A DNA stretch of 40,960 nucleotides from an uncultured Treponema sp. (GTDB lineage: Bacteria; Spirochaetota; Spirochaetia; Treponematales; Treponemataceae), in NCBI GenBank assembly GCA_946532115.1, contig CAMNBC010000007.1, positions 1-40,960 on the forward strand. The letters run 5' to 3'. Within the stretch, counting starts at the first letter, position 1. The number at the start of each line of letters is the position of its first letter. This document shows positions 1 through 40,960 of this stretch, piece by piece. The position numbers were made by a program, and so were the translations under genes. The notes below the pieces were generated by a model, which saw nothing but the letters and a program-made list of their open reading frames with translations, was not told the origin of the DNA and did not search any database.

Positions 1-5
1 TGCCT

Positions 6-941
6 ATGAGTAAACATAACATGCAGCTCCTGCAGGAGCTTTCTTTGAAAAACGGTCCTTTGTGTGTTGGCCTAGATACAGACCCTTCTTATATTCCGGA
101 AAATATTCTGGCTAAATATGAGTCACCGGCTCAGGCTGTTCTTGCCTACAATAAGGCAATTATTGACCGTGTTGTAGCCGATAAATCTGCATGCTGTTTT
201 AAGGTACAGATTGCCTACTATGAGGCTATGGGCCTTGAAGGTATGAAGGTCTATGCAGAAACTCTGAAGTATGTTCGTTCAAGCGGACTCATTGCCATTT
301 CGGACATTAAGCGTGGAGATATAGGAGCTACTTCGGATGCTTATGCTAAGGCTCATTTTACCGGCGATTTCGAAACAGACATCATTACAATTAATCCATA
401 TATGGGCTTTGATACCTTGAAGCCTTTTACAAAATACAGCACACCGGAACTTGGTGGTAAAGGTGCTTTTGTTCTGCTTTGTACAAGTAATCCTGGTATG
501 GTTGATATTGAACATCAGGAACTTGCTGAAGGCGGCCTGCTGCTTGAGCGTGTTGGGGCAGAAATTGAGCGCATTGGCGAAGAATTCCGTTATTCTTGTG
601 CAGATTATAACAATCAGACTTGCGGTATTTTTGGTGCTGTAGTTGGTGCTACACAGGAAGCTGATGCCCGCTGGCTGCGCGATAAATATAAGGATACCTT
701 CTTTTTAATTCCAGGATATGGTGCACAGGGTGGCGCAGCACGAATTGCGGCTACTCTGCTTGATAAGGCAGGCGGTGCGGTAAATTCAAGTCGCGGCATT
801 TTGTGTGCCTGGAAAAAAGACCAGGAGCTTGCTGGCGCACGCGACGCCGGAAGCCTTAAACTTGAAGACATCGCCGCGTCTGCAGCTCGTGCCAGCCTCT
901 TCAGCAAAAACGATCTGCTTGGGGCTAAGGCTAGTTTGTAA
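6..941 (+). CDS. pyrF: orotidine-5'-phosphate decarboxylase (type 2)
   Basis: 311-aa ORF; GLDTDP...KVQIAYYEA...SDIKRGDIGATSDAYA and PGYGAQGG motifs typical of OMP decarboxylase. Confidence 0.93.
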   Translation: MSKHNMQLLQELSLKNGPLCVGLDTDPSYIPENILAKYESPAQAVLAYNKAIIDRVVADKSACCFKVQIAYYEAMGLEGMKVYAETLKYVRSSGLIAISDIKRGDIGATSDAYAKAHFTGDFETDIITINPYMGFDTLKPFTKYSTPELGGKGAFVLLCTSNPGMVDIEHQELAEGGLLLERVGAEIERIGEEFRYSCADYNNQTCGIFGAVVGATQEADARWLRDKYKDTFFLIPGYGAQGGAARIAATLLDKAGGAVNSSRGILCAWKKDQELAGARDAGSLKLEDIAASAARASLFSKNDLLGAKASL

Positions 942-1731
942 GGTTTTTGGACTGCTCCGGTTCATAAATCAGTTCATAGCCGGAGTAAATAGTAAGAAAA
1001 CCCGTACGGTCGCCAACTTCCAGAATTTTATAAATCTTACTAAGTTTATTGCGCATGGCACCTTCGCTTCCGTGAATGTTCTGCGCAATTTCTTTATATT
1101 TTTTGTTATCAAGAATCTGCTGTAAAAGATACATATCGCTGCGTTCAAGCCCTTTGAATGAGGCAATGTTCAGTATTTTCTCTTTGGTCGCCTGTCTGGA
1201 AGCTATTTGTTTTGCATATTCAATAAAAAAGAATATTGCAATGAAAATGACAAAAGAAATGGCAATTTTTATAATCAGATAATCTAAGAAATGTTCAACA
1301 TAGAAAACGGGAACCACTAAGCAGATAATATAAGTGGCGGCGAAAATTGAAATCTTTATTTTTTTGTTTTTCAAAAAGAAACCGCGTATTGCAAAGGTTG
1401 CAATGGAGAGGGCGAACATTGGAATCCCCATATAAGGAAACTGGGTATTACTTAAAAGAATATCAACAGAATAGAAGAGGGCAATTAAGCCAATCAGAAT
1501 GAATTTCTGGGGGTTAAAAATCAAAAAAATAAAAATGCCTATAAAAATAAAATTTTGTATAATTATGTTTATGTACCTGAAAAATTCTCTTTTTGTTAAA
1601 ACTTCATATTCAGGATAATTAACAATTATATCAACAATACGCATTCCATTTCTGAACAACAAAAGAACTGTAGATAGAATTGCAATAATTGAAACGGTTT
1701 TCATGAATTTTTTTGTATAGATGATTGGCAT
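931..1731 (-). CDS. membrane-anchored LuxR-type HTH transcriptional regulator
   Basis: multiple hydrophobic TM segments followed by a C-terminal LuxR-like HTH (LERSDMYLLQQILDNKKYKEIAQNIHGSEGAMRNKLSKIYKIL); paralogous to the ORF at 34358..35137. Confidence 0.75.
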   Translation of the reverse strand: MPIIYTKKFMKTVSIIAILSTVLLLFRNGMRIVDIIVNYPEYEVLTKREFFRYINIIIQNFIFIGIFIFLIFNPQKFILIGLIALFYSVDILLSNTQFPYMGIPMFALSIATFAIRGFFLKNKKIKISIFAATYIICLVVPVFYVEHFLDYLIIKIAISFVIFIAIFFFIEYAKQIASRQATKEKILNIASFKGLERSDMYLLQQILDNKKYKEIAQNIHGSEGAMRNKLSKIYKILEVGDRTGFLTIYSGYELIYEPEQSKNLTN

Positions 1732-1874
1732 TGATAGTACCTTACTTTTTAAGATTTCTTATATTATACATTGCAATATTGGAATTTTAAATCAAAAACG
1801 CACAAAAATATGTGAATTTATTCACAAAAATTGTTAAAAGTCTTCATATCTGTCATAAAAAGAGAAAAATCCTG

Positions 1875-1932
1875 TGACATCTGTCATAAATCGTATTTGA
1901 AGGATTGACTTCTGAAATAATAGAATGATAAT
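1875..1932 (+). promoter_or_regulatory. putative operator (TGACATCTGTCA) plus promoter TTGACT-N16-GATAAT
   Basis: TGACATCTGTCA at 1875-1886; TTGACT 1905-1910; GATAAT 1927-1932; a similar arrangement is upstream of 3002. Confidence 0.5.
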
Positions 1933-1970
1933 TAAAATATCGAAATTTAATAAAGGGAGAATTCAGAAAA

Positions 1971-2876
1971 ATGAAAAGAAAAACTTTAATATTTACAATT
2001 TTATTGTTATTAAGCGGATTCGTTTTTGCAGATGACTACACTCTTAACGGAGTTGAAGATAAGTTTGTTGGAACTTACATTCCGGTTGATGTAGATAATC
2101 AGCTGAAGAAAACCAAATTGTTTTATGATGCATTAGCTTTAGGCTATCCAATTCATCATGATGTTTTGTTTATGGGAAAAAACAAGTGTTATAGCGATGC
2201 TGGCTTTCATGATGGTTATGCTATAACAGTTGGTGAATTTAAAAATTTCAGATTTGTTGAAAATGCGGCCGGATATTTTTGTCTTGATGATAAAGGTAAT
2301 TCTTATAAAAAAATATCAGATAAATTGAATGATCGCGGCTATGGATACGAAGAATATGAAAATTACATTTTGAATGTAATTTTTGATTTTGCAAAGGATA
2401 TGAAAAATGTCCAGATTAAGAATGCCTGTGTAATAATTGATGGTGTTGAATATAATATAAATCTGGATGGAACTTTTTTTGATAGCAAAAACCTGGTCCT
2501 CATTCTCGTTTCAGAAAGACAATCTTATGCTCTTATAAAAAATGGAGTTAATGGAGAATTGCATGGTATCAAAAGGGCAGAAGATGAATTTTACTGGCTT
2601 GCTGATGAAAAAGTAATAAAAGAATTTCCGCTTATGTTTGTAAAAGCAGATGATGAATTTCCTGCTTACTGGAATTTACCAAAAAATCAAATAAGATATT
2701 TACGAAATTTAATTTATGCAAGACATGGTTATATGTTTAAAAGTCAGGAGTTAAAACAATTTTTTGAGAATTTCAACTGGTATAAAGCAAATCCAAAATT
2801 TACAGAAGATAATTTAAATGGAGAAGAAAAACATTATATTGAAAGCTTACAGAAGCGGGAGAAACAAATAAAGTAA
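1971..2876 (+). CDS. secreted protein with C-terminal YARHG-type domain
   Basis: N-terminal signal peptide; C-terminal IRYLRNLIYARHGYMFKSQELKQFFENFNWYKANPKFTEDNLN matches the YARHG domain pattern. Confidence 0.75.
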   Translation: MKRKTLIFTILLLLSGFVFADDYTLNGVEDKFVGTYIPVDVDNQLKKTKLFYDALALGYPIHHDVLFMGKNKCYSDAGFHDGYAITVGEFKNFRFVENAAGYFCLDDKGNSYKKISDKLNDRGYGYEEYENYILNVIFDFAKDMKNVQIKNACVIIDGVEYNINLDGTFFDSKNLVLILVSERQSYALIKNGVNGELHGIKRAEDEFYWLADEKVIKEFPLMFVKADDEFPAYWNLPKNQIRYLRNLIYARHGYMFKSQELKQFFENFNWYKANPKFTEDNLNGEEKHYIESLQKREKQIK

Positions 2877-2888
2877 TTAAAAAAATGA

Positions 2889-2979
2889 TGACTTTTGTCA
2901 CAATTTAATAAAAATCCCTATGACATCCGTCACAAAACGGATTTTGCGGGGTTGCGATTTGTGAAATATGTTTTAGTAT
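2889..2979 (+). promoter_or_regulatory. putative tandem operator (TGACTTTTGTCA, TGACATCCGTCA) plus promoter TTGCGA-N16-TAGTAT
   Basis: boxes at 2889-2900 and 2921-2932 (32-bp pitch); -35-like 2952-2957, -10-like 2974-2979. Confidence 0.5.
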
Positions 2980-3001
2980 AACCTAAAGGAGTAAAAAACA
3001 A

Positions 3002-4429
3002 ATGGTAAAAAATTATCTAAAAAAATCTATCTTATCACTAGTGGCTATTACGGCATTTTTTTTATCTTCCCTCGCAGCACAAACAGCCAATTCAGATTAC
3101 ACCGTTCAATTGACAGATAAAATTACAATTGGAACTCGAAAATCTTTTGAATGTGCGGCGACGATTGCGCATCTGGCGGGGTTTGATGAATACAATTATG
3201 AAGACTCAGACTATTCTGCGTATGATGAATATTTCAGTAAATACCTGAATGATAAAAGAGTAAAAAAAGCAATTTCGCATTATAAAAAACTTCGAACGTT
3301 TGGTTTTTCATACGATGCAGTTGCCAATATTGCTGTATATATTAATCCAGACTGCCATACTTTCAGAGTAAATGATAAAGAAATCTTAAAGAAAAATATT
3401 CAGGAGCGTTGTGGAGATCCAAAAAAAATTCTCAAGATTCTTGCAGATTTTTATGATGCCACGGATTTTGAAACTTTCTATCAGTCTCAGTTGCCGGTAT
3501 ATCAGAATGCGGTAGATTTGTTTTTACAAAACAAAGACAAATTAATTACAAGTGTAAGTGAATTTGAAAAATATTTTAAAACACAAGTAGAAGGGATTTA
3601 TATTTCAGTATCTCCGATAATCGGTCAGAATAATTTTGGTACGAGCTTTAATGATGGAAAGCATTTCTATTATGAACCTCATTATATGGCAGGTTATTTT
3701 GATGTAGATTTATTTATCCACGAACTTTCACATCCGCAAAGCAAAATACTTGTTGATGAAGTTGTTAAGAATGATGAAATCATGAAGCTTGTAAGCAAAT
3801 ATTTTACAGGCGAAAAAAAAGAAATAATGATTAAGCAGGCTTATGGAACTCCGGAAGGTTATGTAAATGAAATTCTAAATATTGCCAATACAATGTCTAT
3901 TCTTAGAAATTTTACAGATGAGTCTTACGTAGCAATGCATATTTTCAACTGTAAGGCACAAAGATTTGATGAACTTAAAGAACTAACAGATTTATTGGAT
4001 AAATACAGACTTGGAGAATATAAAAATCAACTGGAATTTCTTCCTGAATTTGAAGAGGGTTATCTTGAAATTCTAGAGAATATGTCTGAGCTTATTAAGC
4101 CGTTTGAATTTTCAGCAGAAGATACAAAATCATTTTCGTTGTTAGGAAAAACTTACGAGGCAGAGTATTGTGGATATCAAAATTTAACAGGTTTTCAAAA
4201 TTTTAAGATGCGCAAATACTGGCGAATCAAAAATGCCTATAATGATTTCTGTAACAATTCTACATATGGTTATCTGCCATATAACAACTATCCTTTTGAA
4301 GTGAAAGAAGGTGAAGTGTTCAGAATTGAATATCTTATGGACAATGGTTCAGGTTACGTAATGTATCTTCGTTCTGATGGAAATATCTATGAAGATGAAC
4401 CAATCACAAATGTTTTTTATGCGGAATAA
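3002..4429 (+). CDS. secreted protein with HExxH motif, DUF4932-like putative metallopeptidase
   Basis: signal peptide (ILSLVAITAFFLSSLAAQ); VDLFIHELSHP contains HExxH. Confidence 0.55.
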   Translation: MVKNYLKKSILSLVAITAFFLSSLAAQTANSDYTVQLTDKITIGTRKSFECAATIAHLAGFDEYNYEDSDYSAYDEYFSKYLNDKRVKKAISHYKKLRTFGFSYDAVANIAVYINPDCHTFRVNDKEILKKNIQERCGDPKKILKILADFYDATDFETFYQSQLPVYQNAVDLFLQNKDKLITSVSEFEKYFKTQVEGIYISVSPIIGQNNFGTSFNDGKHFYYEPHYMAGYFDVDLFIHELSHPQSKILVDEVVKNDEIMKLVSKYFTGEKKEIMIKQAYGTPEGYVNEILNIANTMSILRNFTDESYVAMHIFNCKAQRFDELKELTDLLDKYRLGEYKNQLEFLPEFEEGYLEILENMSELIKPFEFSAEDTKSFSLLGKTYEAEYCGYQNLTGFQNFKMRKYWRIKNAYNDFCNNSTYGYLPYNNYPFEVKEGEVFRIEYLMDNGSGYVMYLRSDGNIYEDEPITNVFYAE

Positions 4430-4548
4430 TTTAACATCTGTCACAATTCGTATTTGAATTTAAAACAATTGAACAAGATAAATGGTGATTTCTCTGACAT
4501 GTTGAAAAAAACGCCTTTTGCCAGTATTGTATTGCAAAGAGGTACAAC

Positions 4549-6351
4549 ATGTTTAAGGATTGTCAGGGGATTCCGTATCCTGTTTTTGCAAAGGGCGTAG
4601 TTACAGAAAGTGCATTTGTTGTTGGTGCTATTCCTTTTGGTAGTGTTTCTTTATTGAAAGTTCGTCTGGAAGCTGGTTCTCAGGAGCCTGCAGCCGGCCA
4701 GTTTTATATGCTTCATGCAATTCGGTCTGATGTTTTGCTTGGCAGACCAATTAGTATTTATCATTCTGAAAAAAGAGCTGATGGTTCTGTTGAACTTTCG
4801 TTTTTGATTTTGTTGAAAGGCAAGGGAACTAAGGAGCTTTGTTCTCTGGAACCTGGTGATAAGCTTAATTTGATTGGTCCTTGTGGAAACAGATTCCCTA
4901 TGCCAGCGGATGGGTCTGGCAAAGTTCTTATCATTGGTGGTGGCATAGGTGTTGCTCCTGTTGCGGGTTTTGCAGAAACACTAACTAACGTTAGTTATGA
5001 TTTTTATGCTTCGTTCAAAAGCGGTTCTTATGGTCTTGAAAATGTAAAAGCAGAAAAGCTTGTTATTACAACCGATGATGGCAGCGTTGGTGTTCACGGA
5101 ATGCTGCCTGCCGCCCTTACAGAAGAAGTTCTGCGCGAAGGCAATTACAGTGCAGTTTATGCCTGCGGTCCTACTCCTATGCTTGCATATATTCAAAAGA
5201 TTTGTAAAGCCGTTGGAGTAAAGTGCTGGCTGAGTATGGAAGCGCACATGGCTTGTGGCGTAGGCGTTTGTCTTGGTTGTGTAATCGATACTACTGAAGG
5301 TAAAAAACGCTGCTGTAAAGAAGGTCCTGTTTTTGATGGAGATATTTTGATTTTTAATCCGGTAACCGAAGTTGCCGGAATTAAAGTACAGCCTCGCCGT
5401 GAGCCTCTGGCCGCTGACCAGGAGCCGGACTTAAGTGTAAACATTGGCGGAGTTCGCCTTGAAAATCCGGTAATAGGAAGCTCAGGAACCTTTGGCTTTG
5501 GCGTAGAATACAAAACTCTGTTTGACGTAAACAGGCTCGGCGGTATTTCGAGCAAGGGCCTTACTCTTGAACCACGCCAGGGCAATGACGGTGTGCGACT
5601 CCACGAAACACCTTCGGGACTTATGAACAGCATCGGTTTGCAAAACCCTGGCATTCCACACTTTATTGAGCACGAGCTTCCAGAAATGATGGCCCTTAAA
5701 CCAGTTGCAATTGCAAACCTTTCTGGTTCTTCTCTGGAAACTTATGTGGAAGGTGCAAAGCTTCTGGATAAAACCGATGTCCCAATCATTGAACTGAACA
5801 TTTCGTGCCCAAACGTTAGTGCGGGTGGTGCGGCCTTTGGTATGACCTGCGTAGGTGCAGCACAGGCCGTGCAGGCAGTACGTGCCGTAACCAAAAAGCC
5901 GCTTATTGTAAAACTCACACCGCAATCGCACGAACTGACGCAGGTTGCCCTTTCATGCATCGAGGCTGGTGCCGACGCAATCAGTCTGTGTAACAGCTTC
6001 CAGGGAATTGCTATAGATATTGAGCGCGGCGTTCCGGTGTTCGAAAAACTTAAAGCCGGATTTGGCGGACCCGCCGTACGCCCAATTGCGGTGAGACTCG
6101 TTTACGAAGTGGTAGAGGCAATTAATAAACTTCCTGCTGAAAAGCGTGTGCCGGTAATTGCAATTGGTGGTGTGGCAACTTGGGAAGATGCCGTTGAGTT
6201 TATTATGGCGGGTGCATCTGCAGTGCAGGTTGGTACAAACACTTTTGCTAACCCTAACACTATGATTGAAGTTATAGACGGTCTTGCAGCCTTCATGAAG
6301 CGAAAAGGATATCATAATATAGAAGAAATGCGCGGATTGATACAGAAGTAA
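4549..6351 (+). CDS. pyrKD: fused dihydroorotate dehydrogenase electron-transfer subunit (PyrK) and catalytic subunit (PyrD)
   Basis: N-half: FAD/NAD ferredoxin-reductase-like with CGVGVCLGC...C [2Fe-2S] cysteines; C-half: PyrD motifs (SSGTFGFGVEY, GLQNPGI, ELNISCPNV, AIGGVATWEDA). Confidence 0.92.
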   Translation: MFKDCQGIPYPVFAKGVVTESAFVVGAIPFGSVSLLKVRLEAGSQEPAAGQFYMLHAIRSDVLLGRPISIYHSEKRADGSVELSFLILLKGKGTKELCSLEPGDKLNLIGPCGNRFPMPADGSGKVLIIGGGIGVAPVAGFAETLTNVSYDFYASFKSGSYGLENVKAEKLVITTDDGSVGVHGMLPAALTEEVLREGNYSAVYACGPTPMLAYIQKICKAVGVKCWLSMEAHMACGVGVCLGCVIDTTEGKKRCCKEGPVFDGDILIFNPVTEVAGIKVQPRREPLAADQEPDLSVNIGGVRLENPVIGSSGTFGFGVEYKTLFDVNRLGGISSKGLTLEPRQGNDGVRLHETPSGLMNSIGLQNPGIPHFIEHELPEMMALKPVAIANLSGSSLETYVEGAKLLDKTDVPIIELNISCPNVSAGGAAFGMTCVGAAQAVQAVRAVTKKPLIVKLTPQSHELTQVALSCIEAGADAISLCNSFQGIAIDIERGVPVFEKLKAGFGGPAVRPIAVRLVYEVVEAINKLPAEKRVPVIAIGGVATWEDAVEFIMAGASAVQVGTNTFANPNTMIEVIDGLAAFMKRKGYHNIEEMRGLIQK

Positions 6352-6353
6352 AC

Positions 6354-6425
6354 GTCATTCCGACCCTGAACTTGTTTCAGGGTTCGGAATCTAATAACAG
6401 ACCCTGAAACAAGTTCAGGGTGACA
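6354..6425. repeat. REP-like paired palindromic repeat
   Basis: GTCATTCCGACCCTGAACTTGTTTCAGGG...CCCTGAAACAAGTTCAGGGTGAC; same architecture as copies at 16036, 37199 and 40689. Confidence 0.8.
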
Positions 6426-6433
6426 CCACTTGT

Positions 6434-6465
6434 GTCATGCTCGGGCTTGCCCCGGGCATCTGTAA
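6434..6465. repeat. REP-like palindromic repeat, single arm (GTGTCATGCTCGGGCTTGCCCCGGGCATCTG)
   Basis: same TGTCAT...stem-CTTG-stem...ATCTG frame as other copies. Confidence 0.65.
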
Positions 6466-6498
6466 ATTAAGAAATTCAACTTATTCTAAAATTTCATA

Positions 6499-6530
6499 CC
6501 TCGTGGTACTTTTGTATCACGAGGTTTTTT
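6499..6530 (+). promoter_or_regulatory. terminator-like hairpin containing the SD of the downstream gene
   Basis: CCTCGTGGTAC-TTTT-GTATCACGAGG-TTTTTT; GAGG at 6521-6524 lies 8 nt before ATG 6533. Confidence 0.65.
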
Positions 6531-6532
6531 AT

Positions 6533-7768
6533 ATGAAAATCAAAAATGTAATTTTAGGAGTAATTTTATTTCTTATGTGTTCAGCAAATCTTTCAGCTAA
6601 TCCATTCAAAATCAACGATGCAAATTATCAGCAGATGATGGATAAGTCAATTGTAAACACAGGCAACAATGCCAGAATGAAAAAAGTTCTTGCAAAAATA
6701 AGAGCCGGAGAAAAAGTATATGTTACAGCTCTTGGTGGTTCAGTAACAGAAGGCGCCGGCCCGGCAAAATTTACAGACGGATATGCTTATCAGTTTTTTA
6801 ATGCCTTAAAAGCAAAGTATGCGCCGGGTGATGGAAAGAATGTTTATTTCAACAATGCAGGTCTTAGCGGTACCGGTTCACTTCTTGCAACAGTACGTTA
6901 CCAGCACGATGTTGTAGAGGTTGGGAATACACCGGATCTTATAATCATTGAATTTGCCGTAAACGATAATGGGGATACAATCTGCCAGCGTACATTTGAA
7001 GCGCTGATTCGCGAAGCACTTACAGCAAATCCGGATTGTGCAGTTATTGCGCTCTACTGTATTGCAAGCTATGGAAACACTGCAGAACAGAAAAAGCCCG
7101 TTGCAGATTTTTATTCTGTTCCTCAGATTAATATGCTGCCAGTTGTAAAAGAAGCAATTTCTAATAAGTTTTTTACAAATGAACAGTATCTCACAGATTA
7201 TGCGCATCCAACTTTTGAAGGTCACAAATTCATGTGCGATTGTCTTATGAATCTGGTGGATAAACTCGATAAAGCAAAAGCAGATGCAGCAATTCCAGTT
7301 CCAGAAAAATTCTTTAAGGAGCCAGCCTTTTTTGGAATTAAGAGAATCTATCCGGATAATAAAGACTCTAACGTAAAAATTGAAGCTGGTGATTTTACTG
7401 AAACAGACCGAAAGTGTCAGACACTTAAAAAAACAAATACTTCTGATTTCCCTCAGAACTGGAAAAAGAAGCTTAATGCAAAATCAGAAAATGTTCCGTT
7501 CAAAATGGAGCTTACCTGTAAAAACCTGATTTTTGTTTACAAGGGACAGGCTAGTGGGGATGCAGAAAAATTCGGTAAGGCAGAAGTTTATGTTGATGGC
7601 CGCAAGGTTGCAACCTATGATGGCGGTAAGGAAGGCAGCTGGAATAACTGCGAGCCTCACCTGATTATTGATGAACGCACTGCAGCAAAGCACACAGTAC
7701 TTGTAAAGATGGCACCAGGTTCAGAAAAACTTGGCTTTACAATTGTTACGATGGGCTATACTTTGTAA
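6533..7768 (+). CDS. secreted SGNH/GDSL-type hydrolase
   Basis: signal peptide from M at 6533 (ORF-track start 6437 runs through a repeat); GGSVTEGAG, IIEFAVNDNG, DYAHPTFEGH motifs. Confidence 0.75.
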   Translation: MKIKNVILGVILFLMCSANLSANPFKINDANYQQMMDKSIVNTGNNARMKKVLAKIRAGEKVYVTALGGSVTEGAGPAKFTDGYAYQFFNALKAKYAPGDGKNVYFNNAGLSGTGSLLATVRYQHDVVEVGNTPDLIIIEFAVNDNGDTICQRTFEALIREALTANPDCAVIALYCIASYGNTAEQKKPVADFYSVPQINMLPVVKEAISNKFFTNEQYLTDYAHPTFEGHKFMCDCLMNLVDKLDKAKADAAIPVPEKFFKEPAFFGIKRIYPDNKDSNVKIEAGDFTETDRKCQTLKKTNTSDFPQNWKKKLNAKSENVPFKMELTCKNLIFVYKGQASGDAEKFGKAEVYVDGRKVATYDGGKEGSWNNCEPHLIIDERTAAKHTVLVKMAPGSEKLGFTIVTMGYTL

Positions 7769-9638
7769 CAAAATCTTCGGCCGATAAAGGTCGTGAAAAA
7801 CAATATCCCTGGAGATAGTCGCAGCCGATTTTATTCATATCAGCTGCCATCTCCAGACTTTCAATTCCTTCTGCAGTAATTGTACAGCCCATCTGTTTTA
7901 TGGTTTGAACTACCATAGGAAGAATCTTATCTTTATCCTTAAAATAATCCCAGACAAATTCCATATCAAGTTTAATATTTACAAACGGGCATTTTTTCAT
8001 TCTGGCAATATTTGAATAGCCGCGTCCATAATCATCGAGTACAAACTGGAATCCTAAATCTGTCATAAACTTCATTTGTTTTTGAAGAAGGGCAAAATCA
8101 ATCATAGATTCTTCGGTAATTTCCAGATGAATTTTATCTGCGGAAACTTTGTATTCGTTCAAAATGGAGGCAAATCTTTTTGAAAGATCTGGACGTAAAA
8201 GCTGTAGCGGCGAAAGGTTAACGTTTATCCATTCAAGTCCCATAGCTTTAATATCATGTTCAGAAATAAATTTACAGGTTTTAATAAACATCTGCTCGCC
8301 TAAGGCATTTATTCTACCATTTTTTTCTGCGATAGGAATAAAATGAGTCGGATATATTAGGTTTCCATGCTGGTCGCGTAAGCGTGCAAGAGATTCTGCT
8401 GAAATAAGTTTATTTGTTCTGGCATCTACAATAGGTTGTAAAAATAATTCAACAGCATTCTGCTCTACAGCAAATTCAACTGCTCGTTTGATTTTTTTAT
8501 TTACAATCATATTCTGGATACATTCGGAATCAATCAATTTTGAATGATTCTGATCGCCAGTATCATTAAGTGTAGAGACAAGGGTTGTAAATACTATTTC
8601 TTTTGAATAAGAAAAAACTTTCTGATCAATTTGTGTAAAATTAATATCAAGATACATATCGATATCTTCACCGGTATTCCAGGAAGATTCAAAACGCTGG
8701 TATATTTTAGAACGTACAAAATCAATTTCAGAACTGTTTTTTCCCAGTACAAAAAAACGTCCGTCGTGTAGATAAAAAGAAATTAAATATGGAAATGTTT
8801 GTCTTAAATAATTTCCAATAAGGGAAAGTCCGATATCGGTTTGAGTGTTGCTGTAAATTTCCCTTAAATCGTTATAGTTGTGAATTGTAAACCCAAGAAT
8901 TAATGGAGATTTATTAAATCTAAGTTCATTGAAAAGGGCTTCAAAAGCTTTGATGTTAAACAGACCGCTTTTTTCTTCCAGAAATAAGGTTGGATTTTGA
9001 AAAACCAGATAGATGATAATAATAGTTATAAGCGTGAAAAAATTCATTATAAGGAATTGCGGGAAAATAGGTCTTATAATATATCCAATCAAAAGAATGA
9101 AATTAAAAACAAGAGAGCCCGCAAAATATGTATGAGAAGTTTTTTTTCGATATATCAGTGTATAAATAATGGAAATGACAACATAATAGAATGAACATAT
9201 ATAAATGGAAAAATATAATGGGCCCTGACTATATTTACCGGTGTCTGAAATGCAGAAAATAGTATTAATAAATAGATTAAGAATTATGATTACATTAGTG
9301 ATAAAAAAAGGTGCAAAATCTATGATAAAAGAAATTATGGATTTGCGTTTCGGCTTTTTTACAATTAAATTGGTAAGCATAAAAAAGGAAATATTCCTTT
9401 GCACGAAGAGAATAAAATAAATTGTATTTTCAAGTCTTAGAATAAAAGGATGAACATTATTAAAATATTCCAGACTAACAGAACTTATTACATCAAAAAA
9501 AATTGTAAGAATATCAATAAACAGAATTATAAGAAAAGCTTTATTAATTCTGACAGGAAGTCGTGGCTGCATGAAGTAGAAAACCATAAAAGTGCAGATA
9601 ATTACAAAATCAGGCAGCACCAAACTGTAATTCCACAT
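7746..9638 (-). CDS. membrane protein with degenerate GGDEF and EAL (c-di-GMP phosphodiesterase) domains
   Basis: N-terminal TM array; EAL hallmarks AESLARLRD, INVNLSPLQL, LEITEES, LDDYGRGYSN, TAEGIE, CDYLQGYCFSRPL; HDGRF in place of GGDEF. Confidence 0.88.
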   Translation of the reverse strand: MWNYSLVLPDFVIICTFMVFYFMQPRLPVRINKAFLIILFIDILTIFFDVISSVSLEYFNNVHPFILRLENTIYFILFVQRNISFFMLTNLIVKKPKRKSIISFIIDFAPFFITNVIIILNLFINTIFCISDTGKYSQGPLYFSIYICSFYYVVISIIYTLIYRKKTSHTYFAGSLVFNFILLIGYIIRPIFPQFLIMNFFTLITIIIIYLVFQNPTLFLEEKSGLFNIKAFEALFNELRFNKSPLILGFTIHNYNDLREIYSNTQTDIGLSLIGNYLRQTFPYLISFYLHDGRFFVLGKNSSEIDFVRSKIYQRFESSWNTGEDIDMYLDINFTQIDQKVFSYSKEIVFTTLVSTLNDTGDQNHSKLIDSECIQNMIVNKKIKRAVEFAVEQNAVELFLQPIVDARTNKLISAESLARLRDQHGNLIYPTHFIPIAEKNGRINALGEQMFIKTCKFISEHDIKAMGLEWINVNLSPLQLLRPDLSKRFASILNEYKVSADKIHLEITEESMIDFALLQKQMKFMTDLGFQFVLDDYGRGYSNIARMKKCPFVNIKLDMEFVWDYFKDKDKILPMVVQTIKQMGCTITAEGIESLEMAADMNKIGCDYLQGYCFSRPLSAEDFVTKYSPS

Positions 9639-9720
9639 GAAAACTCCCCCTTCATAATGGTTATCCTTATATTATGAAGGGGAAAGTATGAATTGGCAAT
9701 AATATTTTGTTATATGATAG

Positions 9721-9769
9721 ATTGCTTCGCTACGCTCGCAATGACGAGGCGTAGCTGCAATGACGAGGT
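9721..9769. repeat. REP-like repeat (CGCAATGACGAG duplicated variants)
   Basis: gattgcttcgctacgctcgcaatgacgaggcgtagctgcaatgacgag; internal near-duplicate. Confidence 0.5.
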
Positions 9770-9771
9770 GA

Positions 9772-11274
9772 TTATAATTCTTCTTGTGTTACATGAACAT
9801 TTCCGATCCATACATCGTTTGAATCTAAGCCGAGGTTGAATTCAAGGCGTGCTGTAGGATCTGTTTCATTTTCCATTGTAAAGAAATATTCATAATGGTC
9901 AATTCTTGTTGTTAGTTGAGGATAATATTCTGGAGAATAAACTGCCCAGCTGTTGTCTGCATCTCCACCAACTTTTATTGTAATCTGTCGGTTTGAACTT
10001 GCTTTAGCGTCAAATGCAATTTTATAAGAATAACCTTTTGCAACAGGAAGATGTTGAATCAACTGAACTGAATAGGTCTGATTTCCGATATTTGAGATTT
10101 TTACACGACGGCCTTCAATTCCTGTAGAGGAATCTTTTTCTGCTAAAGAAGTTGCGGCTCCACCAAAATCTTCGAGAGCGAGGAAATACCATGCGCGGTT
10201 ATATACATCCATTTCTTTATTAGAAAACATACCTGCGTTTCCTGGATCAGAAATTACATTCTGTAATGCTGCGTCAAAAATAAAGTTACTTCCATCTGAA
10301 GTTTTGTACTGACTGAAATGTTTTTCGTCACGTTCTTGAACTGGACGTCTTACATTTGTTTCGTATGGTTCATCTTTATCATAAACGCGAACCCAGTCTA
10401 CAAACATTTGAGCAGGTAAGTCAGAATCTTCAGGTAGAACACCACCATCATAATTTCCACCAAGTGCTAAGTTTAAAAGAATATAGAAAGGTTTATCATA
10501 AGGAGCTGGATATGCATAAGGTCTTGATTGACCAGCATCAAGCGACCACCACTGTGAAGTTTCAAAATATTTGTTACCATCAACTAACCAGCGTAATATA
10601 CCTGGCTCCCATTCCAGAGAATAGATATGATATTCTGCGATTGTTCCACCTTCAGCGGGTGTTCCCGGAAATTTATACAAATCACTTGTGTATTTATTTC
10701 CCGGCCATGGTTGTCCATAATGTATAGTACCGTAAATACGGTTTGGCAAGCGGCCTTTTGCTTCCATAATGTCAATTTCGCCGGAAGAAGCCCAGAAGCC
10801 ATAATCATCTGTTGCAGGTAAAAGCCAGAAAGCCGGCCAGATTCCATTTCCTACAGGCATTTTTATTTTGGCTTCGATGCGGCCGTAAGTTTTTGTAAAC
10901 AATTGTGTGCCGTCGTCTTTTACTGTACGAAGGCGGGCAGAAGTATAATCGTAGCCCTTAAAGTTTTGTTTGCGTGCTTCGAGAACCAGATTTCCGTTTT
11001 TTATGTAAGCATTTTCTTTCCGGTAATACTGAAGTTCATTATTTCCCCAGTTTTCCAGACCATATTCGGTTCCGGTTCCTGTCTGAAAATCCCATTTTGT
11101 TTCATCTATTTTTTTACCGTCAAATTCATCACTCCATACAAGATGCCAGCCCTGTGGAATTTCAGCCTGATTTTTATTGTAACTGGATAACTTGTCGGTA
11201 AGTATTAAGAGAATTGCCAGTAAAACTAAGGCTGCAAATGTACTGCAGATAATAATTTTTGTAGAGTTTTTCAT
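9772..11274 (-). CDS. glycoside hydrolase family 16 (laminarinase/beta-glucanase) with C-terminal carbohydrate-binding-like domain
   Basis: WSDEFDG, WPAFWLLP, SSGEIDIMEAKG (catalytic ExDxxE), FYILLNLALGG; N-terminal membrane anchor. Confidence 0.9.
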   Translation of the reverse strand: MKNSTKIIICSTFAALVLLAILLILTDKLSSYNKNQAEIPQGWHLVWSDEFDGKKIDETKWDFQTGTGTEYGLENWGNNELQYYRKENAYIKNGNLVLEARKQNFKGYDYTSARLRTVKDDGTQLFTKTYGRIEAKIKMPVGNGIWPAFWLLPATDDYGFWASSGEIDIMEAKGRLPNRIYGTIHYGQPWPGNKYTSDLYKFPGTPAEGGTIAEYHIYSLEWEPGILRWLVDGNKYFETSQWWSLDAGQSRPYAYPAPYDKPFYILLNLALGGNYDGGVLPEDSDLPAQMFVDWVRVYDKDEPYETNVRRPVQERDEKHFSQYKTSDGSNFIFDAALQNVISDPGNAGMFSNKEMDVYNRAWYFLALEDFGGAATSLAEKDSSTGIEGRRVKISNIGNQTYSVQLIQHLPVAKGYSYKIAFDAKASSNRQITIKVGGDADNSWAVYSPEYYPQLTTRIDHYEYFFTMENETDPTARLEFNLGLDSNDVWIGNVHVTQEEL

Positions 11275-11289
11275 TTATATCCCCCAGAT

Positions 11290-12681
11290 TTATTTTAATA
11301 GCCAAGTTTGAATTGCACGCGGTGGAATTTTATAAATTAAAGTTTTGTCTTCTCCTTCAATCTTAAAATTGAAAACAAGCTCAGCTTCTGTGCGATTTGT
11401 AATAACAAGAACAATTGTACCATCTGGATTTTTAAATGCAAGTGTTTCTGCTTCATCGGTAAGGTGACCGCTTACGGTTGCGGGTGTCATCATAGAATTA
11501 ATTTCGGCATCCACACGAACTGCTCCAGGTTGAATGAAACGGCTGAAGTGACCAATGTAGTAATAAGAACTCTGGAAGTGAATGGTTCCATTTTTTTCAT
11601 CTGCAAGAATTGGAGCATCGCAATAGTTTCCTACGTGATTAGGACCGCCCTGCATATCAAGAACAATATTCCAGTCAATCCATTTTGTAGTTCCACTTTT
11701 AAGGTCGTTTATAATGTTGTGAGCATAACGTTCACCAGTAAACCAGGCTCCATTACGAGGGCCGCCTTCAACACAACCTTCAGTAAACATCAAATCAATC
11801 TGCGGATATTTTTCTGCGATTGTTTTGATATTGTTATACTGATCTCCTGAATACCAGTGGAATGCAAGTCCGGCAATATATTTTGAAGCATCTTTTGATT
11901 TTAAGGATTCTTCAAGACGTTCAAGTGCAAGGTCACGATTATGATCCCAGATGTAAATTTTTACATCTCCAAGTCCAGCTTTTTCCAGAGCGGGACCAAG
12001 ATACTGACAGGCAAATTTTCCTTCTTCTGCTGCAGAGTATTCACAGGAATCCCAGGTCTGAACTGCGGCCGGCTCATTCTGAATTGTCACAAAACTGATT
12101 TTGATTCCGCGTTCAGCCATTTTCTGAATGAACTTTACGAAATATTGAGCCCAGAGTTCCCAATACTGCGGTAACAGATGCCCGCCGTGATTCATGTCAT
12201 TATTGTCTTTCATCCAGACTGGTGGAGACCATGGGCTGAGTAAAAAGCGTACTTCGCTGTTACTTGCAAGGGCTGCCTTTTGGACTTCGGAAGCCAGCGG
12301 AGTGATGTACTTGTCTGTCTGTTCCATAGAAAATGATTCAAGAGTTTCATCTTTTTCCGGAACGCATGCCCAGTTATCAAGAGAGAAATCACAAGAATTC
12401 ATATGAACTCTGGCAAGGCGGTAACCGTTTCCGGTTTCTGTGTTGTAGTATGCATTTATAGCCTGTTTGCGAACTGAATCTGGAAGTTTTGAAAGAACAT
12501 AGCCGGAAGATTCTGTAAGTGCTCCACCAAAGCCTTCGAATTTCTGAAAAGTTTTTGAAGGGTTAAGTGTGAGGGTTGTTGGAATCCAGCCGCCTGCATT
12601 TGAAACACGGTCTTTAGGAGTAACTTCGGAGATTCGCTCGTTTGTATCTTTTACAGTTTCATATATTTTTTCTACTAACAT
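11290..12681 (-). CDS. glycoside hydrolase family 30
   Basis: FEGFGGALTES, TIQNEPAAVQTWDSCEY (acid/base), MFTEGCVEGG (nucleophile) motifs. Confidence 0.88.
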   Translation of the reverse strand: MLVEKIYETVKDTNERISEVTPKDRVSNAGGWIPTTLTLNPSKTFQKFEGFGGALTESSGYVLSKLPDSVRKQAINAYYNTETGNGYRLARVHMNSCDFSLDNWACVPEKDETLESFSMEQTDKYITPLASEVQKAALASNSEVRFLLSPWSPPVWMKDNNDMNHGGHLLPQYWELWAQYFVKFIQKMAERGIKISFVTIQNEPAAVQTWDSCEYSAAEEGKFACQYLGPALEKAGLGDVKIYIWDHNRDLALERLEESLKSKDASKYIAGLAFHWYSGDQYNNIKTIAEKYPQIDLMFTEGCVEGGPRNGAWFTGERYAHNIINDLKSGTTKWIDWNIVLDMQGGPNHVGNYCDAPILADEKNGTIHFQSSYYYIGHFSRFIQPGAVRVDAEINSMMTPATVSGHLTDEAETLAFKNPDGTIVLVITNRTEAELVFNFKIEGEDKTLIYKIPPRAIQTWLLK

Positions 12682-15600
12682 AATTTTACCTCTACAGTGA
12701 TTTTTGAGATTTTGCCGTTACGGGCAAAAAGGTCTTTTGTTTCAGCTTCTGTAAGTGTAGTACCTTCGCGGCGATTGCCGTTGATTGTTATTGCCGAACT
12801 ATCGTTAGTTAGTTTGTATTCTACCGGAGTATTACACCAGGTAAAGTTTAACGTGCCGTTTTCAAAAAATTCAGATTTCTTCAAAATCTTTGGATTGAAG
12901 CAGGCACAACCGTTAGTAATGTCTACACCGAGTTCGCCCCATCGAGTGAGCACTTCCTCTTTAACCTGACCAGTCATACCAGGCTGTTTAGCCCCCTGCA
13001 AATTAGGAGTATGAGAATAAGGGTCAGCAGGGAAAGCGCCATAAATTTCCGGGGCTTTGTTGAAACCGATACCAGCGCGGATCTCGTAGTAGGCTTTTGT
13101 GAGTTCTTCTACAGTTGCCGTGTCAGCACCTTTTGAAATCGCAGCAAAAGTGTTTTCCTGAGCAGCAAGAAGCAGCTTAGAAACCATGTGCCAGTAGATG
13201 CTTCCAAGACCTTCGTAAGCATAGAAAGTTCCACTGCGGCCAGTAAAGCTCTGATGATTGAAAGTCTTTTCGTAGAGGGCTTTTAATGCTTCGAGCTGCG
13301 CCTGAGCTGGTTGCACATTTTCAGGAAGTGCAGCGCATGCTTTTTCCAGGAAGCTTACGTTGCGGAATTCGCCGTTGAAGTGCCAGATTCCGTTGCAGTC
13401 TTTCTGCAAAAGTGCGCTGCCTGTTTTTCCGATAAGGGCTTTGAACTGAGAAGCATCTGCATCTGAAACACAGTTTTTCTTTTCAAACTCTGCAAGTTCC
13501 TTGTTAGGGTAGAGCATATAAGAGTTCTGTCGTGGCTCGTACATGCGGCTTGCACGGAGAGACTTAAGAAGGTCGAGTGCTTCTTCAGGAGAAAGAAGTC
13601 CAGAAGAAAGTGCTGCAACCTGACCTTCGAGCATTTCCTGAAGATATTCAATTTCGATTCTGTCGTTGAAAATCTTCATTGTGTTGTATGCGTGATAAAG
13701 TCCGTCACTGCGGCGGTTAAGTTTGATTGTGTTAGTTATATGTAACTGAATTGCCTTGAGGTAAGAAAGAATGTCTGCCTTGCTGATTGCTTCTTCTGAT
13801 TTACCGTAGCCGTTTTTATAAAGATTATTACGTTCTGTTTCGAAAATAGCTCCTTCTGCATCTGTGAACTTTTTGCGGAGTTCTGCATTGTTAGCTGCGT
13901 CTGCGGCAGAAGTTTCAACATAAAGCTTTCCGAGTGCTGTAAAGCATTTTGCAATTTCTGAAGGAAGTGTAAAGCTTTCTGCATTTGATGCTTCAAAAAG
14001 TCCTGTAAGGAATTTTACAAAGCGGTGCAGGTAGTAGAGAGTTACCATTGAAAGGCCGTAGCCTGCAAGTGCGTTGTTAGCATCGTTCCATTCAGGGCGC
14101 TGAGTGTTGAGCCAGATTCCGCCTCCAGGAATGAAGTTTGCCATTTTTGCAATTACAACCTGAATAAGTTTTGTAGCAAGAGTTACGAGAGCAACTTCGT
14201 CTGTTGAGCCATTAGTCATAACTAACTTAGCATCTGAGCCTGCTGTTTTTGCCTGTTTGATTACGCGGTCGCTGAGTTCGCAGTCGAACATAATTGTGTT
14301 GCGAGGGTCAGCTGAGATTTCTTTGTAAGATTTGATTCTGTAAGGAACATTTGAACTTGCGTAGATTTTTTCGCCAAGTTCGCTTACAAGCTGATTTTTA
14401 TTAAGCTTTGCATAAACTTCGAGAAGTTTCTGAAGATAGATTACCTGATGATCGCCCCAGTAACCAATCTGTGCCCATGGGTCATTTGGATTTGGAGTTT
14501 CCCAGTCGATTCCTTCGCGTGAAATGCGGTAAGGGTTGAAACCTTCGATTGTCATTGCGTTAAGGAATTTTGCTGTCATGTTTTTGATGTACTGTGGATA
14601 AGACCATGCGAGTGCTTCCCAGTTCTGGAAGATGTCGCGCCAGTTTCCTTCGTAATTCAAAATCGGGTTTCCGTCACTGTCGCGGAGATAGATGTTAAAG
14701 CGGTTCCATGGGCGGCTTGGGTCACCGTGACGGCGGCTGAAGGTAAGAGGCATGTATTCATAGAAGAGTCGGCTGAGCTGTGGATTCATCTCTTTTTGTA
14801 CGGCAGCCTCGAGCTCCCCGTAATTTACAAAGCCGTCTTTGTCTGCAGCTGAGGCGAGGGCTGTGGTTACTTTTTCAGCGAGTGTGATGAGCGAGGTGTT
14901 GCGAACTCTTACGAATTTTACGAAGTCGCCAAGATTGATTTTTCCGTTATTTGCGAAGAAGCCGCCGCGCATGATGTTGAACATTACGTTTTCTGAGTGG
15001 TGAACGCAGGTCATGGTTTCGGCGGTGTTCTGTGAACCGTCAGCCTCGCTGATATAGGTTTCCATAAGGGCTTTGCCTGCGGCGATGTCGGCTTCTAGAG
15101 CGGCTGTGAGTGCCTTGCGGTCTGCAAGTTCATTTTTAAGTGCAGCAATTTTTGATGCATCGAGTTTTGTGTCGAAGACCTGGTACCATTCTGACGAACT
15201 ACCGTTAGTTAGTGTACAATCACGACAAATATAAGCTGCAGGTCTCTTTCCCTTTACAACAGTCATTGGTGTAACGCTGTCTTTTTCTGCGAATTCTGCA
15301 GGTGCGTCCGGGTTCAAAATTAGTTCGTCGTCTGTATTGAACCAGCTTATGTTTGCAAAAAGTCCTTCGCTTGGTTCTGCTTTATCAGTTACTATAGAAG
15401 AAACTGCAAAAAGTGCCAGCTTTGATTCTGAATCTAAATCTGTTTTTTTGTAGGCATCCAGAAGTACGCTGTTGTTGTTCTGGAAATCTGCTGATACGCA
15501 GGCCGGCAGAATGTTGCGGCAGCCATCAAGAACTTTAACTGTTACTTCTTTATCGCTGAGGTTTATAATTTCTGCTTTACGTACAAGACCATATTTTGCT

Positions 15601-16022
15601 GAAGAAGTCCAGCCATAGCGGAAGGCAAGTTTAAGTTCGTTATTGATTTCTTCGAACCATACTTCGGTTCCTGCTGTGTTTTTATAGATATTTCGGGTGA
15701 TGTTTTTTTCTACAAGTTTTCTGATTGCAGGGCTTGCTGAAAGTGAAGCAAACGGTTCCCAGATTTCTTCTCCGGCTTTGATTGCTGTATATGAGCCTGT
15801 GTAAGATTTTGCATCGCTAACTTTGTCTGCAGTGTAATATGGAAAAACTGCATGATCGCAGTCTATTCTTCCGGCTGTGATTCCTCCCTGTGACCAGCAG
15901 AAATTCCAGATGTCGGAAGAGCTGGTAATTGTCATAAAGAAATCGTCCATGTAATCGTAATTTTCGATTTTATAAAACTGTTCACCATTTAATGTTGTGA
16001 AGTATCCGTTTGGCTTTTTCAT
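12675..16022 (-). CDS. GH94-like glycoside phosphorylase, possibly GH149/GH161 beta-1,3-oligoglucan phosphorylase
   Basis: 1115 aa; WNFCWSQGG, YEGNWRDIFQNWEALAWSYP, IGYWGDHQVIYLQKLLE; size and linkage to GH16/GH30 favour GH149/GH161, but this is not proven. Confidence 0.6.
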   Translation of the reverse strand: MKKPNGYFTTLNGEQFYKIENYDYMDDFFMTITSSSDIWNFCWSQGGITAGRIDCDHAVFPYYTADKVSDAKSYTGSYTAIKAGEEIWEPFASLSASPAIRKLVEKNITRNIYKNTAGTEVWFEEINNELKLAFRYGWTSSAKYGLVRKAEIINLSDKEVTVKVLDGCRNILPACVSADFQNNNSVLLDAYKKTDLDSESKLALFAVSSIVTDKAEPSEGLFANISWFNTDDELILNPDAPAEFAEKDSVTPMTVVKGKRPAAYICRDCTLTNGSSSEWYQVFDTKLDASKIAALKNELADRKALTAALEADIAAGKALMETYISEADGSQNTAETMTCVHHSENVMFNIMRGGFFANNGKINLGDFVKFVRVRNTSLITLAEKVTTALASAADKDGFVNYGELEAAVQKEMNPQLSRLFYEYMPLTFSRRHGDPSRPWNRFNIYLRDSDGNPILNYEGNWRDIFQNWEALAWSYPQYIKNMTAKFLNAMTIEGFNPYRISREGIDWETPNPNDPWAQIGYWGDHQVIYLQKLLEVYAKLNKNQLVSELGEKIYASSNVPYRIKSYKEISADPRNTIMFDCELSDRVIKQAKTAGSDAKLVMTNGSTDEVALVTLATKLIQVVIAKMANFIPGGGIWLNTQRPEWNDANNALAGYGLSMVTLYYLHRFVKFLTGLFEASNAESFTLPSEIAKCFTALGKLYVETSAADAANNAELRKKFTDAEGAIFETERNNLYKNGYGKSEEAISKADILSYLKAIQLHITNTIKLNRRSDGLYHAYNTMKIFNDRIEIEYLQEMLEGQVAALSSGLLSPEEALDLLKSLRASRMYEPRQNSYMLYPNKELAEFEKKNCVSDADASQFKALIGKTGSALLQKDCNGIWHFNGEFRNVSFLEKACAALPENVQPAQAQLEALKALYEKTFNHQSFTGRSGTFYAYEGLGSIYWHMVSKLLLAAQENTFAAISKGADTATVEELTKAYYEIRAGIGFNKAPEIYGAFPADPYSHTPNLQGAKQPGMTGQVKEEVLTRWGELGVDITNGCACFNPKILKKSEFFENGTLNFTWCNTPVEYKLTNDSSAITINGNRREGTTLTEAETKDLFARNGKISKITVEVKLC

Positions 16023-16035
16023 TTTTCCTCCAGCT

Positions 16036-16095
16036 TGTCATGCTGAACTTGTTTCAGCATCTGTTAATAGATCCCGAAACAAGTTCGGGATGACA
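16036..16095. repeat. REP-like paired palindromic repeat
   Basis: TGTCATGCTGAACTTGTTTCAGCATCTgttaatAGATCCCGAAACAAGTTCGGGATGACA. Confidence 0.85.
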
Positions 16096-16181
16096 GATTA
16101 TCTATAAACTAAACGAAGATATTTCATAAATCAATAAGAAAGGGTAAGAATTTCGGCTGAAAACCGAAAATTTTACACCTT

Positions 16182-16206
16182 TATGAAAATTTACAAACTT
16201 TTCATA
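16182..16206. promoter_or_regulatory. perfect inverted repeat TATGAAAA-N9-TTTTCATA in divergent promoter region
   Basis: 16182-16189 and 16199-16206; followed by CTATACT-CCAAAC-AGTATAG at 16221-16240. Confidence 0.5.
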
Positions 16207-16252
16207 TAAGCAAAGTGCGTCTATACTCCAAACAGTATAGTGAGGTACTGTC

Positions 16253-17224
16253 ATGAAACAGAAAAACAATGAACTGCAGCCTTTAGTCAAGAAAACTTTT
16301 TGGGCTAGACTGCGCGAAGAAAAATATCTGCAGGTAATGGCGCTTCTTGGTATTTTGTGGATGTTGATTTTTAACTACATCCCTATGTACGGAATTCTTA
16401 TTGCTTTTAAGAAAAACTTTTTCGTAACTACTCCATTGTTCAGCAAGAAATTTTTTACTACTCCATGGGCAGATCATCATGGATTCCAGCACTTTTTGAA
16501 CTTCTTTAAGGATGAAGAGTTTTTCAATGTTATGGGAAATACTCTGGGCATCAGTCTTATTAAGCTGGCTGTAAACTTTACATTGCCGATTGTATTTGCT
16601 CTTCTTTTGAATGAAGTTCGCAACGTAAAATTTAAGAAGGTTGTACAGACTATTACTTACATGCCTCACTTCCTTTCTTGGGTTGTGCTTGGTGGTATTC
16701 TTACTACCTGGCTTGGTGAAGGTGGGCTTTTTAATGAAATCCTTATTAATATGGGTGTTCTGAAAGAAGGTATTCCTTTCCTTGCTTATCCAAAATACTT
16801 CTGGGGAATTACTGTTATTTCTGATTTGTGGAAGGAACTTGGCTGGTCGGCAATTATTTACCTTGCAGCAATTTCTGGTATTGATCAGGAAATGTATGAA
16901 GCTGCTAAGGTTGATGGTGCAAGCCGATGGAAGCAGATCTGGACTATTACTCTTCCTTCTATTGCTCCTACTGTAACAATTATGTTCATTCTTGCGGTTG
17001 GTGGTCTTTTGAATACTAACTTTGATCAGATTCTGGTTTTGAATAATCCTTTGAATGCACCACGCAGTAATGTACTTGATATCTACGTTTACCAGACTGC
17101 TATGCGCGGTATGAGATATTCATATGCATCGGCAATTGGTTTGTTTAAGTCTGTGATTGCATTCATCCTGCTCTTCATTGCAAATCAGGTAACTAAGAAA
17201 TTGAACGACACTTCGTTGTTCTAA
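16253..17224 (+). CDS. ABC transporter permease, LplB/oligosaccharide type
   Basis: EAAKVDGASRWKQIWTITLPSIAP EAA loop; typical LplB N-terminus. Confidence 0.9.
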   Translation: MKQKNNELQPLVKKTFWARLREEKYLQVMALLGILWMLIFNYIPMYGILIAFKKNFFVTTPLFSKKFFTTPWADHHGFQHFLNFFKDEEFFNVMGNTLGISLIKLAVNFTLPIVFALLLNEVRNVKFKKVVQTITYMPHFLSWVVLGGILTTWLGEGGLFNEILINMGVLKEGIPFLAYPKYFWGITVISDLWKELGWSAIIYLAAISGIDQEMYEAAKVDGASRWKQIWTITLPSIAPTVTIMFILAVGGLLNTNFDQILVLNNPLNAPRSNVLDIYVYQTAMRGMRYSYASAIGLFKSVIAFILLFIANQVTKKLNDTSLF

Positions 17225-18132
17225 TGAGAGAAATGAGAGGTATGAAAATGGCACATTCAAGATTAAATAGAGTTACTATAGGTGACATTGTTATTGGAGC
17301 AATTATGGTTTTGCTCTGTGCAGCAGCCCTTTACCCTGTGTGGTATACAATTATCATTTCTTTTAATGATGCAAATGATGCACTTAGAGGACATATCTAT
17401 TTCTTACCAAGAAAGTTCAGTCTGCAGAGCTATAAAACTGTTTTCCAGGATAAGACAATTATCCGCGCCTTTATGATTACTGTTTTGCGTACTGTGATTG
17501 GTACTGTAACAAGCGTTTTCTTTACTGCAATGGTTGGTTACGCTTTTTCTAAAAAGCACATTATGGGAAATAAGGTTTATACAATCATCGGAACTATCAC
17601 AATGTTCTTTGGTGGCGGTTTGATTCCTTACTTCATTACGTTGAAGAACCTTGGTCTTTACGACAACTTCCTGGTTTACATCATTCCAAGCTTGTTCAAC
17701 TTTTATAACATGATAATCTTCATGTCTTTCTTCCGCGAGCTTCCTGCTGGCCTCGAAGAATCTGCTAAACTTGACGGTGCAAACGACATGCTGATTTTTA
17801 TAAAAATTATACTCCCTTTATCTATGCCGGTACTTGCAACAATTGCCCTGTTCAACGGTGTAGGCCACTGGAACGATTACTTTGCCGGAGTTATGTACAT
17901 CAACAAAGCTGAGTTACAGCCTATTCAGACTTATTTGTATCGTGTTGTTGCCAGTGCTTCTGCTTCAAAGGCAGTTGTTGCAATGCCTGCCGGCGTTTCT
18001 GCGCAGCAGGTAAGTTCACAGTCGGTTCGTCTTGCAACTATGGTTGTAACAACTTTCCCGATTATGTGTGTTTACCCATTCCTGCAGAAATACTTTGTAA
18101 AGGGAATGTTGATTGGTTCTATCAAAGGTTAA
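17224..18132 (+). CDS. ABC transporter permease, YtcP/AraQ type
   Basis: EESAKLDGANDMLIFIKIILPLSMPVLAT EAA loop; ends FLQKYFVKGMLIGSIKG. Confidence 0.9.
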   Translation: MREMRGMKMAHSRLNRVTIGDIVIGAIMVLLCAAALYPVWYTIIISFNDANDALRGHIYFLPRKFSLQSYKTVFQDKTIIRAFMITVLRTVIGTVTSVFFTAMVGYAFSKKHIMGNKVYTIIGTITMFFGGGLIPYFITLKNLGLYDNFLVYIIPSLFNFYNMIIFMSFFRELPAGLEESAKLDGANDMLIFIKIILPLSMPVLATIALFNGVGHWNDYFAGVMYINKAELQPIQTYLYRVVASASASKAVVAMPAGVSAQQVSSQSVRLATMVVTTFPIMCVYPFLQKYFVKGMLIGSIKG

Positions 18133-18153
18133 TATTTATAGGAGGAAATAAAT

Positions 18154-19788
18154 ATGAAAAAATTCAAGGTAGTAGCATTAGGTGTTGCTATGGTTGCTGC
18201 AATGGCTCTCGTTGGCTGCAGCAAGAAGCCAGCTGCAAAAGCAGCAGAAACAAAAGTATCAGCTGATCTTCCAGGCTGGAAGGCAAATGCAGACAAACCA
18301 ATTAAGTTTGACTGGTATATTAACTTCAGCTGGTTTGCTCGTCACTGGGGTGACTCAAAGGTTTCTAAGTACATCACACAGAAAACTGGTGTTGATGTAA
18401 ACTTTATTGTTCCTGCTGGTAACGAAGCAGAAAAATTAAATGCAATGATCGCAGGTGATGCACTTCCAGATCTCATTACTTTGGGATGGTGGGAAGGTCA
18501 GATTCCTATGATGATTGATGCAGGTCTTCTTTATTCTTTGGATGAACTTGCTGATCAGTACGATCCATACTTCTGGAAGGTTACTGACCCTGTAAAGGTA
18601 GGCTGGTACCGCCAGGCTGATGGTCACATCTATGGATATCCAAATGCTTCTTATACTTCTACAGACTATGAAAAGTATCAGGGAAAACTTACTTCTAACG
18701 AAACTTTCCTTGTACGCAAAGATATGTATGAAGCTATCGGAAGCCCAGACATGACAACTCCAGAGGGATTCCTTGGTGCTCTCCGCGCTGCAAAGGCTAA
18801 GTTCCCAACTGTAAATGGTCAGTCACTTATTCCATTCGGAACAAACGAATTTGGTGATACTGGTTGTTCACAGCTCCAGGGTTACCTTTCACACTTCCTT
18901 GCAATTGCTCCAGAAAAGGACGGCAAGTTTGTAAACGCAGACCTCGGTCTTACAGATGATCCAGAGTATATCCGCTGGATGAAGATGTTCCGCCAGGCTC
19001 ACGAAGAAGGTCTCTTTGCTACAGACGTATTCGTAGACAAGAGAAGCCAGATTGAAGAGAAAGCTGCTCAGGGCCGCTACTTCTGTATGCTTTATCAGAA
19101 CTGGGATATGCAGGCTCCACAGAACGCTCTTTATGCACGTGATCCAAACTCTATCTACATTGCTGTAGATGGTCCAAAGAACTCTAAGGGTGATGATCCA
19201 GTTCTCGCTGGTGGTGGTATTGCAGGTTGGACAGTTACTTTGATTTCAAAGAACTGTAAAGATCCAGCTCGCGCTATTCAGTTCCTTTCTTACCTCATCT
19301 CAGAAGAAGGTCAGATGGATACAAACTTTGGTATCGAAGGTGAAACATACACAATCGAAAACGGAGTTCCAAAGCTTACACCAGAAGTTGCTGCACTTGA
19401 TAAGAACGACAAGAACAAGCAGGAAACAGACATTGGTGTACAGTACACATACTGGATGTTGATGGATACAGCTTGGCAGGCACAGTTCGGTGCAGACTAC
19501 GCTCCATCTCTTGAACAGCCACAGCTCTGGACACGTCCATATGTACACTCATATGCAGCATACGATGGACTTACACTTCCAGTTGGTTCAGATGAACAGC
19601 TTATCTACGAAGATATTCAGCGCCGCTGGGGTAAAGTTCTTCCACAGATGATTCGTGCTGGTTCAGAAGCTGAGTTCGATCAGATTGTTGCTGACTTCAA
19701 CCAGTACAAGAAAGACAAGGGTATCGACAAAGTTATCGATGCTCAGTCTAAGTTGATGAACATCAACAAACAGAAATTAGGTATGTAA
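18154..19788 (+). CDS. extracellular solute-binding lipoprotein (YtcQ/LipO-like)
   Basis: lipobox MALVGCSKK; large family-1-like SBP; SD AGGAGG. Confidence 0.9.
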   Translation: MKKFKVVALGVAMVAAMALVGCSKKPAAKAAETKVSADLPGWKANADKPIKFDWYINFSWFARHWGDSKVSKYITQKTGVDVNFIVPAGNEAEKLNAMIAGDALPDLITLGWWEGQIPMMIDAGLLYSLDELADQYDPYFWKVTDPVKVGWYRQADGHIYGYPNASYTSTDYEKYQGKLTSNETFLVRKDMYEAIGSPDMTTPEGFLGALRAAKAKFPTVNGQSLIPFGTNEFGDTGCSQLQGYLSHFLAIAPEKDGKFVNADLGLTDDPEYIRWMKMFRQAHEEGLFATDVFVDKRSQIEEKAAQGRYFCMLYQNWDMQAPQNALYARDPNSIYIAVDGPKNSKGDDPVLAGGGIAGWTVTLISKNCKDPARAIQFLSYLISEEGQMDTNFGIEGETYTIENGVPKLTPEVAALDKNDKNKQETDIGVQYTYWMLMDTAWQAQFGADYAPSLEQPQLWTRPYVHSYAAYDGLTLPVGSDEQLIYEDIQRRWGKVLPQMIRAGSEAEFDQIVADFNQYKKDKGIDKVIDAQSKLMNINKQKLGM

Positions 19789-19821
19789 GACTCAAACTGG
19801 GTAAAACATACATGGTCAAAT

Positions 19822-19843
19822 CCCCTTCAATACGGCGAAGGGG
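19822..19843 (+). other. intercistronic hairpin CCCCTTC-N8-GAAGGGG after the SBP gene
   Basis: perfect 7-bp stem, no T-run, between SBP and histidine kinase. Confidence 0.5.
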
Positions 19844-19902
19844 AGGCAACCGGTTCTCCATTTATGTAGGGGAATTCGACAATACGAGGTTTATCATATA
19901 AA

Positions 19903-21747
19903 ATGATAGCAATGAACTTTTCCCAGAAATTAGTATTTGCCTATACCTGTATTGTTGTAATTCCCCTTTTTATTTTAGTGATAACTGCGATGGGGCTAAT
20001 CCGTCGTTCGCGGGTAGAAGAACTAGAAGCAAATAGTGAAGGTTTACTCCAGGAAAATTACGAAATTGTTCAAAAGAATATTGAATCCTGCAGCCTTTTT
20101 GAACAGCTGGTAAACAGACCAGGCAGGCTTACACTTTTTTTTGCAATGCCAGAGCATAGTACAGAAGAAGAAATCATTGACATAATGATTTCTGAAACTA
20201 CCATGCTTGAACGCACTCTGGAAACCGTGCCAAATATTTACGGACTACGGGTTTTTAGTGACAGTCCTCTTATTCCGGAACGCTGGCCAATCTTTATGAA
20301 TTCTTCGCGGACAGATCTTGCTTCGCTTGACCGCTGGGAATATGGTTATACCGCAGATTATCTTGGAAACCTTGGTTCATTAAAATATGAATCAGTATGT
20401 ACAACAAGAAAACTGGAAAAAAATCATAAGAAATTAGGTTACATTCAGATTGCAATGAAGACTAGTGATTTTTTTCCTTTCCTCTTTAAGACAATAAATG
20501 ATTTTAATGATGATTATGCTTTCCGCGAAGTGCTTAATGAAAAAACAAATCAGATGGAGCTGATTCCAATCACAAATAAACTTATTGCGGAAGCACACAA
20601 ACCCTTAAGTCAAAAAATAATGAAAGATTTTTATGACACAGTTTACAGACGTAAGCAGGGGCAGATATCGTCTAATGGGAAAATACTTTTACGTGACAAA
20701 GGCGATGTTCGTTATTCAAGCTGGATTCGAGTTCCGGACATGGATATCATTTTACTTCATACCTGTTCTACTGAAGAAATACAGAGAGGGCTTTTTCTGA
20801 TTCAGTCTGCAATTTTGGCAGGACTCATACTTACAGTTTTTCTTTTGTACTTTCTTGTAAGGTATCTGACTTCACGACTTATGGGGCGAGTTTACCATCT
20901 GATTAACGGAATGAAAGAGGTACAGGCCGGAAAACTGGAAGCCTCTGTAAAGGTTACCGGACATGATGAAGTTACTCAGGCACAGATGACATTCAACCAG
21001 ATGACAGAGCAGCTTCGTAATCAGATTGAAGAAATTAAAAAGGAGCAGAATCTTATTGCCGACACAGAAATGAAGGCCATGCAGAATCAGATAAATGCTC
21101 ATTTTATTTATAATGCACTTGAGACAATTAAAATGCAGGCAGTTATTGCCGGTGAAAGCGATGTTGAAGAAAGTATAAATGTTCTTGGAAAGCTGATGCA
21201 TTATTGTCTGCGCTGGCGCGTTCATACAGTTTCACTGGAAGAAGAAGTAGATTACATTCGTGCCTATGTTTATCTTTTGAACATTCGAAACGATTATGTA
21301 ATTTCTCTTGAAACAGAAATTAAACCGGAATTTAAAAATATTATAATCCCAAAAATGAGCCTGCAGCCTCTTGTAGAAAATGCATTTTATTATGCAGTAG
21401 AACCAGAAGGAAAAGATGCAGTAATCCGGGTGTATACAGAAGAGGAGACAGATACAGCTGACTTAAATTCTGAAAAACGTTCAGACCGAGTCTGGCTTTG
21501 TGTCCGTGATTTTGGTAAAGGAATGTCAAAAGAAAAGAAAGAAGAACTTGAAAATTATCTTGCAGATGATTCTTATGAACGTGATTCAACAGGAAGCATT
21601 GGCTTAAAAAATATTCAGCAGAGATTGAGCATGTTCTGCGGTAAAGACTACCGACTGGTAGTTGAATCAACGGAAGGAGAGGGAACACTTATTAAAATTC
21701 CAATTCCATTACAATTACGCAACAACAATAACGAGGAACACAAATGA
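19903..21747 (+). CDS. sensor histidine kinase, YesM-like (HAMP + His_kinase + HATPase)
   Basis: MQNQINAHFIYNALETIKMQA, LQPLVENAFYYAV, GSIGLKNIQQRL motifs. Confidence 0.9.
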   Translation: MIAMNFSQKLVFAYTCIVVIPLFILVITAMGLIRRSRVEELEANSEGLLQENYEIVQKNIESCSLFEQLVNRPGRLTLFFAMPEHSTEEEIIDIMISETTMLERTLETVPNIYGLRVFSDSPLIPERWPIFMNSSRTDLASLDRWEYGYTADYLGNLGSLKYESVCTTRKLEKNHKKLGYIQIAMKTSDFFPFLFKTINDFNDDYAFREVLNEKTNQMELIPITNKLIAEAHKPLSQKIMKDFYDTVYRRKQGQISSNGKILLRDKGDVRYSSWIRVPDMDIILLHTCSTEEIQRGLFLIQSAILAGLILTVFLLYFLVRYLTSRLMGRVYHLINGMKEVQAGKLEASVKVTGHDEVTQAQMTFNQMTEQLRNQIEEIKKEQNLIADTEMKAMQNQINAHFIYNALETIKMQAVIAGESDVEESINVLGKLMHYCLRWRVHTVSLEEEVDYIRAYVYLLNIRNDYVISLETEIKPEFKNIIIPKMSLQPLVENAFYYAVEPEGKDAVIRVYTEEETDTADLNSEKRSDRVWLCVRDFGKGMSKEKKEELENYLADDSYERDSTGSIGLKNIQQRLSMFCGKDYRLVVESTEGEGTLIKIPIPLQLRNNNNEEHK

Positions 21748-23207
21748 TAACAATTGTTCTGGCAGATGATGAGAAATTAATACGAGCGGGACTTAAAAAA
21801 ATCCTTCTTGAAAATGTAGATATTCCGCTTGAAATAATAGAAGCAAAAAACGGTGAGGAAGCACTGGAGCTTTGCAAAAGAAAGAAACCTGAGATTTTGA
21901 TAACAGATATACGTATGCCGGTTATGGATGGCGTAGAGCTGATGAAAAACATTTCTTTGATGGATGATTATGTAAAGCCAGCAATTATTGTGCTCAGTGG
22001 TTACGATGAATTTTCTTATGCAAAGGCTGCAATCCAGAGCGGTGCTCTAAGTTATATTTTAAAACCTGTTGATAAAAAGGAACTTATTAGTGCCGTTAAT
22101 ACAGCAATCATGGATTGTATGAAAGAAGAGAAAATCCAGAACGAAATAAAGTTCCGTCAGATAATTGAAAAGGGTAGGCTTGATGATGTTTCGGGGTTGC
22201 CGGAAGTTACAGTGGAAAATGGTTTGAACTGTATTGTTATATATGGAAAGAACGCATTGAATGTTCTGGAAAAAGTTATGGCGGACAGGAAATACTATGT
22301 TCTGGAAGAGACAAAAAACTCGGTGCTTATTGTATACCCGTTTGATGGCAGGGAAGTTGAGTATGCGCCGGAACTTTTGAACTCTTATATTGTCGGGATC
22401 TCTGCTTCGGCGATTGAATATTCTATGCTTAGAAGTTTGAAGCGCCAGGCAATTACTGCGGCGATGCAGTCGTTCTTTGATTCGGACAGTGGATGTGCGC
22501 TGGAGGATGGTAAGCGCGGCGGCTTATATTATTACGAAAGCAAAAATCATATGTCGGATTTTCAGCAGATTGATGAAGAGTATGAGAAGATGATTGGCCG
22601 CTGCGATATTGCTTCTGCAGAAGAAGTACAGGCAGATGTAGAAAAACTTTTTAATATTTTTGGAAAAGATGCAAAGCTGAATTCAGAAATGCTTTATTAT
22701 TTATATGGAAAGATAACGTCGAATATGTTTACAAGATATCCGGGTTATACTGATTCAGATATGTACCTCCATATTAAAGGTATTATGATAGAAAACATTT
22801 TTGAATATCAGAAATTTTCAGAATGGAAAGGCTGTGTACGGGATTATGCAGTTTATCTTGCAGCATTACTTAAGCAGAATACGAAAGAATCTCCATATAT
22901 TACAGAGGCAATAGAATTTATTAAAACTCACTTTAAGAAAAATATAAATATGGCCATGGTTGCAAATCAGGTAAGTGTAAACTATACTTGGTTCTCAGAA
23001 AAATTTAAGGAACATATCGGTGTAAACTTTAATGAATATCTTAAACGTCTTAGAATTGAAGAGGCAAAAAAGCTTCTGGAAAAAGGCTGTTATAAAGTTT
23101 ACGAAGTTGCTGAACGAAGTGGATTTTCTGATGTAAAATATTTTATGAAAATATTTCGTGAAGAGACAGGTATGTCTCCAAGTGAGTGGAGCGCTAAACA
23201 CGTATGA
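21744..23207 (+). CDS. response regulator with AraC-type HTH, YesN-like
   Basis: receiver domain (LADDEKLIRAGL, DIRMPVMDGVEL, LSGYDEFSYAKAAI); C-terminal AraC HTH. Confidence 0.92.
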   Translation: MITIVLADDEKLIRAGLKKILLENVDIPLEIIEAKNGEEALELCKRKKPEILITDIRMPVMDGVELMKNISLMDDYVKPAIIVLSGYDEFSYAKAAIQSGALSYILKPVDKKELISAVNTAIMDCMKEEKIQNEIKFRQIIEKGRLDDVSGLPEVTVENGLNCIVIYGKNALNVLEKVMADRKYYVLEETKNSVLIVYPFDGREVEYAPELLNSYIVGISASAIEYSMLRSLKRQAITAAMQSFFDSDSGCALEDGKRGGLYYYESKNHMSDFQQIDEEYEKMIGRCDIASAEEVQADVEKLFNIFGKDAKLNSEMLYYLYGKITSNMFTRYPGYTDSDMYLHIKGIMIENIFEYQKFSEWKGCVRDYAVYLAALLKQNTKESPYITEAIEFIKTHFKKNINMAMVANQVSVNYTWFSEKFKEHIGVNFNEYLKRLRIEEAKKLLEKGCYKVYEVAERSGFSDVKYFMKIFREETGMSPSEWSAKHV

Positions 23208-24028
23208 CAAAAGAACTTGCAGCAAAGTTACGTGGTCTTGCAGATAAATATGAAGTTTCCTCTTTTTGCGATGAAGATCCTTCCCAGTTTTTACGCTGGT
23301 ATAATCCTGCAGAAGGGCACGGAATAGTGGCAGATGTAGAAGCAGCCTCTTTTATTGCTGCAATGTTAGCCTTTGGTAACAGAAAACAATTTATTCCGAA
23401 AATTAAAGAAATCTTACAAACTTCCGACCGTTCGTTAGGAACTGTTTCGAAATGGCTAAAGACCGGTGCTTATAAAAAAGATTTTCCTTGTGGTGAAAAA
23501 AAGTTTTATCGTTTTTATTCTTATGACGATATGCATGTCTTCTTTGGAGAAATGGCTGAGATTTTGAATCAGGCAGAGACTCTGGGAGAATATTTTAGAA
23601 TGAAGGGGGAAGTCTCCCCCTCGTTCCAGCCTGCTGCGCAGTCTTCCACTACCCCTTCTAACGGGGGACACCCCCGTAACGCCCCCGTCGCCTTGCATGA
23701 AATTGTATCTTCCTCTTTTTCAAAATCAGCAATAGTGCCAAAGGGCCGGACGTCTGCAAACAAACGCATTCACATGTTTTTGCGCTGGATGGTTAGACGC
23801 AACTCACCGGTTGACCTTGGGCTCTGGCAATGGGTGGATCCAGCTTCACTTATAATTCCTCTTGATGTTCATGTAATGCAGGAAGCAGCAAAACTTGGTT
23901 TAATTCCAGATAAGGCAACAGCTTCCCGCAAAACAGCAGAGCTTTTGACATCCGCCTTAAACGAAGTATTTCCAGGAGACCCGTGCCGCGGCGACTTCGC
24001 TTTATTCGGTCTTGGCGTAGATAAATAA
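23204..24028 (+). CDS. TIGR02757/DUF2400 family protein
   Basis: FLRWYNPAEGHGIVADVEAASFIAAMLAFGNRKQF; RIHMFLRWMVRRNSPVDLGLW; LDVHVMQEAAKLGL. Confidence 0.85.
   Translation: MTKELAAKLRGLADKYEVSSFCDEDPSQFLRWYNPAEGHGIVADVEAASFIAAMLAFGNRKQFIPKIKEILQTSDRSLGTVSKWLKTGAYKKDFPCGEKKFYRFYSYDDMHVFFGEMAEILNQAETLGEYFRMKGEVSPSFQPAAQSSTTPSNGGHPRNAPVALHEIVSSSFSKSAIVPKGRTSANKRIHMFLRWMVRRNSPVDLGLWQWVDPASLIIPLDVHVMQEAAKLGLIPDKATASRKTAELLTSALNEVFPGDPCRGDFALFGLGVDK
23605..23692 (+). repeat. GC-rich palindromic element inserted in-frame in CDS
   Basis: GGGGGAAGTCTCCCCC (23605-23620) and ACGGGGGACACCCCCGT (23661-23677) hairpins within a low-complexity peptide. Confidence 0.6.
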
Positions 24029-24103
24029 AATCCCTTATTAAAATTCATTACAAATATGTTATAATTGAAGGAACCTCATAGGATTATAACTGCACCATGT
24101 TCG

Positions 24104-24131
24104 TCATTGCGAACGCAGCTAAGCCATCCAT
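24104..24131. repeat. REP-like fragment (gtcattgcgaacgcagctaagccatcc)
   Basis: matches the frame of the 9721 repeat type; lies upstream of the likely esterase start. Confidence 0.4.
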
Positions 24132-24147
24132 AACACAGGAGACAAAA

Positions 24148-24939
24148 ATGTCAGATTTAACTATAAGATTCTATTCAGATGTACTGAAACGCGACGTTTC
24201 ATTTTTAATGCAGATTCCAAACGACATCCGCAGAGACTATCCTCGTGACGACTTAAAGCGCGATGGAAAACCAATGAAAACCCTTTTCCTTCTCCACGGC
24301 TATACAGGGGCAGCATTTAACTGGGTGCCGGGAAATCTTGCAGAACAGTATAATTTTGCAGTTATAATTCCTAATGGAGAAAACTCTTTCTGGATTGATG
24401 GTCCGGCTACCGGTCGTCAGTTTGCAACCTTCCTTGGTGTTGAGCTTCTTGAGTATGTTCGAAAAACTTTCCACCTTGCAATGACTGCAGAAGATACTTA
24501 CATCATGGGCTTTTCTATGGGCGGCTTTGGTGCTTTGCATACAGGCTTTGCATATCCGGAAAAGTTCAGCAAAGTTATTGCACTTTCTTCAGCCCTTATT
24601 CACAACGAAGTTATGCACATGAAGGAAGGCGACAGTAATCCTGTAGCAAATTATGATTATTACAGAATGTGTTTCGGTGACCCGGCTAAACTTCCGGAAA
24701 GCGACAACAATCCTGAATATCTTCTCAAAAAGCAAATTGCCGCTGGCAAAAAAATCCCTGAAATTTACATGGCCTGCGGCACCGAAGACTTCCTCCTCGA
24801 ACCAAACCGTGCCTTCCACAAGTTCCTCGAAGAACAGGGCGTAAAACACACCTACGAAGAAGGCCCAGGCATTCACGACATGCGCTTCTGGCAGGAATGG
24901 GCCGGTAAGTTTATTCCGCAGGCATTCGGGGAGAATTAA
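24148..24939 (+). CDS. alpha/beta hydrolase, putative esterase (esterase D/tributyrin esterase-like)
   Basis: LFLLHGYTGAAFNWV, YIMGFSMGGFGALH (GxSxGG), GIHDMRFWQEW; SD upstream of M at 24148. Confidence 0.85.
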   Translation: MSDLTIRFYSDVLKRDVSFLMQIPNDIRRDYPRDDLKRDGKPMKTLFLLHGYTGAAFNWVPGNLAEQYNFAVIIPNGENSFWIDGPATGRQFATFLGVELLEYVRKTFHLAMTAEDTYIMGFSMGGFGALHTGFAYPEKFSKVIALSSALIHNEVMHMKEGDSNPVANYDYYRMCFGDPAKLPESDNNPEYLLKKQIAAGKKIPEIYMACGTEDFLLEPNRAFHKFLEEQGVKHTYEEGPGIHDMRFWQEWAGKFIPQAFGEN

Positions 24940-24947
24940 CGACAAAT

Positions 24948-24976
24948 TTGACATTTATGTCATAATTCATTATTCT
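24948..24976 (+). promoter_or_regulatory. promoter TTGACA-N17-TATTCT
   Basis: TTGACA 24948-24953, TATTCT 24971-24976. Confidence 0.7.
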
Positions 24977-24980
24977 ACAG

Positions 24981-25025
24981 AGCGAAGACTGTTACCGGGG
25001 TGCCGGAATGGATCTTCGCTTTTTT
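24981..25025 (+). terminator. hairpin AGCGAAGA...TCTTCGCT + TTTTT (terminator/attenuator-like)
   Basis: 8-bp perfect stem at the predicted transcription start, followed by a T-run. Confidence 0.55.
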
Positions 25026-25053
25026 ATTGCCCGGCGAGGGTTTATAAGGTGGT

Positions 25054-25091
25054 AAAGCTAAAAATTGCTTTCGCAATTTTTTTAACGCTTT
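25054..25091. repeat. AT-rich hairpin, AGC-TAAAA...TTTTTAACGCT type
   Basis: AAAGCTAAAAATTGCTTTCGCAATTTTTTTAACGCTTT; similar architecture at 38381 and 40763. Confidence 0.5.
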
Positions 25092-25159
25092 GCTATCTAT
25101 CACCGGCCACCAGTGGCCTTACTCACATTAAAAGACTTGATCCAAGGAGGACAGGTACT

Positions 25160-25177
25160 ATGACTCATCAAACTTAA
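25160..25177 (+). other. micro-ORF MTHQT* with strong SD (AAGGAGG), possible leader peptide
   Basis: AAGGAGG 25144-25150, ATG 25160, stop TAA 25175-25177; located before coaX. Confidence 0.35.
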
Positions 25178-25222
25178 GGCATTCCCTGCCATATAGGCGA
25201 ATTCTTTTAACAGGGGGAATGT

Positions 25223-25990
25223 ATGATTCTTACAATCGACGTTGGAAATACATCTACGGCCTGCGGGCTTTTTGAGGGCGACGAGTGCGTGCTCAGATTC
25301 CGTCGTGCTACAGATATTAATTCAAGTTCAGATGAAATCGGAATTTTTTTGCGTTCAGCATTGCGTGAAAACGGTTATGACTGGCAGAAGATTCAGAAAG
25401 TTGGCTGCTGTTCTGTTGTGCCGGCGGTAAATCATTCGCTTGCAAGAGCATGCTTAAAATATCTGAATCGCGAACCGCTGTTTATTCAGGCTGGAATTAA
25501 GACTGGTCTTAAGCTACGCTATTCAAATCCTAAAGAAATAGGTGCAGACCTGATTGCCGCTGCAATGGGGGCTGTTGCTGAATATCCGGAGAAAAATCTG
25601 ATTATCATAGATATGGGAACTGCAATTACTGCAGAACTTGTTTCTAAGAATAAAGAATTTCTTGGCGGCGTGATTATGCCGGGCTTAAAAATTTCTGTGG
25701 ATGCACTAGCAGGCGGAACTGCAAATCTTACATCTGTAGAAATCATGAAACCAGAGCATGTTTACGGTTCATCAACTACAGAAGCAATTCAGGCAGGGCT
25801 TTATTATGGAACTGCTGGTGCTTTAAAAGAATTCTGTCACTTATTCAAAAAAAATGTTTTCCATGGTGAAGACACACTTATTATCGGAACCGGGGGTTTT
25901 GCAAGAACCTTTGAAGAATACAGGCTCTTTGATGAAATTGTTCCGGGGCTTGTTCTGTCTGGCGTAAAATGCGCAATAGACATCAATTAA
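25223..25990 (+). CDS. coaX: type III pantothenate kinase
   Basis: ILTIDVGNTSTACGLF, VVPAVN, IGADLIAAAMGA, IIDMGTAITAELV, GGVIMPGL motifs. Confidence 0.95.
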   Translation: MILTIDVGNTSTACGLFEGDECVLRFRRATDINSSSDEIGIFLRSALRENGYDWQKIQKVGCCSVVPAVNHSLARACLKYLNREPLFIQAGIKTGLKLRYSNPKEIGADLIAAAMGAVAEYPEKNLIIIDMGTAITAELVSKNKEFLGGVIMPGLKISVDALAGGTANLTSVEIMKPEHVYGSSTTEAIQAGLYYGTAGALKEFCHLFKKNVFHGEDTLIIGTGGFARTFEEYRLFDEIVPGLVLSGVKCAIDIN

Positions 25991-26007
25991 TTATGGAGAT
26001 TTAAATT

Positions 26008-26613
26008 ATGACAACAAACAAAACATTATCATTGAACAAAAAACTTACTTTGACAGGTGCATTGAGCGCACTTGTAATTGTACTTGGAATTACCAGACTT
26101 GGTTTTATCTCTCTTGGTGCTGCATCAATTACTATTTTGCATATTCCTGTAATACTGATTTGTATGCTTGCTGGTCTTCCTGAAGGACTTTTTGTTGGAG
26201 CAACATTTGGTATTCTTTCTCTGGTACAGGCAGCCATGAGCACAAGCGGTGGACTTGATCCGTTATTTGTAAATCCACTTGTTTCTGTTCTTCCACGTAT
26301 GCTTATTGCTGTAATTGCCTGGGGACTCTGGAAAGCTTTTAATCTTATTCCTCATATGCCAAAGGCTGTTTCTGCAGGAATTACAGGTTTTATAACTACA
26401 ATTGCACATACACTGCTCGTTCTTGGAAGCCTTTATATTTTCCAGGGAGCTGCTGTTCGTGATGCTCTTGGAGGAATGGGATATTTTGCTCTGGTTGCTG
26501 CCTGTGGATTAAATGCTGTACTTGAAGCAGCAGCTGCAACAATCATCTCTGTAGCAATCTATACAACTCTTTTCTTTACTGGCAAAAAAACTTCTAAGTT
26601 GTCGCAGGAGTAG
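26008..26613 (+). CDS. ECF transporter S component, probably pantothenate (PanT-like)
   Basis: hydrophobic; ITILHIPVILICMLAGLPEGLFVGATFGILSLVQA; adjacent to coaX. Confidence 0.75.
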   Translation: MTTNKTLSLNKKLTLTGALSALVIVLGITRLGFISLGAASITILHIPVILICMLAGLPEGLFVGATFGILSLVQAAMSTSGGLDPLFVNPLVSVLPRMLIAVIAWGLWKAFNLIPHMPKAVSAGITGFITTIAHTLLVLGSLYIFQGAAVRDALGGMGYFALVAACGLNAVLEAAAATIISVAIYTTLFFTGKKTSKLSQE

Positions 26614-26636
26614 AAATAGTAGTATAATATATAACT

Positions 26637-28082
26637 ATGAGAATAGTTATAGTGGGAGCTGGGTTCACAGGAATCCAGCTGGCCAAACTTTTAATAAATG
26701 AAAAAAATCAGGTTGCCGTTGTTGATAATGATGAGAACACTATCCGTCATGCATCAAATCAGCTTGACTGTACTGTAATGTGTGCAGACGGCAACAATCT
26801 TGAAACGCTGGAAGAGCTTGGAATTGCAAAAGCCGATGCCCTTGTCTGCGTTACCTCTTCCGATGAAGTTAATATGATTACCTGTTCTCTTGTAGACGCA
26901 GTGTATCCCGATATCTTAAAAATTGCCCGTGTTCGTAATTATGCCTACTACGTTAACACTGCCAAGGCCGAAAAAAAGCATTCAAATACATTTGCAGGAA
27001 AGCACCGTCCTCTTTATGGAATCAATTATATGATTCATCCGGACGTTGAGGCTGCTGATGCAATTGTTCAGGCAGTTGAAAACGGAGCGGTTGGAAACGT
27101 TATTACCTTTGATAATTCAGACCTTGAAATTGCACGAATTACAGTTGTAGCCGGTAGTGTGATTGATGGCGTTATGCTAAAGGAACTGCGTTCTAAAACT
27201 GATGTAAAATTTCTTGTTGCCTATATTGAACAGAATGGTGAAACAATGCTTCCGAGCGGAGATACAAAGCTTACTGCTGATACAACTCTTGGTGTTCTTG
27301 TTTCTAAAGATGATATTTCCAGGGTAGTGGAACTTTGCGGTGCAGAACAGAAAGAGCTTCGTAAGGTTGCTTTGATTGGAGCGGGCCGTATTGGAACTAT
27401 TGTTGCAGAAAAACTGATGGGTGGTACGCAAAAGGCAAGCGGAATTGCACGTTTGTTTACAAGTATTAAGGCCCGCAGAAACTTCGATTTTGTGATTATT
27501 GATTCGGATGATGAATTGACGAAGGCCGCCTCGGAAAAGTTCCCGGATGCGCGGGTAATGAGGGCGGATGCAACTGATGAAACATTCCTCCGTGATGAGG
27601 GCATTGTAAATTTTGACCTTGCTATCTGTACAACGCATAATCATGAAATGAACATGGTACTCGCCGCTTATCTTGAATCGCTTGGGGTGAAACAAACGGT
27701 AAGCCTTGTAGGTAGTTCGGCTTTTGCGGAGATTTCACGTAAGCTTGGTATTGATGTTCCGGTGCCGCTTCGTGATGCGGTTGTAGATTCTATTATGAGT
27801 CACCTCCGCGGTAAATCTGTAAAAGAAATTCATACAGTAACAAACGGACAGCTTGAAATTGTAGAATGCGAAGTAACTTCAGATTCAAAAGTTAATGGTA
27901 AAGAACTTAAGGAAATTTCAAATCCTGGAACCTTCCTTGTTCTGCTTGATAAAAAATCAGGAACGGATCAGTATCAGATTGTAAACGGAAATACCCGAAT
28001 TACTGCCGGAGATCATATAGTTCTTATCACTGTTGCCGAGAACAGCAAAAAAGTTCTGGCTTATTTTGGAAGTGGGGTATAA
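26637..28082 (+). CDS. trkA: Trk system potassium transporter TrkA
   Basis: two Rossmann/RCK-N modules (MRIVIVGAGFTGIQLAKLL; KVALIGAGRIGTIVAEKL) with RCK-C. Confidence 0.92.
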   Translation: MRIVIVGAGFTGIQLAKLLINEKNQVAVVDNDENTIRHASNQLDCTVMCADGNNLETLEELGIAKADALVCVTSSDEVNMITCSLVDAVYPDILKIARVRNYAYYVNTAKAEKKHSNTFAGKHRPLYGINYMIHPDVEAADAIVQAVENGAVGNVITFDNSDLEIARITVVAGSVIDGVMLKELRSKTDVKFLVAYIEQNGETMLPSGDTKLTADTTLGVLVSKDDISRVVELCGAEQKELRKVALIGAGRIGTIVAEKLMGGTQKASGIARLFTSIKARRNFDFVIIDSDDELTKAASEKFPDARVMRADATDETFLRDEGIVNFDLAICTTHNHEMNMVLAAYLESLGVKQTVSLVGSSAFAEISRKLGIDVPVPLRDAVVDSIMSHLRGKSVKEIHTVTNGQLEIVECEVTSDSKVNGKELKEISNPGTFLVLLDKKSGTDQYQIVNGNTRITAGDHIVLITVAENSKKVLAYFGSGV

Positions 28083-29527
28083 TGTTTGCAATTTCATTTC
28101 TAAAAATATCTTCCATTCTTCTTTCAATAGTTGGTGTCCTTTTTGCAATTCCACTTGGTTTTGCATTTTATAATGGTGAAACATCAGTTTATCTGCCATT
28201 TATAATTCCAATGGCAATAAGCTTTATTTTTGTATTGGCGGTAAATATTCCAACCCGTAAGTTTAAAATAACAATGAATACCCGTCAGACTTTTTTGATT
28301 GTTGCACTTTCGTGGATTGTCGTTAGCCTTATGGGTGCGGTTCCGCTTTATTTTAGCGGCAGTATTCCACACTTTGTAGATGCTCTTTTTGAAAGCGTGA
28401 GCGGTTTTTCAACAACGGGTTCAACAATATTAAGTGAAATTGAAACATTACCTGTTTCAATCAATATGCTTCGCTGTCTTACTCACTGGATTGGCGGTAT
28501 GGGAATTGTAACTCTCACTGTTGCCCTTATGCCGCTTTTAGGAGTAGGCGGTTTTCAGCTGATAAAGGCTGAAACTACGGGCCCTGAAAAAGGAAAGGTT
28601 ACTGCGCGAATCACAACTACTGCAAAAATTCTCTGGGCTATTTACCTTGGATTTACAGCAGCTGAAACAATTGCTCTTATGATTGCCGGAATGACTTTTA
28701 CAGATGCACTTTCTCATGCTTTTGCAACGCTTGGTACCGGCGGATTTTCAACACGAAACGCTTCCATTGGTTCTTATGATTCTGTTGCAATTGATGTAAT
28801 TATAATGATTTTCATGTTCCTTTCTGGAATCAACTTCAGCCTTTACTTCTATATAATAACAAGAAAATTCCGCGATATTACAACAAATTCTGAATTCAAG
28901 GCTTATCTTATAATTGTGGCTGTTCTCATAATCAGTGTTACAATTTCACTCAGAAATTTTTACGGTAATTTTGGTGACCGCCTGCGCTACAGTTCATTCC
29001 AGGTTGTTTCACTCATGACTACAACCGGTTTTTCAACTGCAGACTTTATGCAGTGGCCTGCTGTTTCACAATTCCTTCTTTTTGTTACATTCTTTATTGG
29101 TGGATGTTCGGGGTCAACTTCGGGTGGTGTAAAAGTTATCCGCTGGCTGGTACTTAGTAAACAGGTTCAAAATGAAACCCGCAAAATGCTTCATCCGCAC
29201 GGAGTTTTTGCAATCCGCTTAAACGGACGTCCGGGACGTAAAGATATTGTTTTTAATGTTGCTGCCTTTATGGTTGTTTACTTTGGACTTGTAGCAGTCA
29301 CAACCTTTGTAGGTTGTCTTGGAAATCTTGATGTATGGTCAAGCTTTACTGGTGCGTTGAGTATGGTTGGAAATATTGGGCCAGGTTATGCACTTCTCGG
29401 TCCTACAGAAAATTTTGGTTTTCTGCCTGATTTTGTAAAATACTGGTACAGCTTTGCAATGCTTGCCGGACGTCTTGAATTATATACAATGATTATTTAC
29501 TTTTTACCGGTTTATTGGGAAAAATAA
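28082..29527 (+). CDS. trkH: Trk system potassium uptake protein TrkH
   Basis: SGFSTTGST, GTGGFSTRNAS, TTTGFSTADF, SGSTSGGVKVIR, GNIGPGY selectivity-filter repeats. Confidence 0.93.
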   Translation: MFAISFLKISSILLSIVGVLFAIPLGFAFYNGETSVYLPFIIPMAISFIFVLAVNIPTRKFKITMNTRQTFLIVALSWIVVSLMGAVPLYFSGSIPHFVDALFESVSGFSTTGSTILSEIETLPVSINMLRCLTHWIGGMGIVTLTVALMPLLGVGGFQLIKAETTGPEKGKVTARITTTAKILWAIYLGFTAAETIALMIAGMTFTDALSHAFATLGTGGFSTRNASIGSYDSVAIDVIIMIFMFLSGINFSLYFYIITRKFRDITTNSEFKAYLIIVAVLIISVTISLRNFYGNFGDRLRYSSFQVVSLMTTTGFSTADFMQWPAVSQFLLFVTFFIGGCSGSTSGGVKVIRWLVLSKQVQNETRKMLHPHGVFAIRLNGRPGRKDIVFNVAAFMVVYFGLVAVTTFVGCLGNLDVWSSFTGALSMVGNIGPGYALLGPTENFGFLPDFVKYWYSFAMLAGRLELYTMIIYFLPVYWEK

Positions 29528-29547
29528 TTGAGGAGAGAAAACTAAAT

Positions 29548-30717
29548 ATGGATAAGAATCTTACCCCAGACGATATTGCAGAATGTATTACTTCACTCAT
29601 TGCCCGAAATAAATTGTGGGCAGGAAAAAAAGTATATGCATATTTTCTTGTTAATAAAACAGCGGGATGTTTTACTAATTCCCATAAATCAGAAAAATAT
29701 AAAAAATTTTTTTCAAAAGTTTTAGAGGAAGAAAAGTCAAAACCTCAGTGTGTAAAAGAAGTTTCATACCGGATTTTTTCAACTGAATATGCAGGACACG
29801 CAAAAGATCTCACGAAATCAGTAATAGCTCAGCTGATTGCTACAGATGAAGCCGATACAGAAAACATCATAATTACTGCAGGTGGTGATGGTACTTCACT
29901 TGAAGTTCAAACTGCTCTTTATAAATGTGCAATGGAAGGACCAAAACACCGTGATGCAATTATGAATAAAATTGCACTTTTACGGCTTCCATTAGGAACC
30001 GGTAATGATGGTACAGATGGTCATACAATAGAAGAAACCGTTGGGCTTTTACGTGGCGGCTTATTATTTACAAATGCCCGTGCAATTCGTGTTTATCCAG
30101 AAAATACACCAGATGAAGCAGCGGTCCGGGCTTGCGGAAAAAATCCTGAAAAATATCAGGATATGAATTTTCAGTCTCCATGGTATGCTTTTAATATTGC
30201 AAGTATTGGTCTTGACGCATACGTTGTTTATATGACCAATACTGTAAAGAAAAAGCTCCCGGGAAATTTTTATCATCTTTGTGTTCCACTTAGTGGCGTA
30301 GTTTATGATAAACACTTTCCTGTAGATACGATGAAAATAGAAATGTATGGTAACAAGGATGATTCTGTTCCTGCTCAGGAAATAAATACAAAAATTACTT
30401 TGCTTGCATTTGGAGCTTCTGGAAACAGAGTTTATGGAGGTGGACATAAAATCCTGCCGAATGAAAATAATCTTTGCGTAACACCAAAAATTAATCTGGC
30501 TGGACTTATAAAAGAAAATCATCGTTTTGTAGACGGATCTTTTGTAGGTACAAATCTGGCAAGTTTGCATCAGGCAGATAAAATCAGACTGAGTTATAAT
30601 AAAGCAATTTTGATGCAATGTGATGGTGAAACTGTAATGCTAAGCCCGGCACATTTTCCTTTGATTATGGAACTGACGGATCCGTGTCTTCGTGTTTTGC
30701 AGCCAATTTCAGAATAG
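29548..30717 (+). CDS. diacylglycerol/lipid kinase-like protein
   Basis: ITAGGDGTSLEVQTAL and LPLGTGNDGTDG motifs; SD GAGGAGAG before M at 29548. Confidence 0.8.
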   Translation: MDKNLTPDDIAECITSLIARNKLWAGKKVYAYFLVNKTAGCFTNSHKSEKYKKFFSKVLEEEKSKPQCVKEVSYRIFSTEYAGHAKDLTKSVIAQLIATDEADTENIIITAGGDGTSLEVQTALYKCAMEGPKHRDAIMNKIALLRLPLGTGNDGTDGHTIEETVGLLRGGLLFTNARAIRVYPENTPDEAAVRACGKNPEKYQDMNFQSPWYAFNIASIGLDAYVVYMTNTVKKKLPGNFYHLCVPLSGVVYDKHFPVDTMKIEMYGNKDDSVPAQEINTKITLLAFGASGNRVYGGGHKILPNENNLCVTPKINLAGLIKENHRFVDGSFVGTNLASLHQADKIRLSYNKAILMQCDGETVMLSPAHFPLIMELTDPCLRVLQPISE

Positions 30718-30744
30718 ATTATAAAATTTTTTATAAAACTATTT

Positions 30745-30769
30745 GTAAAAAAACATTTTTACTTTTTTT
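30745..30769 (+). terminator. Rho-independent terminator-like hairpin
   Basis: GTAAAAA-AACA-TTTTTAC-TTTTTTT. Confidence 0.6.
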
Positions 30770-30796
30770 GTGTTTTGAGTTAAAATAGTCGTATTA

Positions 30797-32293
30797 ATGA
30801 TGAGTGAGTTGGAAGATCAATTAAATTTCGACAAAGGTAGAATACAAGTCTCTGTTAGCCTGCAATTGCCAATAGAAATGACTACATATACGTTACCCAA
30901 AAATACCGAAGTGTATATCCGTAATGTTATGGAGATTTTTCTTGAGGAGTGTCATCAGGAACACTTAAAGGAATATCTTAATTTCTGTTTGAGCGAGCTT
31001 CTTACCAACGCAAAAAAAGCAAATACAAAACGTGTCTACTTTAAGGAAAAAGGTTTAGACATTAACGATCCGAAAGATTATGAAAAGGGTATGGAAACAT
31101 TTAAAATGGATACCCTTACAAATATAGATCATTATCTTGAACTCCAGAGAAAAGAAGGGCTTTATATAAAACTTGCCCTTAGAATTCAGGCAGATAAGAT
31201 TTATATAGAAATCAAAAATAATTCAAAGCTTACAGTTTTTGAAAAAGAACGAATTCAGCAAAAGCTGGACAGTGTTCAGCAGTATAAAAATATGGATGAA
31301 GTTCTTACAAATGTACTCGACCAGTCAGAAGGTGCGGGTTTGGGAATTATCATCATTATTCTTATGCTGCAGAAGGTAGGTCTTTCAAAAGAAAACTATC
31401 AGGTTATTTCTGATGATGACGAAACAATCACAAGAATCATTTTGCCTTGTAACAAAACAGTTTTTGCCGGTGTAGAAATGATTTCTTATGAATTTATAAA
31501 TCTTGAAGATAATCTGCCAATTATAAAATCCAGTTTTGAAAAAGCAGAAAAAATTGTAAATTCAGAAGGCCCTATAGACCGTAATGAATTGTACAAAGTT
31601 ATCCGCAAAGATCTTACACTTTCTCTATTAATGTTTAAGGATGTTCTTGAAAAAGATAAGAAGTGTTTCAGTTTGCCAAAGGCAATGGCAATGCTTTCTG
31701 ATTATGATTTAAAGTTTATCTATAATATAAGTAATCCTAGAATCCGACTTGTTGAAGATGACGAAGTTTCAATCCGAATCTGGAATCATTCTCAAAGAGT
31801 TGCATTCTATGCTTATAATCTATACAAGAACAGTATTTATAAAGATACTTTCCAGGAAGATGAAGAATATATTTATCTGCTTGGGCTATTAAATAGTCTC
31901 GGCGGATTTTTGATTGCCAATGCAAGTGAAAATCAAATATCTTATATTACTGAATTAAGTCAGCAGTATACAGAATATGGCGATAAGATTCTTGATATGT
32001 TCCTGCATAGAAATGCTTCAACTTATCTTACAATGGTTGCGGCAAGAAATTACGGTTTTGATATGAATACCTGTTATGACCTTGTTGGATGGAATGGACT
32101 GGCACGAGTTCCAGACCATGCAAAAAAACGAGTGGGTATTCTTCACCTTGCCGAAATGTGTGAATTTTATGATCGGGGAATTGTAGACTTCTATCAGATA
32201 GATAAAGAAGTTCGCAGAGATTTTAATCTTGAAAATGAAGCAGAGTTTAAAACCTTGGTGCAGCGTCTTAAACAAGGTTATGAAGATCAATAA
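30797..32293 (+). CDS. HATPase-like domain fused to HDOD-like domain
   Basis: N-terminal FCLSELLTNAKKAN and DQSEGAGLGIIIIILML (HATPase N/G boxes); C-terminal WNHSQRVAFYAYNL...YLLGLLNSLGGFLIAN (HDOD-like). Confidence 0.6.
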   Translation: MMSELEDQLNFDKGRIQVSVSLQLPIEMTTYTLPKNTEVYIRNVMEIFLEECHQEHLKEYLNFCLSELLTNAKKANTKRVYFKEKGLDINDPKDYEKGMETFKMDTLTNIDHYLELQRKEGLYIKLALRIQADKIYIEIKNNSKLTVFEKERIQQKLDSVQQYKNMDEVLTNVLDQSEGAGLGIIIIILMLQKVGLSKENYQVISDDDETITRIILPCNKTVFAGVEMISYEFINLEDNLPIIKSSFEKAEKIVNSEGPIDRNELYKVIRKDLTLSLLMFKDVLEKDKKCFSLPKAMAMLSDYDLKFIYNISNPRIRLVEDDEVSIRIWNHSQRVAFYAYNLYKNSIYKDTFQEDEEYIYLLGLLNSLGGFLIANASENQISYITELSQQYTEYGDKILDMFLHRNASTYLTMVAARNYGFDMNTCYDLVGWNGLARVPDHAKKRVGILHLAEMCEFYDRGIVDFYQIDKEVRRDFNLENEAEFKTLVQRLKQGYEDQ

Positions 32294-32348
32294 TCTCACT
32301 TCATTTTTTTCTTGTCGGTTATGCGGTTAAACTGTTATAATTGATGTT

Positions 32349-33461
32349 ATGAAAGCTTCTACACTTAAAACAGAAAAAAACGATAAGCCTGTAAAAACTG
32401 TTGGAATTTTGACATCTGGTGGAGATGCACCAGGTCTTAATGCTGCAATCCGTGCACTTTGTATTTCTGGTCAAAATAATTATGGCATGAAATTTATTGG
32501 TATTCACAACGGATACCGTGGCCTCATAGATAACGATACATTTAAAATGGATGAAATTGATCTGGAACCTCTTATTTCTCAGGGCGGAACAATTCTTGGA
32601 ACTTCGCGTGTAAAGCCATTTAAGAATCCTGTTCCGGATCCAAAGACAGGTCTTCTTCCGGTGGAAGGAATAAAAGAAACTTTCAAAAAAAATAAACTTG
32701 ATGCCCTTGTGTGTCTTGGTGGTAATGGAACTAATACGACTGCATCGCTCTTGTCTGAGGCAGGTTTTAATGTAATTGGTTTGCCTAAGACTATTGATAA
32801 TGATATTGTTGGAACAGACGAGACTTTTGGTTTTCATACAGCAATTGATGTTGCTACTCATGGAATTGAAGCCATACGGACAACTGCAAAGAGTCACAGT
32901 CGTGCTATGGTTGTTGAAATTATGGGGCACAAAGTAGGATGGCTTGGTTTATACGCTGGACTTGCCGGTCGTGCAGATGTAATTCTGCTTCCTGAAATTC
33001 CTTACGACATTAAAAAAATTGCAAAATATATGAAAGCTAAAAAGGCTAAAGGGCAGAACTATTTTATTATTGCCTGCTCTGAAGGTGCTATAGATCTGGA
33101 TGAAGCGGCACTCGGTAAAAAGGAATTTAAGAAGGCGCGTGAAGCGATGTCTCAGAGTGTTGGTTTCCGCGTTGCAAAAGAAATTGAAGAAGCTACAGGA
33201 ATTGAAACCAGAACCAGCGTATTAGGCTATGTTCAGCGTGGTTCAGATCCTGTGCCTTATGATATGATTCTTGCTACCAAACTTGGAAACGCTGCAGCAG
33301 ATTTTCTTGCAGAAAAGAAATTCGGAAATCTGGTTGCAGTGAAAAATGGCGGAATTGTTGCAACTCCGCTTTCTGTGGTTGCGGGACGAGTAAAGGAAAT
33401 TACAGAAACAGATCCTGTACTCAAAACTGCCCGTGATTTAGGAATTTGTTTTGGCGACTAA
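32349..33461 (+). CDS. 6-phosphofructokinase family protein
   Basis: GILTSGGDAPGLNAAIRAL, LGGNGTNTTASLL, PKTIDNDIVGTDETFGF, VEIMGHKVGWLGLYAGL. Confidence 0.9.
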   Translation: MKASTLKTEKNDKPVKTVGILTSGGDAPGLNAAIRALCISGQNNYGMKFIGIHNGYRGLIDNDTFKMDEIDLEPLISQGGTILGTSRVKPFKNPVPDPKTGLLPVEGIKETFKKNKLDALVCLGGNGTNTTASLLSEAGFNVIGLPKTIDNDIVGTDETFGFHTAIDVATHGIEAIRTTAKSHSRAMVVEIMGHKVGWLGLYAGLAGRADVILLPEIPYDIKKIAKYMKAKKAKGQNYFIIACSEGAIDLDEAALGKKEFKKAREAMSQSVGFRVAKEIEEATGIETRTSVLGYVQRGSDPVPYDMILATKLGNAAADFLAEKKFGNLVAVKNGGIVATPLSVVAGRVKEITETDPVLKTARDLGICFGD

Positions 33462-34341
33462 TGGTGATTTGAAATGCCACCGTTGTGCTGTATGTGACGG
33501 CTACGGCTGCCCGGGTATGCTTCCTGGGCTTGGTGGTGTTTTTGAAGGAAAAAACTTTCAGTTAAATTATGAAGGCTGGCGTGAACTTTTAGAAGCAGCT
33601 GTAGAGAATGGAGCAGGTGAAGAAATCCGCAATATTCCAGTGCGCCCTTCCACCCTGCGCTGCGGCCCCGTGACCGGCGCAGTTGAAAACATCGGCTACA
33701 CAAGCGAGTCAGATTTTTATTTACCGTATTTGCAGAATGCAGTGCGCGCCGGATTAGGGCTATGCGTAGGCGACGGCTGCCCTGATGAAAAACTAAAACT
33801 CGGTGTTGCCGCCACACGGGCCACAGGCACAAAAGCAGCCTTCTTTCTCAAACCATACCCTCAGGAAAAATTATTTGAACGAATAGAATGGGTTCGTCCT
33901 TATGCCTCACATATAGGAATAGATATAGATTCTTATAATATTGTCACAATGCGAAATCTTGTAAATCTTGAGCGAAAGACTGCCGCTCAACTGCAGGAGT
34001 TCCGTGAACATACAAAGCTTCCTTTTGTAATAAAAGGTGTATTTACACCAGACGACCTAACGTTAGTTAGTTTAGTTCGCCCAGATGTTGTTTACATTTC
34101 CAACCACGGCGGCCGCGTAGAAACCCGGGTTGGCAGTACGGCGCAGTTTCTTGCAGAAAATGCAAAGGAGCTCAAAAAGTATTGTAAGGAAATCTGGGTA
34201 GACGGCGGAATCCGTACAAAGCAGGATATTCAGACGGCACTTTATTATGGAGCAGATCAAATAATAATGGCACGGCCTTTAATCCGTGCCACCTTCGATG
34301 AACATTATACTGAAACTATAAATGATATTTTAAAAGGTTGA
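33451..34341 (+). CDS. FMN-dependent alpha-hydroxy-acid dehydrogenase/oxidase-like protein
   Basis: PFVIKGV, VVYISNHGGR, EIWVDGGIRTKQDIQTALYYGADQIIMARP; TTG start overlapping the PFK stop. Confidence 0.8.
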   Translation: MATNGDLKCHRCAVCDGYGCPGMLPGLGGVFEGKNFQLNYEGWRELLEAAVENGAGEEIRNIPVRPSTLRCGPVTGAVENIGYTSESDFYLPYLQNAVRAGLGLCVGDGCPDEKLKLGVAATRATGTKAAFFLKPYPQEKLFERIEWVRPYASHIGIDIDSYNIVTMRNLVNLERKTAAQLQEFREHTKLPFVIKGVFTPDDLTLVSLVRPDVVYISNHGGRVETRVGSTAQFLAENAKELKKYCKEIWVDGGIRTKQDIQTALYYGADQIIMARPLIRATFDEHYTETINDILKG

Positions 34342-34357
34342 ACTTGTTCTGGAGCAA

Positions 34358-35137
34358 TTAAAACTTAAGCATATAGCCGCTATATGTTGCAAGTAAACTT
34401 ACTCTATCAGGCAGACCGATAATTGAAAATATCTGATGCATCCTGTTTTTTAAGGTTCCAATTGTTATTCCGGATTCTTTTGCAATATCTTCATAGCGTT
34501 TATCCTGTAATATTGCCGAAATCCATACTTTATCGCGTTCCGTTAATTCCGGATACTGTGATAAATCCCAGATTTTATTAACTACAGGCTCATGTGTGCT
34601 TCTTAAGAAATGAACAAAGAATACCATGGAAATTGAATAAGTCAAAAGATATCCTAAAGAATCAATCAAAGAATCAACGAATTGACTCCAGCTTATTCTG
34701 AGGTCAATCAATATGAGAGCTGCGTATAAAAACATCGTCAAAAGAACTTTATATTTTGTATGTTTTCTGTAATAGCCTCGCAATACACATGAGGATGTTC
34801 CAAGAAGATAGAGCGCTGTACCTAATTGTTTTTTTCCAAGAGAAGGTGTAAACATGTAAACAAAAGAAAAATAAAATGCTATGAAAGCTACAACTTCAAT
34901 ATGCTGAGGCGAAAAGAGCAGGAATATAAAAACAATAAGGCATAAGCTGTTTGAAATAAATAAGCCTTCCGGAGAAGCAAAGAAATCTTCCAGGGAAGTG
35001 ATATTTGAAAAATCAAAAGCATAGCCCATTCTGTAAAAGGCTCTGGATAGATAAAAAATCTCCGCAATTATTCCCACAATCGAAAAGAGGCGAAACATTT
35101 TTAATACTTCAGGTGAATAAATATTTTTAATTCTCAT
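34358..35137 (-). CDS. membrane-anchored LuxR-type HTH regulator (paralogue of 931..1731)
   Basis: multi-TM N-terminus; C-terminal LTERDKVWISAILQDKRYEDIAKESGITIGTLKNRMHQIFSIIG. Confidence 0.8.
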   Translation of the reverse strand: MRIKNIYSPEVLKMFRLFSIVGIIAEIFYLSRAFYRMGYAFDFSNITSLEDFFASPEGLFISNSLCLIVFIFLLFSPQHIEVVAFIAFYFSFVYMFTPSLGKKQLGTALYLLGTSSCVLRGYYRKHTKYKVLLTMFLYAALILIDLRISWSQFVDSLIDSLGYLLTYSISMVFFVHFLRSTHEPVVNKIWDLSQYPELTERDKVWISAILQDKRYEDIAKESGITIGTLKNRMHQIFSIIGLPDRVSLLATYSGYMLKF

Positions 35138-35194
35138 TTTTTTTCCTTATCATTAATAATGATACCATTTATATGAAAAAAATTCAAAAAAAAC

Positions 35195-35234
35195 TTGACA
35201 TCTCGATTGTATCACTGTATTATGTGCTTAATAC
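35195..35234 (+). promoter_or_regulatory. promoter TTGACA-N17-TATTAT with overlapping inverted repeat GTATTA-N6-TAATAC
   Basis: -35 35195-35200; -10 35218-35223; inverted repeat 35217-35234. Confidence 0.65.
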
Positions 35235-35284
35235 AACAATACAAATTAAAATACAGGCCTTTTTTTGGCTTTTACAGGAGTTAT

Positions 35285-35638
35285 ATGGAATATCAGTTTA
35301 CGAATGATAAACCGATTTATCTTCAGCTAATAGACTATTTTAAGTCTCAGATTATTTCCGGTGAACTAACGGAAGGTAGTAGACTTGAATCGGTCAGAGA
35401 CCTTGCTGTTAAGGCTCACGTAAATCCGAATACCATGCAGAAGGCTCTCTCTGAGCTGGAAAGAATGGAGCTGGTTCGTACCGAAAGAACTTCGGGACGT
35501 TTTATTACAGACGATAAGGAAAAAATAAAGGCTATGAAAGAAGAAGTTGCAAAGACTGAAATTTCTGCATTTCTTGAAAAAATGAAATCACTCGGTTTTG
35601 ATAAAGAAGAAGTCATCAAAATAATTGAAGAAGAATAG
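35285..35638 (+). CDS. GntR family (YtrA-type) transcriptional regulator
   Basis: KPIYLQLIDYFKSQIISGELTEGSRLESVRDLAVKAHVNPNTMQKALSELERMELV; SD before M at 35285. Confidence 0.92.
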   Translation: MEYQFTNDKPIYLQLIDYFKSQIISGELTEGSRLESVRDLAVKAHVNPNTMQKALSELERMELVRTERTSGRFITDDKEKIKAMKEEVAKTEISAFLEKMKSLGFDKEEVIKIIEEE

Positions 35639-35648
35639 GGAGTATAAC

Positions 35649-36347
35649 ATGGAAACAGTTTTGGAATGTAAAAATCTTACAAAAAAATATATAACAAAAA
35701 CTGCGCTTAAAGGAATTGATATATCTGTTCCAAAGGGCGCAATTGTTGGTTTGCTTGGACCAAATGGCAGTGGTAAAACAACCTTGCTTAAACTTGCGGC
35801 CGGGCTTTTAAAACCTACTTCCGGTGAGATTCTGGTTTGCGGGCTCAAGCCTGGTGCGGAATCAAAAGAAATTGCGGCTTATCAGCCAGACAGAGTTTAT
35901 TTTAACGACTGGATGACGGTGAACGACCTTGTTCAGATGATGACTGATTTCTATAAAAACTTTAATAAAGAAAAAGCATATGAAATGCTTACGAATCTGA
36001 AAATTGAAAAAGGTGATAAATTAAAGAGTCTTTCAAAAGGAACAAAAGAAAAGGTTCAGCTGATTTTGACAATGAGCCGTGAAGCACCTCTTTATATGCT
36101 TGATGAACCGATTGGCGGTGTTGACCCTGCTGCACGAGATTATATTCTTAATACAATTATTTCAAACTACAGTGAGAATTCTACCGTTATAATTTCAACT
36201 CATTTGATTAGTGATATTGAACCGGTTTTAAATTATGTTTTATTCTTGAAGGAAGGAAACATTATCCGCCAGGGAGATGTTGATTCTATTCGTGAAGAAA
36301 AAGGAATGTCTATAGATCAGCTCTTCCGTGAAGAGTTCAGATGCTGA
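35649..36347 (+). CDS. ABC transporter ATP-binding protein
   Basis: Walker A GPNGSGKTT; signature LSKGTKEK; Walker B LYMLDEPIGGVDP. Confidence 0.95.
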   Translation: METVLECKNLTKKYITKTALKGIDISVPKGAIVGLLGPNGSGKTTLLKLAAGLLKPTSGEILVCGLKPGAESKEIAAYQPDRVYFNDWMTVNDLVQMMTDFYKNFNKEKAYEMLTNLKIEKGDKLKSLSKGTKEKVQLILTMSREAPLYMLDEPIGGVDPAARDYILNTIISNYSENSTVIISTHLISDIEPVLNYVLFLKEGNIIRQGDVDSIREEKGMSIDQLFREEFRC

Positions 36348-36398
36348 TTGTGAATGATGGAGTTTACTAACTAACGATAGTTTGTTTATAGGAGTGAT

Positions 36399-37190
36399 AT
36401 GATGGAAAATGAAAAGACTATGAGAAATCCCTTCCCTTGGATTGGAAAGGTTTTTAAATATGAGATGAAGCATCTTGCGAGAATTCTTCTTCCGGTTAAT
36501 ATTGCAATTATTGCAATTGCATTCATAACAGGAATGATGACTCCTGTTTCTAGTGATGGAGGATTGAACTTTCATTTTACTTATAGAATTGGCGGGGATG
36601 AAAATGTTATGGAAGGACTGGCAGGCTTCTTCTACTTAATTTTCTGTGTGCTTATAATAGTTTCTGCTGTAGTGACAATTAATGTTATTTCAAAACGCTT
36701 TAAGAATGGACTTCTTGGAGATGAAGCATATCTTAATCTTTCTCTTCCGGTAACAATTGGTGAGCACCTTTGGGGCCGTATCCTTACGATTATTGTCTGG
36801 GATTTGATTTATACAGCTGTGATGTTTGTTTCCTTAGTTCTGCTTTTTATTAAGAACCTTAGTTATATTAATTTAGGAGAAAACTTCCTTTCTTGGTTTT
36901 GTGTATTACTCGTGATGGATTTAGCCTTTGCTTTATGTCTGATTTTATTTGTTTATTTGATTAACAGCATTGGCCATCTTTCAAAAAAGAATCGTTCTAT
37001 TGTAAAACTTCTGGCTGTAATTATCTTAATCAGTATTACATCAAAAATTGTAGGAGCTGTTACCTACAATTTAGCAGATGCTGATGCAATAACGGTTTTA
37101 TATATTAATTCATTGATTGCTTTTATACTTTCCATAATTTATGGAGTTGCGACTTACTTTATTTTGAAGTTGAAGTTGAATCTGGAATAA
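36399..37190 (+). CDS. ABC transporter permease (ABC-2-like membrane protein)
   Basis: six or so TM segments; follows the GntR/ATPase genes. Confidence 0.8.
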   Translation: MMENEKTMRNPFPWIGKVFKYEMKHLARILLPVNIAIIAIAFITGMMTPVSSDGGLNFHFTYRIGGDENVMEGLAGFFYLIFCVLIIVSAVVTINVISKRFKNGLLGDEAYLNLSLPVTIGEHLWGRILTIIVWDLIYTAVMFVSLVLLFIKNLSYINLGENFLSWFCVLLVMDLAFALCLILFVYLINSIGHLSKKNRSIVKLLAVIILISITSKIVGAVTYNLADADAITVLYINSLIAFILSIIYGVATYFILKLKLNLE

Positions 37191-37198
37191 AAAAATCG

Positions 37199-37260
37199 TG
37201 TCATGCTGAACTTGTTTCAGCATCTCTTGTATAAGATCCCGAAACAAGTTCGGGATGACG
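37199..37260. repeat. REP-like paired palindromic repeat
   Basis: TGTCATGCTGAACTTGTTTCAGCATCTcttgtataAGATCCCGAAACAAGTTCGGGATGACG; near-identical to the 16036 copy. Confidence 0.85.
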
Positions 37261-37265
37261 ATATT

Positions 37266-38135
37266 TTAATAATATGCAATAGCGTAACGCCCGCATTCTT
37301 CAAAGCCGAGTTTCTGGTAGAGCGAGAGTGCGGGTTTATTTTTTCCTTTTACAAAAAGCACAGGTTGTTTTTGGGCGCGTGTGGCCCGGTTGCATAGGGC
37401 TTGAATGAGAGCGCCTGCATAACCGTTGCGACGGTAAAGCGGGTGAGTGTAAACGCCGCCAATCTGTACGCAATTGATTCCTATGGCATTTGTGTTTGCC
37501 TTTGCAACTATTTCGCCGTCTACAGTCATTGCAAGGCAAATCTGATTTTTAAGGATCTGGCGCAAGGTGATGTCTACTTCGGCATCTGTGAGGGTGCGGC
37601 CGGGAACTGCAACTTCATCTTTCATGTAATCTTTTTGAAGGGAATGAAGAAAATCCATATCATGTTCGGTACAACGGATTATTTCTTCGCCGCCAGATAA
37701 GGTTGTTACGGCGGTTGAGTCTGTCGAAATCACCTTATTCGTAGAGTTAGTCCACTTCATCATCTTGTACGGGTAAAGCTGTTTAGGATTCGGAAAAAAC
37801 TTAATAAGGTAATCTGTTGAGCTTGCTTCACCACTTATGCAGCGCACAGGCTTTTTCAAAAGATAAGGAAGATCTTCAAGAAGAGATATTTTTTCTATTT
37901 TATTAATGTCAGGAATACAATGGTAGAGTGTAGAATCCAGATTCAGGATTCCAAGTATGTTAGATGTGGTCGAGCTTGTAGAAAGTACCGAGCTTTCAGA
38001 GGCTGAAATAAAAACAAGCTTGTCAGTTTTTCTGCGGATTAACGATGCAAGGGAAACGCAGGTTTCTTCGTAAGGGGCTATAAATTGTTGTGCCGCAAGA
38101 AAGTCTTGCGGCGTTTCAACAGGAATTAATTTCAT
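37266..38135 (-). CDS. GNAT family N-acetyltransferase
   Basis: C-terminal IGGVYTHPLYRRNGYAGALIQALCNRA...LYQKLGFEECGRYAIAYY. Confidence 0.85.
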   Translation of the reverse strand: MKLIPVETPQDFLAAQQFIAPYEETCVSLASLIRRKTDKLVFISASESSVLSTSSTTSNILGILNLDSTLYHCIPDINKIEKISLLEDLPYLLKKPVRCISGEASSTDYLIKFFPNPKQLYPYKMMKWTNSTNKVISTDSTAVTTLSGGEEIIRCTEHDMDFLHSLQKDYMKDEVAVPGRTLTDAEVDITLRQILKNQICLAMTVDGEIVAKANTNAIGINCVQIGGVYTHPLYRRNGYAGALIQALCNRATRAQKQPVLFVKGKNKPALSLYQKLGFEECGRYAIAYY

Positions 38136-38320
38136 CTTTTATGTGTTACAGTTCCATCCTGATTGATTATTGTTTTAGAACCATCCGGATTTTTGTATTC
38201 AATTTCATCGTCACCAAGGGCATAGGTGTAGGTTCCGCCTTTTCCATCAGGTAGAATCAGGCAAGAAGTAAGTAAGACTGTTGCAAGCAGCAGGCTCGCA
38301 ATTAAAATAATTTTTTTCAT
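38132..38320 (-). CDS. small lipoprotein
   Basis: MKKIILIASLLLATVLLTSC lipobox; 4-nt overlap with the GNAT gene. Confidence 0.65.
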   Translation of the reverse strand: MKKIILIASLLLATVLLTSCLILPDGKGGTYTYALGDDEIEYKNPDGSKTIINQDGTVTHKR

Positions 38321-38380
38321 AAACACCTCCTGTATAGATTCCCCGAAACAACCAGTTGTTTCGAGCATTTTTATATGATG

Positions 38381-38415
38381 AGCCTAAAAAATGCAATGCA
38401 TTTTTTTTAACGGCT
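38381..38415. repeat. AT-rich hairpin, AGCC-TAAAAA...TTTTTAACGGCT type
   Basis: AGCCTAAAAAATGCAATGCATTTTTTTTAACGGCT. Confidence 0.5.
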
Positions 38416-38430
38416 CTTCTATTAGAGCAG

Positions 38431-38508
38431 ATCAAGCCGGGGAATGATGATGCAATCGAGCCGGGGAATGACAATTGTGTCATTGTCCGGCTTGACCGGA
38501 CAATCTGT
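38431..38508. repeat. REP-like repeat cluster
   Basis: duplicated (A)GCCGGGGAATGA followed by GTGTCATTGTCCGGCTTGACCGGACAATCTG. Confidence 0.7.
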
Positions 38509-39869
38509 TAATTTCTGAACGAATGAATTGGGGCTGGGATACGGCCGCCACGGTTGATGAAGTCTGCACAACCGAATTTGCTTACAGGCATTACAGGACA
38601 GCCACCGAGAAGGCCTCCGAACTCAACCCATTCTCCTGCTTTTTTACCAGGTGCCGGAATAAGGCGGCAGGCTGTTGTTTTATTGTTTACCATACCAATT
38701 GCAAACTCATCAGCGAGAATACCGGAAATTGTAGTTGCCGGAGTGTCCCCAGGTATTGCAATCATATCAAGACCTACAGAGCAGACTGTAGTCATTGCTT
38801 CTAGTTTTTCAAGACAGATAGAACCATTCTTTGCGGCTTCAATCATACCTTCATCTTCTGAAACCGGAATAAAGGCACCGCTGAGACCTCCAACGTTTGT
38901 AGAAGCCATTACACCGCCCTTCTTTACCATATCAGTAAGCATAGCGAGGGCTGCAGTTGTTCCTGGAGCACCACAACCATCAAGACCAATTTCTTCGAGG
39001 ATGCGGGCAACTGAGTCGCCAACAGCAGGAGTAGGAGCGAGTGACAAATCAAGAATACCAAAGTCAACGCCAAGACGTTTAGCGGCTTCTGAGCCCACAA
39101 GCTGACCCATACGGGTAATCTTAAAGGCCATCTTTTTGATTCCGTCAGCAAGCACGTTGATAGGCTGCCCCTTATATTCCTTTGCGGCTGCAAGAATTAC
39201 GCCAGGACCAGATACACCAACATTGATTACACAATCAGCTTCTCCTGGGCCATGGAAAGCACCTGCCATAAATGGGTTATCTTCTGGAGCATTACAGAAA
39301 ACTACCAGCTTTGCACAGCCGTTTACTTCGCAGTTTTTTGAAACTTCTGCAGTTTTTATGATTGTTTCACCCATCAGCTTAACTGCATCCATGTTGATTC
39401 CGGATTTTGTGCTTCCAACATTTACGGATGAACAAACAAAATCAGTTGTTGCAAGAGCTTCCGGAATTGAATCAATCAAAATGCGGTCTGCAGGAGTAAT
39501 GCCTTTCTGGACAAGTGCAGAAAAACCACCGATAAAGTTTACTCCAAGCTCGTGAGCACAGCGGTCGAGAGTTTTAATATATGGAACGTAATTCTTTGCT
39601 TCGCTGGCACCTGCAACGAGGGCAATTGGAGTTACAGAAATACGCTTGTTGATGATTGGAACACCAAATTCCTTTTCAATATCCTGTCCTGTCTGAACCA
39701 GTTTGCCGGCCTTTTTCATAATCTTGTCGTAGATTTTGTCGCAGGCACGCTTGCTGTCTGAATCAGCACAATCCAGAAGAGAAATACCCATTGTAATACA
39801 GCGGATATCCAGCTTCTGGCGCATAAACATATTTACAGTTTCCTGAATCTCATTTGGTGAAAAAATCAT
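38508..39869 (-). CDS. UPF0210/PFL family (DUF711) protein
   Basis: [42 protein letters not shown]; 453 aa. Confidence 0.85.
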
Positions 39870-39946
39870 ATTGCTTTCCTATTAATTTAGTGTTTCTAAT
39901 ATTATACAGCGTTATTAAAGGAATGATAATAGGGGGGATGTTTATT

Positions 39947-40023
39947 GTCATTCCCGCGCTTGACGCGGGAATCTGTACATGATATGTCAGTTATAGATTG
40001 TCGGGTCAAGCCCGACAATGACA
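39947..40023. repeat. REP-like paired palindromic repeat
   Basis: TGTCATTCCCGCGCTTGACGCGGGAATCTG and GATTGTCGGGTCAAGCCCGACAATGACA. Confidence 0.8.
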
Positions 40024-40037
40024 GCTTTTTATGTAAT

Positions 40038-40628
40038 TTACGGTCTGTTAGGGCGTGAACGTGACGGGCGGTTTGGTCTGCTTGGGCGGGAAGGTGTTAC
40101 GTAAACTGTGCGAGGTGGAGTTGTTACGGCATGGAAAACACCGCCGATGATGCTTCCTACAACAAGTGCACCAAGTACATCGTCGGCATCAACAGTGTCT
40201 TCAACTACAACTGTTTCAACTTTTACATCTGTTGGTTTTTCTGCGTAGTAGTCTTTTGGCACTTTCTGTTTTGCTTTGCCGATAACTGTATCATCATAAT
40301 TATCAACAAGCTTTGCACTGATGATGTAGTTTGGGCCGTCTGTTTCGATTTTTCCGGTACAGATATAATCAGCTTCATCTGATTTTGCAACTACTTCCAT
40401 TACATCTGAACAGTAAAGCGAGAACTGAACTGATTTGGAAATCTTTTTGCGTTCATTATTGCTTAAATCGGAAGTAAATACTTTTACGGCAACGGTTGCG
40501 CCTTCATCATCAAAATTTTTCAGAAGTTTTTCAACGAGGCTGTCAAAAGGGTCTGGTGTGCTCTCTGCAAATATGAGACCTGCGGATACGGTGAATAAAA
40601 TAAATAAAATAGAAAGAAATTTTTTCAT
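40038..40628 (-). CDS. secreted protein with Arg/Pro-rich C-terminal tail
   Basis: signal peptide MKKFLSILFILFTVSAGLIFAES; tail PSRPSRPNRPSRSRPNRP; SD upstream of M at 40628. Confidence 0.7.
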   Translation of the reverse strand: MKKFLSILFILFTVSAGLIFAESTPDPFDSLVEKLLKNFDDEGATVAVKVFTSDLSNNERKKISKSVQFSLYCSDVMEVVAKSDEADYICTGKIETDGPNYIISAKLVDNYDDTVIGKAKQKVPKDYYAEKPTDVKVETVVVEDTVDADDVLGALVVGSIIGGVFHAVTTPPRTVYVTPSRPSRPNRPSRSRPNRP

Positions 40629-40688
40629 TGTTTTCTCCTTCAAAGTATTATAACACATGAAAGGAGAAAAAGTGTCACCTTAAATAAA

Positions 40689-40829
40689 AATGTCATCCCG
40701 AACTTGTTTCGGGATCTTTTTATAGATGCTTGCCCCTTCGCAGCACAGCTGCTCGGAGACTCGCTTAAAATGCTCCACTGGAGCATTTTATCGGCTTTCA
40801 GCCGTCGCTCCCTAAGTTCAGAATGACGT
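40689..40829. repeat. composite REP-like repeat with nested hairpins
   Basis: TGTCATCCCGAACTTGTTTCGGGATCT ... CGCTTAAAATGCTCCACTGGAGCATTTTATCGGC ... aagttcagaatgac. Confidence 0.7.
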
Positions 40830-40832
40830 GCT

Positions 40833-40960
40833 TTATTTTGAAATCTTTATCCAGTTCCAGAAGCTTGGATCTTCCTGACCTATGCGCCAGAAGCCCATTT
40901 TCTGTATGCCGGCTTCTTCGTAAAGGCGGGCTAGCTGCAGAACAGAATAGGTGTCGTTGA
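40833..40960 (-). CDS. C-terminal fragment of a protein running off the window
   Basis: translates as NDTYSVLQLARLYEEAGIQKMGFWRIGQEDPSFWNWIKISK*; resembles C-termini of GH18-like hydrolases. Confidence 0.5.
   Translation of the reverse strand, partial: NDTYSVLQLARLYEEAGIQKMGFWRIGQEDPSFWNWIKISK

Follow-up and report, generated by a model that had tools for sequence, protein, structure and literature searches.

We analysed a window of 40,960 nucleotides from an uncultured Treponema sp. (assembly GCA_946532115.1, contig CAMNBC010000007.1, positions 1 to 40,960, forward strand), in which the gene of a type III pantothenate kinase, coaX, is followed by a gene for a panT-like component of an ECF transporter, whose specificity for pantothenate we infer from its linkage to coaX. 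TrkA-like and TrkH-like potassium uptake genes (26637-29527) lie immediately 3' of coaX-panT, and L414 and L415 share this order. The leader and the two genes comprise the following features:

24948..24976, + strand: sigma-70-type promoter TTGACA-N17-TATTCT of the coaX leader, recognised by sequence
24980..25021, + strand: pan hairpin 1, whose architecture recurs elsewhere with other stems
25020..25025, + strand: T-run behind hairpin 1, a possible conditional terminator in the clade, common to eight leaders
25051..25125, + strand: structured repeat of 75 nt, dispersed in the genome; this copy occupies the spacer of the pan hairpins and is outside the switch
25133..25159, + strand: pan hairpin 2, with bulged A 25140 and A 25157 and pairings ACTTG/CAGGT, TCC/GGA and AG/CT, from fold and conservation
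25144..25150, + strand: Shine-Dalgarno (SD) sequence AAGGAGG of the uORF, within hairpin 2, from sequence and fold
25160..25177, + strand: uORF MTHQT*, its ATG directly 3' of hairpin 2; the start is retained in 20 coaX leaders, the peptide varies
25179..25222, + strand: hairpin masking the coaX SD, GCATTCCCT / AGGGGGAATGT, starting just after the uORF stop; from the fold, kept or rebuilt in relatives
25223..25990, + strand: coaX, type III pantothenate kinase (PF03309, E 8e-68; NF009855 above cut-off)
26008..26613, + strand: panT-like ECF transporter substrate-binding component (PF12822, E 5e-13)

The initial annotation of this stretch had read the region before these genes as a structured leader that controls pantothenate uptake and phosphorylation in cis, and our analysis strongly supports that reading. 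The promoter is present as described, with the -35 box at 24948-24953, a spacer of 17 nt, the -10 box at 24971-24976 and a transcription start predicted near 24980-24984. Its -10 and -35 letters are retained in the related leaders L272, L312, L322, L324, L291 and L414, and mostly in L415; an operator dyad spanning the -35 was considered as a conserved element and dropped, since it is lost in L415. The 5' hairpin and its T-run were also found (24980-25021, then TTTTTT), and this supposed terminator is the tandem partner, pan hairpin 1. It folds with -23.9 kcal/mol (z -5.8), a value equalled by 0 of 200 shuffles, and reads GAAGA-CTGTT-A-CCGG..CCGG-AATGG-A-TCTTC, with bulged A's at 24994 and 25012, five pairs (CTGTT/AATGG) between them and an inner CCGG/CCGG. 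The T-run is common to the clade formed by the window, L272, L312, L322, L324, L291, L414 and L415, so that hairpin 1 may add conditional termination there.

The same architecture recurs in the genus. We scanned upstream of hairpin 2 with a structural pattern (3 bp, 5 bp, a bulged A, 2 bp, a loop and a bulged A) that detects 31 of the 32 known first hairpins of Bacillota. With zero mismatches, it is found at most 130 nt upstream in 36 of 58 Treponema loci, compared with 2.2 of 58 expected from dinucleotide shuffles (maximum 7), the instances being selected by pairing and the shuffles being the sole control. Their stems differ widely and are compensated (CAGTT/AATTG, CATTG/CAGTG, CAGCT/AGTTG, CTTAG/CTGAG, CCGAT/ATTGG and GGTCG/CGGCT). 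In the panB leaders L278, L283, L309 and L315 the promoter stands immediately 5' of hairpin 2 and there is no first hairpin. In L273 (genome G120) the apical loop of hairpin 1 appears to hold an inserted stem-loop, with the outer arms and the bulged A's kept.

Hairpin 2, which the initial annotation overlooked, is the most conserved part of the leader. It reads AG-ACTTG-A-TCC..GGA-CAGGT-A-CT, folds with -8.1 kcal/mol and covers the SD of the uORF; in the comparison of coaX leaders, the motif AGACTTGATC-loop-GGACAGGTACT runs up to the start codon. Of 196 genomes of the genus, 60 contain the pattern ACTTGATCN{1,16}GGACAGGT, each a single time, and its reversed control gave zero matches in the same 196. 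By position, 59 of these 60 sites are functional, heading coaX or panB operons: 27 lie directly before panB and 9 directly before coaX, 20 precede an ORF of 4-10 codons followed by coaX, and in 3 coaX begins a few bases on. The remaining match (G158) falls inside a reading frame and was taken as chance. An exact scan for the same pattern across GTDB proved too loose, with chiefly chance among the matches listed, and we give it no evidential weight. Within Treponema the arms of hairpin 2 are nearly invariant, therefore no covariation is seen for it. The 59 sites share the bulged-A architecture, and both hairpins of the window adopt it unprompted; the minimum-energy fold of the entire leader draws the two of them with all four bulged A's.

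The micro-ORF MTHQT* with its SD AAGGAGG is present as the earlier reading had it, and the masking of an SD behind it is likewise supported. The mask over the coaX SD has -14.9 kcal/mol and a z of only -1.3 when taken alone. It is kept in L272, L312, L324 and L291 (genomes G003, G015, G183 and G121), lost in G152 (L322), and rebuilt at the same place from other letters in L414/L415 (G092/G728), as GGTGCTCTTCCT / AGGAGGAGCGC with -19.7 kcal/mol, and rebuilding of this sort suggests selection for masking. Other species have a uORF whose stop overlaps the start of coaX (MNLIKVK*), or a coaX that begins at the ATG of hairpin 2 itself. In all these arrangements, the start codon that hairpin 2 gates probably governs the operon.

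Between the two hairpins lies an element of another kind. The segment 25051-25125 occurs in 12 places of its own genome (the window copy and 11 more) and belongs to a genus-wide family with up to 24 places per genome in genus-mates; among 39 genomes, none was found outside the genus. Aligned, 26 copies agree at their two ends, GGTAAAGC...TTAC(T/A)CA, and in both self-complementary stems. The coaX leader of G003 carries the repeat, and in G015 (L029/L272), G183 and G152 the leader is otherwise the same without it. The repeat being dispersed and absent from the G015 leader, the middle hairpins AAAATTGC/GCAATTTT and GGCCA/TGGCC fall outside the coaX device: they exist as first described, but they are not parts of it. 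A common intergenic repeat, which the initial annotation had named as a ground for refutation, thus accounts for the leader's middle third only. The repeat may have been gained in G000/G003 or lost in G015: leaders free of it retain letters resembling TTAC(A/T)CA, which are possible scars. The 75-nt repeat, GGTAAAGCTAAAAATTGC..GCAATTTTTTTAACGCTTTGC..GGCCGCCAGCGGCCTTACTCA, is genus-restricted (window 25051-25125; L002-L008 and L010-L027), its stems are kept via compensated changes (e.g. AAAGC/GCTTT, AGAGC/GCTCT, AAACC/GGTTT), and it appears reminiscent of REP-type elements.

The pan motif was described as hairpins with two bulged A's and, the hairpins being simple, a dimeric protein was favoured as their binder (Weinberg et al. 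2010, PMC2864571). Hairpin 2, with one bulged A per arm at five pairs' distance, corresponds to that description; in its core it agrees with the second hairpin both of the Rfam pan consensus (RF01749) and of the pan of B. tequilensis. An Rfam scan of the window and the leader, at the gathering cut-off and at E<=5, returned no known RNA beyond a weak antisense SAM-II match, which lies inside the repeat and was judged chance. RF01749 at E<=10 did not match the site in 8 genomes of the genus, and over 393 Spirochaetota it gave no match above the cut-off of 36.2 bits, the best spirochaete reaching 35.8 bits. We class the leader as a diverged variant and not as a standard Rfam member because it falls below this curated cut-off, which is an operational criterion and not a biological one.

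Since the 92-position tandem model of Rfam misses the site, we tested homology in both directions with single-hairpin models. A covariance model of 26 Bacillota pan hairpins only was searched at E<=10 against the 335 kb that surround the Treponema sites; of its 35 matches, 33 are exactly the motif. In the reverse search, with a Treponema model over 99 kb of sequence flanking Bacillota pan, the top match was the pan hairpin of L339 and the next that of L334. The scores of the Bacillota-only model stay in a modest range of 12-18 bits (window 12.5, best 17.6), and it is the concentration of matches, more than any single score, that carries the argument for homology. Core letters and pairing are thus shared in the reciprocal models. 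The Treponema hairpins are mostly tandem, as in the window and the 36 of 58 loci, some panB and ECF leaders being single-hairpin. As for the genes, pan is known upstream of operons with panB, panC or aspartate decarboxylase; 27 of the 59 Treponema sites stand directly before panB, with panC and panD in the operon, and the window copy itself heads coaX-panT. The view that the leader belongs to no known class is therefore overturned, although Rfam's model misses it. The initial annotation correctly sensed a real regulatory RNA and bounded it wrongly; its kind is known but unsolved, and its lineage and form are new.

The motif extends to other spirochaetes. Weak RF01749 matches among the 393 Spirochaetota include clean single pan hairpins before ECF transporter genes. 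A combined hairpin model agrees: its matches outside the genus that have E < 0.006 and whose flanks were read stand before EcfA, or before coaC-coaB-coaX in genus g18. Eight of these sequences had been used in training the model, so that the result is partly by construction; those in G743, G038, G026, G032 and G513 are newly found. Matches with weaker E look like chance. Behind the pan hairpin of L403 the operon runs EcfA, EcfT, a PanT-type S component and CoaX, and coaX-panT of the window is the same uptake-and-phosphorylation unit. Single pan hairpins stand before ECF ATPase operons in several other spirochaete families (L403-L408, L424, L425, L429, L430 and L432), and several of those operons end in panT-coaX.

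Taken together, we consider it quite probable that the coaX-panT leader is a diverged tandem pan motif in which hairpin 2 gates the uORF and translation of the uORF unmasks the coaX SD. The sequence, structure, conservation and gene context of the leader and its relation to pan are shown by the comparisons above, and the mechanism we propose has a predicted factor, signal and direction of control. In it, hairpin 1 would occupy the transcription start, and hairpin 2, with the uORF SD within it, would lie immediately 5' of the uORF start codon. Under repletion of the pathway, both would be stabilised by a trans factor that recognises two-bulged-A hairpins; this factor is more probably a protein, which could be dimeric, than a free metabolite. 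Initiation at the uORF would then be blocked and, ribosomes being unable to start there, the hairpin after its stop would stay closed over the coaX SD, leaving coaX-panT off. With the factor unbound, the five codons would be translated, the ribosome would stop beside the mask and open it, and CoaX would be made. In the clade with the T-run, hairpin 1 may additionally end transcription early. We infer both the recognition by a trans factor and that its binding turns the genes off.

Other explanations of the leader must be weighed against this relay. Under leader-peptide attenuation, a layout that the initial annotation named, ribosome stalling on MTHQT would sense an amino acid or a charged tRNA; in favour of this, the micro-ORF has a good SD and a hairpin behind it. 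However, the peptides differ freely among species in letters and length (MTHQT, MTLQT, MRIQI, MNLIKVK, MHIKNN), they hold no run of regulatory codons, and many species without a uORF retain hairpin 2; attenuation is therefore unsupported, and we find it scarcely credible. Hairpin 1 as a mere terminator of the upstream gene, with an RNA of ~45 nt as by-product, would agree with its strong stem and T-run. This is very improbable, because hairpin 1 lies downstream of the coaX promoter and has the pan architecture, it accompanies coaX even where a different gene lies upstream (L272, L312, L414), and in many other species it has no T-run. If the letters of hairpin 2 were a DNA operator or a fixed ribosome-binding site without a regulatory fold, their near-invariance within the genus and their fixed spacing to the start codon would be accounted for; but the loop ranges from 4 to 13 nt while the arms persist unchanged, its place with respect to promoters is not fixed, and in distant copies from spirochaetes and Bacillota the pairing persists with different letters, which makes this highly improbable too.

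The alternative closest to the relay leaves out the protein: hairpin 2 would be a metabolite riboswitch, a minimal aptamer of ~27 nt that binds CoA or a pantothenate derivative directly and hides the SD; in spirochaetes, one such hairpin alone would gate the start codon. The near-invariant core letters around both bulges and a set of genes covering the entire pathway from pantothenate to CoA are in its favour. On the other side, a 27-nt hairpin without multi-branch or pseudoknot is small for an aptamer, and those who described the pan motif preferred a dimeric protein (PMC2864571). The literature we searched held no solution for the pan ligand, and reviews of 2022 call CoA a striking gap among riboswitch ligands and list no natural CoA riboswitch (PMC9971707, PMC10043782). 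We regard a direct aptamer as unlikely; if it were true, pan would be the missing natural riboswitch of the CoA pathway.

Pan, an orphan regulatory RNA since 2010, is reduced by these data to one 27-nt hairpin and its range is extended to spirochaetes. Besides synthesis, its genes now serve uptake (ECF-PanT), phosphorylation (CoaX) and the later CoA steps of CoaB and CoaC, and genes of this range narrow down the likely signal to the entire CoA pathway. CoaX is encoded in nearly all of these operons. Since the hairpin sits on the start site in compact natural constructs, binding of a protein or a metabolite is directly testable. Rfam's tandem model overlooks such single and diverged copies.

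A known parallel is the operator of the MS2 coat protein, a small bulged-A hairpin over an SD or start codon, to which a dimeric protein binds and blocks translation. Hairpin 2 resembles operators of this phage type in being a small bulged-A hairpin that covers an SD or start codon; it bears no sequence relation to them, and differs in having two bulged A's on opposite arms and in serving host metabolic genes. As in the translational coupling of leader ORFs, the uORF stop adjoins a hairpin over the next SD, whereas here the start of the uORF itself lies inside a conserved RNA hairpin, which would make a two-step relay. The known Bacillus pan of B. tequilensis (L334, 1593-1680) is directly followed by a short ORF, MKLAEL*, a terminator-like hairpin and panB, and this arrangement parallels the Treponema uORF. 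An antiterminator pairing shared by pan tails and downstream terminators in Bacillota is not claimed, since it exceeds chance only slightly (7.7 vs 6.6 bp, G-U allowed). With pan RF01749 itself the Treponema leader shares the two bulged A's five pairs apart, the core GAUC..GGAC..(A)C, the mostly tandem form, the 5' leader position and the pantothenate genes. It departs from RF01749 in its phylum, Spirochaetota, which is new, in the often single hairpin and in scores below the Rfam cut-off. Furthermore, its hairpin 2 overlaps an SD and touches the start codon, its hairpin 1 has diverged, with a T-run at its end in one clade, the spacer of the window holds a repeat, and its genes include coaX, panT, coaB/coaC and ECF transporters.
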